Below are positions 1-64,000 of a stretch of 64,000 nucleotides of DNA, in pieces (positions within the stretch are counted from its first letter, which is position 1; the number at the start of each line of letters is the position of its first letter). The position numbers were made by a program, and so were the translations under genes. The DNA is from Bacteroides mediterraneensis (GTDB taxonomy: Bacteria > Bacteroidota > Bacteroidia > Bacteroidales > Bacteroidaceae). The notes under the pieces are model-generated. The model was not told the DNA's origin, did no database searches, and saw only the letters and a program-made list of their open reading frames with translations. The stretch lies in the NCBI RefSeq assembly GCF_016900355.1, contig NZ_JACJKA010000013.1, forward strand, positions 1-64,000, read 5' to 3'.

Positions 1-1
1 A

Positions 2-46
2 ACAAAACGGTTTGAAACCATGAAATCTGTAGGAGGAAACTTGTAA
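2..46 (+). CDS. 3' end of an unidentified gene (partial)
   Basis: An open frame enters from the left edge and stops with TAA at 44-46. Only 14 residues are visible (ending SVGGNL), too few to identify. A strong plus-strand terminator follows 47 bases later, which supports a real plus-strand gene ending here, but another frame cannot be excluded. Confidence 0.25.
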   Translation, partial: TKRFETMKSVGGNL

Positions 47-92
47 ACTTTTTGAGGAAAATCCAAACGACTTCAATCTGATATAAAACGAC

Positions 93-131
93 AGAGGCCA
101 TCTCAATTCATTTTGAGACGGCCTCTTTTTT
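93..131 (+). terminator. Rho-independent terminator
   Basis: A 14-bp stem (93-106 with 113-126, one A/C mismatch) has a 6-base loop and is followed by a run of T. It should end transcription of whatever gene enters from the left edge. Confidence 0.8.
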
Positions 132-694
132 ATTTGTGTCTTTTCACGTATACAGGGTATTCTCTTCATTTGATTTGCGAGACTAATAGTCATTTCCCGC
201 GGCTTTAAGGAGAAATTATATAAGCCGTTAATGGTATTTTGATCTTTTTTCTTTCATCTGCCCTGTTGCACAGTTTTTATCGGAGACGCATACAAGACAT
301 TCAGTCGTATGCTCAAGAAATAAGAAGGTATCATTCCGTTGGATTTATTACCTTCCGGTATCAAATGCAGCAAAAGGCTGGGCTGTAGGTGTCGTATGGC
401 CGAAAATCTCGGGTAAACACTTTCCAAAGGGAATGTAACTTGTCAAATGATATGCAAGTAGTAATAAATATGGATGGAAATGAGGCTTTATATTACAAAA
501 GAATGAAAAAATTGTTCATTTTGATATTCCTTTCTTGATATACGTCAATAAATGATAGGGTGTAAGTGATTTTTTCTTTAGTTTGTTTTTATGTTGTTCA
601 ACATGTTCTTATATTTGCATCGGTAAAAAAAGAAAGCTCGAGCTAAGCTAGATTATTAAGGTAACAAAGTTTTTTAGGTAAAAGATTTAAAGGT
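132..694. other. Long non-coding stretch, possible gene remnant
   Basis: About 560 bases hold no convincing gene. A plus-strand frame without a good start is open from about 229 to a TAA at 437-439; its end reads like ...GWAVGVVWPK, faintly like the end of a sensor (Cache-type) domain, so it may be a decayed remnant. The last 85 bases hold a -7 box for the gene at 695. The rest is AT-rich with no structure I recognise. Confidence 0.4.
610..617 (+). promoter_or_regulatory. Bacteroidetes -7 box (TATATTTG)
   Basis: TATATTTG matches TAnnTTTG. A TTTG lies at 582-585, 24 bases upstream, longer than the usual 19-21, so the -33 element is uncertain. It would give a leader of about 70 bases for the gene at 695. 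Confidence 0.5.
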
Positions 695-1063
695 ATGAAA
701 AGATTAGGATTAACATTGGTAGCCGCATTGGCATTCTCAGTTTCTATGTTTGCAGAAGGTGTAAACGAAAACAACAACGCACAGAAGTGGAATGGTTCAA
801 TCAACAAGTCTAAACTGACTCAGTATTTGAATCTGTCATCTACTCAGAACGAGAAAGTTGCTGACATTTGTGACTACTTTGAACAGGAAATGACTCGTGC
901 CAATTATGCTAAGACTGATCACAAGGAAAAAGTTCGTAAGGCAGTCTATGGCAACCTGAAACTGATGAAACAGACACTGGATGACAAGCAGTACTCAAGC
1001 TATGTACGTTTGATGGCCATGACACTGCGCAATAAAGGCATCGACTTGAACGAAGCAAAATAA
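695..1063 (+). CDS. Small secreted protein of unknown function
   Basis: This encodes a 122-residue protein with a clear Sec signal peptide (residues 1-20, MKRLGLTLVAALAFSVSMFA, probable cleavage after Ala-20). The mature part is charged and predicted helical, without cysteines other than one near residue 59 and without a recognised domain. It resembles small exported proteins of Bacteroidales annotated as hypothetical. It stands alone, with its own -7 box and a strong terminator 27 bases after the stop, which suggests a short, independently regulated and possibly abundant transcript. Function is unknown; a periplasmic location is inferred from the signal peptide. Confidence 0.85.
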   Translation: MKRLGLTLVAALAFSVSMFAEGVNENNNAQKWNGSINKSKLTQYLNLSSTQNEKVADICDYFEQEMTRANYAKTDHKEKVRKAVYGNLKLMKQTLDDKQYSSYVRLMAMTLRNKGIDLNEAK

Positions 1064-1089
1064 TAAGAAGATATTTTGAACCAATCTGA

Positions 1090-1127
1090 AGTCCCGGAAC
1101 TTGTAAAAGTTTGCGGGACTTTTTTTG
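1090..1127 (+). terminator. Rho-independent terminator
   Basis: The stem AGTCCCG (1090-1096) pairs with CGGGACT (1114-1120) and is followed by eight T. It ends the transcript of the small secreted protein gene. Confidence 0.85.
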
Positions 1128-1252
1128 TATGCAGATTTGTGATTGTTCAGAAGATGAGAACCTGATGGTATTTTTTGATGGGAAAATACATAAATATCCG
1201 ATTACCAATATATTATAGGATGTCGTCAGAGTCTCGGAGAGGGAACTGAAAA
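1128..1252. other. Intergenic spacer before the repeat array
   Basis: Together with the terminator and the array, this fills the 309-base gap between two convergent genes. A 29-codon frame at 1129-1218 is the only reading frame and has no support as a gene. I see nothing else. Confidence 0.4.
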
Positions 1253-1356
1253 AAACGTAAGTGCGTTTGGAATAAAACGCCTTTACGTTTTACTTCAAAC
1301 GCACTTGCGTTTCAGACAAAACGCACTTACGTTTTAAATCAAACGCAAAGGCGTTT
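1253..1356. repeat. Array 1 of five 16-bp palindromes at 22-bp period
   Basis: Units of the form AAACGYnnnnRCGTTT start at 1253, 1275, 1297, 1319 and 1341, each 22 bases apart with 6-base spacers. Centres are AAGT, CTTT, ACTT, ACTT and AAAG. Unit 1 is the exact reverse complement of unit 4, and unit 2 that of unit 5 except for one base. The array lies between converging genes and ends 16 bases past the stop of the minus-strand symporter gene. It is preceded by A and followed by T, so on either strand it ends in a T-run. Same family as 16530-16633 and 50294-50397. Confidence 0.9.
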
Positions 1357-1372
1357 TTGGAAGGGTGGATTT

Positions 1373-2728
1373 TCATTCGTTATGATAGTCGTCTAACCGG
1401 TCATTCCAGAGATATTTTCGGGTCTCACTGACAATGACTCCCGAAAGCAATAGTAAGGAGATAAGGTTCGGAATGGCCATGAGCGCATTAAGTACATCGG
1501 CACAGTTCCATACGAGGGACAGGTTGACCACGGAACCGACATACACCATCACAATCCATATCACCCGATAGGTTCGCATGATTTTTCTTCCTCCTAAGTA
1601 TTCTACGGCCTTCTGTGAATAATAGGTCCAGCCCAAAATGGTACTGAAGGCAAAGGTGATGATGCCGAATGAAAGGATAGGGGTACCGATGTAAGGAATC
1701 TTGGCAAAGGCCATCTTGGTAAGAGCTGCATCACTTGTGTAGTCGATGTCTGGATAGGCCAGGATGCTGCTCACCAGTACCAGTCCGGTTAAGGCGCAGA
1801 TGACCACTGTATCCCAGAAAGTACCCGTGGAAGAAACCAGTGCCTGACGCACCGGGTTGCGCGTCTGGGCGGCTGCAGCCACGATAGGTGCCGATCCCAG
1901 TCCTGATTCGTTGGAGAAAAGTCCCCGGGCAATGCCGTAACGGGCTGCCATCATCACCGTGGTGCCCACAAAACCGCTTCCTGCCGCACGGGCCGAAAAA
2001 GCAGATTCTAAAATAAGGCGGATGGAAGCGCCCAGGTAGGCATGATTCACCATCAGGATGTAAAGGCAACCTGCCACATAGAGGAACGCCATGAGCGGGA
2101 CCAGTCCCATACATACTTTGGCGATGCTTTTGACACCGCCAATCACAACAAGGGCAGTCAGGACACTCATCAGTATTCCCGTCAGGTGGGGAGATACCCC
2201 ATAGGATTCGTTTAGCAGCAAGGAGATAGAATTGGCCTGCACCGTATTGCCGATGCCAAAAGCCGCCAGTGCGGTGAAGATACAGAACAAGATGCCCAGC
2301 CATTTCATGCCCAGTCCGCGTTCCAGAGCGTACATGGGTCCGCCAATCATTTCGCCTGATTTGTTCTTCACGCGGTATTTCACAGCGAGCAATCCTTCCG
2401 CATATTTTGTCGACATGCCAAGGACACCTGTAAGCCAGCACCAGAACACAGCGCCCGGTCCACCCATCGCTACGGCCGTAGCTACTCCGATAATGTTACC
2501 CGTACCAATGGTGGCTGCCAGGGAAGTGGCCAGTGCACCGAACTGGCTGACATCACCGCCCGCATCCCGGTCTTTACTGACGGAAAGTCGCAAGGCCTTG
2601 AGAATGTGCAACTGCGGGAAGCGTAACCGGACGGTCAGGTAAAGATGTGTGCCTAAAAGGAGGATGATCATAGGCCATCCCCACATGAACGAACTAATTT
2701 CCTGTACAATCTTTGTAATCTGTTCCAT
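1373..2728 (-). CDS. Alanine/sodium symporter, AGCS family
   Basis: This 451-residue inner-membrane protein belongs to the AGCS (amino acid carrier, AlsT/DagA) family, which imports alanine or glycine with sodium. It is strongly hydrophobic with about ten to eleven membrane segments. Family hallmarks are visible: the N-terminal stretch with GDVSQFGALATSLAATIGTGN (about residues 58-78), the GGPGAVFW motif (about 89-96), and the FSNESGLGSAPIVAAAA region (about 272-288). Length is normal for the family. The start is the ATG at 2726-2728, with a good promoter just upstream. It is monocistronic: uvrB lies upstream on the same strand with its own stop only 82 bases away, and palindrome array 1 lies directly downstream. 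Exact substrate is not decidable from sequence. Confidence 0.93.
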   Translation of the reverse strand: MEQITKIVQEISSFMWGWPMIILLLGTHLYLTVRLRFPQLHILKALRLSVSKDRDAGGDVSQFGALATSLAATIGTGNIIGVATAVAMGGPGAVFWCWLTGVLGMSTKYAEGLLAVKYRVKNKSGEMIGGPMYALERGLGMKWLGILFCIFTALAAFGIGNTVQANSISLLLNESYGVSPHLTGILMSVLTALVVIGGVKSIAKVCMGLVPLMAFLYVAGCLYILMVNHAYLGASIRLILESAFSARAAGSGFVGTTVMMAARYGIARGLFSNESGLGSAPIVAAAAQTRNPVRQALVSSTGTFWDTVVICALTGLVLVSSILAYPDIDYTSDAALTKMAFAKIPYIGTPILSFGIITFAFSTILGWTYYSQKAVEYLGGRKIMRTYRVIWIVMVYVGSVVNLSLVWNCADVLNALMAIPNLISLLLLSGVIVSETRKYLWNDRLDDYHNE

Positions 2729-2753
2729 TTTCTGTTTGTCTTGATTTTAATTG

Positions 2754-2786
2754 CAAAAGTATGAATAATAAATTAAAACAAACAAA
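2754..2786 (-). promoter_or_regulatory. Promoter of the AGCS symporter gene
   Basis: On the minus strand TACTTTTG (2754-2761) is a -7 box and TTTG (2783-2786) a -33 box, 21 bases apart. The predicted transcript starts about 20 bases before the ATG. Confidence 0.6.
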
Positions 2787-2810
2787 AATGTGACAGAAAT
2801 GAATGTGATA

Positions 2811-4856
2811 TCAGGATTTTTCTTTCAATAAGTCCTCCATTTTCAGCAGTTCGTCGCGATATTGTGCCGCTTCGATGAAGTCCAGCTTCTTGGCTGCTTC
2901 CTGCATAAGCTTGCGGGTCCGGTCGATGCTCTTCTGCAACTGTTCCTTCGACATGTACTGTACCACCGGGTCGGCTGCCGCATGCAGCTGGGCTTCCGTC
3001 TCGGTGTATGCCTTCGGAGCTTTCGGCTTGCTGTCGGCCGTTGCGGCAGAAGAAGACCGTTCGATGTCGAGCAGGGCATTGTTGCGCGAGCGCGTAATCT
3101 GTTTCGGCGTGATGCCGTGTGCCTCGTTGTAGGCCAGCTGTTTTTCTCGTCGGCGGTTGGTCTCGTCAATGGTCTGCCGCATGCTGTCCGTAATATGGTC
3201 GGCATACATGATGACTTTTCCATTGACGTTTCGGGCGGCACGTCCGGCTGTCTGGGTAAGCGAACGATGCGAACGGAGGAAACCTTCCTTGTCGGCATCC
3301 AGAATGGCTACCAGGGAAACTTCCGGCAGGTCCAGTCCTTCACGCAGCAGGTTCACACCGACCAGTACGTCATAGATGCCCTGTCGCAGGTCGTCCATGA
3401 TTTTGATACGTTCCAGTGTATCCACGTCGCTGTGGATATAGGCGCATTGGATGCCGTTGTTGAGCAGGTATTCCGTCAGTTCCTCTGCCATACGCTTGGT
3501 CAGGGTGGTAACCAGCACACGTTCTTTGCTTTCGATACGCTGCTGTATTTCTTCCATCAGGTCGTCTATCTGGTTCAGGCTGGGACGTACTTCAATTACC
3601 GGATCCAACAGGCCTGTGGGGCGGATCACCTGTTCCACCACGATACCCTCACTCTGTTGCAGTTCATATTCGGCCGGAGTGGCACTCACGTAAATCACCT
3701 GCTTGGCCATCTGTTGGAATTCTTCGAACGTAAGCGGGCGGTTGTCCATGGCTGCCGGCAGACGGAAGCCGTATTCTACTAGGTTGGTCTTGCGGGCCCG
3801 GTCGCCGCCATACATGGCCCGGATTTGCGGCACGCTGACGTGGCTTTCGTCGATGACAATTAGGAAATCCTCCGGGAAGAAGTCGAGTAGGCAGTAGGGA
3901 CGAGTACCTGGGGCGCGTCCGTCGAAATAGCGAGAGTAGTTCTCAATGCCCGAGCAATGTCCCAGTTCGCGCAGCATCTCCATGTCGTAGGTTACACGCT
4001 CGTACAAGCGTTTGGCTTCATAGGGCTTTCCAATTTCCTCAAAATAGGCCACTTGTTTGGTCAGGTCGTCCTCAATCTGATGGATGGCCCGGAGCGTACT
4101 CTCCTTGGTTGTCATGAAGAGGTTGGCTGGATAAATCTTATATTCGTCGAACGTGCCGAGTCGGTGTCCCGAAATCGGGTCTACTTCTTCGATTCCGTCT
4201 ATTTCATCATCCCAGAACATTACCCGGAGCACACTGTCGGTATAGGCCAGGGAGATGTCCACCGTATCCCCTTTTACGCGGAAGTTACCACGATTCAGTT
4301 CGATGTCGTTGCGCACGTACAGGCTGTCCACCAGCCGGCGTAGGAATACGTTGCGGTCCAGCAGTTTTCCTTTCTTGATTTCAATCACGTTGTTGTAGAA
4401 ATCCGCCGGGTTTCCCATACCGTAGATGCACGACACGGACGATACGACGATGACGTCTTTCCGTCCGGAGAGCAGGGCAGAGGTAGCTGCCAGTCGCAGT
4501 TTGTCAATTTCCTCGTTGATGGCTAAGTCCTTTTCTATATAAGTGTCGGTCGAAGGGATGTATGCCTCCGGCTGGTAATAATCGTAGTAAGACACGTAGT
4601 ATTCTACGGCGTTGTGCGGGAAGAAATTCTTGAACTCCCCGTAGAGTTGTGCTGCCAACGTCTTGTTGTGACTCAGAATCAAGGTCGGCTTGTTGACATT
4701 CTTGATGACATTGGCAATGGTAAAGGTCTTTCCGGACCCGGTGACTCCCAGCAACGTCTGTGCAGGTATGTGTTGCTTGACGCCTTCGGTCAGCTGGGCG
4801 ATGGCTTCCGGCTGGTCGCCGGTGGGCTGGTAGTCGGATATCAGTTCGAAATTCAT
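2811..4856 (-). CDS. uvrB: UvrABC excinuclease subunit B
   Basis: This is a full-length UvrB (681 residues), the damage-verifying helicase-like subunit of nucleotide excision repair that receives DNA from UvrA and recruits UvrC. Visible hallmarks are the Walker A motif GVTGSGKT (residues 37-44), the tyrosine-rich beta-hairpin [10 protein letters not shown] (near residue 95) that inserts between DNA strands, the DESH helicase motif in [11 protein letters not shown] (near 337), the SAT motif VSATPAE (near 390), the C-terminal helicase motifs [12 protein letters not shown] (near 500) and a UVR domain at 635-675 for UvrC contact. It is transcribed away from bamD with a 151-base divergent gap. No uvrA or uvrC lies in the window. 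Confidence 0.98.
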
Positions 4857-4957
4857 GAAATCAGGAAATTGTTAATTGAAAACGGATGTAAAATTACATA
4901 TTATTTTACACAACACTTTGCCCGTCTTGAAAAATTACATTAAAATATGCCCTATAG

Positions 4958-4988
4958 TTGCATTATTCGCTGGAAAAGAGTAATTTTG
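4958..4988 (+). promoter_or_regulatory. Promoter of bamD
   Basis: TTG (4958-4960) and TAATTTTG (4981-4988) are 20 bases apart, a good Bacteroidetes -33/-7 pair. The start codon at 5008 follows within 20 bases, giving a very short leader and excluding the TTG at 4999 as a likely start. Confidence 0.7.
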
Positions 4989-5007
4989 CGCAACTATCTT
5001 GATAAAT

Positions 5008-5847
5008 ATGAAGAAATACATAGTAATGGCCCTCCTTTCTGCGGGATTCTTGTCGTCCTGTGGAGAGTATAATAAGGTGCTGAAAAGCACAGACTACGAA
5101 TACAAATACGAGGCGGCAAAAGCTTATTTTGCCAAAGGACAGAGTTCACGTGCGGCTACCATTCTCGAGGAACTGATTCCTATTCTGAAAGGTACGACCA
5201 ACGGAGAAGAGTCTTTGTACATGTTGGGTATGACCTATTATAATCAGGGCGACTATGTAACGGCTTCACATTATTTTAATACTTATTACACGACTTATCC
5301 ACGAGGTACTTATACGGAACTGGCGCGTTTCTACAGTGGAAAGGCACTCTATCTTGATACTCCGGAACCCCGTTTGGACCAGAGTAGTACCTACAAGGCC
5401 ATTCAGGAACTGCAGATGTTCATGGAATATTTCCCGACAAGCGACCGGAAGGAACTGGCTCAGAACATGATTTTCGAGTTGCAGGATAAGTTGGTCGAGA
5501 AGGAATATCTTTCTGCAAAGTTGTATTACGACTTGGGTTCCTATTCTGGAAATGCGGTGTACAGCAGTACGGGTAACAATTATCTGGCTGCCATCGTGAC
5601 GGCACAGAATGTACTGAAGGAATATCCTTATACAAAGATGCGGGAAGACCTTTCCATTCTGATTCTTCGCGCTAAATATCACATGGCCAAGGAAAGTGTG
5701 CTTGAAAAACGGGATGACCGTATGCGTGAGACCGTGGACGAATACTATGCGTTCAAGAATGAGTTTCCGGAAAGCAAGTATATGAAGGAAGTGGAAGACA
5801 TTTTTGCCGATGTCAGCAAGTATGTCTCTACGGATGAAGAGGAATAA
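5008..5847 (+). CDS. bamD: Outer membrane assembly lipoprotein BamD
   Basis: BamD is the essential lipoprotein of the BAM complex that folds beta-barrel proteins into the outer membrane. The 279-residue protein begins with a lipoprotein signal (MKKYIVMALLSAGFLSSC, lipobox cysteine at 18) and continues as tandem TPR-like helices, e.g. the pattern YMLGMTYYNQGDYVTASHYF (near residue 75) and the family signature around GKALYLDTPEPRLDQSSTYKAI (near 115), where BamD proteins usually read DQ..T..A. I use the ATG at 5008, not the in-frame TTG at 4999. The next gene, rpoZ, starts 29 bases later on the same strand, so the two are probably cotranscribed, an arrangement common in Bacteroidetes. Confidence 0.93.
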   Translation: MKKYIVMALLSAGFLSSCGEYNKVLKSTDYEYKYEAAKAYFAKGQSSRAATILEELIPILKGTTNGEESLYMLGMTYYNQGDYVTASHYFNTYYTTYPRGTYTELARFYSGKALYLDTPEPRLDQSSTYKAIQELQMFMEYFPTSDRKELAQNMIFELQDKLVEKEYLSAKLYYDLGSYSGNAVYSSTGNNYLAAIVTAQNVLKEYPYTKMREDLSILILRAKYHMAKESVLEKRDDRMRETVDEYYAFKNEFPESKYMKEVEDIFADVSKYVSTDEEE

Positions 5848-5876
5848 TAAACGTTTATAATTATAAATAAGGAATT

Positions 5877-6212
5877 ATGGATTACAAAAAGACAAACGCT
5901 CCTACAACTACCGTTACTCGTAATTTGATGGAACTCTGTGAGGACACAGGCAATATCTATGAAACAGTAGCTATCATCGGCAAACGTGCCAACCAAATTG
6001 CTGCAGAGATGAAGAATGACCTCTCCAAGAAATTACAGGAGTTTGCTTCTTATAACGATAATCTGGAAGAGGTGTTTGAAAACAGAGAGCAGATTGAAAT
6101 CTCTCGCTATTACGAAAAACTCCCGAAACCGACATTGATTGCCACTCAGGAGTACATCGAAGGAAAAGTTTACTATCGTAACCCTGCAAAGGAAAAAGAA
6201 AAATTGCAGTAA
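5877..6212 (+). CDS. rpoZ: RNA polymerase omega subunit, Bacteroidetes type
   Basis: This 111-residue protein matches the omega-like (RpoZ/Rpb6) family in Bacteroidetes. Key support is the stretch YETVAIIGKRANQIAAEM (about residues 29-46), which corresponds to the conserved omega helix (in E. coli V..A..RARQ) that clamps the beta' C-terminus. The N-terminus (TTTVTRNLMEL) and the C-terminal extension are typical of this phylum. It follows bamD by 29 bases in a likely operon. Predicted role: assembly and stability of RNA polymerase in the cytoplasm. A terminator-like inverted repeat follows. Confidence 0.85.
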   Translation: MDYKKTNAPTTTVTRNLMELCEDTGNIYETVAIIGKRANQIAAEMKNDLSKKLQEFASYNDNLEEVFENREQIEISRYYEKLPKPTLIATQEYIEGKVYYRNPAKEKEKLQ

Positions 6213-6259
6213 TCCTTATCGGAAAGAATTGAATGAATGCGTATAAGCGCATTTGGGCT

Positions 6260-6315
6260 TGTCATTCTGAGCGCATCCGGCAGAAACCGTCGCCCTCAGA
6301 ATGACATTTATTTTT
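6260..6315 (+). terminator. Terminator-like inverted repeat after rpoZ
   Basis: TGTCATTCTGAG (6260-6271) pairs perfectly with CTCAGAATGACA (6295-6306) around a 23-base loop that also holds a short GCG/CGC pairing, and TTTATTTTT follows. It lies between rpoZ and the DUF4293 gene. The GTCATTCTGAG arm resembles a repeat that I recall from several Bacteroidetes genomes. Confidence 0.65.
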
Positions 6316-6341
6316 GAAACCTTTTTTTGGACAATTAAATT

Positions 6342-6797
6342 ATGATACAGAGAATACAAACTGTTTATTTGCTGGTGGTGGCCATCCTGATGGTGGTGAT
6401 GATGTCTGCTTCTGTAGGAAGTTTTTATACAGACAAGAGTATTTGTGAGATGACCAATCTTTACTATATGCTTCCGGATGGGAATGTGAACTATACGCCG
6501 TGGGCTTTGTTTGCGGTGTTAGTGGTAGTGGCCGTAGTGGCATTGGGTACTATCTTTCTCTATCGGAAACGGATGCTGCAGATTCGTCTCACGATTTTTA
6601 ATACGATTGTATTGATTGGTTACTATCTGGTACTGACTTATTTTGTGGTGAATCCGGAAAAGGCTTTCGATGACTATAGCTTTATGCCTTCTTGGTCTGT
6701 CTGTCTTCCGTTGGTGAGCATCATTTTGAACTGGCTGGCCATCCGCGCCATTGGTAAGGACGAAATGCTGGTGAAAGCTTACGAAAGATTGCGCTGA
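6342..6797 (+). CDS. DUF4293 family membrane protein
   Basis: This 151-residue protein has four predicted membrane helices (about residues 7-26, 48-72, 82-104 and 114-136) and a charged C-terminal tail. It begins MIQRIQTVYL, the characteristic start of the DUF4293 family, which often lies near rpoZ and bamD in Bacteroidetes. Function is unknown. It stands between two terminators, so it may have its own promoter, although I see no clear -7 box in the 26 bases between the hairpin and the start codon. Confidence 0.85.
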   Translation: MIQRIQTVYLLVVAILMVVMMSASVGSFYTDKSICEMTNLYYMLPDGNVNYTPWALFAVLVVVAVVALGTIFLYRKRMLQIRLTIFNTIVLIGYYLVLTYFVVNPEKAFDDYSFMPSWSVCLPLVSIILNWLAIRAIGKDEMLVKAYERLR

Positions 6798-6818
6798 TAC
6801 AGGCGTTGCAATATATTT

Positions 6819-6875
6819 AAGACGAGAGACGCCCTTCTTCCTGCTTCGGGAAAAAGGACGCCTCTCGTCTTTTTG
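6819..6875 (+). terminator. Rho-independent terminator
   Basis: AAGACGAGAG (6819-6828) pairs with CTCTCGTCTT (6862-6871), followed by T. A further inner pairing around the CTTCGGG region is likely. It separates DUF4293 from the convergent metallo-hydrolase gene. Confidence 0.8.
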
Positions 6876-6889
6876 TTTTCTTTGAGATA

Positions 6890-7696
6890 TTATTCAAAGA
6901 CATACATTTCGGAAGGACTGGTACGTCTCAATGGTACGACTTCCACATCTTTGCCAACAAGGATGTTTTCCTGTCGAAAGGCCAGTTCCACGGTCTTAAA
7001 AGCCAGTTCCGGATGGTTGTTGTCTTTGCTGAGGTGGCAGAGCCACAAGTATTTCAGGTCTTTGGGAAAATTCTTGCTCAGGTAATCAGCCATTTCATGG
7101 TTGCTCATGTGTCCGTTGGGGCCGGCGATGCGTTCCTTCAGGTGCTGTGGATAAGGTCCCATTTTCAGCATGGTGTCATCGTAGTTGGCTTCCATAATCA
7201 GATAGTTGCTCTGTTGGATATAACGGGCTGCTGTCGGGGTGATGTGTCCGATATCCGTCAGGAAAGAGAAGGTTTTGTCGCCCGCCGTGATGCAATAACC
7301 CACGTTGTCGGTACCGTCGTGCGGTACCTCAAAGCAGGTAATCTGGAAGTCGCCTAAGGTGAAGGTTTCCTCTTTCTGGATGAAATGTGTATGTTCCGGG
7401 CTCAGTCGTTCGGTCATACAGTAACTATGCCGCATGCCTTCGTGTATCTCATGAGTGGTATAGATGGGAAGGCCGTGCCGTTCGCCCAGATGACCGACGG
7501 CCTTGATGTGGTCGGCATGGTCATGGGTGACGAGTACACCTTGTATGCTTTCCAGATTGAGCATACGGTCTTTGAATACTTTTTTGATGGTACGGATACC
7601 GATGCCGGCATCAATCAATATAGCGGTGTGGTCGGTAGCCAGGTAGTAGCAGTTACCGCTGCTTCCGCTGGCCAGACTCATGAATCTTACTTTCAT
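6890..7696 (-). CDS. MBL-fold metallo-hydrolase, WalJ/YycJ type
   Basis: The 268-residue protein is a metallo-beta-lactamase-fold hydrolase. The zinc motif HxHxDH is seen as THDHADH (His-58, His-60, Asp-62, His-63); further ligand candidates are His in EVPHDGTDNVGY (near 136), Asp in FLTDIGHI (near 158) and His in LWLCHLSKDNN (near 229). The N-terminus MKVRFMSLASGSSGNCYYL is typical of the YycJ/WalJ group, predicted exo- or phosphodiesterases linked in Firmicutes to the WalKR regulon and DNA maintenance. That exact role is unproven in Bacteroidetes. It is monocistronic with its own promoter. Confidence 0.88.
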   Translation of the reverse strand: MKVRFMSLASGSSGNCYYLATDHTAILIDAGIGIRTIKKVFKDRMLNLESIQGVLVTHDHADHIKAVGHLGERHGLPIYTTHEIHEGMRHSYCMTERLSPEHTHFIQKEETFTLGDFQITCFEVPHDGTDNVGYCITAGDKTFSFLTDIGHITPTAARYIQQSNYLIMEANYDDTMLKMGPYPQHLKERIAGPNGHMSNHEMADYLSKNFPKDLKYLWLCHLSKDNNHPELAFKTVELAFRQENILVGKDVEVVPLRRTSPSEMYVFE

Positions 7697-7724
7697 CTTC
7701 TTTTCATTTTTTGCTAAAGGAACG

Positions 7725-7755
7725 CAAAGTTACGAAAAAAAAGATAGAAATCAAA
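7725..7755 (-). promoter_or_regulatory. Promoter of the WalJ-like hydrolase gene
   Basis: On the minus strand TAACTTTG (7725-7732) and TTTG (7752-7755) are 19 bases apart, close to the consensus spacing. It lies 28 bases before the ATG. Confidence 0.65.
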
Positions 7756-7783
7756 CAAGGCCGTTCCTTTAGGGACGGCCTTG
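7756..7783 (-). terminator. Hairpin downstream of uxaC
   Basis: CAAGGCCGT (7756-7764) pairs perfectly with ACGGCCTTG (7775-7783). On the minus strand it is followed by TTTGAT, a weak T-run, so termination of uxaC is plausible but not ideal. It overlaps the -33 box of the next gene. Confidence 0.5.
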
Positions 7784-7822
7784 CAAAGGGTTTTTATGCG
7801 TTTTTTTACTAAATGTGAGGAC

Positions 7823-9226
7823 TTAGAACTGGAAGAAGTTCTTGGCGTTGTAGTAGCTGATGTCTTCCACCATCTGCTGTACGCGTGGCATTTCGCTGAC
7901 AGGGATTTCTCCGTTTTCTACGTCTTTACCCAGCAGATTGCAGAGCGTACGGCGGAAATATTCATGACGCGGATAGGAGAGGAATGAACGGGAGTCGGTG
8001 AGCATGCCCACAAAGCGACTCAACAGACCTAACAGGGAGAGTGCGTTCATCTGTTTCTCCATACCGTCTTTCTGGTCGAGGAACCACCAGCCTGAACCGA
8101 ACTGAATCTTGCCCGGTATCGTGCCGTCTTGGAAGTTGCCCAGCATGGTGGCAATCACTTCGTTGGCACAAGGGTTCAGGTTGTAGAGGATGGTCTTGGT
8201 AAGCTTGCCTTCTGTATTCAGGCGGTCAAGGAACTTCGACATGGATTTGGCGGTATTGAATTCACCGATAGAGTCGAAGCCGGTATCCGGTCCAATCAGC
8301 TTGAACATCTTCGTGTTGTTGTTGCGGATGGCGCCGTAGTGGTATTGTTGTGTCCAACCGGTTTCATAGTCCATCTCACCAAATACAACCAACATGGCTG
8401 ATTTGTATTTCAGAATTTCTTCGTGGGTTAACGGAGTTCCACCATATACCTTGTTAAAGATGGCACGGATTTCCGCATCGGTATAGTCTTCTGCATAAAA
8501 CTCTTCCAGACCGTGGTCAGACAGCTTGCAACCTTGTGCCGCAAAGAATTCATGACGTTTACGCAGAGCCTCCACCATATTGTCAAAGCTGGAGATGCTG
8601 ACACCGCTTACTTCACTCAGCTTTTCTACATAGGCGCGGAAGTCAGCCGGCACTTCCACAGCCATGGCTTTGTCCGGACGCCATGTCGGCAGCATCTTGA
8701 TTTCAAAACCGCTTTCACGGGTAGCAATATGGTATTCCAGTGAATCAACCGGGTCATCGGTCGTGCAGACCGTTTCTACGTGGTAACGGCGCATTAGGTT
8801 GCGGGCAGAATATTCCGGTGTAGCCAGTTTGGCATTGCATTCGTCAAAGATTTCGCGGGCGGTAGACGGATTCAGAATCTTTTCGATGCCGAAAGCAGTC
8901 TTCAATTCCAAGTGTGTCCAGTGGTACAATGGGTTGCGGAGCGTGTAGGGAACGGTCTCGGCCCATTTCTCAAATTTTTCCCAGTCGGATGCATCACCGG
9001 TACAATAACGTTCAGCTACGCCGTTGCTTCGCATGGCACGCCATTTATAGTGGTCACCTCCCAGCCAGATTTCGGTGATAGACTTGAATTGGTAATCGTC
9101 GGCCACCATTTTCGGACTCAGGTGGCAGTGGTAGTCGATAATCGGCATCTTGGCCGCATGGTTGTGATATAATTCCTGTGCGGTTTCAGTTTGCAGCAGG
9201 AAGTTTTCATCCATAAATTTCTTCAT
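7823..9226 (-). CDS. uxaC: Uronate isomerase
   Basis: UxaC interconverts D-glucuronate with D-fructuronate and D-galacturonate with D-tagaturonate, the first step in hexuronate use. The 467-residue protein has the amidohydrolase-fold metal site IDYHCHLSP (near residue 31), the conserved TDDPVDSLEYH stretch (near 157) and the C-terminal GMLTDSRSFLSYPRHEYFRR signature (near 409). Length is normal. It is divergent from uxaB, which reduces its product tagaturonate, so the two form a functional pair probably controlled from the shared 298-base region. Cytoplasmic. Confidence 0.97.
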   Translation of the reverse strand: MKKFMDENFLLQTETAQELYHNHAAKMPIIDYHCHLSPKMVADDYQFKSITEIWLGGDHYKWRAMRSNGVAERYCTGDASDWEKFEKWAETVPYTLRNPLYHWTHLELKTAFGIEKILNPSTAREIFDECNAKLATPEYSARNLMRRYHVETVCTTDDPVDSLEYHIATRESGFEIKMLPTWRPDKAMAVEVPADFRAYVEKLSEVSGVSISSFDNMVEALRKRHEFFAAQGCKLSDHGLEEFYAEDYTDAEIRAIFNKVYGGTPLTHEEILKYKSAMLVVFGEMDYETGWTQQYHYGAIRNNNTKMFKLIGPDTGFDSIGEFNTAKSMSKFLDRLNTEGKLTKTILYNLNPCANEVIATMLGNFQDGTIPGKIQFGSGWWFLDQKDGMEKQMNALSLLGLLSRFVGMLTDSRSFLSYPRHEYFRRTLCNLLGKDVENGEIPVSEMPRVQQMVEDISYYNAKNFFQF

Positions 9227-9282
9227 GACGAATATGTTTTAAATGTTTGTAGAGTTGAACTTGTGCGTAAGGTTACAATTTA

Positions 9283-9302
9283 TTTATGTTGGGCAACATA
9301 AA
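9283..9302. promoter_or_regulatory. Palindromic operator candidate between uxaC and uxaB
   Basis: TTTATGTTG GG CAACATAAA is a perfect 9-bp inverted repeat with a 2-base centre, located 57 bases before the uxaC start and about 220 before uxaB. Its length and symmetry fit a LacI- or GntR-type dimer, but no regulator gene is nearby. Confidence 0.5.
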
Positions 9303-9347
9303 ATATCGATTGCCCTTCCGTTATCGAACACGAAAGTAGAAATTTTC

Positions 9348-9377
9348 TTTGGAATAACAAAATATTTATTACCTTTG
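9348..9377 (+). promoter_or_regulatory. Promoter of uxaB
   Basis: TTTG (9348-9351) and TACCTTTG (9370-9377) are separated by 18 bases. The predicted leader of uxaB is about 140 bases, long enough to hold regulatory structure. Confidence 0.6.
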
Positions 9378-9524
9378 CAACACTCATTTATGAAAATTAA
9401 TGTTGTCGGAGTGAATTTAATTGGCTGAAAAATAAATATTTATAGTTCTCCCTTAATGGCCTGTACGCCTGTTTCTTCCATAGATGAGTGAAAGAGGAAC
9501 AATTTTGTGCATTAAAGATATAGT

Positions 9525-10964
9525 ATGAAAGCATTGAACAAAGAGACCGCTCATAAGACGGTCCGTCCGGAAAGAATCATCCAGTTTGGTGAGGGAAACT
9601 TCCTCCGTGCATTCGTAGATTGGATTATTTACAACATGAATGAAAAAGCCGACTTCAACAGCAGTGTGGTTGTGGTACAGCCTATTGAAAAGGGAATGAT
9701 TGACAAACTGAACGCTCAAGATTGCTTGTATCATGTCAACCTACAGGGATTAGAGAAAGGGCAGGCCGTGAATAGCCTGACGATGATTGATGTCATCAGC
9801 CGTGCCCTGAATCCTTACCATCAGTTCCAGGATTTCCTGAAGCTGGCTGAACAACCTGAAATGCGTTTCGTGATTTCTAATACAACGGAAGCGGGTATTG
9901 CTTTCGACCCTTCTTGCAAGCTTGACGATGCGCCGGCTTCTTCATATCCCGGAAAGCTGACACAGCTTTTGTATCATCGCTATCAGACCTTCCAAGGCGA
10001 TATGTCGAAAGGGTTGATTATCTTCCCGTGTGAATTGATTTTCCTGAACGGACACAAGCTGAAGGAAACCATCTACCAGTACATCGAACTTTGGAACTTG
10101 GGCGACGGTTTCAAGAATTGGTTTGAAAAAGCCTGTGGTGTATATGCTACCTTGGTCGATCGTATCGTACCGGGATTTCCACGCAAGGACATCGACGCCA
10201 TTAAGGAAAAGTTGCAGTATGACGATAACATGGTGGTACAGGCCGAGATTTTCCACTTGTGGGTCATCGAGGCACCGAAGGAAGTCGCTGCTGAATTCCC
10301 TGCCGACAAGGCCGGATTGAACGTGCTGTTTGTGCCGTCGGAAGCCCCGTATCACGAAAGGAAGGTAACCTTGCTGAACGGCCCGCATACCGTACTTTCT
10401 CCGGTGGCTTATCTTTCCGGCATCAATATCGTGCGCGATGCCTGCCAGCATCCGGTAGTAGGTAAATTCATCCATAAGGTAATGTTTGACGAGCTGATGG
10501 AAACTTTAAACCTGCCGAAAGAGGAACTGGAGAAATTTGCCCACGACGTGCTGGAACGCTTCAACAATCCGTTTGTTGACCATCAGGTGACTTCCATCAT
10601 GCTGAATTCCTTCCCGAAATATCAGACCCGTGATCTGCCTGGTTTGAAGACTTATCTGCAGCGCAAGGGTAAACTGCCTGAAGGATTAGTTTTGGGACTT
10701 GCTGCCATTATTACTTACTATAAAGGAGGCGTACGTGCCGACGGGGCTGAAATCGTGCCCAACGACGCACCGGAAATCATGGATTTGCTGAAACAGTTGT
10801 GGGCTACGGGTGATACGGCCAAGATTGCGGAAGGTGTGCTGGGAGCAACCTCTATCTGGGGCGAAGATTTGAATCTGATTCCGGGATTGAAGGACGCTGT
10901 GAAGAAAGATTTGGACAGCATTCAGGAAAAAGGCATGCTGGAAACCGTAAAGACCATTCTTTGA
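9525..10964 (+). CDS. uxaB: Tagaturonate reductase (altronate oxidoreductase)
   Basis: UxaB reduces D-tagaturonate to D-altronate with NADH. The 479-residue protein is a member of the mannitol dehydrogenase family: the N-terminal nucleotide-binding start IIQFGEGNFLRAFVDWI (about residues 18-34) and the catalytic-region signature KVTLLNGPHTVLSP (about 280-293, family pattern K...LN..H) are plain. It pairs with divergent uxaC. The next enzyme, altronate dehydratase, is not in the window. Terminated by a strong hairpin. The near relative fructuronate reductase (UxuB) is possible but the motif context and length favour UxaB. Confidence 0.93.
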   Translation: MKALNKETAHKTVRPERIIQFGEGNFLRAFVDWIIYNMNEKADFNSSVVVVQPIEKGMIDKLNAQDCLYHVNLQGLEKGQAVNSLTMIDVISRALNPYHQFQDFLKLAEQPEMRFVISNTTEAGIAFDPSCKLDDAPASSYPGKLTQLLYHRYQTFQGDMSKGLIIFPCELIFLNGHKLKETIYQYIELWNLGDGFKNWFEKACGVYATLVDRIVPGFPRKDIDAIKEKLQYDDNMVVQAEIFHLWVIEAPKEVAAEFPADKAGLNVLFVPSEAPYHERKVTLLNGPHTVLSPVAYLSGINIVRDACQHPVVGKFIHKVMFDELMETLNLPKEELEKFAHDVLERFNNPFVDHQVTSIMLNSFPKYQTRDLPGLKTYLQRKGKLPEGLVLGLAAIITYYKGGVRADGAEIVPNDAPEIMDLLKQLWATGDTAKIAEGVLGATSIWGEDLNLIPGLKDAVKKDLDSIQEKGMLETVKTIL

Positions 10965-10995
10965 TAATTAATTGTTAGAATTCCATAGTCTTTTG

Positions 10996-11036
10996 ACGGG
11001 AGGAAAGGCGGACAAAGGGCCGTTTCCTCCCGTTTT
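10996..11036 (+). terminator. Rho-independent terminator of uxaB
   Basis: ACGGGAGGAAA (10996-11006) pairs with TTTCCTCCCGT (11023-11033) and TTT follows. It is the only strong structure in the gap to the next gene. Confidence 0.8.
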
Positions 11037-11088
11037 GCTTGTATAAACTTGCATTTTTGATTCTTTTTTTATATCTTGCCTTTCAAAG

Positions 11089-11095
11089 AAGGAGG
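11089..11095 (+). promoter_or_regulatory. Strong Shine-Dalgarno sequence
   Basis: AAGGAGG lies 5 bases before the ATG at 11101. Such a site is unusual here, since Bacteroidetes genes mostly lack a Shine-Dalgarno sequence, and it fixes this start codon. Confidence 0.6.
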
Positions 11096-11100
11096 CAGGT

Positions 11101-11889
11101 ATGGAGATTACCGCACAAATACAGAAGGAATTGGAGCTTTTCAACCGTGGACGCATGCGTGACAATGGAGCCTATCTTATCAGTATGGCGACTGAGTATC
11201 GCCCCTATTATGCGCTGTGGCGCGAATTTCTTTCTCCTCATTCGTATCTCTTTGTCCGCACGCTGGGGGTAACGCTGGATGTGGCTTCGGCTCGTGCATT
11301 CTCGATGTTGCAGAACTGTAATGTGAGGTTGGAAACGGCCGACAATGAACGGTTTGAACCGTATTACGGTCTTCTGGATGACCTGATGCCTTTTGGCAAG
11401 TACAAAGGAAAGCATCTGGCAGAGATTTATTACATTGATCCTTCGTATATACTTTGGCTGGCCAATAAGTTTGAACCGCACAACCCGCGCTATGAACGTA
11501 CAGTGGAACTGGCCAAGCGTTTTGCCGTGGTACACTTTGAACTGACCGTGCGCAAGCCGCGTATTGCTTCCGTCAGCCGATTTGTGCGGGAAGTGGGGGA
11601 TACGTTGAAAGATTTGCAGGTGACGGTACTTCACGTGCGGTTGCAGGTAGATACTTATAAACCTGATTTTTTTGTCGACCAGAACGTGCTGGCAGCTGAC
11701 CGCGACGGCAACCGTTTTACGTTTCTCGTCAAGGCCCGTGCCCGTAGCCTGAGCCCCAATGTGCTGAGTTGCCGTAGTCGGGCGATTGAACCGCAGCAGT
11801 TTCTGCATTTGCTGTCAGCCAAGGTGATGTCGCACTATGAATCACACGGGGTACGCTATACCCGGTTGGGGTATGTGAAACTGGCGTGA
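11101..11889 (+). CDS. Protein with exonuclease-X C-terminal-type module
   Basis: The 262-residue protein has no signal peptide. Its recognisable part is residues 97-120, MPFGKYKGKHLAEIYYIDPSY and on, which matches the small module (exoDNA_X_C, related to DUF3820) found at the C-terminus of some DEDD exonucleases. The flanking N- and C-terminal regions, rich in arginine and valine, are not recognised. The exonuclease gene at 39818-40594 carries the same kind of module (FGKYKGIPVAEVL). A nucleic-acid related role is inferred. No DEDD catalytic residues are seen here, so it is probably not itself a nuclease. Its 3' end overlaps folK on the other strand by 34 bases. Confidence 0.75.
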   Translation: MEITAQIQKELELFNRGRMRDNGAYLISMATEYRPYYALWREFLSPHSYLFVRTLGVTLDVASARAFSMLQNCNVRLETADNERFEPYYGLLDDLMPFGKYKGKHLAEIYYIDPSYILWLANKFEPHNPRYERTVELAKRFAVVHFELTVRKPRIASVSRFVREVGDTLKDLQVTVLHVRLQVDTYKPDFFVDQNVLAADRDGNRFTFLVKARARSLSPNVLSCRSRAIEPQQFLHLLSAKVMSHYESHGVRYTRLGYVKLA

Positions 11890-12263
11890 AGGAAGGCCCG
11901 GCGTACGTATTCTTTTTTCAAATCCAAGGGTTTGAGCACCTGCTGGTCGTAGGTCAGCAAGTCGATGTCGAGGGGGATGCGTCCTTCCTCTTTGCTTTGG
12001 GGCGTCCTACCGTTGCTCTGTTCGATTTCTTTCAGCAAGCTCCGTACCTCCATTATGGCCAGTGAGGTATGAAAACGGGCTGCCCGGTTCAGAAACGGTT
12101 GCGGGTTGCTCATCCTTTCCGGCTGTGTTTCGACGATTTCCCCCCATTCAATTCCCGGGAAAAGTCGTTGCAGCGACTCTTCTGCATTCTTCAGATGAAG
12201 CTGGGCGTCCAGGTTGGAGCCCATGCAGAGCAGGCAGGTATGAGATACATCAGTTTCGGGCAT
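11856..12263 (-). CDS. folK: HPPK, folate pathway pyrophosphokinase
   Basis: FolK transfers pyrophosphate from ATP to 6-hydroxymethyl-7,8-dihydropterin, the step before dihydropteroate synthase. The protein shows the N-terminal CLLCMGSNLDAQLHLKNAE (usual form LGSN...R...L..A) and the HPPK signature EGRIPLDIDLLTYD (about residues 105-118) with its two metal-binding aspartates. I choose the ATG at 12261-12263 (135 residues); a longer frame from a TTG at 12290 adds only unlikely residues. The protein is a little short for the family (about 160). It overlaps lgt by 14 bases, so translation may be coupled, and overlaps the convergent gene by 34 bases. Confidence 0.9.
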   Translation of the reverse strand: MPETDVSHTCLLCMGSNLDAQLHLKNAEESLQRLFPGIEWGEIVETQPERMSNPQPFLNRAARFHTSLAIMEVRSLLKEIEQSNGRTPQSKEEGRIPLDIDLLTYDQQVLKPLDLKKEYVRRAFLHASFTYPNRV

Positions 12264-13083
12264 GACGGGTATGTGTTTTATGGAATACAAAATACAATCC
12301 TATGGCGATGAAGGGGAGGCTCAGAATTTGTCCCATGTCTATCGGAAGAGCATTTTCAAAGTCCACTTGTCTTTCCTTCAGGAATTCCACGAAGAAACGG
12401 AAGGTAAAAATCAGGGTGATGCACAGACCGAAATAAAATCCTTTCTGCACACGGTCTTTCCGTGTCCGGTAGACGACCAGCATAATCAGGAAGAAGACGA
12501 AATACGCCAGTGCCTCGTAGAGCTGGGCCGGATGGCGGGGTTGCATGTCCACACGTTCAAAGACGAAGGCCCAAGGCACATTCGTGGGCATGCCGATGAT
12601 TTCAGAGTTCATCAGATTGGCCAGACGGATGAATCCGGCCCCCAAAGGAGCCGCGATGCCCATCATGTCGAGAATATCAAGGAAATGGATTTTCGTTTTC
12701 CGGCAGAAAAGGACCAGAGCTAAAATCAGTCCCAGCGTACCACCGTGGCTGGCCAGTCCGGCATATCCGGTGAACACCCATCCCCCTTGTGGCAGGAAGT
12801 GAACCGGAAGGATGATTTCCAGCGGATGGCTCAGGAAATACTGCGGGTCATAAAAGAGACAGTGTCCCAATCGTGCTCCGGCAAAAATCCCGATGAAACT
12901 GTAAGTGAACAGGGTCTGAAATGTATCCAGCGGAAGCCCTTTCTGTTTGTACAAACGGTAGACCACTTGCGTGCCGCTCAGGATGGCGATAACCCAGCAC
13001 ACGCTATACCATCGGAGTGTAAACCCTCCAAGGTGAAACAGAGCCGGGTCCGGGTTCCAGTGTATATAAAGTAATTCCCTCAT
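12250..13083 (-). CDS. lgt: Prolipoprotein diacylglyceryl transferase
   Basis: Lgt attaches diacylglycerol to the lipobox cysteine of prolipoproteins at the inner membrane, the first step for lipoproteins such as the BamD, PstS-like and pullulanase proteins of this window. The 277-residue protein has about seven membrane helices and the conserved GARLGHCLFYDPQYFLSHP stretch (near residue 80), the GLASHGG motif (near 108), GAGFIRLANLMNSEIIG (near 145, corresponding to the Lgt signature G...R..NF.N.E..G) and RHPAQLYEA (near 180). I use the ATG at 13081-13083, because the -7 box at 13105-13112 lies just upstream and overlaps the alternative TTG start. Confidence 0.96.
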   Translation of the reverse strand: MRELLYIHWNPDPALFHLGGFTLRWYSVCWVIAILSGTQVVYRLYKQKGLPLDTFQTLFTYSFIGIFAGARLGHCLFYDPQYFLSHPLEIILPVHFLPQGGWVFTGYAGLASHGGTLGLILALVLFCRKTKIHFLDILDMMGIAAPLGAGFIRLANLMNSEIIGMPTNVPWAFVFERVDMQPRHPAQLYEALAYFVFFLIMLVVYRTRKDRVQKGFYFGLCITLIFTFRFFVEFLKERQVDFENALPIDMGQILSLPFIAIGLYFVFHKTHTRHARN

Positions 13084-13104
13084 CTTTCCCTTTTTGAATT
13101 GGCG

Positions 13105-13112
13105 CAAAGGTA
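13105..13112 (-). promoter_or_regulatory. -7 box for lgt-folK
   Basis: On the minus strand the sequence is TACCTTTG, a perfect TAnnTTTG. No clear TTTG is seen at -33. Transcription should begin about 15 bases before the lgt ATG. Confidence 0.6.
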
Positions 13113-13148
13113 AGGAAAAATGAGGGAATATGCGAATGAAAAAATAAC

Positions 13149-14102
13149 TTACGAATTTTCTGCAGTAGATTGTGCTTGTTGGTAGGCTTCCATTTCTTTC
13201 CGGCTACGGCTGGAAGTAACCAGATAGACCCCGCCGAAAATCAGTACTACGGCAATGATTTTGGTCAGGTTGAAGGAATCCATGCCCCAGCATACGGCCA
13301 CGATGCAGGCTACCAGCGGCTGGATGTAGTTGTACATACCGGCTACCGTCGGGCGAAGGTTCTTCTGTCCCACCACAATCAACATGTAGCTTACGAATGT
13401 GGCACCTACCACGATGAAGATCAAGCTGCCGATTTCAGTGGCCTGCAATCCGGCCCAGTCGGAATTCATCAAATCGCGGGCCGAGAAGGGAAGTGTGCAG
13501 ATAAAGGAATAGGTGAACATCCATTTCATGATGGTGATGAGCGAATACTTGTTCACGAAATCCTTGAAGCGCACGATGTAGAAAGCATAGCAGAACTGGG
13601 CGAACAGTACCAGCAAATCTCCCCAGATGGCCGTGTGGCTGACAGAAGAAGCGGCCGGCTGGTTCTGACTGCTTCCTAAGATAAGCAGCAAGGCACCTCC
13701 CGCACCACAGGCAATACCCAGCACTTTTTTCCCGGTTATCGGTTCTTTCAAGATGAAGGCGGCCAGTACCATAGCCCAAAGCGGCATACTTGTTGTAATG
13801 ATGGACGCATCGCCCGGTGAGCTCAGGCTCACGCCGAAGATAAACGAACCCTGATTGAACACGATGGCAAACAGGGAGGCGAAAAACAGTGTAATCAAAT
13901 CCTTGTGGTTGACGTGTTCCGGTTTTTGAAACAAGGAAGCAATCCAGAACAATACCATGGCTCCCCCGATACGCAAGTCTGTAACGACCAACGGTGTGAC
14001 GGCCCCTCCGGCCATCAGCAGTTTGGACATAGGCGACATCAGTCCCCACATTGTGTTGGCTCCCAGCATGGAAGCATGTCCTTTCCAGCTAAATTTTTCC
14101 AT
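13149..14102 (-). CDS. EamA-family (DMT) transporter
   Basis: The 317-residue inner-membrane protein has ten predicted helices arranged as two EamA repeats (about residues 10-140 and 160-295), typical of drug/metabolite transporters. The motif WGLMSPMSKLLM near residue 20 and FGGVYLVTSSRSR at the C-terminal end of the last helix fit. Substrate cannot be told; related proteins export amino acids or metabolites. Transcribed alone from a TAACTTTG -7 box and divergent from the AraC regulator at 14188, which could control it (inference from position). Confidence 0.88.
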   Translation of the reverse strand: MEKFSWKGHASMLGANTMWGLMSPMSKLLMAGGAVTPLVVTDLRIGGAMVLFWIASLFQKPEHVNHKDLITLFFASLFAIVFNQGSFIFGVSLSSPGDASIITTSMPLWAMVLAAFILKEPITGKKVLGIACGAGGALLLILGSSQNQPAASSVSHTAIWGDLLVLFAQFCYAFYIVRFKDFVNKYSLITIMKWMFTYSFICTLPFSARDLMNSDWAGLQATEIGSLIFIVVGATFVSYMLIVVGQKNLRPTVAGMYNYIQPLVACIVAVCWGMDSFNLTKIIAVVLIFGGVYLVTSSRSRKEMEAYQQAQSTAENS

Positions 14103-14137
14103 ATAGTCTGTGTCTTAATTATTTTCAAAAAACGTTG

Positions 14138-14145
14138 CAAAGTTA
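14138..14145 (-). promoter_or_regulatory. -7 box for the EamA transporter gene
   Basis: TAACTTTG on the minus strand, 35 bases before the ATG. No clear -33 box. Confidence 0.5.
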
Positions 14146-14169
14146 GGAAGGAGTGAGGGATTAATATTG

Positions 14170-14177
14170 TATTTTTG
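14170..14177 (+). promoter_or_regulatory. -7 box for the AraC-type regulator
   Basis: TATTTTTG matches TAnnTTTG and lies 10 bases before the ATG at 14188, so the leader would be only a few bases. This argues against the upstream TTG start at 14167. Confidence 0.45.
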
Positions 14178-14187
14178 TGCTATAATC

Positions 14188-15051
14188 ATGAAGAATACGA
14201 CTATGTGGAAGGAAAATCTGTATCAGCAGGTGGAGATTCTTTTAAGGGAGCATGATGAATTTCCAATCGGGGAGCACCAGCACTCGTTTTTTGAGATGGC
14301 CTATATCCTGGAGGGGAGCGGCACTTTCTGTGCCCATACGGTGGGCAGCGAGCGGGAGTGTCATACCTACGAGGCGGGCGACCTCTTCCTGATTCCGCCC
14401 AGCCGGATACACGTGTACACCATCCGCACGCACAGCCGTTATGTGTTCATCCGCTTTACGGAGAATTATGTGTTCGACAGCATCGGCCACTACGTGGGGC
14501 GCGCGCTTGAGGTGCAGTCGGGGTTCCGGATGCAGCCGGCTGCGGCCGACCGTGAAGCCATCCGTCGGCTTATGGAACTGCTGGTGGAAGAAGCCTCCGG
14601 CAAGCGTGCCTTGTCCGAGATGCTTTTGTCGAACTATGTGAACAGCCTCATTTTGCTGACTGCCCGGGGACTGGATGCCACGGAGACAGGCGTGAGGCCG
14701 GAAGGCGACAAGGCCCGGAACCTGCTGCTCTACATCGAGCAGCACATTGACCAGCCCGATGAGCTCCGGCTGGAAGCCCTTGCCGCCCGCTTTCAGTTGT
14801 CGCCCACCTACATCGGACGTTTCTTCAAGCGGAATTTCGGTGAAGATTTCCGGCTTTATGTCTCCAAGAACCGCCTGAAGCGGGTGGAGGAGTTGCTCAC
14901 GGGCACCCGCATGAGTGTGAAGGAGATAGCCAGTCGGATGGGATACATCGACTCCTGCTACCTGAACAAACTTTTCCGGCAGCACCATGGGATGACGCCC
15001 ATGGACTACCGGAAAGCGCATACACCCGAAACCGGCGGGCATCAGTTGTAA
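14188..15051 (+). CDS. AraC-family transcriptional regulator
   Basis: The 287-residue protein has an N-terminal cupin sensor domain (about 15-140, with EHQHSFFEMAYILEGSG and the GDLFLIPPSRIH turn) and a C-terminal double helix-turn-helix (about 180-280, with LEALAARFQLSPTYIGRFFK and SVKEIASRMGYIDSCYLNKLF). Such regulators respond to small ligands, often sugars, and act on neighbouring genes. The divergent EamA transporter is the nearest target candidate. I prefer the ATG at 14188; ATG 14203 is also possible. G+C is visibly higher than in the neighbours. Its last 10 bases overlap the convergent lipoprotein gene. Confidence 0.9.
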   Translation: MKNTTMWKENLYQQVEILLREHDEFPIGEHQHSFFEMAYILEGSGTFCAHTVGSERECHTYEAGDLFLIPPSRIHVYTIRTHSRYVFIRFTENYVFDSIGHYVGRALEVQSGFRMQPAAADREAIRRLMELLVEEASGKRALSEMLLSNYVNSLILLTARGLDATETGVRPEGDKARNLLLYIEQHIDQPDELRLEALAARFQLSPTYIGRFFKRNFGEDFRLYVSKNRLKRVEELLTGTRMSVKEIASRMGYIDSCYLNKLFRQHHGMTPMDYRKAHTPETGGHQL

Positions 15052-16406
15052 GTAATCTCGAAAGTAAGCGTGTCGTAGGCCTCCTTAGCGGTTTCCTTCA
15101 CGTTCTTTTCTTCGTATTGATATCCCCTGTCCGGATTTTTGGGGTCAATCAGTTCCGTACCTACCACCACATCATATTCCCGTGTCACGACTTCGAAGTA
15201 GTCTTTGAAGAGAATCGACTGCAGGTTCTGTTCGTTGTCGAACGTATAATTAAGGTCACTAGGTTTTTGAATTTCCCGGATATACTTGGATGATTCATGT
15301 TCCGTGACCCCCGGAGTCAGATAGGCCTTTTGTGTGCTGCTCGCCTGATTCATGGCTTGACCCGAGAAATGTTCAGGCAAGTAGTCTCCTGTTTTGCCCA
15401 TACGTCCGAGGTGGAATAAGAAATCAAAATCGTCGTCCGTCAGTAGATAGCCCATGATGTCGATGGGACCGCGGTTTGGATACTGATGGGTAAAGTCAGT
15501 GGTGGCGTCAAAGGTGTAAGAATAATTATCATTCGTATATTTCCCGTTGTAGTATTTGAAGGAAGCCAGTTTCCCGTCTGCATACGTGAACGTGTATTCC
15601 GAGCCTTCCTCTCCAGCGTCGGCATCCTTCATTTGAGCCAGGCGTCCGTCGTCCGTATAGGTGAAATTGATATAAGGAGTATAGTTTCCTGTTTCTTTCT
15701 CATCATGGAGAACACTTGTGACATTGCCGGCTTCATTCAGTTTGATGATGTAATGGGTTTCATAAGAATATGAACTGTAGGTTTCTTTCTCGTCCAGTGT
15801 GATTTCATTCTCGGACGTGTAGGTAAAGGTCCGGTTTACTTGTTGGCCTTCCTTTTGTATGGAAGTACCTATCATCCGGTTTTGGTCATCGTAACTGAAT
15901 TGCCAGATCGTCACTTCCGGGGTAGTGGTGATTCCTAACAGTGTATTTCTCTGCCAATCTGCGGTGTAACGTATTTCTTTTACCAGCTTGGTGGTTGTTA
16001 CTCCTTCGGAGCTGTCGCTTCCGGCTTGTTCTACGGTAATGGTGAGCGACTGTCCTCCACATTCAATGGTAATCACAGCTTTCCGGCTCGTAGTGCTTGT
16101 GTTGGGAGAGATGGTCAGCGTGAGACTTTGCTCACCGGCAGGACCGCTGTACGCACTGAGCGTAAGCCAGTCCACCTCACTGCCACCGCTCCGTTGGTCA
16201 GTAGCTGCCTTAATCCATGCCGTCCATGCCGAAGTGGCGGTAAATTTGATTTGCTCCTGCGTGTTGGTCGATGTCTTTGAGTCGAGTACCAAGGTGGGAG
16301 AAGTTCCTTCTGCCAGTTGGATGGTCTTTCCGTTGTCTTCGTTTTCACTGCTACATGCTCCGCACAATAATGCGGCAGATAACATAAGGGGAATCCAAGT
16401 TTTCAT
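15042..16406 (-). CDS. BACON-domain lipoprotein of unknown function
   Basis: The 454-residue protein starts with a lipoprotein signal (MKTWIPLMLSAALLCGAC, cysteine 18). Residues about 35-130 form a BACON-type domain, visible as FTATSAWTAWIK, WLTLSAYSGPAGEQSLTLTI and RKAVITIECGGQSLTITVEQ, a beta-sandwich common in Bacteroidetes surface lipoproteins. The rest has repeated tyrosine-rich strands such as FSYDDQNRMIG, FTYTSEN, FTYTDDGRLAQMKD and FTYADGKLASFKYYNGK, which resemble YD/RHS-like or DUF4595-like repeats. It is probably at the cell surface or in the periplasm. Stand-alone gene with its own -7 box. Confidence 0.8.
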   Translation of the reverse strand: MKTWIPLMLSAALLCGACSSENEDNGKTIQLAEGTSPTLVLDSKTSTNTQEQIKFTATSAWTAWIKAATDQRSGGSEVDWLTLSAYSGPAGEQSLTLTISPNTSTTSRKAVITIECGGQSLTITVEQAGSDSSEGVTTTKLVKEIRYTADWQRNTLLGITTTPEVTIWQFSYDDQNRMIGTSIQKEGQQVNRTFTYTSENEITLDEKETYSSYSYETHYIIKLNEAGNVTSVLHDEKETGNYTPYINFTYTDDGRLAQMKDADAGEEGSEYTFTYADGKLASFKYYNGKYTNDNYSYTFDATTDFTHQYPNRGPIDIMGYLLTDDDFDFLFHLGRMGKTGDYLPEHFSGQAMNQASSTQKAYLTPGVTEHESSKYIREIQKPSDLNYTFDNEQNLQSILFKDYFEVVTREYDVVVGTELIDPKNPDRGYQYEEKNVKETAKEAYDTLTFEITYN

Positions 16407-16434
16407 AAGAGAGAAGTTTTTAAGATTTATAAAG

Positions 16435-16442
16435 CAAAGGTA
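16435..16442 (-). promoter_or_regulatory. -7 box for the BACON lipoprotein gene
   Basis: TACCTTTG on the minus strand, 28 bases before the ATG. No clear -33 box. Confidence 0.55.
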
Positions 16443-16529
16443 GGTAATCGGGATATACTATTTCTCACTGAAAACCGTGATTTCCACTGTCTTCTGAAGG
16501 TTTTTCAAAGGGGAAAAAAGGCCTAAAAA

Positions 16530-16633
16530 AAACGCAAGTGCGTTTGGAACAAAACGCCTTTACGTTTTACTCAAAACACAAGTGCATTTTACTTGAAACG
16601 CACTTGCGTTTTATCTAAAACGTCCTTGCGTTT
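16530..16633. repeat. Array 2 of five 16-bp palindromes at 22-bp period
   Basis: Units start at 16530, 16552, 16574, 16596 and 16618, exactly 22 bases apart. Centres are AAGT, CTTT, AAGT, ACTT and CCTT. Unit 1 is the exact reverse complement of unit 4. Unit 3 carries two symmetrical changes (AAACAC ... GCATTT is half compensated). The first 38 bases are nearly identical to array 1, including the spacer GGAAYA. The array sits 35 bases past the stop of the acyl-CoA synthetase gene and upstream of the lipoprotein promoter, bounded by A and T runs. Confidence 0.9.
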
Positions 16634-16668
16634 TTTTGACCATTCGCAAGGGATTCTTTTTCAGGATA

Positions 16669-18321
16669 TTACTGATACAGGAAACGTTTGATACTCTTCT
16701 TGGCCGTCTTTTCGAATTCTTCCGGATAGAGTCGAATGTGAGTTATTTGCGCATAGGCCGGAAGCATCTTGTTCAGTTCATTTCGATTCTGGTCAAGGGC
16801 CACTTCCAGTTGCTGTTTGCTCATCCCGTGAGAAAGCGCGTCGTCCATGTCCGGATAAATCAGGGCCACCAGTTTGTTGTCCTTCAGGATGACCAGCGAT
16901 TCGTTCACATACGGCATGTTGTTGAGGCGTGCCTCGATTTCCTCCGGATAAATGTTCTGTCCCGAAGCCGTGAGCAACATGTTCTTGCAGCGTCCCTTGA
17001 TGAAGATGTTTCCGTCGGCATCCTTGATGGCCATGTCGCCCGTGTGCAGCCAGCCGTCCTTGTCGATGGTCTGTGCAGTGGCAGCCTCGTTTTTGTAGTA
17101 GCCCAGCATCACGTTCATCCCGCGGCACACCAGTTCTCCGGGCACACGCTCCGGATTGCCGGAGAGCACTTTCGTCTCCATGTTGGCTACTGTCTTTCCG
17201 CACGAAGTGTACAGAATCTCATCCCAGCGGCTGTGGCAGATGAGCGGGGCACATTCCGTCATGCCGTAGGCAATGGTGTAGGGGAAATTGATTTTCCGCA
17301 GGAAAGCCTCCACTTCGGCGTTGAACGGCGCACCTCCCACCACAATCTCGATGAAATTCCCGCCGAACACCTCCATGGCCTGCTGGCGGATTTGTTCCTT
17401 GATTTTGTCGCTGATGATGGGCAGGTTCAGCAGCAGCTTGCCCAGCCGGTTGTCCACCTTCGGCAGAATGTTTTTCTTGAAAATCTTCTCCACGATGAGC
17501 GGTACGCAGGCAATGACCCGCGGACGGATGACGGCAAACGATTCCGCAATGATTTTCGGACTCGGCATGCGGGTGAGGAACCACAAGTGTGCGCCCACGG
17601 TGATGCCGTAAAGAAAATCGAACACCAGTCCGAAGATATGTCCCAGCGGAAGCATGGATACGATGCTGTCGCCCGCCTTCAGTCCCACCTTGTGATGGAT
17701 GTGTACGATGTTGGAAATAATGCTCCGGTAGGGCAGCATCACCCCTTTGGAATAGCCCGTAGTTCCTGAAGTATAGTTGATGACGGCCAGTTCTTCCGGT
17801 TCTTCCCGGCGGTAGGAAACCTGCTCGGCACGGAAGCGGCAGGGATATTTCTTCCCGAATTCCTCGTTCAGGTGTTCGCGTGCATACGTCAGCCTTTCCG
17901 AACGTGACACTACCAGGTCGAAGTTCTTCAGTTCGATGATTCCCTCCAGATTGGGCATGGCCGCCTCGTTGAACATCTCCCACACCTGGTCGCCTACAAA
18001 AAGCATACGTGCCTCCGAATGGTTGACGATGTGGTGCACGTTGTCGGCCTTGAACTCGTGAAGGATAGGAACGGCTACTGCCCCGTAAGTTACGATGCTC
18101 AGGAAAGTGGCTGTCCAGTTGGCACTGTTGCGCCCGCACAGCGCGATTTTGTCCCCTTTCCGGATTCCTGCATGTTCGAACAGGATATGCATTTTCTCTA
18201 TCTTTCTGGCCACGTCCTTATATTGCAGCGTAGCTCCTTTGTAGTCTGTCAGTGCATCACGGTCCCAGTTGGCGCGGATGCTTTCTTCAAGAAGTTGTAT
18301 AAAACTGTCTTGTATTTCCAT
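16669..18321 (-). CDS. Long-chain acyl-CoA synthetase, AMP-binding
   Basis: This 550-residue member of the AMP-forming synthetase family activates a fatty acid to its CoA thioester through an acyl-adenylate. Visible motifs are the P-loop YTSGTTGYSKGV (about residues 180-191), the AYGMTECAP adenylate motif (about 360-368), the GWLHTGDMA motif (about 421-429) and KNMLLTASGQNIYPEEIE (about 443-460). The start is the ATG at 18319-18321; a frame from TTG 18357 would begin inside the -7 box. Length fits FadD-like enzymes. Monocistronic; array 2 follows its stop codon. Chain-length preference cannot be read from sequence. Confidence 0.93.
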   Translation of the reverse strand: MEIQDSFIQLLEESIRANWDRDALTDYKGATLQYKDVARKIEKMHILFEHAGIRKGDKIALCGRNSANWTATFLSIVTYGAVAVPILHEFKADNVHHIVNHSEARMLFVGDQVWEMFNEAAMPNLEGIIELKNFDLVVSRSERLTYAREHLNEEFGKKYPCRFRAEQVSYRREEPEELAVINYTSGTTGYSKGVMLPYRSIISNIVHIHHKVGLKAGDSIVSMLPLGHIFGLVFDFLYGITVGAHLWFLTRMPSPKIIAESFAVIRPRVIACVPLIVEKIFKKNILPKVDNRLGKLLLNLPIISDKIKEQIRQQAMEVFGGNFIEIVVGGAPFNAEVEAFLRKINFPYTIAYGMTECAPLICHSRWDEILYTSCGKTVANMETKVLSGNPERVPGELVCRGMNVMLGYYKNEAATAQTIDKDGWLHTGDMAIKDADGNIFIKGRCKNMLLTASGQNIYPEEIEARLNNMPYVNESLVILKDNKLVALIYPDMDDALSHGMSKQQLEVALDQNRNELNKMLPAYAQITHIRLYPEEFEKTAKKSIKRFLYQ

Positions 18322-18354
18322 TTTCAAATTGCACAATGTTTGACACAATGTGTG

Positions 18355-18362
18355 CAAAAGTA
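18355..18362 (-). promoter_or_regulatory. -7 box for the acyl-CoA synthetase gene
   Basis: TACTTTTG on the minus strand, 34 bases before the ATG at 18321. It helps rule out the longer TTG start. Confidence 0.5.
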
Positions 18363-18468
18363 ATAAAAGTTAATAGAATTATCTCTATGAAAGTCCTTTT
18401 TTTGCTGGAATCTGATGTTTGTGCTATTTTTTCTTCCTTATTTGTTATTCCTTGAAAAAAGAGATTGG

Positions 18469-19476
18469 TTACCCGATCAGTGCATAGATGGCTGCTGCCA
18501 ATGCCGCACTTACCGGGATGGTAAGCACCCAGGCTGTCATCAGGCTTCGGGTAACTCCCCAGCGCACTGCGGACAGGCGACGGGTGGCGCCCACTCCGAT
18601 GATGGCTCCTGATATGGTGTGGGTGGTGCTGACCGGAATTTTCAGATATTCCGTAAAATAAAGCGTAAATGCACCGGCTGTTTCGGCTATGACACCTTCC
18701 AGCGGAGTAACTCTGGTAATCCGGTTTCCCATGGTGCGCACTATTTTCCATCCTCCCGACATGGTTCCCAGTGAGATTGCGGTAAAGCAGGAAAAAGCGA
18801 CCCAGTCGGGTAAATCGCCTACGTTGTTTACCCCCATGCCAATGCCTTGCGAATGGGCTGCTATCAGGGCAGCTGCAATGATACCCATTACCTTTTGCGA
18901 GTCGTTAAGTCCATGCCCGATGCTGAACAGGGCGGATGAGAGCAACTGTAGTCTTTTAAACCATTTCTCTGCGGTGTGGGGATGGGCCTTACGGCACAGA
19001 TTCAGCACTATCAGAGTGAAGAGGAAGGCTACAAGCATACCTATGACTGGAGCCAGAAAAATGAAAAGCACGATTTTCAGGATAACCGAACTTTGAATGG
19101 CACCAAATCCATAAGCAGCAATGGCGGCTCCCGCAAACCCGCCGATAAGTGTATGGGATGAAGAAGAAGGAATTCCTCTCCACCAGGTCCACAGGTTCCA
19201 GATGATGGCTGCAATCACTCCAGACAAGATGACTGGCAAAGTAATGTATTGCTCATAGACTGTTTTTGACACAGTGTTGGCAATGCCGAAATCACCGATA
19301 AGGTATTTAGCGATGAAAAACGCCAGAAAATTGAAAAAGGCAGCCCAGATTACAGCCTGGAGCGGAGTCAGCACCTTGGTAGAAACAATGGTAGCTATTG
19401 CGTTGGCTGCATCATGAAAACCGTTGATATAGTCAAAAATCAGGGCCAGTACAATGATGGTGATGAGTAATTCCAT
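18469..19476 (-). CDS. Inorganic phosphate transporter, PiT family
   Basis: This 335-residue membrane protein belongs to the PiT family, low-affinity phosphate (metal-phosphate) symporters. Hallmarks are the paired repeats: FDYINGFHDAANAIATIVSTKVL (about residues 14-36) and the second signature GVNNVGDLPDW with a GHGLNDSQKVMGI stretch (about 195-207); PiT proteins carry GxNDxxN-type motifs at these points. About ten helices. I start at the ATG 19474-19476 rather than the TTG six bases earlier. It is the last gene of the ten-gene run and follows its usual partner DUF47 by 14 bases. Confidence 0.94.
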   Translation of the reverse strand: MELLITIIVLALIFDYINGFHDAANAIATIVSTKVLTPLQAVIWAAFFNFLAFFIAKYLIGDFGIANTVSKTVYEQYITLPVILSGVIAAIIWNLWTWWRGIPSSSSHTLIGGFAGAAIAAYGFGAIQSSVILKIVLFIFLAPVIGMLVAFLFTLIVLNLCRKAHPHTAEKWFKRLQLLSSALFSIGHGLNDSQKVMGIIAAALIAAHSQGIGMGVNNVGDLPDWVAFSCFTAISLGTMSGGWKIVRTMGNRITRVTPLEGVIAETAGAFTLYFTEYLKIPVSTTHTISGAIIGVGATRRLSAVRWGVTRSLMTAWVLTIPVSAALAAAIYALIG

Positions 19477-19490
19477 GTGCAATTCTTTTT

Positions 19491-20138
19491 TCAGGCATAT
19501 TTTACGATAATGTTTCTCAGGAGCTTTCCTACATGGTCGGCGGCATCTGTCGTCTTTTCCAGTTCCTGCATGATTTCTTTTGTCTTGATCAGTTCAATGC
19601 AGTCGGTTTCTTCATTAAACAGTTGCATGATGAAAAGGTCATAGACTTCATCCGCATGGTTTTCTATCTCATGGAGCTTCTGACAGTAATCTTTCAGTCT
19701 GGACGGATTTTTGCTGAAGGTTTCCAGCTCATCCATGGCCTTGCAGATGATGGAGGCTCCTTGTTGTATGAGGACAGCCAGCTCTTTTCCGCTGTCTGAA
19801 ATGGCGTGCGGCTTGTAGATGGCAATCCGCTTCGAGGCACTGTGAATGCGGTCGGTCACGTCATCGATGGAAAAGGCCAGGTCATGTATGTCTTCCCGGT
19901 CAAAGGGGGTGATAAAGGTCTGGCCTAGCTCCATGAAAATCTGCTGTGTTATCTGGTCGCCTTTTCTTTCAGCCTCCTTCACTTTGTGATAATACTCCTG
20001 CCATGTCTCTGGTGTGTCATGGTTCATGCTGTCAATCAGAAGTTCAGAAGCATTGAGTACGGTTTGTGACAATTGGTTTAATAAAGGAAAGAATTTGCTT
20101 TCTTTGGGTACAAATCGGTTTAACAGGGAATTTTTCAT
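19491..20138 (-). CDS. DUF47 (PhoU-like) protein, Pit partner
   Basis: The 215-residue protein is an all-helical DUF47/PhoU-like protein, found next to Pit transporters and thought to regulate phosphate flux or bind metal clusters. Visible marks are [31 protein letters not shown] (about residues 75-105), where the acidic E/D residues of the PhoU helix repeat occur, and a mirrored stretch near 150 ([16 protein letters not shown]). Its start overlaps the dedA stop by 4 bases (ATGA), so translation is coupled. Cytoplasmic. Confidence 0.93.
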
Positions 20139-20779
20139 TCTGTTGTTCGTTTATTTTTTATTCGTATATATTCAATGAGGGCAGGGCAGAGTGAAACCAG
20201 TACGATGCCCATCAAAAGTATTTTGAGGTTTTGCTGCACAAAAGGGATGTTTCCAAAGAAATAGCCTGTCATGCAAAAAAGTAAGACCCAGACAGCTGCC
20301 CCGACAAGGTTGTAAATCATAAACAAGTAATAATTCATGTGTCCCATTCCGGAGACAAACGGTGCAAAAGTGCGGACAATGGGGACAAAACGGGCAATGA
20401 TTATGGTTTTTCCGCCATATTTCTGGAAGAAATGATGGGTTTTCTCCAAATGACTTTGCTTGAAGATCTTTGAGTCTGGTTTGGAGAACAGTTTTTTCCC
20501 GAAATAATGTCCAATCAGGTAGTTGCAGGAATCACCAAGCACGGCTGCGATGAAAATAACCATCATCAGCAGGCTTATTTCCAGTGGCATCCCCGGAAGG
20601 GATGCCACTGCACCGGAGACAAACAGAAGGGAGTCTCCGGGCAGAAAGGGGGTGACTACAAGTCCGGTTTCACAGAAAATGATTAAAAACAACAAGGCAT
20701 ATGTCCATTCATGGTATTCCTGCACGAGTGTAATCAGATGCTGGTCTATATGTAGGAAAATATCAATGAAGAAATCCAT
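20135..20779 (-). CDS. DedA-family membrane protein
   Basis: The 214-residue protein is a DedA (VTT/SNARE-associated) member, with four to six hydrophobic helices, the motif [23 protein letters not shown] (about residues 35-57; E and FLPGD are family constants) and the second motif [29 protein letters not shown] (about 112-140; the two arginines are conserved). Some DedA proteins recycle undecaprenyl phosphate across the membrane, a phosphate-related link that may explain its place in this run. It overlaps the upstream gene by 17 bases and the downstream gene by 4. Confidence 0.92.
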
Positions 20780-21284
20780 GTGACGTATGCAGGTTTTTCA
20801 TGAATGTACTGGCTTTTTCTCCTTTCAGGCAGCACAGTTCTGTGACTGGTTTATACAAGAAAGAACTATAGGTCAGCAGTTGAAATGCGGCATATTGGTT
20901 GTCTTTTGAGTGAACAATCAGCAAATACAGCTGCGGCTCTTCTCTTGACATGGCAGGCAGGTCACAATAATCTGCCAGGTATTTTTTCAAGCCTTGGAAC
21001 TGTTCTTTGCTGAATGTCAGGCTTTTTTTGCATACCATGCTGCCTGTTCCTGCATAGGCCTGATAGCGGGCACGGAAAATCAGAAAATAGAATGAAATGA
21101 CTGCCAGCAAGCTTCCGGCAGCGATTTTCAGGGCATTAATATTGGATTCTGAGGTGCTTTCCGGTAAGAAAAACAGACTGATACCGGCAGCCAGCAAACA
21201 AATTGAAAGGCCTATGGTGAGGAAACTGGTGCGTTTCCGTATATCCTGTGTGGGATATGACTGTGATAGATTAAATGTTTCCAT
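20763..21284 (-). CDS. Small two-helix membrane protein, unknown
   Basis: The 173-residue protein has two adjacent membrane helices (about residues 20-40 and 50-72, with a short turn PESTSESN between) and a soluble C-terminal part of 100 residues that carries several cysteines and aromatics. I do not recognise a family. Its 3' end overlaps dedA by 17 bases, so it belongs to the same transcript as the TonB and phosphate genes. Similar uncharacterised proteins may accompany this cluster in related genomes (inference). Confidence 0.75.
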
Positions 21285-21320
21285 GAATTTCTTGTTTTTG
21301 TAGTTGAAAATTAAAGAGAA

Positions 21321-22766
21321 CTATTGGGTAGCCTGAAGCCCTTGCAGGGCCTGTCTGGCCGTAGCGTTTTCCGGATCAAGTTCCAGAATTTTGTTCCAGT
21401 ATGCTTTAGACTTTTCATAGTCCTTTTGCAGGAAATAATAGTATCCCAGGTAACTTTCACATTCGATGAGGAGTGATTTGGACGCGTCTGCTTTCTTTTC
21501 CAGCAAGGCCAGAGCCGATTCGTAATAAGGCTTGGCCAGTCCTTCCGTACTTTCAGGGTCGGCCATGGCATTGGTGCGGGCTCTCCAGAAATAGCCCAGG
21601 TAATTGTCGGGTACACGTTGAGATACTTCTGCAAAGATTTCGTCGGCTTTCTTCAAATAAGCTTCTTTTTCGGTTTCATTGGCGGTACTGCTTCCGGCCG
21701 CTATGTAATACAGTCTTCCCATCAAGAACATGTCGCTCACCTCGGCCTTTCCTTTCAGCCCGTCCAGATACACTTGGTACAGGCGGATGGCTTCAGGGTA
21801 ATTTTGCAATTTTTCGTGGGCGGCAGACGCTTCCTTGGCTATTTCCGGATGCTCATGTGCCGCATCCGCTTCGAGGGCTTTTTCAAACCATTGCATTGCC
21901 TCGTCGTTCCTCTGGTCTGCCAATGACAGACGTCCACGGTATAGAAAGTCCAGGTAGACGTAGTCGCTTCCGTCCGGACGGTCAAAAAAAGCGTCAGCAG
22001 CTTCAAGCCCTTCTTTATAGGCGGCAATTTCATACAAATCGTACATACGCAGACGTTTCAGGAGATGGTTGTCCTTGTCTGTAGCAAGCCCTTTCTCTAC
22101 GGCCTTCAGTGATTGCGCATAGTCTTTGTTCAAATATAGCAGCATGGCGTAATGCCCGTAGTCTTGCGCATCAGGAGTTCCTTGTTGCATGAATTCGTCG
22201 TAAGCAGATTTTGCTTTGCCATAGTACCCTGCCTGATAGTACGCATTGGCTAATTCACGGTTTACTTCCAGCAGTTCAGGATGGTTTGCCTTCAATTTTG
22301 TCAGCATGTCAATAGAGAGCTGAGGGTTCACCCCGATGTAGGCACGTGCGTATTTGTAATAGGCATCGTAGCAATCTGCATCGAACAAAATGGCCTGTTC
22401 GTAATATCCGCATGCCGTGCCTACATTTTTCTGTGCCAGGGCAATGTCACCTGCCAGCATATATACCGGAGCCGATTTGGAGTCTGTTTTCATGGCACGG
22501 TCAGCATAAACTTGTGCTTCAGCCGGGCGGTTATGATCCAGATAGGCGTTGCCTATGGCAACCAGCAAGGAGATGTTTTTCTTGTTTTTCCCCTTTAGTA
22601 ACTCGCTGAATTCTTTGGCGGCTGTTTCCGGTGTTTCATTGATACCGGAAGCTATCTGTGTAATTAGCCTGTGGGTTTCAGCTGTAAGAGTTTCCTGGGC
22701 ATAGCAGTATGAGGCAGAAAATATCATTCCGCTGCATACAAAGCATAAAATTTTATTTTTCATCAT
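21321..22766 (-). CDS. Exported TPR-repeat protein
   Basis: The 481-residue protein has a signal peptide (about residues 1-23, ending SYCYA) and at least eight tetratricopeptide repeats through the whole chain, for instance ALAQKNVGTACGYYEQAILFDADCYDAYYKYARAY (near 120) and the last repeat YLGYYYFLQKDYEKSKAYWNKILELDPENATARQ (near 440). It is probably periplasmic and acts as a protein-binding scaffold. It lies 15 bases after the PstS-like gene and 36 before the small membrane protein gene. The pair PstS-like plus TPR downstream of tonB-exbD is, as I recall, a recurrent order in Bacteroidales. Partner unknown. Confidence 0.88.
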   Translation of the reverse strand: MMKNKILCFVCSGMIFSASYCYAQETLTAETHRLITQIASGINETPETAAKEFSELLKGKNKKNISLLVAIGNAYLDHNRPAEAQVYADRAMKTDSKSAPVYMLAGDIALAQKNVGTACGYYEQAILFDADCYDAYYKYARAYIGVNPQLSIDMLTKLKANHPELLEVNRELANAYYQAGYYGKAKSAYDEFMQQGTPDAQDYGHYAMLLYLNKDYAQSLKAVEKGLATDKDNHLLKRLRMYDLYEIAAYKEGLEAADAFFDRPDGSDYVYLDFLYRGRLSLADQRNDEAMQWFEKALEADAAHEHPEIAKEASAAHEKLQNYPEAIRLYQVYLDGLKGKAEVSDMFLMGRLYYIAAGSSTANETEKEAYLKKADEIFAEVSQRVPDNYLGYFWRARTNAMADPESTEGLAKPYYESALALLEKKADASKSLLIECESYLGYYYFLQKDYEKSKAYWNKILELDPENATARQALQGLQATQ

Positions 22767-22781
22767 AAATTGCTCATTAAA

Positions 22782-23723
22782 TTAGAAATCATCTTTTACG
22801 TTTACAATCCGGACTGGCTGTGTAGCCGGTATCAGTCCTGACTTGAGGATAATCCGTTGTCCGCGCTCTCCTGTCAGAAACGTCATCAGTCCGGTAGGGA
22901 GTGCTCCTTTGGGGTCATTGATAAGGATGTACACCTCATTCGTCAGCGGATATTGTTTTAAAGCCAGATAAGCCTGATAAGGTCTGTAACTGTTTTCTGG
23001 AGTAGCTTCACTGCTTTCCGAAACCGACATGACCCTGACTCTTTGGTTGAAGGAGAGCCGTGTCGTATCTGCCTTGTTGCCTATCCAGTTGGCACCGATA
23101 ATGCCAATGGCATCCGGTGTGGCAGCTACATAATCAATTACTTCTTCATTGCTTTTCCGTGCCTTTAATGAGGAAGAAAGAGGTTTCCCTTGGCAGATGG
23201 AGTCGATGACATAATGTACGGTTCCTGAGTTCGGATTGTCGAACACTACTTGCATGCGTCCCAGCCTTGACTTTGGGTTTAACTCTTTCCATTCCGTGAT
23301 TTCTCCGGTGGCGATGCGCCGGAAGTCTTCCACTGTAATGAGTGAGTCGGGATTGCAATGGTGGGTAATCAGTGCGATTCCGCTGGAAGCCATTTGAATG
23401 GATTCCGGAAAGAATTTGCGTGTATGAAAAGAAATTAATTCCTTTTCTGTCAGCCGGCGGTTGGTGATTGCCAGACGTACGCTGTCTTTCAGCAACAGGT
23501 TGACAGCTTCTACCTCACTGCAATAAACCGGGGTGATTGAAGCCTCGGGAGTCAGTGCCTGATATACTTGCAGCTCTTCTTCCATGATAGGCTTGAACGA
23601 TTCGTCTACGGCAATGCGGATTTCTCCCGAATACAAGGTTTCCTCTTTACCGTTTTTCCCGGAGGAATTACAAGCCGAGAACGTGAGCATGCACAACAGA
23701 TATAGCATTAATTTCTTTTTCAT
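22782..23723 (-). CDS. PstS-like phosphate-binding lipoprotein
   Basis: The 313-residue protein has a lipoprotein signal (MKKKLMLYLLCMLTFSAC, cysteine 18) and a type II periplasmic binding fold of the PstS group. Support: GEIRIAVDESFKPIMEEE (about 33-50, the first strand and helix), and DNPNSGTVHYVID (Ser-166, Gly-167, Thr-168), the SGT turn that holds phosphate in PstS. No pstC, pstA or pstB lies in the window. Instead it sits 11 bases after tonB in a TonB/ExbBD run and upstream of pit. It may bind phosphate or another oxyanion and present it to a transporter, or act as a sensor; substrate is not proven. Confidence 0.85.
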   Translation of the reverse strand: MKKKLMLYLLCMLTFSACNSSGKNGKEETLYSGEIRIAVDESFKPIMEEELQVYQALTPEASITPVYCSEVEAVNLLLKDSVRLAITNRRLTEKELISFHTRKFFPESIQMASSGIALITHHCNPDSLITVEDFRRIATGEITEWKELNPKSRLGRMQVVFDNPNSGTVHYVIDSICQGKPLSSSLKARKSNEEVIDYVAATPDAIGIIGANWIGNKADTTRLSFNQRVRVMSVSESSEATPENSYRPYQAYLALKQYPLTNEVYILINDPKGALPTGLMTFLTGERGQRIILKSGLIPATQPVRIVNVKDDF

Positions 23724-23734
23724 ACACTTGGTGA

Positions 23735-24553
23735 TTACTGTAATTTAAAAACAATAGGGCAGGTATAATAAACCGGTACGTTACGCCCGTTCTGTTTCCC
23801 GGGAATCCATTGTGGCAGCGATTTTACCACGCGTATCGCTTCTTTGTCGCAATAAGGATCCAGTGAACGGAGCACCTTGACATTTTCCACATGGCCTTGT
23901 GCATTGACAACAAAACGCAGAATGACTTTTCCTTGTATGCCATTCTCTTGTGCAATGACCGGATACTTCAGGTTTTTGGCTATGTATTTAAGAAGCTCTG
24001 CAGGCCCTCCCGGAAATTGTGGCATCTGTTCTACCATCATGTAAGGCTCTTCTTCTTGAGCTTCTGGTGCCTGGGTAATGACTTCCTGCAAGTCGGCAAT
24101 GTCTTTTCCGTTCAGTTCGTCATTGCCTTTCACGTCGGCGATGGATATTTGTACCTTGGTCTCTGTCAGCTCATCCTGGCTCTTGAGCTCATCGTCATCG
24201 TGCACTTCCTCGTCTTTCTTGATGACCGGTACCGTGAATTTGATGGTACTCTTGAGAGCCGGAGGGGGTGGGGCAATGGGTTCTACCTTTTTCAATGTTT
24301 CTTCTTTCACTTCCGGCTCCTCCAGGGCAGAAAGCTGTGTCACTTCCACCATTTCTTCTTTCTGTTCCGGCATAACCATTTTGACAAGACGGGGTAAGGT
24401 GAATCCGGCAAATGCCACAACTGTGACAATAACCAGAGAGGCCGTCTGCCGTCTTCCCAGGTCACGGCGCATTTTATAGGCACCGTAATTTTTATTTCTG
24501 TCTTTGAAAATGAGTTCGCACCATTCCAAAGAAGTTAAATCAACCTTTGACAT
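23735..24553 (-). CDS. TonB energy transducer
   Basis: TonB transmits the proton-driven energy of ExbBD to outer membrane transporters. The 272-residue protein has a cytoplasmic N-terminal segment of about 33 residues (longer than the E. coli type and with LGRRQTASLV before the helix), one membrane helix (about 34-54), a Lys/Glu/Pro region (EPIAPPPPALKS near 90) and the C-terminal TonB domain (about 185-272) with YPVIAQENGIQGKVILRFVV and WIPGKQNGRNVPVYYT. Its gene follows exbD by 17 bases, as for a working complex. No TonB-dependent receptor gene lies in the window. Confidence 0.95.
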   Translation of the reverse strand: MSKVDLTSLEWCELIFKDRNKNYGAYKMRRDLGRRQTASLVIVTVVAFAGFTLPRLVKMVMPEQKEEMVEVTQLSALEEPEVKEETLKKVEPIAPPPPALKSTIKFTVPVIKKDEEVHDDDELKSQDELTETKVQISIADVKGNDELNGKDIADLQEVITQAPEAQEEEPYMMVEQMPQFPGGPAELLKYIAKNLKYPVIAQENGIQGKVILRFVVNAQGHVENVKVLRSLDPYCDKEAIRVVKSLPQWIPGKQNGRNVPVYYTCPIVFKLQ

Positions 24554-24570
24554 TTTTCCCTTTTTTGAAG

Positions 24571-25230
24571 TTATACATTCCTATCTGTCGCTTTTTGACT
24601 TAACTCACCATGAGAGAGGTAGTTGTCTATCAGGAAACGGTCGCCGTCCGTAATGTCGACAATTACGTATTTCCCTATGCTGCAAATCTGCATTTCGTCC
24701 AGCGCATCTATCAGATTCTTATAAGTCGACTTGTCCATTGCCTTAATGATGACGGTAGGAGTGTTTTTTCCCGATTTCACGCTGGCAATTTCCTTCTTAC
24801 ATTCCTCTTCGGTGATTTCAAGCCTTGCTTTCTTATCCTTAAGCTCACGTACTTTCTTGACTGCTTCGTAGTTTTTGCTGAGCAATAGTTTACGCAATCC
24901 GCTGGCTTCGTAGGTGGTTTCTTTTAGTGAAGCATAGTTCTTGTAGTCCGGTTCGCCTTCGTAATAATAGAGTTTTCCGTCCTCGCCCAGCAATAAAGTC
25001 AGTGCCTGAGAGGCCTTGACTTTATTCTGTTGCTCTTCGGTGATGTTTTTATCATTGGATGGCATGCTGATTTCCATTGTTTGCGGCTTGCTCAATGAAG
25101 TACACAGCATGAAAAAAGTAATCAGCAGCATATTCATGTCGACCATGGGAGTGAAATCCACGCGGATATTCATTTTTTTCTGCTTGTTACCTTTCTTTTC
25201 TTTATTGTTGTTTTCTTGAATTTCAGCCAT
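24571..25230 (-). CDS. ExbD-like biopolymer transport protein (second copy)
   Basis: The 219-residue protein has a basic cytoplasmic N-terminus (KEKKGNKQKKMNIRV), the ExbD transmembrane signature VDFTPMVDMNMLLITFFMLCTSL (about 24-46, with the proton-path aspartate in MVDMN), and a long periplasmic part. ExbD proteins are usually near 140 residues; here a charged stretch with KKVRELKDKKARLEITEEECKKEI (about 130-153) enlarges the periplasmic domain. It lies 12 bases after another exbD gene. Two different ExbD subunits around one ExbB are common in Bacteroidetes. Confidence 0.92.
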   Translation of the reverse strand: MAEIQENNNKEKKGNKQKKMNIRVDFTPMVDMNMLLITFFMLCTSLSKPQTMEISMPSNDKNITEEQQNKVKASQALTLLLGEDGKLYYYEGEPDYKNYASLKETTYEASGLRKLLLSKNYEAVKKVRELKDKKARLEITEEECKKEIASVKSGKNTPTVIIKAMDKSTYKNLIDALDEMQICSIGKYVIVDITDGDRFLIDNYLSHGELSQKATDRNV

Positions 25231-25242
25231 ATTTCTTTTTCT

Positions 25243-25848
25243 TTATTCTTCCGGACCCGATTTTAAGGAGGTAATCAGATTGTATCTGTTTTCCTTGAGG
25301 TCTTGAAGAGAGTTCATCACTTTTTTTATGACCGCGTAGGGTGTTTGCTGGTCGGCCTTGATGGCAATGCGCAAGTCATGGTTCGTGGCACGTGCATTGC
25401 GCACCCATGCTTTGAACTGGTTGTCGATACTGTCACAAGGGATTCCCTGGTTTTTTAAGGTGCGGTCCTGCTGTTCTGTGCTAAGGGCCAGGAAAGATTT
25501 CATGTGGCTTATTGGTACTCCGAAAGTCTGGCACAAAGAAAATTTCTTTATTTCTTGCGGGGTAAATGAAAGCCCGTATTCCTTTCCCATTGCTTCTAAT
25601 GTGGCTGCCATGTCACTTTGCTTGTCAAGACTCATAAAGATTTTTCCATCAGGGCCTACCAGGATGGACATGATGTTTGTTTCGGGTATCTTTATTTCAG
25701 AAATTGATGCGGGAGTGACAACCTGCACAGGCTCTTTTTTCACAAAACTGGCTGTCAGCATGAAAAAAGTAAGCAGCAGTACGGTTACATCGCTCATGGC
25801 TGTCATGTCGATGAACATGCTTTTCTTCTGAATTTTAGCTCTACTCAT
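25243..25848 (-). CDS. ExbD-like biopolymer transport protein (first copy)
   Basis: The 201-residue protein has a short basic N-terminus, the ExbD transmembrane signature MFIDMTAMSDVTVLLLTFFMLTASF (about 11-35, proton-path aspartate in MSDV) and a long periplasmic domain. It is distinct from the ExbD downstream (different middle region), so they are paralogues rather than a recent duplication. It follows exbB by 63 bases and shares the transcript. Predicted to form the channel core with ExbB in the inner membrane. Confidence 0.92.
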   Translation of the reverse strand: MSRAKIQKKSMFIDMTAMSDVTVLLLTFFMLTASFVKKEPVQVVTPASISEIKIPETNIMSILVGPDGKIFMSLDKQSDMAATLEAMGKEYGLSFTPQEIKKFSLCQTFGVPISHMKSFLALSTEQQDRTLKNQGIPCDSIDNQFKAWVRNARATNHDLRIAIKADQQTPYAVIKKVMNSLQDLKENRYNLITSLKSGPEE

Positions 25849-25911
25849 AATTGAAAATTTTAAATCAAACTTCTGTTTCTGTCTGCATGAGGAAAACCTC
25901 GGCTGGCAGAA

Positions 25912-26718
25912 TTAATGAGTAGCTGCGAAAGTCTGTACAATGGAGAAGCCCACTTCGTCAAGGCTGTACGTCAGCTTGTCTATCTTGTTGGTGTAATAGT
26001 TATAGGAAATAACGGCCAGTGCACCGGTCAAGATACCAAATGCGGTGTTAATCAAGGCTTCAGAGATACCTGTAGACAATGCAACTGAGTCAGTACCTCC
26101 TCCGGCAGAAAGCGCGGCAAATGAACGGATCATACCGATTACGGTTCCCAGCAATCCCATCAAGGTGCCTAAGGTAGTGATGGTAGCGATGATAGGCAAG
26201 TTCTGCTGCATCATGGGAAGCTCAAGTGCGGTGGCTTCTTCCAGCTCTTTTTGTATGGCAAGAATTTTCTGGTCTTTCGCCAGTTCATTGTTCTGCTCCA
26301 TTTCGCGGTATTTACGGAGAGTGGAGCTCACTACATTGGCCACTGAGCCGCGCTGCTTGTCACATAATTCTTGTGCTTTCTCCATGTCTCCTTTATTCAA
26401 GGCATCTTTAATCTGCGCCACGAATTTGGAGAGCTTGCTTCTTCCGAAAGAGGCGCGAAGGGTAAAATAACGTTCTACGCTTAAGGTGAGCACAGTCAAC
26501 AAAAGAGTTTGGATAACAGGCACAATGATACCTCCTTTATAGATAGTTCCCAACATGTTTCCTGGAAGCGGATGATTGTTAGGGTCATTGTTCATGAAGT
26601 TGGCCGGGTTTCCAAACACAAAATGATAAATGCAAATGGCTACGATGAAACATGCGATGATGATTAAACCTGCGGATTCTATTCCTTTGAAAGATTGTTT
26701 TGAGTTATTCGTTTTCAT
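25912..26718 (-). CDS. ExbB/MotA/TolQ proton channel protein
   Basis: The 268-residue protein is an ExbB-type subunit: N-terminal helix (about 16-35), a second helix (about 60-82), a cytoplasmic region of about 100 residues with KALNKGDMEKAQELCDKQ-like helices, then two helices in the conserved block ATITTLGTLMGLLGTVIGMIRSF (about 178-200) and STGISEALINTAFGILTGALAVISYNYY (about 215-242), typical of the family. It is the first gene of the ten-gene run. With ExbD and TonB it forms the proton-powered machine for outer membrane transport. Confidence 0.95.
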   Translation of the reverse strand: MKTNNSKQSFKGIESAGLIIIACFIVAICIYHFVFGNPANFMNNDPNNHPLPGNMLGTIYKGGIIVPVIQTLLLTVLTLSVERYFTLRASFGRSKLSKFVAQIKDALNKGDMEKAQELCDKQRGSVANVVSSTLRKYREMEQNNELAKDQKILAIQKELEEATALELPMMQQNLPIIATITTLGTLMGLLGTVIGMIRSFAALSAGGGTDSVALSTGISEALINTAFGILTGALAVISYNYYTNKIDKLTYSLDEVGFSIVQTFAATH

Positions 26719-26870
26719 AATTTAATCGTTTTATAGAGTTTTGTTTTTTTTGAAAAGTTTAGACAATAAGTAACTGGCTTGCGTCAAGCATGTGAAGCAA
26801 GAAATCCATATCCACTCCGACACTTTGCAAGGGTGCCGGAGCAGTGAAAAACAACTAACCTATAAAACGG

Positions 26871-27290
26871 CTAAATAATGATTTTCCTCATGGCAAATAC
26901 ATAGTATTCGCATGAAGGAATCACACAATGAATGTTTGTTGAAGGGTAAAGGCTCTCCTTGTCCTTCAATAAACCTACCTCACGTAGGGAATGATAGAAT
27001 AATAATAAACGTAAGGAAAACTTGATGTTTTGTTCATCATTGCGCATCACACGTTCATCTAGCAATTTGTTGAATGAATGGTCGTGGGTAAGCGTGCCGA
27101 ACAAATCATGCGTTTTATCCAGAGTCGCATGGATAAAATGGAAGGTTTCGTCTGCATCCGTCTGGTTTGATACCGCAGATGAGGTCTGGGCATCATGGAA
27201 CGCATGGTTACATGAAACAGCCCCTGCCATCTCTACTCTCATAAAGATGACCGCCAGTAACAGCATTATTTTAAATATGGTCTGTTTCAT
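26871..27290 (-). CDS. Small exported protein of unknown function
   Basis: The 139-residue protein starts MKQTIFKIMLLLAVIFMRVEMAGA, a probable signal peptide. A longer frame from 27509 exists, but the promoter (27323-27354) lies inside that frame, so the ATG at 27288-27290 is preferred. The mature part is rich in His near the middle (ETFHFIHATLDKTHDLFGTLTHDHSFN) and Phe-Tyr near the end; no known domain is seen. A histidine cluster could hint at metal binding, but this is speculative. It stands between exbB and the NhaC antiporter, each transcribed independently. Confidence 0.65.
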   Translation of the reverse strand: MKQTIFKIMLLLAVIFMRVEMAGAVSCNHAFHDAQTSSAVSNQTDADETFHFIHATLDKTHDLFGTLTHDHSFNKLLDERVMRNDEQNIKFSLRLLLFYHSLREVGLLKDKESLYPSTNIHCVIPSCEYYVFAMRKIII

Positions 27291-27322
27291 ATATTCAATT
27301 TCTATTTTTACTAAAACTCCGG

Positions 27323-27354
27323 CAAATATAGATAATATTCTTAATCTGGGCAAA
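27323..27354 (-). promoter_or_regulatory. Promoter of the small exported protein gene
   Basis: On the minus strand TTTG (27351-27354) and TATATTTG (27323-27330) are exactly 20 bases apart. It lies 33 bases before the ATG at 27290. Confidence 0.7.
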
Positions 27355-27489
27355 ATATTGCTGGAATATTTCCTTTTAGTTTCAAGATTGAGAAGCTTGA
27401 ATACCTCATACTTTGCTATAATGACATTTCTTTTTGCTGAAATGTTCGCTGGAATGGAAACTTTCTCGCAAAAAATACTGAAAAATGCG

Positions 27490-27497
27490 TACCTTTG
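27490..27497 (+). promoter_or_regulatory. -7 box for the NhaC antiporter gene
   Basis: TACCTTTG matches TAnnTTTG and lies 20 bases before the ATG at 27517. It shows that the long upstream extension of this frame is not translated. Confidence 0.6.
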
Positions 27498-27516
27498 CAA
27501 AAAATACAAGAAAAGA

Positions 27517-28821
27517 ATGAATTTTCAGAAACTGACTCCTATCGTAAACAAACCAAACGCCTGGGCCTTAAGCCCGCTGGTGGTCTTTTTATGTATTTAT
27601 CTGTTAACTTCTCTTCTCATCAATGATTTCTACAAGATTCCTATCACAGTGGCATTTATGTTTTCTTCGATTTATGCCGTGGCCATTACGAAAGGGCTGA
27701 GCCTGAACGACCGTTTGCTACAGTATTCTACAGGGGCGGCCAACAAGAACATCATGCTGATGATTTGGATTTTCATTCTGGCTGGTGCCTTTGCACAGTC
27801 GGCACAGGCGATGGGGGCTATTGATGCGACGGTAAATCTGACTTTACAGCTGCTTCCGGGCAATCTGCTGTTGGCTGGAATCTTTCTGGCATCATGTTTC
27901 ATATCCCTGTCCATCGGTACCTCGGTCGGCACGATTGTAGCACTGACCCCTGTGGCTGTGGGTATTGCGGCCAAGACGGATGTCAGTGTGGTCTTCATGA
28001 CGGCGATAGTCGTGGGAGGTGCCTTTTTCGGTGATAACTTGTCTTTTATTTCCGATACGACCATTGCAGCGACCCGTACGCAAGGATGTGTGATGCGCGA
28101 CAAGTTCCGGGTGAATTCATTGATTGCCCTTCCGGCTGCCTTGCTGGTATTCGTGTATTATGTTATATATGGAAGCCATATTGAGGTGGTGCAGGATATT
28201 CCCCATGTAGAATGGATGAAAGTCATACCTTATATAATTGTGCTTGGAACGGCAGTGGCTGGTGTCAACGTATTGCTGGTACTGTTGCTGGGTCTGGTTT
28301 CTACGGGTATTGTAGGCATGGCATACGGTACATTCGATGTGTTCGGATGGTTTGGGGCTTTGGGTAAAGGGATGACGGGAATGGGTGAACTTATCATCAT
28401 AACCCTGATGGCCGGAGGAATGCTGGAGCTGATACGTTTTAACGGAGGTGTGGATTATGTGCTGCACCGTCTGACTCAGCATGTAAGAGGAAAACGAGGA
28501 GCCGAACTAAGTATCGCCGCACTGGTGAGCCTGGCCAATATCTGTACGGCCAATAATACGATTGCCATTATCACTGTGGGCCCATTGGCAAATGACATTG
28601 CCGAACAGTTCCGGGTAGACAAACGGAAGAGTGCCAGTATTCTCGATACCTTTTCGTGTGTGATTCAGGGTATTATCCCTTATGGTGCGCAACTCTTGAT
28701 TGCGGCCGAGCTTTCGGGTTTATCTCCTATCCACATCATAGGATACCTTTATTATCCCATGGCACTGGGAGTGGCGGCTGTGCTGAGCATTCTGTTGCGT
28801 TATCCTCGCCGGTATTCCTGA
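27517..28821 (+). CDS. NhaC-family Na+/H+ antiporter
   Basis: The 434-residue inner-membrane protein has about eleven helices and family NhaC features: TAIVVGGAFFGDNLSFISDTTIAATRTQG (about 165-193) carries the conserved GDNLSPISDTT-like motif, and SLANICTANNTIAIITVGPLA (about 336-356) the second half-site. It exchanges sodium for protons (or a related substrate such as malate/lactate in MleN-type members). The ATG at 27517 is chosen because the -7 box is just upstream. Stand-alone gene; the next gene at 28879 has its own -7 box. Confidence 0.92.
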   Translation: MNFQKLTPIVNKPNAWALSPLVVFLCIYLLTSLLINDFYKIPITVAFMFSSIYAVAITKGLSLNDRLLQYSTGAANKNIMLMIWIFILAGAFAQSAQAMGAIDATVNLTLQLLPGNLLLAGIFLASCFISLSIGTSVGTIVALTPVAVGIAAKTDVSVVFMTAIVVGGAFFGDNLSFISDTTIAATRTQGCVMRDKFRVNSLIALPAALLVFVYYVIYGSHIEVVQDIPHVEWMKVIPYIIVLGTAVAGVNVLLVLLLGLVSTGIVGMAYGTFDVFGWFGALGKGMTGMGELIIITLMAGGMLELIRFNGGVDYVLHRLTQHVRGKRGAELSIAALVSLANICTANNTIAIITVGPLANDIAEQFRVDKRKSASILDTFSCVIQGIIPYGAQLLIAAELSGLSPIHIIGYLYYPMALGVAAVLSILLRYPRRYS

Positions 28822-28845
28822 TCAGGTTGTTTTCATCGTATTGTA

Positions 28846-28853
28846 TAATTTTG
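28846..28853 (+). promoter_or_regulatory. -7 box for the DUF4286-ruvC run
   Basis: TAATTTTG matches TAnnTTTG, 25 bases before the ATG at 28879. A TTG at 28827-28829 is 16 bases upstream, shorter than usual. Confidence 0.5.
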
Positions 28854-28878
28854 TAATCGGATTAAAATAAGAAGATAT

Positions 28879-29184
28879 ATGCTGATTTATAATACTACTT
28901 TTCATGTAGAGATGGGTGATGCCCGTAATTTTGTGATATGGTTGAATGAATTCTACATTCCGGAAGTGGAAAAATCGGGTGAACTGAAAAATCCCCGTAT
29001 CCTGCGTATCTTGAGCCATAAGGAGCAGGACAGTGAATGCTTTTCACTCCAGTGGGAAGTGGAAGACAGCGCGACGTTGCATCGTTGGCATGTAAAGCAG
29101 GGGGCTGCCTTGAATACGGAGATGATGAAAGTGTTCAAGGATAAGGTCATCGGTTTCCCCACATTAATGGAGGTAATAAGGTGA
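28879..29184 (+). CDS. DUF4286 family protein
   Basis: The 101-residue cytoplasmic protein starts [11 protein letters not shown], the typical opening of the DUF4286 family, and has an alpha-beta fold (ferredoxin-like by pattern). Function is unknown. It overlaps ruvC by 4 bases (GTGA), a pairing with ruvC that is common in Bacteroidetes. Confidence 0.9.
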
Positions 29185-29750
29185 TACAGCCGGTTAAGGA
29201 AAAAATCATTCTCGGTATCGACCCGGGTACGAACATCATGGGATACGGGGTACTGAAGGTGACGGGTGTCAAACCGGAAGTGATGACACTCGGCGTCATC
29301 GACCTGCGTAAATGCGGCGACTCGTATCTGAAGCTGAAACACATTTATGAGCGCGTGCAGGGTATCATTTCTTCGTACCTGCCCGATGAACTGGCCATCG
29401 AGGCGCCGTTTTTCGGAAAGAACGTACAGTCCATGCTGAAGCTGGGACGGGCGCAGGGGGTGGCCATCGTGGCAGCCCTGATGCGCGATATTCCGGTGAC
29501 GGAGTATGCACCGCTGAAAATCAAGATGGCCATCACCGGCAACGGGCAGGCCAGCAAGGAGCAGGTGGCCGACATGCTGAAACGGATGTTGCACATTCCC
29601 GATTCGGAGATGGGACCTTTCATGGATGCCACCGATGCGTTGGGAGCAGCTTACTGCCATTACCTGCAGATGGGACGTCCGGAAATGCCGAAAGCGTATT
29701 CCAGTTGGAAAGATTTTATTGCCAAGAATCCGGAACGCATTAAAAAATAG
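29181..29750 (+). CDS. ruvC: Holliday junction resolvase RuvC
   Basis: RuvC cuts Holliday junctions with RuvAB. The 189-residue protein has the catalytic acids in [14 protein letters not shown] (Asp-13 near the start), [11 protein letters not shown] (Glu, near 73), and the C-terminal [14 protein letters not shown] (two Asp near 150). Length is close to the family. It begins at the GTG 29181, whose overlap with the stop of DUF4286 (GTGA) indicates coupled translation. No ruvA or ruvB is in the window. Confidence 0.96.
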
Positions 29751-29762
29751 GAGAAAAGAAAT

Positions 29763-31832
29763 ATGAAACTGAAGCATCTTGTCGTAATGTCAATGATGAC
29801 AGTGGCAGCGGGATGTACATCCTCGCACCAGGATGCACAGACGACGTTCGACAAATATCCGGTGTACGACGGTGAATGGGAGGAAATGGTGTATGCCCCT
29901 TCCGTCACGAAGTTTTCGCTTTGGGCACCTACGGCACAGGAGGTGCGGGTGTTGCTCTATGAGAAAGGGCAGGGAGGCTCGGCCTACCGGATGGTGAAGA
30001 TGGAGCCGGCATCCGACGGGATGTGGCAGGCCCGGGTGGACGAAGACCTGAAAGGGAAGTTCTATACGTTCAACGTGAAGATTGACGACGTATGGCAGGG
30101 AGATACTCCCGGACTGCTGGCCAAGGCGGTGGGGGTGAACGGCGACCGGGCAGCCATCATCGACTGGGGTGCGACGAACCCGAAGGGGTGGAACGAAGAT
30201 AAGCGTCCGCTGTTGAAGCGTTTTTCGGATATCATCATTTATGAATTGCACCACCGGGATTTTTCCATCGATACGGTGGCGGGTATTCATAACCGGGGCA
30301 AGTTTCTGGCACTCACGGAAGAGGGTACAAAGACTTATCTGGGGGAGAAGACGGGGCTCGACCATCTGAAGGAACTGGGGGTGACTCACGTACAGCTGTT
30401 GCCGTCGTTCGACTTTTCGTCGGTGGACGAAACGAAGCTCGATAAGCCGCAGTACAACTGGGGTTATGACCCGAAAAACTATAACGTGCCGGAAGGTTCG
30501 TATGCCACCGATCCTTATAAGCCGGATGTGCGTATCCGGGAATTCAAGCAGATGGTGATGGCCCTTCACCGGGCGGGTATCCGGGTGGTGATGGATGTGG
30601 TGTACAACCATACCGCGATTATAAAAGGAAGCAACTTCGAACGCACGGTACCTGGGTATTTTTATCGGACGGATGACGAAGGGAAATGGGCCAATGCTTC
30701 GGGCTGCGGCAATGAGACGGCCAGTGAGCGTCCCATGATGCGGCGTTTCATGATTGAGTCGGTCTGCTATTGGGCCAGGGAATACCATATCGACGGTTTC
30801 CGCTTCGACCTGATGGGCATCCATGACATCGAAACGATGAACGAAATTCGCCGGGCACTCGACCGGATTGATCCTACGATTTATATTTATGGAGAAGGCT
30901 GGGCAGCCAATCGTCCGCAATTGCCAGACAGCCTGCTGGCCATGAAGAAGAACGCGCCGCAGCTTCCGCATATCGGTATGTTTTGTGACGAGATGCGCGA
31001 TGCATTGCGTGGTCCTTGGAACGATGAATCCAAAGGTGCGTTTGTCATCGGCCGTATGGGGCATGCGGCGGGTGTGAAGTTCGGATTGGTAGGAGGCACT
31101 GCCCATCCGCAGCTGTCGGTAAAGCATGCAGCTGCATCTGTGCAGAGTACAACCCTTGCGGATAGTCTGACGGAAGATTCACTGGCCACGGTAAAGGCGG
31201 AGAGGGAGCTTCATTTTTGGGCTACGCAGCCCGACCAGCTCATCAGTTACGTGAGCTGTCACGACGACCTCTGCCTGGCTGATCGATTGAAAACGACCTT
31301 GCCGGGACTTTCGGAGCAGGAGATGAATGCACTGGCCAAGCTGGCGGCTACGGCGGTATTCACGTCGCAGGGCATTCCGTTCTGGTATGCAGGGGATGAG
31401 ATTCTGCGTGATAAGCAGGGAGTGGTCAATTCTTACAAGAGCCCGGATGCCGTCAATGCCATCGACTGGCGGAGAAAGACTTCACATCATGATTTCTTTG
31501 ATTACGTGCGCGGATTGATAGCCATGCGTAAGGCGCATCCTTCATTCTGTATGGGTGATGCTTCACTGATAGCCAAGCACTTGGAGTTCTTGCCGACACC
31601 AGCCAGCAATGTAGTGGCTTTTCGTATCAAGGGAAGTCCGGCGGGTGATTCGTGGCTGAATACGGTGGTGGTGCTTAACGCACGTACGGAACCAGTGCAG
31701 GTCAATGTGCCCGAAGGACGTTATTGGATAGCCTGTCGCGACGGACGTGTGGACAATGTGCTGGGACTGGGTACGCTGACGGGCAATGTGCTCACGGTAG
31801 CTCCCCGTACGGCCATGATTGTGCATCAGTAA
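29763..31832 (+). CDS. Type I pullulanase, lipoprotein
   Basis: Pullulanases cut alpha-1,6 bonds in pullulan and starch. The 689-residue protein has a lipoprotein signal (MTVAAGC, cysteine near 18), an N-terminal CBM48-like domain (about 40-135, with FSLWAPTAQEVRVLLYE), then a GH13 barrel. Motifs: YNWGYDPKNYNVPEGSY (about 230-246, hallmark of type I pullulanase), DVVYNHT (near 280), the nucleophile region DGFRFDLMG (near 345), acid/base YGEGW (near 378), and SCHDDLCL (near 498), where the usual HDN reads HDD. It sits 12 bases after ruvC, with a 41-base gap to the ABC gene. Secreted starch use is inferred. Confidence 0.93.
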   Translation: MKLKHLVVMSMMTVAAGCTSSHQDAQTTFDKYPVYDGEWEEMVYAPSVTKFSLWAPTAQEVRVLLYEKGQGGSAYRMVKMEPASDGMWQARVDEDLKGKFYTFNVKIDDVWQGDTPGLLAKAVGVNGDRAAIIDWGATNPKGWNEDKRPLLKRFSDIIIYELHHRDFSIDTVAGIHNRGKFLALTEEGTKTYLGEKTGLDHLKELGVTHVQLLPSFDFSSVDETKLDKPQYNWGYDPKNYNVPEGSYATDPYKPDVRIREFKQMVMALHRAGIRVVMDVVYNHTAIIKGSNFERTVPGYFYRTDDEGKWANASGCGNETASERPMMRRFMIESVCYWAREYHIDGFRFDLMGIHDIETMNEIRRALDRIDPTIYIYGEGWAANRPQLPDSLLAMKKNAPQLPHIGMFCDEMRDALRGPWNDESKGAFVIGRMGHAAGVKFGLVGGTAHPQLSVKHAAASVQSTTLADSLTEDSLATVKAERELHFWATQPDQLISYVSCHDDLCLADRLKTTLPGLSEQEMNALAKLAATAVFTSQGIPFWYAGDEILRDKQGVVNSYKSPDAVNAIDWRRKTSHHDFFDYVRGLIAMRKAHPSFCMGDASLIAKHLEFLPTPASNVVAFRIKGSPAGDSWLNTVVVLNARTEPVQVNVPEGRYWIACRDGRVDNVLGLGTLTGNVLTVAPRTAMIVHQ

Positions 31833-31873
31833 GAAACAACGACATAGAAACAATTATAAAACTAAAAAAGACA

Positions 31874-33325
31874 ATGCAGAATGTAATTACAATTGAGAAC
31901 GGGGTGACTCGCCATCCGCTTTACCGGATGAAGGAGCCCATCAACCTGCAGATAGCTGCGGGAGAACATGTGGCCATAGTGGGACCGAATGGAGCTGGAA
32001 AGAGTTTGCTGGTCGACACAATTACCGGCCGCTATCCGTTGCTGATGAATGAGGTGAAGTATGATTTTTCTCCCTCAAAATCAAAAATGGCTTGTGACAA
32101 CATCAAATACATCACTTTCCGCGATTCGTATGGAGATGCCGACGGAAATTATTATTACCAGCAGCGATGGAACTCGCACGACTTGGACGATACGCCCATC
32201 GTGGCCGATTTACTGCCGGAGTGCAAGGATGAACAGCTCCGGAAGACACTCTATGACTTGTTTGGTATCGAAGAAATGCTGGGTAAGCATATCATTTTGC
32301 TTTCCAGTGGAGAACTCCGCAAGTTCCAGCTGACCAAGACGTTGCTGAGCGGTCCGCGGGTGTTGATTATGGACAATCCTTTCATCGGTCTGGATGCACG
32401 GACACGTGGCTTGTTGCATACGTTGCTGGGCAAGCTGACGGAGATGACGGACTTGCAGGTGATTTTGGTCTTGTCGAAGACGGACGATATCCCGACATTC
32501 ATTACGCACGTGATACCGGTGGAAGACCGTCACTGTGGACCGAAAATCACGTTGCAGGAATATCTGGCTCACCGGGAACCGGCGCCGGCCCATGTGCTGT
32601 CCGACGAGAAACGGCAGCGGATATTGGATTTGCCGTATGCGGACAACCTGTATCATACGGAACACATTGTGGATTTGAACAAGGTAAGCATCCGTTACGG
32701 GGAACGGGTGATTCTGAAAGATCTTGACTGGACGGTGAAGTGTGGAGAGAAATGGGCACTCAGCGGGGAGAACGGAGCTGGAAAGTCTACGTTGCTGAGC
32801 TTGATTTGTGCCGATAATCCGCAGAGTTATGCCTGCGACATTACGTTGTTTGGACGTAAACGGGGCAGTGGTGAGAGTATCTGGGAAATCAAGAAGCACA
32901 TCGGTTATGTAAGTCCGGAAATGCACCGTGCCTATTTGAAGAATCTGCCGGCCATTGACATTGTGGCCAGCGGTCTGCACGATTCCATCGGCTTGTATCG
33001 CAAGACACAGGCAAAGGATGTGGACACGTGCGTGTGGTGGATGGACATCTTTGGCGTTGCCGACCTGAAAGACCGCAGTTTCCTGCAACTCTCCAGTGGA
33101 GAACAGCGTATGGTGTTGTTGGCCCGTGCGTTTGTCAAAGACCCTGAACTGCTGATTCTGGACGAGCCTTTGCACGGTTTGGATATGCGTAACCGCCGGT
33201 TGGTGAAGGATGTCATCGAGGCTTTCTGTGGCCGGAAGGACAAGACCTTGATTATGGTGACGCACTATCAGGAGGAACTTCCGTCTACCATTACCAACTC
33301 GTTGTTCTTGAAGCGGAACAAATAA
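31874..33325 (+). CDS. Tandem ABC ATPase, ModF/PhrA-like
   Basis: The 483-residue soluble protein contains two ABC domains. First: Walker A GPNGAGKS (near 35), signature LLSSGELRKFQL (near 148), Walker B VLIMDNPFIGLD (about 167). Second: Walker A GENGAGKST (near 302), signature LQLSSGEQRMVLL (near 410), Walker B LLILDEPLHGLD (near 431). No membrane helix is present. It resembles E. coli ModF (photorepair protein PhrA), whose role is not settled. The frame runs upstream into the pullulanase gene, but the ATG at 31874 is the first plausible start after the pullulanase stop. Ends before a strong inverted repeat. Confidence 0.9.
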   Translation: MQNVITIENGVTRHPLYRMKEPINLQIAAGEHVAIVGPNGAGKSLLVDTITGRYPLLMNEVKYDFSPSKSKMACDNIKYITFRDSYGDADGNYYYQQRWNSHDLDDTPIVADLLPECKDEQLRKTLYDLFGIEEMLGKHIILLSSGELRKFQLTKTLLSGPRVLIMDNPFIGLDARTRGLLHTLLGKLTEMTDLQVILVLSKTDDIPTFITHVIPVEDRHCGPKITLQEYLAHREPAPAHVLSDEKRQRILDLPYADNLYHTEHIVDLNKVSIRYGERVILKDLDWTVKCGEKWALSGENGAGKSTLLSLICADNPQSYACDITLFGRKRGSGESIWEIKKHIGYVSPEMHRAYLKNLPAIDIVASGLHDSIGLYRKTQAKDVDTCVWWMDIFGVADLKDRSFLQLSSGEQRMVLLARAFVKDPELLILDEPLHGLDMRNRRLVKDVIEAFCGRKDKTLIMVTHYQEELPSTITNSLFLKRNK

Positions 33326-33371
33326 GCGAGTGGGCTTCTTTTTGAATATCTCCAACAAGGTTTTTTGATAT

Positions 33372-33432
33372 AGGAATCCCCTTATTTTTCTCTTTCTTAT
33401 TAAAAGGAAGGTGGAAAAATAAGGGGATTCCT
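33372..33432. terminator. Perfect 19-bp inverted repeat between convergent genes
   Basis: AGGAATCCCCTTATTTTTC (33372-33390) pairs perfectly with its complement (33414-33432) around 23 bases. It sits midway between the ABC gene and the convergent nitronate monooxygenase gene. On the plus strand it is followed by TTTGTAAAT, not a good T-run, so it may end transcripts poorly or act as an mRNA 3' structure on both sides. Confidence 0.6.
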
Positions 33433-33470
33433 TTGTAAATATCCTCGAATTCAGAAGCCTTTAAGACCTT

Positions 33471-34421
33471 TTACCAGCCTTGTTTGTCCTGTAGTTGGCG
33501 GAGTGCCTTGCGGTAATCCTCCACCAGCTCTGTCATTACCTCATCCACGGTTTGTAACTGGTGAATCTGAGAGGCGGCTTGTCCGATTTCCAGCTCTCCT
33601 TCATAGATATCGCCTTCAAAAATGCCTTTTTTAGCCCGGCCCTTTCCTAACAGCAGTCTCATTTCATCGACGGTAGCTCCTTTCTGTTCTGCCTCTACTA
33701 TTTGTTTGTAGAAGTCATTCTTGACCAGACGGGTAGGAGAAAGCTGCTTGAGGGTCAGTTGGGTATCTCCTTCGTTCAGTCGCAGGCATCGGTCCTTGAA
33801 AGTGAAGTGGGCTGAACTCTCTTCTGTCAAAGCAAAGCGGGTACCCATCTGTACTCCTTCTGCGCCCAAGGCTTCCGCAGCCAGGATACCTTCTCCCGAC
33901 ACGATGCCTCCTGCGGCAATGAGGGGCACAGTGCATACCTTTTTCACTGCCGGAATCAGGCAGAAGGTGGTAGTTTCTTCCCGCCCGTTATGTCCGCCAG
34001 CCTCAAAGCCTTCGGCTACAATGGCATCTACGCCAGCTTCCTCGCATTTCATGGCAAAACGACTGGAAGATACTACATGGGCTACTTTAATGCCTGCCTG
34101 TTGGAGTTTGGAAGTCCATGTTTTGGGATTACCGGCAGAAGTAAACACGATTTTCACTTCCTCCTCCTGGATGATGTCCATCAGCGTTTCAATTTCAGGA
34201 TACATCAGTGGCACATTGACGCCAAACGGCTTGTCAGTAGCAGCTTTGCATTTGCGGATGTGTTCGCGCAGGGTTTCCGGATGCATGGAGCCGGCTCCTA
34301 ACAATCCCAGTCCACCTGCGTTGCTGACGGCTGAGGCCAGTCGCCAGCCGCTACACCACACCATTCCTCCTTGAATGATGGGATAGCGGATACCGAAAAG
34401 ATGACAGATTCTATTGTTCAT
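33471..34421 (-). CDS. Nitronate monooxygenase / FabK-like flavoprotein
   Basis: The 316-residue FMN barrel protein starts with IRYPIIQGGMVWCSG (about 11-25), a family hallmark, and has FGVNVPLMYPE (about 67), VVSSSRFAMKCEEAGVDAIVAEGFEAGGHNG (about 117-147) with the conserved GGH, PLIAAGGIVSGE (about 172) and GVQMGTRFALTEES (about 193), the phosphate-binding part. The same fold serves nitronate monooxygenase and enoyl-ACP reductase II (FabK); sequence alone does not decide. It is the last gene of a seven-gene run, 6 bases after the TPR protein gene. Confidence 0.88.
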   Translation of the reverse strand: MNNRICHLFGIRYPIIQGGMVWCSGWRLASAVSNAGGLGLLGAGSMHPETLREHIRKCKAATDKPFGVNVPLMYPEIETLMDIIQEEEVKIVFTSAGNPKTWTSKLQQAGIKVAHVVSSSRFAMKCEEAGVDAIVAEGFEAGGHNGREETTTFCLIPAVKKVCTVPLIAAGGIVSGEGILAAEALGAEGVQMGTRFALTEESSAHFTFKDRCLRLNEGDTQLTLKQLSPTRLVKNDFYKQIVEAEQKGATVDEMRLLLGKGRAKKGIFEGDIYEGELEIGQAASQIHQLQTVDEVMTELVEDYRKALRQLQDKQGW

Positions 34422-34427
34422 AGGCTA

Positions 34428-36137
34428 TTATTTATTGTATTTTTCCAGTAGGCTCTTGGCTACGGTATCGCCCAATTTAACGGCCTTTTCCAAGTTGGCC
34501 AGCCCTTCTTTTTTCTTGTTTTGCTGTAACTGACAGTAGCCAAGCATACGATAAGCGGCTGAATTCTGTGCATCCAGTTCAATGGCTTTGTTCAGGGCCT
34601 CGATGGCTTCATTCAGCTGGTTGACACGGAGATGTACACCTCCTTTCTCTGCCCAATAGTTCGCATTTTTAGGCTCCATTTCGATGGCTTGGTTGATGTC
34701 GTTGATGGCCTGCTGGTACATGCGGCATTGCATTTCCGCTTGTTCACGGATAGAGTAGAATTCTGCGGAAACTTGTCCCATCATGGCATCGTAGAAAAGA
34801 TTGTAATCTGCTACGGCTTCCCGGAACTGGTTGTCTTCCGCTTTCATGCGAGCCCGTTCGAAGAGATAAGGAGCTGCATCTTTTCCGTAGGGTGGATTGT
34901 ATTTAGCTACAGCACTGTCCATCAATGCAATTGCTTCTTTCTTGGAGGAACCTTCAATCAGTTCCTTCGTTTTGGCAGCTGCATAATAAGTAGCAGCAGA
35001 GGCAATTGGGGAGCGATTCACTTCTTCGTAGCTGGCGAAGGCTTCCGGGTATTTCTGCATGGCGAAATAAATGTCGCCTTGCAGCTGGTAATACAATCCT
35101 TGCTTGTCGCTCTCAAGGGCTGTATTGATTTCCTTCAGCGCCCGTTCCAGTGTCCAGTCGCCATAAGGTTTGGCACCCTGCAATCCCAATACATAGTTAT
35201 ACAGCAGTTTGGAGCGATTATAGTAAGCATCAGCTTTGTTGTCAGAAACCTCCACCATGGCCTCCAAGTCTTTCTCAGCCAATGCATAGTGGGTATCGTC
35301 ACCATATCCAATGTAGCAGGTAGCTCGGCGGGAGTAACCTTCGCTGTTTTTGGGGAACTTTTGGATGAATTCATTCAGCAGGTTCAAGTACTCATCCTGA
35401 TTCAGGCTAGACGAAGCCATGTATACATACACCAGAGCCTGTGATTCATCTTCCGGTAATCCTTTGCGGATGCCGATGGTATTCAGTGCAAAGTCATTGG
35501 CCGACAAAGCGCTGATGGAAAGGCTCTTGGCATATCCGATGCCGATGGCATAGCTCGAAGTACTTTCCTTATCACTGTTTTTCTGTACCAATCCTATCAC
35601 TTCTCCTTCTGCGTTCATTACGGGGCAGCTGACGGTCTTGTCGCCTGTCTTCATGTTCAGAGTATAGTAAAAAGAATTGTGGCTGATGGTGTCAATCTTG
35701 GCAATGGTGCCGTGCGTACCTGTCGTTGCTTTCTGTGTAGAGTAGGGCAGTACATACACGGTCTCGTTCACTGTTCCTGGGCGAGAGGTGGGCTGCAAGG
35801 CTTCAATCTTTTTATCGGAAGCCGTTTTGAACTTCACTACGTCGTACATGTCATTGGCTCCTAAAATGTATTCTACAGGAAGTTCTTTTCCTTCGGCAGT
35901 GACTACGACGGCGCGTTCAGCCCCTTTAAATAAGGTATAATCCGAAACACCCGTACCGTTCTCATCAATGTAGAATCCATTACCAGTATTGAGAATCTGA
36001 TTGTCTTTGTCATACGTGACGACGGAAAATACCGCTTTCCGGGCTTTATTGGCCCATTTGGGAAGTTCCTGGGCAAACCCCATCTGGAAAGCCGTTCCGC
36101 AGCACGTCAGGATAAGGGTAAATTTTCTTATGTTCAT
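34428..36137 (-). CDS. Exported HtrA-like pseudoprotease with TPR domain
   Basis: The 569-residue protein has a signal peptide (residues 1-22, GFAQ end), an N-terminal trypsin/HtrA-like domain (about 25-195) and at least six TPRs (about 240-560; e.g. AINDINQAIEMEPKNANYWAEKGGVHLRVNQLNEAIEALNKAIEL). In the protease part the catalytic positions appear altered: SDYTLFKGA where active homologues read SNYHVFKGA (His replaced by Thr-68), Asp-99 kept in NDMYDVVKF, and TVSCPV where GNSGGPL is expected (Ser replaced by Val-169, though Ser-170 is adjacent). It is likely a non-catalytic scaffold. It lies 22 bases after rlmB. Confidence 0.85.
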   Translation of the reverse strand: MNIRKFTLILTCCGTAFQMGFAQELPKWANKARKAVFSVVTYDKDNQILNTGNGFYIDENGTGVSDYTLFKGAERAVVVTAEGKELPVEYILGANDMYDVVKFKTASDKKIEALQPTSRPGTVNETVYVLPYSTQKATTGTHGTIAKIDTISHNSFYYTLNMKTGDKTVSCPVMNAEGEVIGLVQKNSDKESTSSYAIGIGYAKSLSISALSANDFALNTIGIRKGLPEDESQALVYVYMASSSLNQDEYLNLLNEFIQKFPKNSEGYSRRATCYIGYGDDTHYALAEKDLEAMVEVSDNKADAYYNRSKLLYNYVLGLQGAKPYGDWTLERALKEINTALESDKQGLYYQLQGDIYFAMQKYPEAFASYEEVNRSPIASAATYYAAAKTKELIEGSSKKEAIALMDSAVAKYNPPYGKDAAPYLFERARMKAEDNQFREAVADYNLFYDAMMGQVSAEFYSIREQAEMQCRMYQQAINDINQAIEMEPKNANYWAEKGGVHLRVNQLNEAIEALNKAIELDAQNSAAYRMLGYCQLQQNKKKEGLANLEKAVKLGDTVAKSLLEKYNK

Positions 36138-36159
36138 GGTAGTCTATGTTTTATTATTT

Positions 36160-36909
36160 TTATTCTTCTCCGAAACCTCTTTGTTTTACGGCTTCATAGA
36201 TCAATATACCTGCTGCTACGGATACGTTCAGTGATTCAATGTTTCCAAACAAAGGAATCTTGATCCATTCGTCGCAAAGGGCCAGGTGGTCGTAAGGCAC
36301 ACCTGTATCTTCTGCTCCCATGATGATGCACGTGGGACTCTTGTAATCGGCCTTGGTATAATCGTAATCACCTTTCTCTGTGGCTGCTACAATTTTGAAT
36401 CCGCTGTCTTTCAGAAATTTGATGGTATTTGTAATGTTGCTTTCCCGACAGACAGGGATTGTGTGCAGAGCCCCTGCGGAAGTTTTGATGGCATCCGCAT
36501 TCACACTGACACTGTTCTTGGAGGGGATAATGATAGCATCTACTCCGGCGCATTCACACGTACGTGCAATGGCTCCGAAATTGCGTACGTCGGTCAGCCC
36601 GTCCAGCAGAATGAGCAACGGATTCTTTCCCTGTTCAAATAGGAAAGGTACGATGTCTTCCGTACGCTGGTAAGTGATGGGCGAGATAAAAGCCACCACC
36701 CCTTGATGGTTCTTCTTGGTGATACGGTTGATGCGTTCCACCGGCACTCGTTGTACGGGTATAAAAGTATCTTTCAATACTGCAAAGAGTTCCTTCGACA
36801 AGTCACTCTGGATGTCTTTTTTGATTAATACCTTGTCAATTTCTTTTCCGGCCTGGATAGCCTCGATGACGGCGCGTACGCCGAAAATCATTTCGTTCTT
36901 TTCTATCAT
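36160..36909 (-). CDS. rlmB: 23S rRNA 2'-O-methyltransferase RlmB (TrmH family)
   Basis: The 249-residue SPOUT protein methylates ribose 2'-O, by homology G2251 of 23S rRNA. The N-terminal substrate domain begins FGVRAVIEAIQAG (about 9-21); the SPOUT motifs are DVRNFGAIARTCECAG (about 107-122), CIIMGAEDTGV (about 190) and IPLFGNIESLNVSVAAGILIYEA (about 212-234). It follows recN by 17 bases in the operon. Other TrmH-family targets (tRNA or other rRNA sites) remain possible. Confidence 0.93.
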   Translation of the reverse strand: MIEKNEMIFGVRAVIEAIQAGKEIDKVLIKKDIQSDLSKELFAVLKDTFIPVQRVPVERINRITKKNHQGVVAFISPITYQRTEDIVPFLFEQGKNPLLILLDGLTDVRNFGAIARTCECAGVDAIIIPSKNSVSVNADAIKTSAGALHTIPVCRESNITNTIKFLKDSGFKIVAATEKGDYDYTKADYKSPTCIIMGAEDTGVPYDHLALCDEWIKIPLFGNIESLNVSVAAGILIYEAVKQRGFGEE

Positions 36910-36926
36910 GGTCTTGTAGTTTCTTG

Positions 36927-38594
36927 TTATGAGTTAAAGCCTAACAGGGCACGCGCATTCTGTACGGCTGCATCTGTAAGCGTACTGCCGCTGAGCATGT
37001 GGGCGATTTCCTGTACCCGTTCCTCGTCCGACAACCGCCGGATGTGGCTGTTGGTTCCGGTCTCGGTGTCTTCCTTGTACACCTTGTAGTGCGCGATGCC
37101 GCGGGCGGCAATCTGTGGCAGGTGGGTGATACTGATGACTTGTCGATTCTGTCTTCCCATATCCTGCATAATGAGTGCCATTTTCTCTGCAATGGAACCC
37201 GAAACCCCAGTGTCAATCTCATCGAAAATGATGGTAGGGAGTTTTACAGCTCCTGCAATCATGGCCTTGAGCGAGAGCATTACGCGGGCAATCTCACCGC
37301 CCGAAGCAATGGAAGCTACATTCTGTAGCGTACCGTTTTTGTTGGCTGAGAAGAGGAAATTCACACTGTCCATCCCTCTGCTGTCCGGTTCTTTGCGGGC
37401 TGTCAATTCCACGGCAAATCGTACGTTGGGCATTCCTAATGGAATGAGTAGAGATTCCATTTGCGATTCGATGTGACGGGCCGACTGGGTGCGGAGTTGA
37501 GTCAGCACCTTAGCCTGTTTCAGTACTTCAGTGTAAAGTCCTTTCTTTTCTTCTTCCAGTTTCGCAATCCGGTCATCGAAAGAAGTAATGGCATTCAATT
37601 GGTTGCGGTAGTTGTCTGTTAGTTCCAGCAGTTCCTCTACCGTTTGTACGTGATGTTTCTGTTGCAAAGAGTAAATCAGGTTCAGCCGTTCGTTTACGAA
37701 ATCGAGACGAGAGGGATTGAATTCCACTTCTTCTTCCGCATTGCCAATTTCGCGGGCGAGATCCTTCAGCTCGATGTAGCAGCTGTTCAGTCTTTCCATC
37801 CATTCCCGTGCAGGAGCATAGACCTGTGTGAGCCCTTGGAGTGTTTGCATACATTCCTTGGTGAGTGATACCGTACCACCTTCTTCGCCGTTAATCAGTT
37901 GGCTGGCCTTGTAGAGTCCGGCCTTGATGTCTTCTGCATGGCTCAAGGTTTCTGCTTCCTGTTCCAAGTCTGTCTGTTCGTTTTCCTTCAGTCCGGCTTC
38001 CTCTAATTGCTCCAGTTGGAAACGGATATAGTCTTCATCCTGTCGGCTCTTTTCGGCCTGTGCAATGAAATCTTCCAGTTCTTTCGTTACCTTTTTATAC
38101 GCCTGATAGACGGCCTGATAGGCAGAGAGCTGTGCTTCGTCTTGCGCCAGAATATCGAGGATATTCAATTGAAATCCCTCTTTATTCAGCAGCAGATTCT
38201 GATGCTGGCTATGCACATCGATTAGTTTTTCGCCCAGCACTTTCATTTGTGCAAGTGAAGCTGGAGTGTCGTTGATGAACGCCCGGCTTTTCCCGTTGGC
38301 CGATACTTCACGGCGCAGAATACATTCATCCGGTTCGTATTCAATGTCGTTTTCCCGGAAGAACGGTTCCATGCCATAGTTGGCAATCCGGAAGGTCGCT
38401 TCCACAATGCACTTCGAAGCCCCCTTTTTGATGGCTTTCACGTCGGCCCGTTGTCCTAACAAAAGCCCGATAGCCCCCAAGATGATGGACTTTCCCGCCC
38501 CGGTTTCACCGGTAATGACCGAAAAACCGGAAGTGAAGCTGATGTCCAGCTTGTCAATCAAGGCATAGTTTTGTATGAAAATAGACTGTAGCAT
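36927..38594 (-). CDS. recN: DNA repair protein RecN
   Basis: RecN is an SMC-like ATPase that helps recombination repair of double-strand breaks. The 555-residue protein has the Walker A VITGETGAGKSIILGA (about 26-41), long coiled coils (about 160-370) and the C-terminal ABC half with SGGEIARVMLSLKAM (signature, near 433) and Walker B TIIFDEIDTGVSG (near 460). Gene starts 5 bases after coaBC. Pairing of coaBC and recN is common in Bacteroidetes and also seen elsewhere. Confidence 0.97.
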   Translation of the reverse strand: MLQSIFIQNYALIDKLDISFTSGFSVITGETGAGKSIILGAIGLLLGQRADVKAIKKGASKCIVEATFRIANYGMEPFFRENDIEYEPDECILRREVSANGKSRAFINDTPASLAQMKVLGEKLIDVHSQHQNLLLNKEGFQLNILDILAQDEAQLSAYQAVYQAYKKVTKELEDFIAQAEKSRQDEDYIRFQLEQLEEAGLKENEQTDLEQEAETLSHAEDIKAGLYKASQLINGEEGGTVSLTKECMQTLQGLTQVYAPAREWMERLNSCYIELKDLAREIGNAEEEVEFNPSRLDFVNERLNLIYSLQQKHHVQTVEELLELTDNYRNQLNAITSFDDRIAKLEEEKKGLYTEVLKQAKVLTQLRTQSARHIESQMESLLIPLGMPNVRFAVELTARKEPDSRGMDSVNFLFSANKNGTLQNVASIASGGEIARVMLSLKAMIAGAVKLPTIIFDEIDTGVSGSIAEKMALIMQDMGRQNRQVISITHLPQIAARGIAHYKVYKEDTETGTNSHIRRLSDEERVQEIAHMLSGSTLTDAAVQNARALLGFNS

Positions 38595-38599
38595 GGTAT

Positions 38600-39805
38600 T
38601 TAAGAATGAAACAGACTCGAAAGTTTGTCTACAATGTCTTCGGCCACTTCTTTCTTGCTTTTCAGTGGATAAGAAATGGCTTCTGAACGGTCGATAATCG
38701 TAATTTTATTGGTATCACAACGAAAGCCGGCTCCTTTGTCGTTCAGCGAGTTAAGCACGATGAAATCGAAGTTTTTCCTTGTCAGTTTGTCCTGGGCATG
38801 ACTTACTTCGTCGCAGGTTTCTAAGGCAAATCCCACCAGTACTTGTCCTGGCCGTTTTTCCTTTCCGAGCGAGGCGGCTATGTCGCAGGTCGGCTTCAAT
38901 CGCAGTACGAGGTCATCTTTCTCCCGTTTGATTTTCTGTCCGGCTACCTGCTCTGGTGTGAAGTCGGCTACGGCCGCACAAAGGATTCCGGCGTCGGCCT
39001 CCTTAAAGGCTTTTGTGGCAGCCTGATGCATTTCCGCCGCACTTTCCACGTCAATGCGGTGAATGTGCGGATGAACGGTATGCAGGGTGACAGGCCCACT
39101 TACCAAAGTCACTTCTGCTCCTCGTGAGGCACAAGCTTCGGCCAGGGCATATCCCATCTTTCCGGAAGAATAGTTGCCGATAAAGCGTACCGGATCAATT
39201 TTTTCATATGTAGGGCCCGCCGTGATGACGATTTTCCGTCCAGCCAAGTCCTGTTGGCGGGTGAAGAATTCTTCCAATACCTCTACAATCTTCTCCGGCT
39301 CCTCCATGCGCCCTTTACCTACCAGGTGGCTGGCCAGTTCGCCAGAGGCCGGTTCGATGATGTGGTTACCGTAGCTGCGCAGAATGTCCAGGTTATGCTG
39401 AGTAGAAGGGTGGGCAAACATGTCCAAGTCCATGGCTGGAGCCACGAAAACCGGAGCCTTCATCGACAAGTAAGTCGTGACCAGCATGTTGTCGGCGATT
39501 CCGTGTGCCATCTTTCCGATGGTGGAAGCTGTAGCCGGAGCGATGACCATGGCGTCGGCCCACAATCCCAAGTCCACGTGACTATGCCACGTGCCGTCGC
39601 GCTGTGAGAAGAACTCACTGATGACCGGTTTGCTGGTCAGTGCTGACAGCGTGATAGGAGTGATAAATTCCTTTCCTGCCGGAGTGATGACAATCTGCAC
39701 TTCCGCTCCTTTTTTGATGAGTCCGCGAGTTAATACTGCTGCCTTATAGGCTGCAATACTGCCCGTGATGCCCAGTACGATTTTCTTTCCTTTTAGTGTG
39801 CTCAT
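38600..39805 (-). CDS. coaBC: Bifunctional PPC synthetase/decarboxylase CoaBC
   Basis: CoaBC makes phosphopantothenoylcysteine with CTP and decarboxylates it to 4'-phosphopantetheine, two steps in coenzyme A synthesis. The N-terminal FMN-dependent CoaC half (1-190) shows ITGSIAAYKAAVLTRGL and PAMDLDMF (near 121); the CoaB half (about 195-401) starts ITAGPTYEKIDPVRFIGNYSSGKMGYALAEA, with nucleotide residues near KIKREKDDLVLRLKPTCDI (about 295). Length (401) is normal. It is 12 bases after the exonuclease gene. Confidence 0.97.
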   Translation of the reverse strand: MSTLKGKKIVLGITGSIAAYKAAVLTRGLIKKGAEVQIVITPAGKEFITPITLSALTSKPVISEFFSQRDGTWHSHVDLGLWADAMVIAPATASTIGKMAHGIADNMLVTTYLSMKAPVFVAPAMDLDMFAHPSTQHNLDILRSYGNHIIEPASGELASHLVGKGRMEEPEKIVEVLEEFFTRQQDLAGRKIVITAGPTYEKIDPVRFIGNYSSGKMGYALAEACASRGAEVTLVSGPVTLHTVHPHIHRIDVESAAEMHQAATKAFKEADAGILCAAVADFTPEQVAGQKIKREKDDLVLRLKPTCDIAASLGKEKRPGQVLVGFALETCDEVSHAQDKLTRKNFDFIVLNSLNDKGAGFRCDTNKITIIDRSEAISYPLKSKKEVAEDIVDKLSSLFHS

Positions 39806-39817
39806 GTACCGTCCGTT

Positions 39818-40594
39818 TTACTTCACCAAACCTGTTTCGCGCAGACGGATTTTAGTCAGCACATTTTTGGTGTTCAAGGTAAAGTCTCCGTTCATAATCC
39901 AACCATAGTATCCCATGTCTTTCTTGAGCACTTCGGCTACAGGAATTCCTTTGTATTTTCCGAAGTTGAAAACTTCCACTCCCTTGTCGTCATAAATGAT
40001 TCTTCCGGCAAAGTCCACATTCTTGCTGTAGCTGGAGTAATCCGACAGAAAATTGATGTCGTTTTGCAATACATCCGGATAATGGTCAAGCTGTGCTTTC
40101 AGTACTTCATACGTAGCTCGTGTATCGGCTTCGGCAGTATGCGCATCTTCCAGATTCTTGCCACAATAGAACTTGTAGGCAGCCGAAAGTGTGCGCTGTT
40201 CCAGCTTGTGGTAAATCACCTGCACGTCGATGAATTTCCGTTTGGTCAGGTCGATGTCAATGCCTGCCCGCAGAAATTCTTCCACCAATACGGGTACATC
40301 GAAACGGTTGGAATTGAATCCGGCAATGTCTGCCCCTTCAATATCTTTGGCAATATCCTTTGCCACCTCCTTGAAAGTCGGGCAGTCGGCCACATCTTCA
40401 TCGTGAATGCCATGGATGGCTGTGGATGCCTCTGGAATGTGCATTTCCGGGTTGATACGGAGTGTTTTGGCTTCCTCGTTTCCGTTGGGATATACTTTCA
40501 AGTAACAGATTTCAACGATACGGTCTGTATTGATATTGGTGCCCGTGGTCTCCAGGTCGAAGAACACGAGCGGATTTTTCAGATTCAGTTTCAT
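39818..40594 (-). CDS. DEDDh 3'-5' exonuclease, Pol III epsilon-like
   Basis: The 258-residue protein has the DEDDh exonuclease domain: FFDLETTGTNINTDRIVE (Asp/Glu pair, about 12-29), IAGFNSNRFDVPVLVEEF (about 93-110) and DAHTAEADTRATYEVLK (His and Asp, about 153-169). It carries an additional C-terminal part (about 205-255) with FGKYKGIPVAEVLKKDMGYYGW, the exonuclease-X C-terminal type module also seen in the gene at 11101-11889. Lying 23 bases after dnaN suggests a role in replication or repair; it might proofread or trim DNA. Exact partner is unknown. Confidence 0.93.
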   Translation of the reverse strand: MKLNLKNPLVFFDLETTGTNINTDRIVEICYLKVYPNGNEEAKTLRINPEMHIPEASTAIHGIHDEDVADCPTFKEVAKDIAKDIEGADIAGFNSNRFDVPVLVEEFLRAGIDIDLTKRKFIDVQVIYHKLEQRTLSAAYKFYCGKNLEDAHTAEADTRATYEVLKAQLDHYPDVLQNDINFLSDYSSYSKNVDFAGRIIYDDKGVEVFNFGKYKGIPVAEVLKKDMGYYGWIMNGDFTLNTKNVLTKIRLRETGLVK

Positions 40595-40617
40595 AAGTTA
40601 GGTATACAAATGAGTAA

Positions 40618-41742
40618 TTAGTCATTTAACATCATCGGCATCAACAGCATCAGCAGGTCTTCATTCTCTTCCTGTTCTTCCGGAACGATGACTCCTGCAC
40701 GTGACGGATCAGCCAGTTCGATAATGATATTTTGTGCAGAGATATTGTTCAGAATGTCAATCAGGAACGATGACTTGAAGCCGATGCTCATCGGATTTCC
40801 GTCATACTGGCAAACGATGGTTTCTTCGGCAGATGTAGAAAAATCAATATCCTGTGCAGAAATCTTCATCTGGTTTTCTGACAAGCTTAGTTTAATCAAA
40901 CTGCTTGACTGAGAAGAGAACACTGACACACGGCGCAAGGCACTGATGAACAATGCGCGGTCGATGATGGCGCGGTGCGGGTTGTTTTGCGGAATCACTG
41001 AGTTGTAGTTCGGATAACGTCCTTCAATCAGGCGGCAAATCATCTGGTAGTTTTCCAAGGTGAACATGGCGTTGCGGTCGTCAAAACCGATTTGTACGTC
41101 TCCCTGTTCCTTCGGCAGCAAGCCCTTCAGTAGGTTGGCGGGCTTTTTCGGGAGGATGAAGGCTGCTTTCTCAGCTCCGTGTGCTGCATAAGTCTTGCAA
41201 CGCACCAGTTTGTGCCCGTCGCTGGCAACTAAGGTGATGTCTTCTGTGCTTATATCAAAATAAATACCGTTCATTACCGGACGAAGTTCATCGTCGGCCG
41301 TGGCAAACAAGCTGCGGTTTACTCCGTTCATTAAAATGTCTGCTCCTATGGTTACTTGTACGGCGTTGCTGCCCAATTCCTGTGCTTGCGGATATTCGTC
41401 GGCATTCTGTCCCATCAGGCTGTATTTACCGTTCTGGTACTGTACGGTGATTTCCATGTTGCTGGTTTCAATATGGAAACTCAACGGTTGTTCAGGGATT
41501 TCCTTCAATGCTTCCAGCAAAGTCTTGGAAGAAACGGCAAAGCGGCCGTCGCTGTCGGATTCGTTCACTTCGATAGAAGTGGACAGGGTTGTATCGTTGT
41601 CCGAAGCAGTCATAAAGAGTGTACCGTCTCTCAGTTCGAAAAGGAAACAGTCTAAAATAGGTAATGAATTTCTGGAGTTGATGACTCGGCTGATAGCCTG
41701 CAAATGGCTGAATAAAGCAGTACTTGAAACGATAAACTTCAT
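40618..41742 (-). CDS. dnaN: DNA polymerase III beta sliding clamp
   Basis: DnaN is the ring-shaped clamp that keeps the replicase on DNA. The 374-residue protein shows the three-domain clamp layout (about 1-120, 128-245, 248-374), beginning MKFIVSSTALFSHLQAISRVI and including FEGRYPNY-like LIEGRYPNYNSVIPQ (about 243-257) and the family pattern IGFKSSFLIDIL (near 323). It ends LMPMMLND, corresponding to the conserved ...PMRL clamp C-terminus. It is not next to dnaA here, but heads a seven-gene run with an exonuclease, coaBC and recN, as in other Bacteroidetes. Confidence 0.97.
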   Translation of the reverse strand: MKFIVSSTALFSHLQAISRVINSRNSLPILDCFLFELRDGTLFMTASDNDTTLSTSIEVNESDSDGRFAVSSKTLLEALKEIPEQPLSFHIETSNMEITVQYQNGKYSLMGQNADEYPQAQELGSNAVQVTIGADILMNGVNRSLFATADDELRPVMNGIYFDISTEDITLVASDGHKLVRCKTYAAHGAEKAAFILPKKPANLLKGLLPKEQGDVQIGFDDRNAMFTLENYQMICRLIEGRYPNYNSVIPQNNPHRAIIDRALFISALRRVSVFSSQSSSLIKLSLSENQMKISAQDIDFSTSAEETIVCQYDGNPMSIGFKSSFLIDILNNISAQNIIIELADPSRAGVIVPEEQEENEDLLMLLMPMMLND

Positions 41743-41813
41743 AGTTGTTTTATATTTATTTTTGTTTTGTTTTTGTTCTTAGAAAGCATCTGGGGATGCT
41801 TTAAACCAATTGC

Positions 41814-41821
41814 CAAAGTTA
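41814..41821 (-). promoter_or_regulatory. -7 box for dnaN operon
   Basis: TAACTTTG on the minus strand, 72 bases before the dnaN ATG. No clear -33 box. The leader of about 65 bases has no recognised motif. Confidence 0.5.
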
Positions 41822-41918
41822 CGAAAAGATTGCATACAGCCCATAAAAAAAGGTCCTAAAAATTAGTTTTCTTCTGTGGAAAATCGTAATTTCGTCACCG
41901 AATTTAAAAACAATATTT

Positions 41919-42290
41919 ATGGAATTAGCAGGAAGAGTGATTGCAGTTTTGGAGCCGAAAGGCGGTACTTCACGTAATGGAAATGAATGGAAAGTTCAAG
42001 AATATGTGATTGAAACACACGATCAATATCCGCGTCGTATGTGCTTTGATGTATTCGGTGATGATAAAATCAAACAGTTTAATATTCAGATAGGAGAGGA
42101 ACTGAATGTGTCTTTCGACATTGACGCCCGCGAATGGCAGGGGCGCTGGTTCAACAGTATTCGTGCCTGGAAAGTAGAACGGGTAGGGGCAGCTCCTCAG
42201 ATACCTCCTACGGAAGCTCCTTTCCCTCCGGTAAATGCGGCTCCGGCTGATTTCTCTGCCACAGATGAGAAAGACGATCTGCCGTTTTAA
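41919..42290 (+). CDS. DUF3127 protein with SSB-like C-terminal tip
   Basis: The 123-residue protein belongs to DUF3127: MELAGRVIAVLEPKGGTSRNGNEWKVQEYVI is the typical start, with beta-rich residues 1-85 compatible with an OB fold. The C-terminus is a flexible proline-alanine linker (about 88-112) ending DEKDDLPF, very like the acidic tip (DDDIPF) by which SSB proteins recruit partners. Divergent from dnaN by 176 bases. A single-stranded DNA binding or replication role is inferred; the family has no assigned function that I know. Its own terminator follows. Confidence 0.88.
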   Translation: MELAGRVIAVLEPKGGTSRNGNEWKVQEYVIETHDQYPRRMCFDVFGDDKIKQFNIQIGEELNVSFDIDAREWQGRWFNSIRAWKVERVGAAPQIPPTEAPFPPVNAAPADFSATDEKDDLPF

Positions 42291-42310
42291 AAAAGAGAAG
42301 AATATCAGAA

Positions 42311-42338
42311 AAGGTGCCCGAAGCGGTACCTTTTTTTT
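42311..42338 (+). terminator. Terminator of the DUF3127 gene
   Basis: AAGGTGCC (42311-42318) pairs with GGTACCTT (42325-42332, one G-T wobble), followed by a run of eight T. Confidence 0.8.
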
Positions 42339-42353
42339 GTGTCCGAAGAAAAG

Positions 42354-42392
42354 AAAAACTCCCCTGTGTGCATAAGTGGCACAGGGGAGTTT
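42354..42392 (-). terminator. Terminator of rho (minus strand)
   Basis: A perfect 13-bp stem (AAACTCCCCTGTG at 42356-42368 with 42380-42392) has a T-run after it on the minus strand. It lies 21 bases past the rho stop. Confidence 0.8.
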
Positions 42393-42413
42393 CCTTCTTT
42401 TTATAGCTGATTC

Positions 42414-44420
42414 TCAAGAATTCATACTCATCAGGAATTCGTCGTTGTCCTTGGTCTTTTCCAGACGGTCTTTTACGAAGTCCATGGCTTCTATCGGGTT
42501 CATGTCCGCCAGGTACTTGCGGAGAATCCACATGCGGTCGAGTGTAGTCTTGTCCAGCAACAGGTCGTCGCGACGAGTACTTGATGCCACGATGTTGACA
42601 GCCGGGAAGATACGTTTATTGCTCAGGTTGCGGTCGAGCTGCAGTTCCATGTTACCTGTTCCCTTGAATTCTTCGAAGATTACTTCATCCATTTTGGAGC
42701 CGGTATCAATTAGTGCGGTGGCTACAATGGTCAATGAACCACCTCCTTCAATGTTACGGGCAGCACCGAAGAAACGTTTGGGTTTGTGTAGTGCGTTGGC
42801 ATCCACACCTCCTGACAGCACTTTGCCCGATGCCGGGGAAACGGTGTTGTAGGCACGTGCCAGACGAGTGATAGAGTCGAGGAAGATGACCACATCGTGT
42901 CCGCATTCTACCATGCGTTTTGCCTTTTCTAATACGATGCCTGCAATTTTTACGTGGCGTTCAGCCGGTTCATCAAAAGTAGAAGCAATTACTTCGGCTT
43001 TTACGCTGCGGGCCATGTCGGTCACTTCTTCCGGACGCTCGTCGATGAGCAGCATAATCATGTACACTTCCGGATGGTTGGCGGCAATGGCATTGGCAAT
43101 GTCTTTCATCAAAATAGTCTTACCGGTCTTGGGCTGTGCCACAATCAGTGCACGCTGTCCTTTACCGATTGGAGCAAACAAATCTACCACACGGGCTGAA
43201 AGGTTGTCGTTATATCCCTTGCACAATTTGAATTTCTCGTCAGGGAAAAGAGGAGTAAGATGATCAAATGGAATACGGTCGCGCACCAAAGCCGGGTCGA
43301 GTCCGTTGATTTTGGATACTTTGACCAGCGGGAAATATTTTTCACCTTCTTTCGGTGGGCGGATAGTGCCTTCAACCACGTCGCCGGTTTTCAAGCCAAG
43401 CAGTTTGATTTGTGATTGAGATACGTAAATATCGTCGGGTGAAGAAAGATAGTTGTAATCGGAAGAGCGGAGGAAGCCATAACCGTCGGGCATAATCTCC
43501 AGTACTCCAGTCCCTTGAAGAATATCGTCAAAATCGTATGCTTTTTCTGCAGGCTTTTGTGCAGAAGCCGTATTGGTCTGGTTGTCTGTAGCGGCTGCAG
43601 TCGGTTGTCCTGCAGGGGTGTTTGGAGCAGCTGCTTGCGTGTTATTGTCTTTTCCTTGATTATTATTGTTATTGGGACGGTTGTTCCGGTTATTCTGGCG
43701 AGCCTGGCGCTGTGGAAATTTTTGTTTGGGTTCTTTAGCGGCAGGAGCGGGTGCTTCCACTTTAGTCGCTTCAAATTTGCCGAGCAGTTCTGAAGGTATC
43801 TCAAATTTTTCCGATGGCAGGTCTTCTATAGGGATAAAGTCGTTGTTGCTCAAATCCAATGGAGGAAGTTCCATGTCGTCATCGATGGGAAGTGGAGCAG
43901 CTGCTGTCGTTTCTTCTTTTTGTTGTTTTTCTGCTTCCTGCGCTTCTTTAGCCAGTGTCGATTTGTTTTTAGAACCCGGTTTACGTCCGCGTTTTGCTTT
44001 GGGCTTTTCTTCTGCGGCTGTAGTTTCAACAGGAATCGTTTCTCCCTCCGCAGGTGCCGTTTCTGTAATTGTTGTGTTTTCGGATGGAGCAGGTATTTCT
44101 TTAAATAAAGGTGCCGGAGCCGGGAGAACAGGGGTGTTGGCTTCCAGTTTCTGCGCTTTGTCTTTGGTAGCTGTATACACTTTATCCCCTTCTTTTTTTA
44201 TGCTGATGCGTGAACGCTTGCGTGGCTGCCCTTCTTTGCGTTCTTCATTGTTTTGTTGGGCGGCCACTTTTTTGGTGGCACCGACAATAGCTTGTTCGTC
44301 CAGAATGCGGTATACCAATTCTTCTTTTCGCAGCGAATCGGTTTTTTTCAGACCCAACTCTTTGGCAATCTGCTGCAATTCCGACAAATCTTTGTCGTTT
44401 AATTGAATGATATTGTACAT
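42414..44420 (-). CDS. rho: Transcription termination factor Rho with long insertion
   Basis: Rho is the RNA-dependent helicase that ends transcription. The 668-residue protein (E. coli Rho has 419) has the Rho_N start ([21 protein letters not shown], about 13-33), then an insertion of about 240 residues (about 50-295) rich in Ala, Pro, Glu, Lys and Asn (e.g. [18 protein letters not shown]), predicted disordered, followed by the RNA-binding domain ([15 protein letters not shown], near 307) and ATPase ([15 protein letters not shown] near 433; [15 protein letters not shown] near 452). Such insertions are known in Bacteroides Rho and, in B. thetaiotaomicron, linked to phase separation. Monocistronic. 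Confidence 0.97.
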
Positions 44421-44722
44421 AAAATAGGTTAAATGATATAATTAATATTGGTCGTGTGAAACATGACAAACCATCGAGAGGTCTCTTTCCTCTTTCACAC
44501 GTATTTGAATTTCGAAAGATTTTGATTGTTGTTTTTGATTTGGGAATAGGATGCGATGTACGTTTCCAGATACCCTTTTGTTTCATTGCGAGGACAAAAG
44601 TAAGTGTTTTTTGTGATAATCACGAATAAATGGTGACTTTTTTTCATATTTCTCTCTCCCGATTGAAAGAAATGTGCTAATTTAGCCGTTGAAAATACAA
44701 TTTAAATGATTGATTAACTCTT
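44421..44722. other. Divergent rho/ridA intergenic region
   Basis: The 302-base AT-rich gap holds the putative -7 box for rho (TACTTTTG, minus strand, 44595-44602), which gives rho a leader of about 165 bases, and a weak plus-strand box TAATTTAG (44678-44685) for ridA. I see no other gene or hairpin of note. The long rho leader might serve self-regulation, which is inference. Confidence 0.5.
44595..44602 (-). promoter_or_regulatory. -7 box for rho
   Basis: TACTTTTG on the minus strand; the predicted rho leader is about 165 bases. No clear -33 box. Confidence 0.45.
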
Positions 44723-45100
44723 ATGAAAAAAGTAATTTTTACAGAAAAAGCTCCTGCTGCCATTGGCCCATACAGCCAGGCTGTGGAAGTAAACGGTATG
44801 GTATTCTTGTCTGGACAGATTCCGGTAGATCCGGCTACAGGCGAGGTAGTAGAAGGTGGAATCAAGGAACAAACCACACGGGTGTTTGAAAACATCAAGA
44901 ACGTGCTGGCTGAAGCTGGACTGACTACTGCCAATGTAGTAAAGACTACGGTATTCCTGTCTGATATGGCCTTGTTTGGCGACATGAATGCTGTGTATGC
45001 CCGGTATTTTGAGGGCGATTTCCCAGCTCGTTCGGCTGTAGCCGTAAAGGCTTTGCCAAAGGGAGTGCTGGTAGAAATAGAAAGTATTGCGGTAAGATAA
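44723..45100 (+). CDS. ridA: RidA-family enamine/imine deaminase
   Basis: RidA hydrolyses reactive 2-aminoacrylate and related imines, protecting PLP enzymes. The 125-residue protein shows the family order: APAAIGPYSQAVEVNGMVFLSGQIPVDP (about 10-37), VFENIKNVLAEAGLTTANVVKTTVFLSDM (about 53-81), and the C-terminal FPARSAVAVKALPKGVLVEIESIA, which holds the conserved arginine (near 103) and glutamate (near 118) that bind the carboxylate. Length is standard. Stand-alone; a strong terminator follows the stop by 7 bases. Confidence 0.97.
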   Translation: MKKVIFTEKAPAAIGPYSQAVEVNGMVFLSGQIPVDPATGEVVEGGIKEQTTRVFENIKNVLAEAGLTTANVVKTTVFLSDMALFGDMNAVYARYFEGDFPARSAVAVKALPKGVLVEIESIAVR

Positions 45101-45107
45101 CCGCAGG

Positions 45108-45160
45108 CCGGAGCAGGCACGGGGGGAAGTTTTTATCCGGGGCTGCTCCGGTATTTTTTT
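45108..45160 (+). terminator. Terminator of ridA
   Basis: CCGGAGCAG (45108-45116) pairs with CTGCTCCGG (45143-45151), then TATTTTTTT. It ends one base before the start codon of the next gene. Confidence 0.8.
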
Positions 45161-45161
45161 A

Positions 45162-46388
45162 ATGGGTAATTTTGTGATGATGTTACTGAGAAAGTTTAAA
45201 ATCAGGAAAGAGAATAAATGGAAGCTGGCCACTTTCGTGTTGGCCGTGCTGGTTGCCATTGCTACGACTTTGTATATTTTTAGGTATGAACCTTTTTCAT
45301 CCGGACTGGAAATTACCGATGAACTGGGTGGAAATATCTTCCCCGTTACGATTCTTTCCACTGCTACGACGGATGCCCAGTTGATTGTGCCGGGCGACAG
45401 TACCTATTTGGGTAATCCTAAATCGTGTATCGCCATCAAGATACGCAGCCCTCATGCCAATAGCAAACTTCACATTGAATTAGCGGAGACGCCGTTTTTT
45501 GCCCATTCTATTTCTGAATTCATTTTGCCGGAGTCGGGGAAGGAATACTTGATTTTTCCGGACGTAATATGGAACTATCAGGCGTTGCTGGAGAACACAC
45601 AGGCCATGCCGGTCACGGTGTCGGTACAGGCGAAGCTGAACAACGGGCGAGTATATTCGGCGGTACATACCTATTCTGTGCGCAGCATCAACGAATGTCT
45701 GTTGGGCTATATTGACAGCAACATGAAGTTTCACGACACGGGTGAGTTCTTTGCCGCATATGTGAATGAGGATAACCCGAACATCAGTCAGGTGTTGCGC
45801 GAGGCTCTTGATTCGCGCATCGTCAACCGTTTCTGGGGGTATCAGAGCAAGGACACGATAGTGGTCGACAAGCAGGTGTATGCACTGTGGTATGTGTTGC
45901 AGAAAAGAGGGTTCAAGTACAGTTCCATCAGCAACAGCAGCCTTTCTTCGAACGTGGTGTTCACCCAGCGGGTGCGGACGTTCGACGATGCCCTGAAATC
46001 AGCCCAGATTAACTGTGTGGACGGAAGCGTGCTGTTTGCCTCTTTGCTGAAAGCTGTCAATATCAACCCGATTCTGGTGCGGGTGCCGGGCCACATGTTC
46101 GTAGGTTATTATACAGACCGTCTGCATCGGAACATTCATTTCTTGGAAACGTCCATGATTGGTGACGTGAACCTGGATGACTTCTTCCCGGAAGAAAAAC
46201 TGGATTCTACCATGATGGGAAAGTCGCAGGAGAGTGTGTCGAAGTTCATGTTCGAGAAATCCAAGGAATATGCTACCCGTATTTACAACGAACATAAAGA
46301 CCTGATTCATTCGGGAAAGGTGAACTACATGTTCTTGGAAATAGACAAGGCCACGCGGGCATACGTACAACCCATAGCTGGAAAATAA
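45162..46388 (+). CDS. Membrane-anchored transglutaminase-like protein
   Basis: The 408-residue protein has one N-terminal membrane helix (about 21-41), a beta-rich middle part (about 48-180) and a papain-like transglutaminase domain (about 205-400). Catalytic candidates are Cys-285 in NCVDGSVLFASLL, His-311 in RVPGHMFVGYY and Glu-329 in FLETSMIGD (a Glu where Asp is more usual). It is likely periplasmic and anchored to the inner membrane. Target unknown. Start ATG 45162; ATG 45177 is possible. It is the first gene of a tight plus-strand run with a metallo-hydrolase, a VOC protein, a DUF3805-like protein and an ABC-F ATPase. Confidence 0.8.
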   Translation: MGNFVMMLLRKFKIRKENKWKLATFVLAVLVAIATTLYIFRYEPFSSGLEITDELGGNIFPVTILSTATTDAQLIVPGDSTYLGNPKSCIAIKIRSPHANSKLHIELAETPFFAHSISEFILPESGKEYLIFPDVIWNYQALLENTQAMPVTVSVQAKLNNGRVYSAVHTYSVRSINECLLGYIDSNMKFHDTGEFFAAYVNEDNPNISQVLREALDSRIVNRFWGYQSKDTIVVDKQVYALWYVLQKRGFKYSSISNSSLSSNVVFTQRVRTFDDALKSAQINCVDGSVLFASLLKAVNINPILVRVPGHMFVGYYTDRLHRNIHFLETSMIGDVNLDDFFPEEKLDSTMMGKSQESVSKFMFEKSKEYATRIYNEHKDLIHSGKVNYMFLEIDKATRAYVQPIAGK

Positions 46389-46393
46389 ACCTC

Positions 46394-47137
46394 ATGAAAC
46401 TGGTGTATCTGTATCATAGCGGCTTTGCCCTGCTGGGCGAAGGCTATACTATCGTATTTGATTATTTTGAAGATTCCCGGTCGGCCGACAAGGGGATTCT
46501 GCACGAAGAAATCCTTTCACGGGAAGGACAACTGTATGTGTTGGCCAGCCATTCCCATTATGACCATTTCAACCGGGAGGTGTTGTCGTGGAGCGCACGC
46601 CGGCCGGACATCGTCTATGTGTTTTCGCGCGACATTCAGCTTTCTGCTGGAAATACCCACTTGCGGACGATACACTGGATGGAGAAAGGCGATGTGTTTC
46701 AGGATGATTTTCTGGAAATACGAGCCTTTGGTTCGACTGATATCGGCGTTTCGTTCTTGGTGAAGGTGGAAGGAAAAACGGTGTTCCACGCCGGTGACCT
46801 GAACAACTGGCACTGGATGGACGAGAGTCCCGAAGCTGAATGGAAGCGCGATGAAGCTTTCTTTCTGAGAGAATTGGAAGATATTGCTGCTTATACTGAC
46901 CGGATGGATGTGGTGATGTTTCCGGTGGACCCCCGGCTGGGAAAGGAATACATGCGCGGCCCTGTGCAGTTTGTGAAACGGATAAAAACTGCTATCTTTG
47001 TACCGATGCATTTCGACGAAGCCTATGCAAAGGCTGAGGATTTCGTCCCGTTGGCCGCACAGGAGGGTACACGTGTGTGGGTACCTGTCCGCAGGGGCCA
47101 GCAGACAGACTTGGATAATATGACTATAGAAAACTAA
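46394..47137 (+). CDS. MBL-fold metallo-hydrolase (UlaG-like)
   Basis: The 247-residue protein has the metal motif SHSHYDH (His-53, His-55, Asp-57, His-58), HAGDLNNWH (about 131-139), and a late MHFDEAY (near 211). This layout (a VYLYHSGFALLGEGYTIVFDY start) resembles UlaG-like and YoaP-like hydrolases of unknown substrate in Bacteroidetes. It starts 5 bases after the transglutaminase-like gene. Cytoplasmic. Function cannot be assigned. Confidence 0.85.
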   Translation: MKLVYLYHSGFALLGEGYTIVFDYFEDSRSADKGILHEEILSREGQLYVLASHSHYDHFNREVLSWSARRPDIVYVFSRDIQLSAGNTHLRTIHWMEKGDVFQDDFLEIRAFGSTDIGVSFLVKVEGKTVFHAGDLNNWHWMDESPEAEWKRDEAFFLRELEDIAAYTDRMDVVMFPVDPRLGKEYMRGPVQFVKRIKTAIFVPMHFDEAYAKAEDFVPLAAQEGTRVWVPVRRGQQTDLDNMTIEN

Positions 47138-47150
47138 AATAGAAAAAGAC

Positions 47151-47528
47151 ATGGAAATAAAAGGAAGATTTGACCATTTCAATATCAACGTGACCAACCT
47201 CGAAAAAAGTATCCAATTTTATGAGAAGGCGCTGGGCTTGCACGAGTCTCACCGCAAGGAAGCGGCCGACGGTTCGTTCATTTTGGTGTATCTCACCGAC
47301 GGCAGTTCAAATTTCCTGCTGGAACTGACTTGGTTGCGCGACCATACACAGGCCTATGAACTGGGTGAAAATGAAAGTCATTTGTGTCTGCGTGTGGCAG
47401 GCGATTACGACGAGGCCCGTAAGTTCCATAAGGAAATGGGATGTGTCTGCTTCGAAAACGAACAGATGGGACTGTATTTCATCAACGACCCGGATGATTA
47501 TTGGATTGAGATTCTTCCGCTGAAGTAA
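47151..47528 (+). CDS. VOC-family (glyoxalase-like) protein
   Basis: The 125-residue protein starts FDHFNINVTNLEKSIQFYEKALGL (about 6-29), the VOC fold signature, and ends FINDPDDYWIEILPLK. The pattern of one early His (FDHF), a middle Glu (FLLELTW), a His in ESHLCLRV (near 83) and a late Glu (WIEILP) matches the metal ligands of lactoylglutathione lyase-type enzymes, so it could bind zinc or nickel. True glyoxalase I activity is possible but unproven. It lies 13 bases after the metallo-hydrolase gene. Confidence 0.88.
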   Translation: MEIKGRFDHFNINVTNLEKSIQFYEKALGLHESHRKEAADGSFILVYLTDGSSNFLLELTWLRDHTQAYELGENESHLCLRVAGDYDEARKFHKEMGCVCFENEQMGLYFINDPDDYWIEILPLK

Positions 47529-47567
47529 ATCAGTCCGATGGGTATACGAACATAAAACAAACATATC

Positions 47568-48392
47568 ATGAAAAAATATATCTCTCCGGGGGCGTGGTTT
47601 TCACTGGAGTACCCCGACAACTGGTGTGAATTTGAGGATACGGAAGACAGCTTCCTGTTTTATAATCCGAACAAGTGGAGCGGCAATTTCCGCATTTCGG
47701 CCTATCGGGGCGAAGGGTCGGATTATGCTGCGGCGTGTATGGAAGATGAATTGCGCAAAGTGCGCGGAGCCAAGAAAGTAAAGTTGGGAAGTTGGGACTG
47801 TGTCTATTCGGCCGAGAGCTTTCAGGAAAACAATGTGTGGTACACTACGCACATCTGGGTGACCGGGCGAGGTGAGATTTCGGTGGAATGTTCGTTTACC
47901 GTAATCAAAGGAGAGAGCCCGAAAGCCGGAGAGGCAATTGTGGCCTCGTTGAAGGTACGTACTGCCTCCGACAAGCCGGTGAAAGCCGTCATTCCGGTGC
48001 GGGTGTTAGAAATCAACCAGATAAACGAAGATTACGATTGGGCCGTTTCCACGGTCAAGAAGCAGTTGACCAAGGACTTTACGGGCACGGAGGCCGATTT
48101 GGCAAACTTGCAGAAGGTGATGGACAGCGGGCGCTTCAACCCCAAGCAGCGTCAGGCATGGGAAGGATTCGGTACGGCTTTCGGCGTGATACTGGTCAAT
48201 GAGATGGACGGCATGGAATGGGTGACGGTCATCGACGGACCGAAAGAATATCCGGCCTTGCAGTTCGGTGGCTCGAAGGTAAGAGTGAATCCAGTGGCCC
48301 TGATTTGGGACAAGGTGCGCAACGGACAGCCGTGCAACCTGAAAGCGGAATTCGAACGGATTAAGAACGAGGTGGAAGCGGCCATGGATTGA
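47568..48392 (+). CDS. DUF3805/DUF3806-type protein
   Basis: The 274-residue protein has two parts: residues 1-130 begin with KYISPGAWFSLEYPDNWCEFEDTEDSFLFYN, the opening of a DUF3805-like domain, and residues about 155-270 form a second domain (DYDWAVSTVKKQLTK to VRVNPVALIWDKV, DUF3806-like). No signal peptide or membrane helix is seen. Function is unknown. It lies 39 bases after the VOC gene and 34 before the ABC-F gene. Similar two-domain proteins are found in Bacteroidetes; I cannot say more. Confidence 0.78.
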   Translation: MKKYISPGAWFSLEYPDNWCEFEDTEDSFLFYNPNKWSGNFRISAYRGEGSDYAAACMEDELRKVRGAKKVKLGSWDCVYSAESFQENNVWYTTHIWVTGRGEISVECSFTVIKGESPKAGEAIVASLKVRTASDKPVKAVIPVRVLEINQINEDYDWAVSTVKKQLTKDFTGTEADLANLQKVMDSGRFNPKQRQAWEGFGTAFGVILVNEMDGMEWVTVIDGPKEYPALQFGGSKVRVNPVALIWDKVRNGQPCNLKAEFERIKNEVEAAMD

Positions 48393-48426
48393 GCTTTCGG
48401 CTTATGTACTTTAGAAGCAATCAATT

Positions 48427-50292
48427 ATGACTCCTTATTTACAAGTAGAAAACCTGACCAAGTCGTTCGGCGACTTGGTGCTTTTTAATGAAATATCTTT
48501 TGGCATTGCGGAAGGACAGCGCATCGGACTGATTGCCAAGAACGGTTCGGGCAAGACCACCTTGCTGAACATCTTGGCGGGAAAGGAAGGCTATGACGAA
48601 GGAAAAATCACTTTCCGTCGCGACCTGCGCGTGGGTTATCTGGAACAGAGTCCGAAGTATCCGGAAGAGCTGACCGTGCTCGAGGCATGTTTCTATCATG
48701 GCAACTCCACGGTAGAACTGATCAAGGAATACGAACGGTGCATGGAAACGCCCGGCAATCCCGGACTGGATGACCTGCTGGCACGGATGGAGCACGAGAA
48801 GGCGTGGGATTACGAACGACGGGCCAAGCAGATTCTCTCGCAGCTGAAAATCCGCGACTTTTCCCAAAAAATCGGACACTTGTCCGGCGGACAGTTGAAG
48901 CGGGTGGCATTGGCCAATGTGCTGATTACGGAACCGGACCTGCTGATTTTAGACGAGCCGACCAACCACCTCGACCTGGACATGACCGAGTGGCTGGAGG
49001 AATACCTGAACCGCGGAAGCCTGAGTCTGCTCATGGTGACGCACGACCGTTATTTCCTGGACCGGGTATGCTCGGAGATCATAGAGATAGACAACCGCCA
49101 GCTGTATTCTTATAAAGGCAATTACAGTTATTACCTGGAAAAACGTCAGGAGCGCATCGAGGCGACCAATGCGGAGATTGCTCGTGCCAACAACCTGTAT
49201 CGCACGGAGTTGGAATGGATGCGACGGATGCCGCAGGCCCGCGGTCACAAGGCCCGCTATCGGGAAGAAGCTTTCTATGAATTGGAGAAAGTGGCCAAGC
49301 AGCGGAGCTATGACTCGAACGTGAAACTGGATGTCAAGGCGTCGTACATCGGTTCGAAGATTTTCGAGGCCGACCATCTCTGCAAGCGTTTCGGCGACCT
49401 GGTGATACTGGACGATTTCTCGTACGTCTTTGCCCGTTATGAGAAGATGGGTATCGTGGGTAACAACGGTACCGGCAAGTCGACGTTCATCAAGATTCTG
49501 ATGGGACTGGAGAAGGCGGATAGCGGGACGCTGGACATCGGCGAGACCGTCCGTTTCGGTTATTACTCGCAGGAGGGGCTGAAGTTCAATGAGCAGATGA
49601 AGGTGATTGACGTGATTACCGACATTGCCGAGGTGATAGAGTTGGGCAATGGCAAACGGCTTACGGCTTCGCAGTTCCTGCAGCATTTTCTGTTCACTCC
49701 CGAAACACAGCACAGCTATGTGTACAAGTTGAGCGGGGGAGAACGCCGCCGTCTGTATCTCTGTACGGTGCTGATGCGGAACCCGAACTTCCTGGTGCTT
49801 GACGAGCCGACTAACGACTTGGACATCGTGACCTTGCAGGTGCTGGAGGAATATTTGCAGAACTTCAAGGGATGCGTCATCGTGGTGAGCCACGACCGTT
49901 ATTTCATGGACAAGGTGGTCGACCATCTGCTGGTGTTCAAAGGTCAGGGTGACATCCGTGATTTCCCTGGCAACTATTCCGACTACCGTGACTGGAAGCT
50001 GGCCAAGGCGGAATACGACAAGGAGGCCGCCAAACCGAAGGAGGAAAAGACCCAGCGTGTCCGTTTGAACGAAAAACGTCGCCTGACGTTCAAGGAGCGG
50101 AAAGAGTTGGAGCAATTGGAAAAAGACATTGCTGCCTTGGAGGAGGAAAAGAAGCAGTTGGAAGCCTCCTTGTGCAGTGGCACCTTGAGTGTGGACGAAC
50201 TGACCGAGAAGTCGAAACGTCTGCCAGTCCTAAATGACGAGCTCGACGAGAAGAGTATGCGCTGGCTGGAATTAAGTGAAATTGAGGGCTAA
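48427..50292 (+). CDS. ABC-F ATPase, Uup-like
   Basis: The 621-residue soluble protein has two ABC domains without membrane parts. First: Walker A AKNGSGKTT (about 36-44), signature LSGGQLKRVAL (about 155), Walker B LLILDEPTNHLD (about 175). Second: Walker A GNNGTGKST (about 345), signature LSGGERRRLYL (about 435), Walker B LVLDEPTNDLD (about 457). The linker between them (about 240-300) is the P-site tRNA interaction motif. A C-terminal coiled coil (about 545-620) is as in Uup. Likely role: ribosome-bound rescue or assembly. It is the last gene of the run; array 3 starts 2 bases after its stop. Confidence 0.93.
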   Translation: MTPYLQVENLTKSFGDLVLFNEISFGIAEGQRIGLIAKNGSGKTTLLNILAGKEGYDEGKITFRRDLRVGYLEQSPKYPEELTVLEACFYHGNSTVELIKEYERCMETPGNPGLDDLLARMEHEKAWDYERRAKQILSQLKIRDFSQKIGHLSGGQLKRVALANVLITEPDLLILDEPTNHLDLDMTEWLEEYLNRGSLSLLMVTHDRYFLDRVCSEIIEIDNRQLYSYKGNYSYYLEKRQERIEATNAEIARANNLYRTELEWMRRMPQARGHKARYREEAFYELEKVAKQRSYDSNVKLDVKASYIGSKIFEADHLCKRFGDLVILDDFSYVFARYEKMGIVGNNGTGKSTFIKILMGLEKADSGTLDIGETVRFGYYSQEGLKFNEQMKVIDVITDIAEVIELGNGKRLTASQFLQHFLFTPETQHSYVYKLSGGERRRLYLCTVLMRNPNFLVLDEPTNDLDIVTLQVLEEYLQNFKGCVIVVSHDRYFMDKVVDHLLVFKGQGDIRDFPGNYSDYRDWKLAKAEYDKEAAKPKEEKTQRVRLNEKRRLTFKERKELEQLEKDIAALEEEKKQLEASLCSGTLSVDELTEKSKRLPVLNDELDEKSMRWLELSEIEG

Positions 50293-50293
50293 A

Positions 50294-50397
50294 AAACGCC
50301 TTTACGTTTGGACTTAAACGCAAGTGCGTTTTGATCCAAACGCAAGGACGTTTTAGGTAAAACGCAAGTACGTTTAAGAGCAAACGCACTTGCGTTT
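50294..50397. repeat. Array 3 of five 16-bp palindromes at 22-bp period
   Basis: Units start at 50294, 50316, 50338, 50360 and 50382, exactly 22 bases apart. Centres are CTTT, AAGT, AAGG, AAGT and ACTT. Unit 2 is the exact reverse complement of unit 5. Unit 1 is identical to unit 2 of arrays 1 and 2, and unit 3 is the exact reverse complement of unit 5 of array 2. The array begins 2 bases after the stop codon of the ABC-F gene and ends in TTTTTTT, so its last unit by itself looks like a small terminator. Confidence 0.9.
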
Positions 50398-50576
50398 TTT
50401 TATGTTGTTTTTGGCGTGAAAGTAAGAATTTATAGATGATAGATTAATTTGTTGTATATCAATTATTTATCTAATCTTGAAAAATCGGTAACGAAATGGG
50501 GTGTACGGTGGAAGGAATTTCCGTGAACAGAAGAAAACCGGATGAGGGATTTTTTTCTGAAGCTGCTCTGCCCGAC
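50398..50576. other. AT-rich spacer after array 3
   Basis: Together with array 3 and the helicase terminator, this fills the 364-base gap between two convergent genes. I see no open frame or clear structure. Confidence 0.4.
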
Positions 50577-50630
50577 AAAAAAGCCCGGATAAATACCTGA
50601 CCTTATTTGCATGGCACTTATCCGGGCTTT
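50577..50630 (-). terminator. Terminator of the DEAD helicase gene (minus strand)
   Basis: A perfect 13-bp stem (50580-50592 with 50618-50630, AAAGCCCGGATAA) is followed on the minus strand by a T-run of six. Confidence 0.8.
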
Positions 50631-50656
50631 TAGTAGAAGAACACGTACGGATGGAT

Positions 50657-51934
<1,278 letters not shown>

Positions 51935-51955
51935 ATCTTGGTTTTATACTTTTCA

Positions 51956-53188
51956 TTATAATTTTCCCCGTTCATCGAGGTAAGAATCCTTGAATCCCAG
52001 GAAGTAGAGCACTCCGTCAATGCCGATGGTGTTGATGGACTGCTGGGCGTTGGCCACTACTTTCGGTTTGGCGTGGAAGGCGATTCCCAATCCGGCTATG
52101 GAGAGCATCGGAAGGTCGTTGGCTCCGTCACCCACGGCGATGGTCTGTGCGATGTCCACTTTCTCCACCTGTGCCAGCAATTGCAGGAGTTCGGCTTTCC
52201 GCTTGCCGTCGACGATATCGCCCAGATAACGTCCGGTCAGTTTTCCGTCCACGATTTCCAGCTGGTTGGCATAGACGTAGTCGATGCCGAACTTCTCTTT
52301 CAGGTAATTGCCGAAGTAGGTGAATCCTCCCGACAGGATGGCAATCTTGTACCCGTAACGTTTGAGCACGTACATCAGGCGTTCCACTCCTTCTGTAATG
52401 GGGAGATGTTCGGCGATGTCGCGCATCACGCTTTCATCCAACCCTTTGAGTAGAGCCACCCGTTCCTTGAAGCTTTCGCAGAAGTCGATTTCTCCGCGCA
52501 TGGCTCTTTCGGTGATGGCTTTCACCTGGTCGCCCACGCCGGCACGCATGGCCAGTTCGTCGATGACTTCCGTTTCAATCAGGGTAGAATCCATATCGAA
52601 GCAGATGAGTCTTCGCATGCGGCGATACATGTTGTCTTGCTGGAACGAGAAATCCATGCCCAGCGAGGCGCTTAACTTCATCAACTCGCGTTGCAGGGCC
52701 TCACGGTCTTTCGGAGTGCCTCTGACCGAGAATTCGATACAGGCTCGCACATTGGCCTTTTTTTCGTCGAGCGGAATACGGCCAGTCAACCGGTGGATGC
52801 CATCGATATTCAACTCTTGGTCGGCGAGGATGCGGGTAGCACCGGCTATCTGTTCGGCGGTCAACTTCCGTCCAAGCAGGGTCAGAATGTAGCGGTTTTT
52901 TCCTTGCAGGCTGACCCATGTTTCATACTCTTCTGCACTGATGGGGTAGAAACGGATGTTGATACCCAAGTCTGATGCCTTGAAAAGCAACTCCTTCATG
53001 ATATTTCCCGAATCTTTTTCAGCGCTTTTAAAGAGGATACCCAGTGACAAAGTACTGTGAATATCGGCCTGTCCGATGTCCATAATATCTACCTGATATT
53101 TCGATAAGATTGCGGTTATTGATGCGGTTAGCCCCGGTCTGTCCACTCCGCTGATACGGATTAATATCAATTCAGTTTTGTTTTCCAT
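51956..53188 (-). CDS. serB: Phosphoserine phosphatase with ACT domains
   Basis: SerB hydrolyses phosphoserine to serine. The 410-residue protein has an N-terminal ACT-like pair (about 1-170, LILIRISGVDRPGLTASITAIL at the start) that may bind an amino acid, and a C-terminal HAD domain with FDMDSTLIETEVIDELA (nucleophile Asp near 199), SGGFTYFG (about 290) and VGDGANDLPML (about 362). Length and order match the mycobacterial/Bacteroidetes two-ACT type rather than the short E. coli form. Own -7 box; the helicase gene follows. Confidence 0.95.
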   Translation of the reverse strand: MENKTELILIRISGVDRPGLTASITAILSKYQVDIMDIGQADIHSTLSLGILFKSAEKDSGNIMKELLFKASDLGINIRFYPISAEEYETWVSLQGKNRYILTLLGRKLTAEQIAGATRILADQELNIDGIHRLTGRIPLDEKKANVRACIEFSVRGTPKDREALQRELMKLSASLGMDFSFQQDNMYRRMRRLICFDMDSTLIETEVIDELAMRAGVGDQVKAITERAMRGEIDFCESFKERVALLKGLDESVMRDIAEHLPITEGVERLMYVLKRYGYKIAILSGGFTYFGNYLKEKFGIDYVYANQLEIVDGKLTGRYLGDIVDGKRKAELLQLLAQVEKVDIAQTIAVGDGANDLPMLSIAGLGIAFHAKPKVVANAQQSINTIGIDGVLYFLGFKDSYLDERGKL

Positions 53189-53214
53189 GGTCGTTTGTTA
53201 GCGTGATATCTTTG

Positions 53215-53222
53215 CAAATGTA
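53215..53222 (-). promoter_or_regulatory. -7 box for serB
   Basis: TACATTTG on the minus strand, 26 bases before the ATG. No clear -33 box. Confidence 0.5.
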
Positions 53223-53256
53223 CAAATTATCTTCTATCCGAGGCTATAAAAGGCAC

Positions 53257-53294
53257 AAAAAAAGCCATCCCTGCGGGCTTGCAGGAATGGCTTT
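53257..53294 (-). terminator. Terminator of htpG (minus strand)
   Basis: AAAGCCATCCCTGC (53261-53274) pairs with GCAGGAATGGCTTT (53281-53294) with one mismatch, followed by a T-run of seven on the minus strand. Confidence 0.85.
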
Positions 53295-53313
53295 CCTTAT
53301 TTTAAAGGGTTAA

Positions 53314-55365
53314 TTAAATCATTTCTACGCTTCGTTTCACGAAGTTGGTCAAGGCTTCCCCTTTCAACATGTTGTTCTGTAACAGGGCCAGGTCGATGAG
53401 CTGGTGAACCACTTTGTTGTCGGCGGCATAGCCGTTGAGGATGTTTTCCTTTTCAGCTTTCTGGGCATCGATTTTCTTTTCTACATCCTTCAGCTCGTCT
53501 TTCTCCGTGGTCGGAATTTCTTCGTCCTTCTTGCCTTCCTGTGCCTTGTGCAATTCGTTACGGCGCAAAGTCAGCATGGCAAGTTCAGACTCTACCGGTA
53601 CCAGTTTCTCGGCACAAGCGCTTTCTGCTTCGCTCAATACCTGTTTGATCAGACGATGGTCGGTATTCAGTACCAAGTTGAACATATCCGGCATCTCGCC
53701 ATAGAAACTCATACCCGGCTGGATGCTGGCCATATCCTTCATACGGCGCATGTATTCGGCCTGTGTGATGACAATCGGAGCCGCGCTTTCGCCTAAGGCG
53801 TGTGCCTCTACGTGGAACTCGGTCTTCTTCACCTTCGGCATCTGGCCTTTGAACAAGGTGCTGAGCACTTCCTGCTTGTCTTGCGGAAGTTCTTCGCCAT
53901 TCTGTTCTTCCTTCACAATCAGGCGGTCGATGATGTCACTGTCCACACGGGTGAAGTGGCTCTTCTCGAACTTCTGTTCCAGCATGTTGATCATCGGTAC
54001 ATCCAGTTGGCCGTCGAGCAACAACACGTTGTAACCCTTGTTCTTGGCGGCATCAATGTAGGTATATTGTTCGTCGGCGTTGTTGGCATACAGATAAATC
54101 AAGTTGCCGTCCTTGTCGGTCTGGCTATCCTTGATCAAGGTCTGGTATTCCTCGAACGTATAGTATTTGTTGTCTGTATCTTTGAACAGGGCAAACTTGG
54201 AAGCCTTTTCGTAGAAGTCTTCCTGCGTCAGCATACCGTAGTTGATGAAGATTTTCAAGTCGTCCCATTTCTCTTCAAATTCTTTCCGGTCGTTCTTGAA
54301 GATAGATTGCAAACGGTCGGCCACCTTCTTGGTGATGTAAGTCGAAATCTTCTTCACGTTCGAATCGCTCTGCAAGTAAGAACGAGAAACGTTCAACGGA
54401 ATATCCGGTGAATCGATGACACCGTGAAGCAGGGTCAGGAAGTCTGGTACGATACCTTCTACAGAGTCAGTAACATAGACTTGGTTGCAATACAACTGGA
54501 TTTTGTTACGTTGCAAGTCGATGTTGCTCTTGATTTTCGGGAAGTAAAGTACACCGGTCAGGTTGAACGGATAGTCTACGTTCAAGTGAATCCAGAACAA
54601 CGGTTCGTCGGACATCGGATACAAGTCACGGTAGAATTTCTTGTAGTCCTCTTCTTTCAATTCCGACGGTTTCTTGGTCCAGATAGGACAAGTGTCGTTG
54701 ATGATGTTGTCTTCTTCTGTTTCTACCTGCTTGCCGTCTTTCCATTCTTTCTTCTTGCCGAAAGCTACCGGTACCGGAAGGAAGTGGCAATATTTGGTCA
54801 GCAGGCCGTGCAGACGGGAGTCTTCCAGGAATTCCTTGCAATCGTCGTCCACATACAGGATGATGTCGGTACCCCGGTCGTTACGTTCCGTTTCTTCGAG
54901 GGTGAACTCCGGACTACCGTCGCAACTCCATTTCATGGCCTTGGCATCGTCCTTATAAGAACGGGTGATGATTTCCACTTTCTTGGCGACCATGAAGGCA
55001 GAATAGAATCCCAGACCGAAGTGACCGATGATGGCGTTGGCATCGTCTTTATATTTCTCCAGGAAGTCGTTGGCACCGGAGAAGGCAATCTGGTTGATGT
55101 ATTTGTCAATTTCCTCGGCCGTCATACCCAGACCACGATCGCTGATGGTGATGGTACCTTTGTCCTTGTCGGCTTTGACGCGGACGGTCAAATCGCCCAG
55201 TTCTCCTTTGAACTCACCCGTAGCCGCCAATGTTTTCAATTTCTGAGTGGCATCTACGGCATTTGAAACCAGCTCGCGGAGGAATATTTCATGATCACTG
55301 TACAAAAACTTCTTGATGATGGGGAAGATGTTCTCTGTTGTAACCCCGATATTACCTTTTTGCAT
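53314..55365 (-). CDS. htpG: Hsp90-type chaperone HtpG
   Basis: HtpG is an ATP-dependent chaperone. The 683-residue protein has the N-terminal GHKL nucleotide site (FLRELVSNAVDATQKL about 24-39, with conserved Asn in VSNAVDA; ITISDRGLGMTAEEI about 72; GHFGLGFYSAFMVA about 113), the middle domain (RNKIQLYCNQVYVTDSVEGIVPDFL about 289-313; PLNVSRSYLQ near 327) and a C-terminal dimerisation part. An acidic/charged stretch (about 605-650, KDEEIPTTEKDELKDVEKK) is an extension relative to E. coli (624 residues). Lies between serB and clpC with a terminator on each side. Confidence 0.97.
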   Translation of the reverse strand: MQKGNIGVTTENIFPIIKKFLYSDHEIFLRELVSNAVDATQKLKTLAATGEFKGELGDLTVRVKADKDKGTITISDRGLGMTAEEIDKYINQIAFSGANDFLEKYKDDANAIIGHFGLGFYSAFMVAKKVEIITRSYKDDAKAMKWSCDGSPEFTLEETERNDRGTDIILYVDDDCKEFLEDSRLHGLLTKYCHFLPVPVAFGKKKEWKDGKQVETEEDNIINDTCPIWTKKPSELKEEDYKKFYRDLYPMSDEPLFWIHLNVDYPFNLTGVLYFPKIKSNIDLQRNKIQLYCNQVYVTDSVEGIVPDFLTLLHGVIDSPDIPLNVSRSYLQSDSNVKKISTYITKKVADRLQSIFKNDRKEFEEKWDDLKIFINYGMLTQEDFYEKASKFALFKDTDNKYYTFEEYQTLIKDSQTDKDGNLIYLYANNADEQYTYIDAAKNKGYNVLLLDGQLDVPMINMLEQKFEKSHFTRVDSDIIDRLIVKEEQNGEELPQDKQEVLSTLFKGQMPKVKKTEFHVEAHALGESAAPIVITQAEYMRRMKDMASIQPGMSFYGEMPDMFNLVLNTDHRLIKQVLSEAESACAEKLVPVESELAMLTLRRNELHKAQEGKKDEEIPTTEKDELKDVEKKIDAQKAEKENILNGYAADNKVVHQLIDLALLQNNMLKGEALTNFVKRSVEMI

Positions 55366-55423
55366 ATCTCTTTATTTTATTTTTTATGATTGTCGAATAA
55401 AAATTTTTCTCCGGTCTTTTCAC

Positions 55424-55459
55424 AAAAAAAATGCCAGATACGTTCGTACCTGACATTTT
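55424..55459 (-). terminator. Terminator of clpC (minus strand)
   Basis: A hairpin with two small mismatches (AAATGcCAG...TACG / CGTA...CTGaCATTT, loop AA) is followed by a T-run of eight on the minus strand. Confidence 0.75.
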
Positions 55460-55493
55460 GTCTGTATTCCGAAATTCTGACAGAGAATCCCGT

Positions 55494-58043
55494 TTATTTC
55501 TTTGTGGCTTTTTCCACTTTCATCTCCAGTCCGTCGCCCTGTGCATTGAGCGATACGTGTAAGGTGTCGCCCGGTTCCGGCTCCTCGTTGAGGATGAGTT
55601 CCGCCAAACCGTCTTCCAGGTGATTCTGGATGGCACGCTTCAACGGACGGGCACCGAATTGTACGTCGTAACCCTTTTCGGCCACAAAGCGTTTGGCTTC
55701 CGGGTCGAGCAGGAGCCGATAGCCACAACCTTCGATGCGGTCGTAGAGTCCCTTCAGTTCAATGTCGATGATTTTCTCCAAAGAGTCGATGTCCAGTTGG
55801 TCGAACATCACAATCTCATCCAGACGGTTGATGAATTCTGGCGCGAACGACTTGTTTAAGGCCTTGCGGATGACGCTATTGGCATGTTCCTTCTCGTTCT
55901 CACTGGTTTGTGCCGTGAAACCGATGCCCTTGCCGAATTCCTTCAACTGGCGGGTACCGATGTTGGACGTCAGGATGATGACCGTGTTCTTGAAGTCGAC
56001 GGTGCGTCCTAAGCTATCCGTCAAGCGGCCTTCGTCCATTACTTGAAGGAGCATGTTGAACACGTCGGGATGCGCCTTTTCAATCTCATCCAGCAAGACG
56101 ATGGAGTAGGGACGACGGCGTACTTTTTCCGTCAGCTGACCGCCTTCTTCGTAGCCCACGTAGCCCGGAGGAGCTCCTACTAGACGAGACACGGTGAATT
56201 TCTCCATGTACTCGCTCATATCGATGCGGATAATGGCATCGGTCGAACCAAACAGGTTCTTGGCCAGTTCCTTGGCCAGGTGTGTCTTGCCCACGCCCGT
56301 CGGTCCCAAGAAGAGGAACGTACCAATCGGTTTGTTCGGGTCTTTCAGGCCCACACGGCTCCGCTGGATGCTTCTCACCAAGGTATCGACCGCCTTGTCC
56401 TGTCCGATGACCTTGGATAAGAGGGCTTGTTTCATGCCTTTCAACCGAACCCCTTCCGACTGGGCCATACGTTGTACGGGCACACCGGAAATCATAGATA
56501 CCACATCCTCAATCTGGCGAGCATCTACCGTTTCCCGGTTGTCTTTCAACTTCTCTTGCCATTCCGTTTTCAGGCGTTCCAATTGTTCGTTGTACTGGTT
56601 CTCCCGGTCGCGGAAGCTGGCCGCCAGTTCAAAGTTCTGAAGGCGGATGGCCTCGTTCTTATGTTGCTGGGCTTCTTCAATCAGCCGTTCCTGCTCTTCG
56701 ATTTCCTTGGGCACGGAAATGTGGGTCAGGTGGATGCGGGAGCCCGCTTCGTCCAATGCATCAATGGCCTTGTCCGGGAAATAACGGTCGGTCACATAGC
56801 GGTCGGTCAAGCGTACGCAAGCCTCCAGTGCCTCGTCGGTATAGACCACGTTGTGGTGTTCTTCGTATTTGTCCTTGATGTTCCGGAGAATCTGGAGTGT
56901 CTCTTCGGGAGTGGTCGGTTCCACCAGTACTTTTTGGAAACGACGCTCCAAGGCTCCGTCCTTTTCGATGTTCTTCCGGTACTCGTCGAGTGTGGTAGCT
57001 CCGATACATTGTATTTCTCCACGGGCCAGTGCCGGTTTCAGCATGTTGGCCGCATCCATCGAGCCTGCCGCCGATCCGGCTCCCACGATGGTGTGAATCT
57101 CGTCGATAAACAAGATGACGTCCGGATTCTTCTTGACTTCTGTCAGAATGGCACGCATACGCTCTTCAAACTCTCCACGGAATTTCGTACCGGCCACTAC
57201 CGCGGTCATGTCGAGCGAAACGATTCGCTTGTCGAACAAGGCGCGTGATACCTTTTTCTCAAGGATACGCAAGGCCAGTCCTTCCGCAATGGCTGATTTT
57301 CCCACTCCCGGTTCACCAATCAGAATCGGGTTGTTTTTCTTCCGGCGGCTCAGAATCTGTGCGATTCGTTCAATTTCCTTTTCCCGTCCTACTACCGGAT
57401 CCAGTTTCCCGCTTCTGGCCGCTTGTGTCAGGTCGATTCCGAATTTGTTCAAGTTGGGTGTATCTCCTTCCAGATGCTTGGGAGGGGCGGCCTGTGCGGT
57501 CTGACGATTGTTTTGGGCACTTGTCCCGCCGTCGTTCCGGCCTGAAGTGTCCCGGCGTCCGATGCCCTCGTCTTCCTCGTCGTCATTGAAATCCAGTCCG
57601 TCGAGAATCATGTCTTCCGGTTGCAGGCGTTCGGCGATTTTGGCGTACGTCACATCGTTTTCTTCCAATACTTTGGATGCGTTATTTTGGTTGTCTCTCA
57701 TAATTGCCAGTAAAATATGGGGTGTGTCCACCTTCTTCTCATTCATCAGTTTGGCTTCCAGCAGGCTCAGTGTCAGAATCTTTGACGCTTCCGGGCTGAA
57801 AGAAATGTCCTGAGAATAATTTCCGGGGATGGATTTTTCACGTAATTGTGTCTCCAGTTCGTTCTTGATGGCCTTCAAGTCCAGATAGAACGACTTTAGA
57901 ATCTCTGCCGCTTTACACTCTCCGTCGCGTATGATGCCCAGTAGCAGATGTTCTGGTTCGATATGGCTGTTCTGGAGGCGGTTGGCTTCTTCCTTGCCAT
58001 ATACGACAATATCAGACACTTGTTGTGTAAATTCGTTGCTCAT
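55494..58043 (-). CDS. clpC: Clp protease ATPase ClpC
   Basis: ClpC unfolds proteins for ClpP. The 849-residue protein has the N-domain (about 1-145), the first AAA module (Walker [16 protein letters not shown] near 240, Walker [14 protein letters not shown] near 312), a middle segment with a UVR-like coiled region (about 440-510, [18 protein letters not shown]), and the second AAA module (Walker [16 protein letters not shown] near 577, Walker [15 protein letters not shown] near 647). The ATG at 58041-58043 gives [11 protein letters not shown], which aligns with ClpC relatives; ATG 58052 is possible. A good promoter lies 40-70 bases upstream. No heat-shock repressor site is evident to me. Confidence 0.95.
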
Positions 58044-58086
58044 CAAATTCATATATGTCTCCTCAAAATTAGGTCAAAATAGATTG

Positions 58087-58114
58087 CAAATATACATTAT
58101 TATAAAGATTTCAA
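58087..58114 (-). promoter_or_regulatory. Promoter of clpC
   Basis: On the minus strand TATATTTG (58087-58094) with a TTG at 58112-58114, 17 bases apart, shorter than usual. The start is about 36 bases downstream. Confidence 0.5.
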
Positions 58115-58208
58115 GTGAAGTCTTTTTCTCTATTTAACAAAATGTGTGCCACATGAGTCGTATCCCCTCCCCAAAGATGCGTCGTACGTTTTTTTTAGGG
58201 GAAAAGTT

Positions 58209-58238
58209 TTTGTATATCGGCTAAAAGTCGTACTTTAG
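58209..58238 (+). promoter_or_regulatory. Promoter of gyrA
   Basis: TTTG (58209-58212) and TACTTTAG (58231-58238) are 18 bases apart; the -7 box deviates at the seventh base. Leader about 45 bases before the ATG at 58289. Confidence 0.45.
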
Positions 58239-58288
58239 CATGGTTTTTCACAAGCCTTGAAAAGGAAGTATAATTAATAATGTGTTAA

Positions 58289-60853
58289 ATGCAAGAACAA
58301 GACAGAATTATAAAAATCAACATCGAAGAGGAAATGAAGTCGTCGTACATTGATTACTCCATGTCAGTAATCGTGGCACGCGCCCTCCCTGATGTCAGAG
58401 ACGGATTCAAGCCGGTTCACCGCCGTATTCTGTACGGAATGATGGAACTGGGAAATACCTCCGACAAACCGTATAAAAAAGCCGCGAGAATCGTGGGTGA
58501 AGTGTTGGGTAAATACCATCCCCATGGTGACTCGTCTGTATATGGAGCCCTCGTCAGAATGGCGCAAGACTGGGCCATGCGTTATCCGCTGGTCGACGGT
58601 CAGGGTAACTTCGGTTCTATCGACGGAGATAGCGCCGCCGCCATGCGATATACAGAGGCCCGCCTGAAGAAGATTGGGGAAGAAATGATGCAGGACCTCT
58701 ACAAGGAGACCGTAGACTTTACCAATAATTTTGATGATACGTTGCAGGAACCGACCGTCATGCCGACCCGTATCCCGAACCTGCTGGTGAACGGAGCATC
58801 CGGTATTGCCGTAGGTATGGCTACCAACATGCCGACCCACAACCTGCGGGAGGTGATTGACGCTTGTGTGGCTTACATTGACAACAACGACATAGATGTG
58901 GACGGCCTGATGCAATACATCAAGGCACCCGACTTCCCGACGGGAGGATATATATATGGTATAAGCGGGGTGCGCGACGCCTATGAAACCGGACGTGGAC
59001 GTATCGTCATGCGGGCGAAGGCTGAAATTGAAACGCATCCTACGCACGACAAGATTGTGGTGACGGAGATACCGTACGGTGTAAACAAGGCCGAACTCAT
59101 CAAGAGCATCGCCGACTTGTCGAACGAAAAGAAAATCGACGGCATTTCGAACGTGAACGACGAAACCGACCGCGAGGGTATGCGTATCGTCATCGACGTG
59201 AAGCGGGATGCCAATGCCAGCGTGGTGCTCAACAAGCTTTATAAGATGACCATGCTTCAGACTTCATTCGGTGTGAACAACGTGGCTTTGGTTCACGGCC
59301 GCCCGCGTTTGTTGAACCTGAAGGACCTGATCAAATATTTCGTGGAACACCGTCACGAGGTGGTGATCCGCCGTACACGTTACGACCTGCGCAAGGCCAA
59401 GGAACGTGCCCACATCCTGGAAGGTCTGATTATCGCTTCCGACAACATCGATGAGGTGATTCGCATCATCCGTGCGGCCAAGACCCCGAATGAGGCGATT
59501 ACCAACCTGATGGCCCGCTTCAACCTGAGCGAGGTACAAGCCCGCGCCATCGTGGAAATGCGTCTGCGCCAGCTCACCGGTCTGATGCAAGACCAGCTCC
59601 ATGCTGAATACGAGGATTTGATGAAGCAGATTGCTTACTTCGAGGAAATCCTGAGCAACGACGAACTTTGCAAGAAGGTCATCAAGGACGAACTGATTGA
59701 AGTGAAAGAAAAATACGGTGACGACCGCCGTTCGGAAATCGTGTATGCTTCGGAAGAATTCAATCCGGAAGACTTCTATGCTGACGATGAAATGGTTATC
59801 ACCATCTCCCACATGGGATACATCAAGCGTACGCCGCTTTCTGAATTCCATGCACAGAACCGTGGCGGGGTAGGCTCAAAGGGCAGCGAAACCCGCAATG
59901 AAGACTTTATCGAGCATATTTATCCGGCTACGATGCACAATACCCTTCTGTTCTTCACTCAGAAAGGCAAGTGCTACTGGCTGAAAGTATATGAAATTCC
60001 GGAAGGCAACAAGACCTCCAAGGGACGTGCCATCCAGAACCTGTTGAACATTGATGCCGACGATGTAGTGACGGCTTACCTGCGCGTGAAGAACCTGAAC
60101 GACACGGCCTTCATCAATAGCCACTACGTGCTCTTCTGTACGAAGAACGGCGTCATCAAGAAGACCTTGCTGGAACAGTACTCACGTCCGCGCCAGAACG
60201 GTGTGAACGCCATCACCATCCGGGAAGATGACCGCGTGATTGAAGTGCGCATGACCAACGGCAACAACGAAATCGTGATTGCCAACCGAAACGGCCGTGC
60301 CATCCGCTTCCACGAAAGTGCCGTCCGCGAAATGGGACGTACGGCTACGGGTGTACGCGGCATTACGCTTGATGAGGATGGAACTGATGAAGTAATCGGA
60401 ATGATTTGCATCAAAGATCCGGAAACGGAAACCATCATGGTGGTATCTGAAAACGGATACGGCAAGCGCTCCGACATTGAGGACTACCGCAAGACCAACC
60501 GTGGCGGAAAGGGTGTGAAGACCCTGAACATCACTGAAAAGACCGGACACCTGGTAGCTATCAAGTCGGTAACCGACGAAAATGACCTGATGATTATCAA
60601 CAAGTCGGGCATTACCATCCGTTTGAAGGTGGCCGATGTGCGTATCATGGGACGTGCCACACAAGGCGTGCGCCTGATTGATTTGGAAAAACGGAACGAC
60701 CAGATTGGTTCTGTGTGCAAGGTAGCTTCTGAAACGGAAGAGGAAGAAGCGGAAGGCACGGAAACCATCCAGCCATCGGACATCCAGCCGGTTGACGGGG
60801 AAACCATCCAGCCTGCGGAGGAGGAAGGTGACGAGAATTCCGACAAAAACTAA
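58289..60853 (+). CDS. gyrA: DNA gyrase subunit A
   Basis: GyrA cuts and rejoins DNA in the gyrase that adds negative supercoils. The 854-residue protein has the breakage domain (about 1-490) with catalytic Tyr-121 in AAMRYTEAR and the quinolone region [13 protein letters not shown] (His-77 to Val-89). Ser-82 and Gly-86 correspond to E. coli Ser-83 and Asp-87. The C-terminal domain shows six beta-pinwheel blades with the family GyrA boxes (e.g. [11 protein letters not shown] at 530-540). An acidic tail with [19 protein letters not shown] (about 826-846) follows. Starts a plus-strand pair with the TPR gene 32 bases downstream. Confidence 0.97.
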
Positions 60854-60885
60854 CTTGAATATTTGTATTACTAAATTCAAACCTT

Positions 60886-62103
60886 ATGAAAAAAGTTTTA
60901 TTTACAGCAGCTTTGTTCTTCACCGTATGCGCTGCTTCCGCTCAGGAAAGCGTGGTGAAGGAAGCAAAATCTGCCAAGAGCGATCCCGCAAAGGCAGCAG
61001 AAATCATTGAACCGGCTTTGACCGATCCTTCAACGGCCAATGACCCTGAAACTTGGAAACTGGCTGGTGATTTCCAGAAGTCTATCTACGACGATGAAAA
61101 CATGAAATTGTATTTGCCGGGTGGAAAGGCTGATACCACTAAATTGTACAACAGCTTGGCTAAACTGTTTGAATACTACACAAAATGTGACGAAGTAGAA
61201 CAGGCTAAAGTAAAGAGTGGTGAATTGAAGAAACCGAAACTGAGAAAGAAACTGGCCAAGACTTTGGCTACGGTTCGTCCTCAGTTGACTAACGCAGGTT
61301 CTGACGCTTATAATTCAGGTAACTATGCCAACGCATTGAAATTCTTCGGCTTGTATGTAGATGCTCCGCAGAATCCGATGTTCGAAAGCGAAAAAGCCGT
61401 AAAGAACGATACGCTGGTTCCGTTGATTGCCAACTATGCCGCACTTGCCGCAAACACTTTGAAAGACAATGCAGCCGTTATCAAATACGCTACTATCGGT
61501 AAGGAACACAAAGAAGAAGGTTACCGTTCATTGATGTGCCTGGCTGAAGCTTACGGAAAGGGTGAAACTCCCGACTCTACCAAATGGCTGGCTACTATCC
61601 AGGAAGGTGTAGAAAAATTCCCGGCTCAGGAATACTTCATCGGTAACCTGATGGACTACTACATCCAGAAAGGTAAGATTGACGAAGGTCTGGCTCAGAT
61701 GGATGCCGTATTGGCCAAGAACTCTACTCCTTATTTCTTGTATGTAAAGGGTGTGCTTCAGTATGAAAAGAAAGATTACGATGGAGCCATCGCTACTTTC
61801 AACCAGATTATCTCAGAAGGAAAAGACTTCGTGGGTGAAGCTTATTCCAAGATTGGCGATTGCTACTTCTTCCCGGCTCAGGAACTTGTAGAAGAAAACT
61901 CCAAGATTTCTATGGACGATCCGAAGTATGCTACCAATGAAGGCAAAATCAAGGAAATGTATCTGAAAGCTCAGCCTTTCTATGAAAAAGCCAAAGAAGT
62001 GAAGCCGGACAACCGCCAGTTGTGGGGTCAGTACCTGCTGAACATCTACTGGAAGCTGGATAAGGAAAAATACAATGCCCTTGAAAAAGAACTGGGTTAC
62101 TAA
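60886..62103 (+). CDS. Exported TPR-repeat protein
   Basis: The 405-residue protein has a signal peptide (MKKVLFTAALFFTVCAASAQ, cleavage near 20) and scattered tetratricopeptide-like helices (e.g. VLAKNSTPYFLYVKGVLQYEKKDYDGAIATFNQIISEG, about 275-312). A periplasmic scaffold role is inferred. Codon use is lighter in G+C than that of gyrA. It lies 32 bases after gyrA, but has a strong own terminator. The conserved gyrA-TPR order in Bacteroidales is, as I recall, common. Exact function is unknown. Confidence 0.88.
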   Translation: MKKVLFTAALFFTVCAASAQESVVKEAKSAKSDPAKAAEIIEPALTDPSTANDPETWKLAGDFQKSIYDDENMKLYLPGGKADTTKLYNSLAKLFEYYTKCDEVEQAKVKSGELKKPKLRKKLAKTLATVRPQLTNAGSDAYNSGNYANALKFFGLYVDAPQNPMFESEKAVKNDTLVPLIANYAALAANTLKDNAAVIKYATIGKEHKEEGYRSLMCLAEAYGKGETPDSTKWLATIQEGVEKFPAQEYFIGNLMDYYIQKGKIDEGLAQMDAVLAKNSTPYFLYVKGVLQYEKKDYDGAIATFNQIISEGKDFVGEAYSKIGDCYFFPAQELVEENSKISMDDPKYATNEGKIKEMYLKAQPFYEKAKEVKPDNRQLWGQYLLNIYWKLDKEKYNALEKELGY

Positions 62104-62160
62104 TAAATAAAAAAAGTGTGCGGACCCCTCTTTCGGGGGTGGTTCGTTCATTTTTCGGAA

Positions 62161-62200
62161 AACTCCTTTGTGTGTAAACCACGCGCAAAGGAGTTTTTTT
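62161..62200 (+). terminator. Terminator after the TPR gene
   Basis: AACTCCTTTG (62161-62170) pairs with CAAAGGAGTT (62186-62195), followed by a T-run of seven. A smaller hairpin (CCCC/GGGG near 62125-62140) precedes it. Confidence 0.8.
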
Positions 62201-62237
62201 GTATCTTCACCTCGTCATATTTTAAACATTATCCGCC

Positions 62238-63101
62238 ATGAATTCAGACACCCAACCGGTTTCATTCGACCCCATGAAAGTCATCTTTAACTACCAGAAC
62301 GTATTTTTCAGTTTCTTCTATGACGATGCCGACGCCTGCGTGCACCGCTCGCGCGAATATGCCATGAACTACGTGCTTTCGGGCGAAATGGTGCTCGACG
62401 ACGGGAGCCGCCAGGTGCACGTGGGAAAAGGAGAGTGCGTGTTCATTCCACGCGACCACCGGGTGACGATGTACAAGAAGACCTGCCACGGGGAGCAGTA
62501 TTGCGGCATCTACCTATGCTTCACCCGTCCGTTCCTGCGCGAGATGTACGGCAAATACGCCCTTCAGAAAGACCGGGCAGGGAAGACGGAGAAATTCACT
62601 CCCGGTGTGATGAAACTACCGCCTTCGGCCGAGATTGAGAGCCTTTTCGCCTCGATGACCCCTTACTTCAATCCCGAGGTGAAGCCGCAGGACGACGTGA
62701 TGCGCCTGAAGCTGGAGGAAGGATTGCTGGCCTTGCTCCACACGGACCGCTGTTTCATGACCGTGTTGTTTGATTTCAGTACTCCGTGGAAGATGGACAT
62801 CCTCGACTTCATGAACCGGAACTACATGTACGAGTTCTCGCTCGAGGAGCTGGCGCACTACACGGGACGCAGCCTGGCCACCTTCAAGCGCGATTTCAAG
62901 AAAGTGAGTGATCTGACGCCCGAGAAATGGCTCATCCGCAAACGACTGGAAGTGGCCTACCGCCTGATAAAGGAGGAACACCGGAAAGTGGTGGAGGTCT
63001 ATGCCGAAGTGGGCTTCAAGAACCCCTCGCATTTCTCCACGGCCTTCAAGAAGCAATATGGCATCCCGCCTACGGCACTGGTGCCGCCGCTCCCAGTCTG
63101 A
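62238..63101 (+). CDS. AraC-family transcriptional regulator (ExsA-type layout)
   Basis: The 287-residue protein has an N-terminal sensor domain (about 15-150, with AMNYVLSGEMVLDD and the GKGECVFIPRDHRVTM turn of a cupin-like fold) and a C-terminal AraC helix-turn-helix pair (about 180-280: FSLEELAHYTGRSLATFKRDFKK and KVVEVYAEVGFKNPSHFSTAFKKQYG). It is transcribed in the same direction as the alpha/beta hydrolase gene that follows. The G+C content and codon use are higher than around it. Its own terminator lies 22 bases past the stop. The -7 region reads TATCTTCA at 62202-62209, a weak match. Confidence 0.9.
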   Translation: MNSDTQPVSFDPMKVIFNYQNVFFSFFYDDADACVHRSREYAMNYVLSGEMVLDDGSRQVHVGKGECVFIPRDHRVTMYKKTCHGEQYCGIYLCFTRPFLREMYGKYALQKDRAGKTEKFTPGVMKLPPSAEIESLFASMTPYFNPEVKPQDDVMRLKLEEGLLALLHTDRCFMTVLFDFSTPWKMDILDFMNRNYMYEFSLEELAHYTGRSLATFKRDFKKVSDLTPEKWLIRKRLEVAYRLIKEEHRKVVEVYAEVGFKNPSHFSTAFKKQYGIPPTALVPPLPV

Positions 63102-63122
63102 GCCTTTCGGAAATGAAATTTG

Positions 63123-63154
63123 AGCCTCACAGAAATGCCTCTGTGGGGCTTTTG
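63123..63154 (+). terminator. Terminator of the AraC-type regulator gene
   Basis: AGCCTCACAGA (63123-63133) pairs with TCTGTGGGGCT (63140-63150, one G-T wobble), followed by TTTTG. Confidence 0.7.
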
Positions 63155-63157
63155 TGT

Positions 63158-63165
63158 TATCTTTG
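63158..63165 (+). promoter_or_regulatory. -7 box for the alpha/beta hydrolase gene
   Basis: TATCTTTG fits TAnnTTTG, right after the terminator and 29 bases before the ATG at 63195. No clear -33 box. Confidence 0.55.
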
Positions 63166-63194
63166 CCTCCGTAGAAACATAGAAACTTGTAAAA

Positions 63195-64000
63195 ATGGAT
63201 CATAAAATGTGGAAGACGTTGTGCGTGGCATCGGCGGCCTGGTTTCTGGCTACGGGCAGCCTTCCCGCCTCAACGCCGGATGTAAAAACGGAGGTGAAAA
63301 TGGAAAGACAGAGTTTGAATCTCACGCAGGAATGGGACAAGGTGTTTCCCTTGAGCCCGAAGGTGAGCCACCGCAAGGTGACCTTTACGAACCGCTACGG
63401 CATCACCCTGGCGGCGGATATGTATGTGCCCAAAGAGGCCGAAGGCAAGTTGCCGGCCATCGCCGTGAGCGGACCGTTCGGGGCCGTGAAGGAGCAGTCG
63501 TCGGGGCTGTATGCCATGACACTGGCCGAACGGGGCTTCCTCACCATCGCCTTCGACCCTTCGTACACGGGTGAAAGCGGAGGCGAACCACGCTATGTGG
63601 CTTCACCCGACATCAATACGGAAGACTTCTGTGCGGCGGTCGACTTCCTGTCCACTTGCGACCAGGTGGATGCTGGCCGTATCGGTATCCTGGGCATCTG
63701 CGGATGGGGAGGTATGGCCCTCAATGCGGCGGCCATCGATACCCGTATCAAGGCCACGGTGACCTCCACGATGTACGACATGAGCCGCGTCACGGCCAAC
63801 GGCTATTTCGACGCCATGGATGCCGATGCCCGCTATGAACAGCGCAAACAGCTCAACGCCCAGCGCACGGAAGACTACCGCAACGGTACATACGCGCAGG
63901 CCGGGGGAGTGGTGGACCCGCTGCCCGCCGACGCGCCCCAGTTCGTGAAAGACTATCATGCGTATTACAAGACCCCGCGCGGCTACCACAAGCGCTCGCT
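63195..64000 (+). CDS. Alpha/beta hydrolase with Cys nucleophile (partial)
   Basis: The gene runs off the right edge; 268 codons are visible and no stop is reached. Residues 1-25 form a signal peptide or anchor (WKTLCVASAAWFLATGSLPA). The rest is an alpha/beta hydrolase: HRKVTFTNRYGITLAADMYVP (about 59-79), PAIAVSGPFGAVKEQ (87-101), and the nucleophile elbow GICGWGG (167-173) with Cys-169 in place of serine, as in dienelactone hydrolase-like enzymes. Acid and histidine partners would lie beyond the edge. It follows the AraC regulator, which may control it (inference). Substrate unknown. Confidence 0.85.
   Translation, partial: MDHKMWKTLCVASAAWFLATGSLPASTPDVKTEVKMERQSLNLTQEWDKVFPLSPKVSHRKVTFTNRYGITLAADMYVPKEAEGKLPAIAVSGPFGAVKEQSSGLYAMTLAERGFLTIAFDPSYTGESGGEPRYVASPDINTEDFCAAVDFLSTCDQVDAGRIGILGICGWGGMALNAAAIDTRIKATVTSTMYDMSRVTANGYFDAMDADARYEQRKQLNAQRTEDYRNGTYAQAGGVVDPLPADAPQFVKDYHAYYKTPRGYHKRS

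Follow-up and report, generated by a model that had tools for sequence, protein, structure and literature searches.

The window analysed here, a 64,000-nucleotide stretch of the Bacteroides mediterraneensis genome (G000; 3.53 Mb in 107 contigs), contains three short arrays of palindromes lying between protein-coding genes (Table 1). Re-reading of the sequence bore out the positions given for them in an earlier sequence-only reading, as well as its description of each array as five 16-bp units at a period of exactly 22 bp. Array 1 occupies a convergent gap, 16 bp from the stop of the Na/alanine symporter gene; 35 bp separate array 2 from the 3' end of the gene for an AMP-binding enzyme; and array 3, which faces a DEAD-box helicase gene, begins 1 bp past the stop of the gene for an ABC-F ATPase. 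All 14 exact matches to AAACGYNNNNRCGTTT in the window fall inside the three arrays, and 20 matches are present when up to two mismatches are allowed, compared with 10.0 expected, a number that 0 of 100 shuffles reached. The unit at 16574 had been thought to carry a symmetrical change in its arms. Its two changes (G5>A and G13>A) are instead CG>CA steps that both lie on one strand and are not dyad-symmetric, the dyad partners of positions 5 and 13 being positions 12 and 4.

Table 1. Palindrome arrays of the window and the genes beside them
Feature	Position in window	Strand	Description
ORF without Pfam match	695-1063	+	beside array 1
Array 1	1253-1356	.	five AAACGYNNNNRCGTTT units, 22-bp period
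Na/alanine symporter gene	1373-2728	-	beside array 1
BACON-domain protein gene	15042-16406	-	beside array 2
Array 2	16530-16633	.	five units, 22-bp period; third unit AAACACAAGTGCATTT
AMP-binding enzyme gene	16669-18357	-	beside array 2
ABC-F ATPase gene	48427-50292	+	beside array 3
Array 3	50294-50397	.	five units, 22-bp period
DEAD-box helicase gene	50657-51934	-	beside array 3

Many such arrays, with AAAC..GTTT arms, are present in this genome. A pattern of two units at the 22-bp period, with transitions allowed at the R/Y positions, had 183 matches per strand, and its reversed control had none; a five-unit pattern with up to three mismatches had 83. Forty arrays, the three of the window included, were collected from among the matches listed, with five (23 arrays), six (15 arrays), four (one array), or seven (one array) units. 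In a sister species (G007), the 53 arrays among the matches listed had five (28 arrays), four (19 arrays), or six (6 arrays) units. Thus, the fixed number of five seen in the window is not a rule, the range being four to seven in the G000 set and sister species favouring other narrow numbers; the 22-bp period was constant in every array read in this genome and in sister species. The arms of these AAAC arrays are almost unvarying, and the inner eight bases amount to 29 words, counted on either strand, in G000 and to 32 words in the first 40 arrays of G007, with GCAAGTGC the commonest. Runs of A/T extend the outer arms of 80 arrays, the first outward base being T in 96% of cases compared with 44 to 50% inside, and apart from this A/T run and a weak A/T phasing no common element was found in the flanks of the 80. 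In the flanks of some G007 arrays, for example the right flanks in L190, L197, L214, and L223, A-tracts appear to follow a near 11-bp register (CCCTCAAAAGGCTTCGAAAGTCTTCAGAAAACC); a strict pattern search for this register gave 0 hits.

By their flanks, 32 of the 40 G000 array loci match array loci among the 53 in G007, 24 of them by both flanks and the remaining eight by one, with flank identities of 85 to 96% in the first 25 pairs; eight arrays in G000 and 21 in G007 are unpaired. Arrays 1 and 2 have counterparts of five (L220) and four (L219) units at the matching G007 loci. Unit number is equal in 13 of the 32 pairs and differs by one in 14 and by two in five. In the 13 equal-number pairs, mismatches amount to 0 to 3% at unit positions 1 to 4 and 14 to 16, 4 to 32% at positions 5 to 13, and 34 to 54% in the spacers. 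This difference between spacers and most arm positions, the constancy of the period, and the recurrence of a 21/22-bp design at the HU-HIG genes described below all speak for the earlier proposal that the phase itself is selected. At one pair of loci (L172 in G000 and L203 in G007), the flanks are about 95% identical and the array content is largely different, as if it had been replaced or inverted as one block. A survey of the ABC-F locus of array 3 in 40 genomes found an AAAC array in G000 and G007 (five units each) and in G083 (six units) and, in 26 other species read, none within 330 bp; a further species was covered for just 63 bp, and the locus was not obtained from 10 genomes. Directly past the ABC-F gene of G013 (L295), a G+C-rich block with a 21-bp period and a score of 39/60 was observed at the place of array 3.

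Beyond these species, the two-unit pattern was found in 13 of 60 genomes, namely this genome and 12 of 35 congeners, and in none of 24 from other families of the order, and a three-unit pattern with one mismatch was found in 2 of 395 genomes sampled across the phylum (this genome and G455). A scan of named genomes gave at least 97 stretches with the pattern. Among the matches listed, the carriers on the Phocaeicola/Bacteroides side were Phocaeicola plebeius, Bacteroides mediterraneensis, Ca. P. excrementigallinarum, and B. caecigallinarum; those that are MAGs were assigned to Bacteroides, Bacteroidaceae, and Prevotellaceae; and the distant ones were Carboxylicivirga, Kaistella chaponensis, a Cytophagales MAG, two Bacteroidota MAGs, and Lactococcus reticulitermitis. 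Each species has its typical inner words and unit number. With the three-unit pattern, to which shorter arrays are invisible, unit number was four in 15 of 20 arrays of G008, three in 8 of 11 of G076, six in 9 of 15 of G077, and three in 5 of 7 of G073. Across the species read, the spacing is constant and the unit counts are narrow and species-typical, with no single fixed number. In one stretch (L068, positions 4095 to 4374), 13 near-identical AAACGTAGTTATGTTT units at a 22-bp period, unlike the diverse Phocaeicola arrays, lie upstream of ORFs that by eye resemble IS3-type transposase genes.

The G000 and G007 array loci are partly common to P. plebeius and G077. By nucleotide flank matching, however, few loci are common to G000/G007 and G008 (1 of 20), G076 (0 of 11), or G073 (1 of 7), which suggests separate amplifications, and amplification has probably happened more than once. 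Among the 20 sampled arrays of G008, just one (L119) agrees in both of its flanks with an array locus of G000 (L154), and it is possibly an ancestral site.

Gene context was assessed with codon-based gene calls around 93 arrays of G000 and G007, 81 of which lie in clear gaps (31 convergent, 38 codirectional, and 12 divergent). In 29 of the 38 codirectional gaps, the array is closer to the 3' end of the upstream gene (medians of 37 versus 147 bp). Convergent gaps made up 30 of 79 array gaps versus 24 of 144 control gaps without arrays (p = 0.0006 at a control gap cut-off of 30 bp), an excess that weakens at the stricter cut-offs of 50 bp (p = 0.03) and 80 bp (p = 0.07); these cut-offs were used because one of 150 bp or more is unfair to short convergent gaps. 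Divergent gaps were not significantly depleted relative to gaps without arrays. Random intergenic placement, as read from a crude gene caller (45 codirectional, 20 convergent, and 15 divergent of 80), was overturned by the better gene calls.

Along the chromosome, the arrays are spread unevenly. On the 4.03-Mb contig of G007, the 53 arrays among the matches listed include 32 between 1.0 and 2.5 Mb, and a 442-kb stretch that spans the contig ends is empty of them. Spacing tests chosen after the positions had been seen gave one gap below 10 kb (p = 0.006) and an excess of gaps of 15 to 25 kb (12 versus 5.3 expected, p = 0.004). A regular lattice along the chromosome was rejected, since the overall variation of the gaps is not below random (coefficient of variation 1.07, p = 0.80). 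GC skew, calculated for 40 short G007 stretches up to 2.58 Mb, turns from positive to negative near 2.14 Mb. Such a turn usually marks the terminus, in which case the array-free 442-kb stretch would lie around the origin.

A candidate for the protein that reads these arrays emerged from their neighbours in array-poor genomes, among which proteins of the HU-HIG (HU_rel) family (PF18291/TIGR01201, HU/IHF fold) were met. The family was confirmed for four proteins, two of which exceeded the TIGR01201 cut-off. When 224 sequences, for the most part array loci and including the window (1.44 Mb with overlaps), were searched with the family profile, HU-HIG ORFs turned up at no more than five loci (L077, L106, L123, L125, and L126), all of them adjacent to an array and belonging to Carboxylicivirga linearis, Kaistella, a Cytophagales MAG (a fragment), a Bacteroidota MAG, and Lactococcus (a broken frame). 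In the distant genomes (Carboxylicivirga, Kaistella, Cytophagales, Lactococcus, two Bacteroidota MAGs, and G455), an HU-HIG gene adjoins 5 of 16 arrays, and 11 are without one. No HU-HIG gene was found within about 3 kb on each side of the AAAC arrays examined in G000 and G007, the nearest known one in these two genomes belonging to G007, a short HU-HIG at a distance of about 3.1 kb from an array. Lactococcus reticulitermitis (L126 and L253) is a Firmicutes genome with both HU-HIG genes and 22-bp arrays, and it is the HU-HIG adjoining its AAAC array that has the broken frame.

Approached from the genes, the association is more general. A family search found at least one HU-HIG gene in each of 35 genomes, 25 of which have AAAC arrays; the most, 17, were seen in G073, a Bacteroidaceae MAG of 2.3 Mb. 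HU-HIG genes often adjoin about four palindromes at a 22-bp period, the palindromes differing by clade (CTCCACACGnnCGTGTGGAG, CTCGACACGnnCGTGnCGAG, ATCACnnnnGTGAT, and AAACGTGCCTATGTTT). A periodic block (at least 36/60 identity, periods of 15 to 39 allowed) was present within 300 bp of 30 of 50 HU-HIG genes in this set, in which the L227 array is counted for two genes; 23 blocks had a period of 22 bp and 7 a period of 21 bp, L247 and L263 among the latter being low-complexity repeats and L242 AT-rich. Among 1,083 other genes, 13 had a block at any period, including 4 at 22 bp and 4 at 21 bp (Fisher p ~1e-35). A second sample consisted of 14 of 34 hits in a plasmid collection, picked before their arrays were inspected and with five phage hits left out. 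Here the threshold was reached at 22 bp by 7 of the 14 genes and at 20 bp by one; all nine long HU-HIGs had 22 bp as their best upstream period (scores of 33 to 49, two just under the threshold), and none of the five short HU-HIGs had a 22-bp block at threshold. Arrays upstream of long HU-HIG genes stop 16 to 102 bp before the start codon. The consensus unit was palindromic at p < 0.05 in 18 of 32 selected arrays (combined p ~1e-16). A search of viral contigs with a long HU-HIG found no relative.

A tree of the HU-HIG domain (FastTree, midpoint root, support values not considered, fragments L125 and L126 left out) contains a group of short proteins, mostly 130 to 180 aa, that includes those adjacent to AAAC arrays in Carboxylicivirga, Cytophagales, and Kaistella, so that the arms of the window's arrays recur beside this short clade. 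From Phocaeicola, L254 (this genome), L247 (G007), and L261 (P. plebeius) fall into the same group. The Bacteroidota MAG protein L123, which lies beside an array with AAAC arms, is basal in the tree, and the C. linearis array is flanked by a second HU-HIG, which falls elsewhere. Since the short HU-HIGs of Phocaeicola have no adjacent array, phylogeny is what points to the short-clade HU-HIG (L254 in this genome) as the candidate partner of the AAAC arrays; short HU-HIGs are also found in congeners without AAAC arrays (L243 in G029 and L245 in G023). Related HU-HIGs have related palindromes, AAAC..GTTT with the short ones and CACGNNCGTG cores with the long ones of one clade, with the exceptions that L235 of the CACGNNCGTG clade shows no array and that the tree neighbours L244 and L246 have unlike palindromes. 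Two other palindrome classes are also repeated within genomes. CGACACG arrays are present at five G000 loci, one of which adjoins an HU-HIG gene on contig 32. CACACG arrays are present at several loci in each of three genomes, G015, G018, and G027, where the HU-HIG associated with this class was read (L234, L266, and L240), and were not found in G000, G007, or G011, whose HU-HIGs were only partly read.

HU and IHF are classic DNA-bending proteins, and Burroughs and colleagues reportedly made a comparative study of the HU/IHF superfamily in 2017. We know of no target for the HU-HIG paralogues of Bacteroidota, and among the best-ranked papers per query our literature search found no description of arrays at HU-HIG genes. 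A predicted model of the C. linearis HU-HIG, of low confidence (pLDDT 70), matches HU and IHF structures as well as a putative P. vulgatus DNA-binding protein (4fmr), and a sequence comparison matched the long HU-HIG of G000 to IHF (E values of 1e-4 to 3e-3).

Taken from the sequence evidence, binding of the arrays by a protein appears well supported, and we consider it reasonably probable that an HU-HIG protein docks on them as several dimers in phase, at gene 3' ends perhaps as a roadblock, an insulator, or a nucleoid mark. The arrays would act at the DNA level as docking platforms, with each 16-bp palindrome being the site of one HU-HIG dimer and the 22-bp step, equal to two helical turns, setting four to seven dimers on one face of the DNA. 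The phased dimers may then bend or wrap the DNA into a compact nucleoprotein block. HU-HIGs, above all the long ones of Bacteroidales, typically have a private array adjoining their own gene, which probably serves self-regulation, and two or more of the HU-HIG-adjacent array types are also found at remote loci. In the Phocaeicola clade, the AAAC..GTTT class has spread to dozens of intergenic sites, favouring gene 3' ends and convergent gaps, where the dispersed arrays would most likely separate transcription units as a roadblock or insulator and mark nucleoid domains. We infer this roadblock or domain function from the 3'-end position without an RNA signature, which suggests a protein roadblock or insulator, and from the chromosomal distribution, which hints at a nucleoid role.

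The 3'-end position might also be explained at the RNA level, as the sequence-only reading had allowed in naming an RNA structure among its possibilities. If the arrays were bidirectional terminators, the transcribed palindromes would form hairpins followed by a U run, in keeping with the 29 of 38 codirectional arrays near gene 3' ends and with the enrichment in convergent gaps. Canonical terminators are rarer beside arrays (16/73 versus 16/38, p = 0.03), and the A/T runs at both array ends are longer on the 3' side of the transcript in 23 of 38 codirectional arrays and shorter in 12, both of which would fit; predicted RNA folds are likewise strong for arrays 1 and 3 (z of -6.4 and -5.2), as any set of palindromes would be. 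However, the RNA-level tests lend this explanation no support. G-U and C-A variants are balanced in codirectional gaps (59:59, and 77:76 with the cruder gene calls), indicating no strand preference; mutually complementary units are no commoner than in shuffles; and Rfam gave no match at gathering score in the 64-kb window. Hairpins, moreover, have no need of a fixed 22-bp period, 12 of the 81 arrays lie in divergent gaps, and long HU-HIG genes have their upstream arrays ending shortly before the start codon. An RNA hairpin or terminator was thus rejected as the main function, and we judge it unlikely. Alternatively, another dimeric protein, which might be ParB-, MatP-, or repressor-like, could bind the arrays, and the HU-HIG link would then apply only to HU-HIG-adjacent arrays. 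This would account for the lack of HU-HIG genes around the dispersed AAAC arrays examined in G000 and G007 and for the HU-HIGs of congeners that have no AAAC arrays. It is made improbable by the same arms and period beside the short-clade HU-HIGs of Carboxylicivirga, Cytophagales, and Kaistella, and beside the HU-HIG of another Bacteroidota MAG, and by the strong enrichment of the 21/22-bp design at HU-HIG genes. The sites matS and parS are short, bound by dimers of MatP and ParB, and dispersed over the chromosome, as the arrays are, but they are not phased arrays of four to seven units, and MatP and ParB are unrelated to HU. Partition sites and plasmid iterons do consist of tandem protein sites in helical register that form a higher-order complex; they occupy one locus per replicon, whereas dozens of arrays lie on one chromosome here.

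A dispersed non-autonomous element had been the remaining suggestion, and it is correct insofar as arrays of this class are scattered over the genome; but array loci of the sister species match 32 of the 40, and beyond an A/T run the flanks share no common element. A MITE-like or BrickBuilt-like mobile element with a minisatellite would explain the dozens of intergenic copies and the repeated amplification made probable by the few sampled loci that G008 and G076 have in common with G000/G007. We nevertheless regard it as very unlikely given the loci matched between sister species, the flanks with an A/T run only and no conserved leader, tail, or terminal repeat, and the presence of the two-unit pattern in only 2 viral contigs, on which grounds a viral origin was also rejected. 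A satellite that has no function and is homogenised by recombination between the arrays would be compatible with the fast exchange of inner words and spacers, the gain and loss of whole units, and the differing content of L172 and L203 between nearly identical flanks. It is hardly credible, however, in view of the low mismatch at most arm positions compared with the spacers, the narrow, species-typical unit number, and the loci matched in sister species. REP/BIME elements are palindromic intergenic repeats near gene 3' ends, to which the arrays are alike in these respects, but they have no fixed 22-bp phase and their sequence is another. CRISPR was rejected, its near-identical repeats and unique spacers of about 30 bp contrasting with the variable repeats and 6-bp spacers found here. 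The earlier statement that no named element of this kind was known agrees with our literature search, in which the best-ranked papers per query gave no published description. The nearest published element found was BrickBuilt, a MITE of Porphyromonas gingivalis, which the parts of its description consulted (PMC4596501; PMC5771137 is a pointer to it) present as dispersed intergenic tandem arrays of 1 to 22.8 copies of 23-nt repeats without spacers, with a leader and a tail with IS5-like terminal repeats. On that partial description, both are Bacteroidales elements that form dispersed intergenic tandem arrays whose period approximates two helical turns, but the anatomy differs, since the arrays studied here are palindromes with variable 6-bp spacers and a narrow unit number. 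Their spaced units, and the 80 array flanks in which no terminal inverted repeats, leader, or tail were seen, exclude a BrickBuilt-type MITE as far as that description goes.

In sum, docking of HU-HIG proteins on phased palindromes would give many HU-HIG paralogues a candidate DNA site recognisable in the genome sequence. A wider and distinctly more tentative proposal is that the HU/IHF branch of Bacteroidota may be modular and sequence specific, with palindromes private to each paralogue at two-turn spacing and with one such code spread over the chromosome in some lineages as dozens of insulating, nucleoid-organising blocks. If this is true, chromosome-wide nucleoprotein blocks would be a bacterial analogue of insulator-type chromatin marks. 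The arrays themselves offer a natural two-turn-phased series for studying how spacing shapes nucleoprotein structures, and they make chromosome organisation in a major gut phylum directly testable genome-wide.
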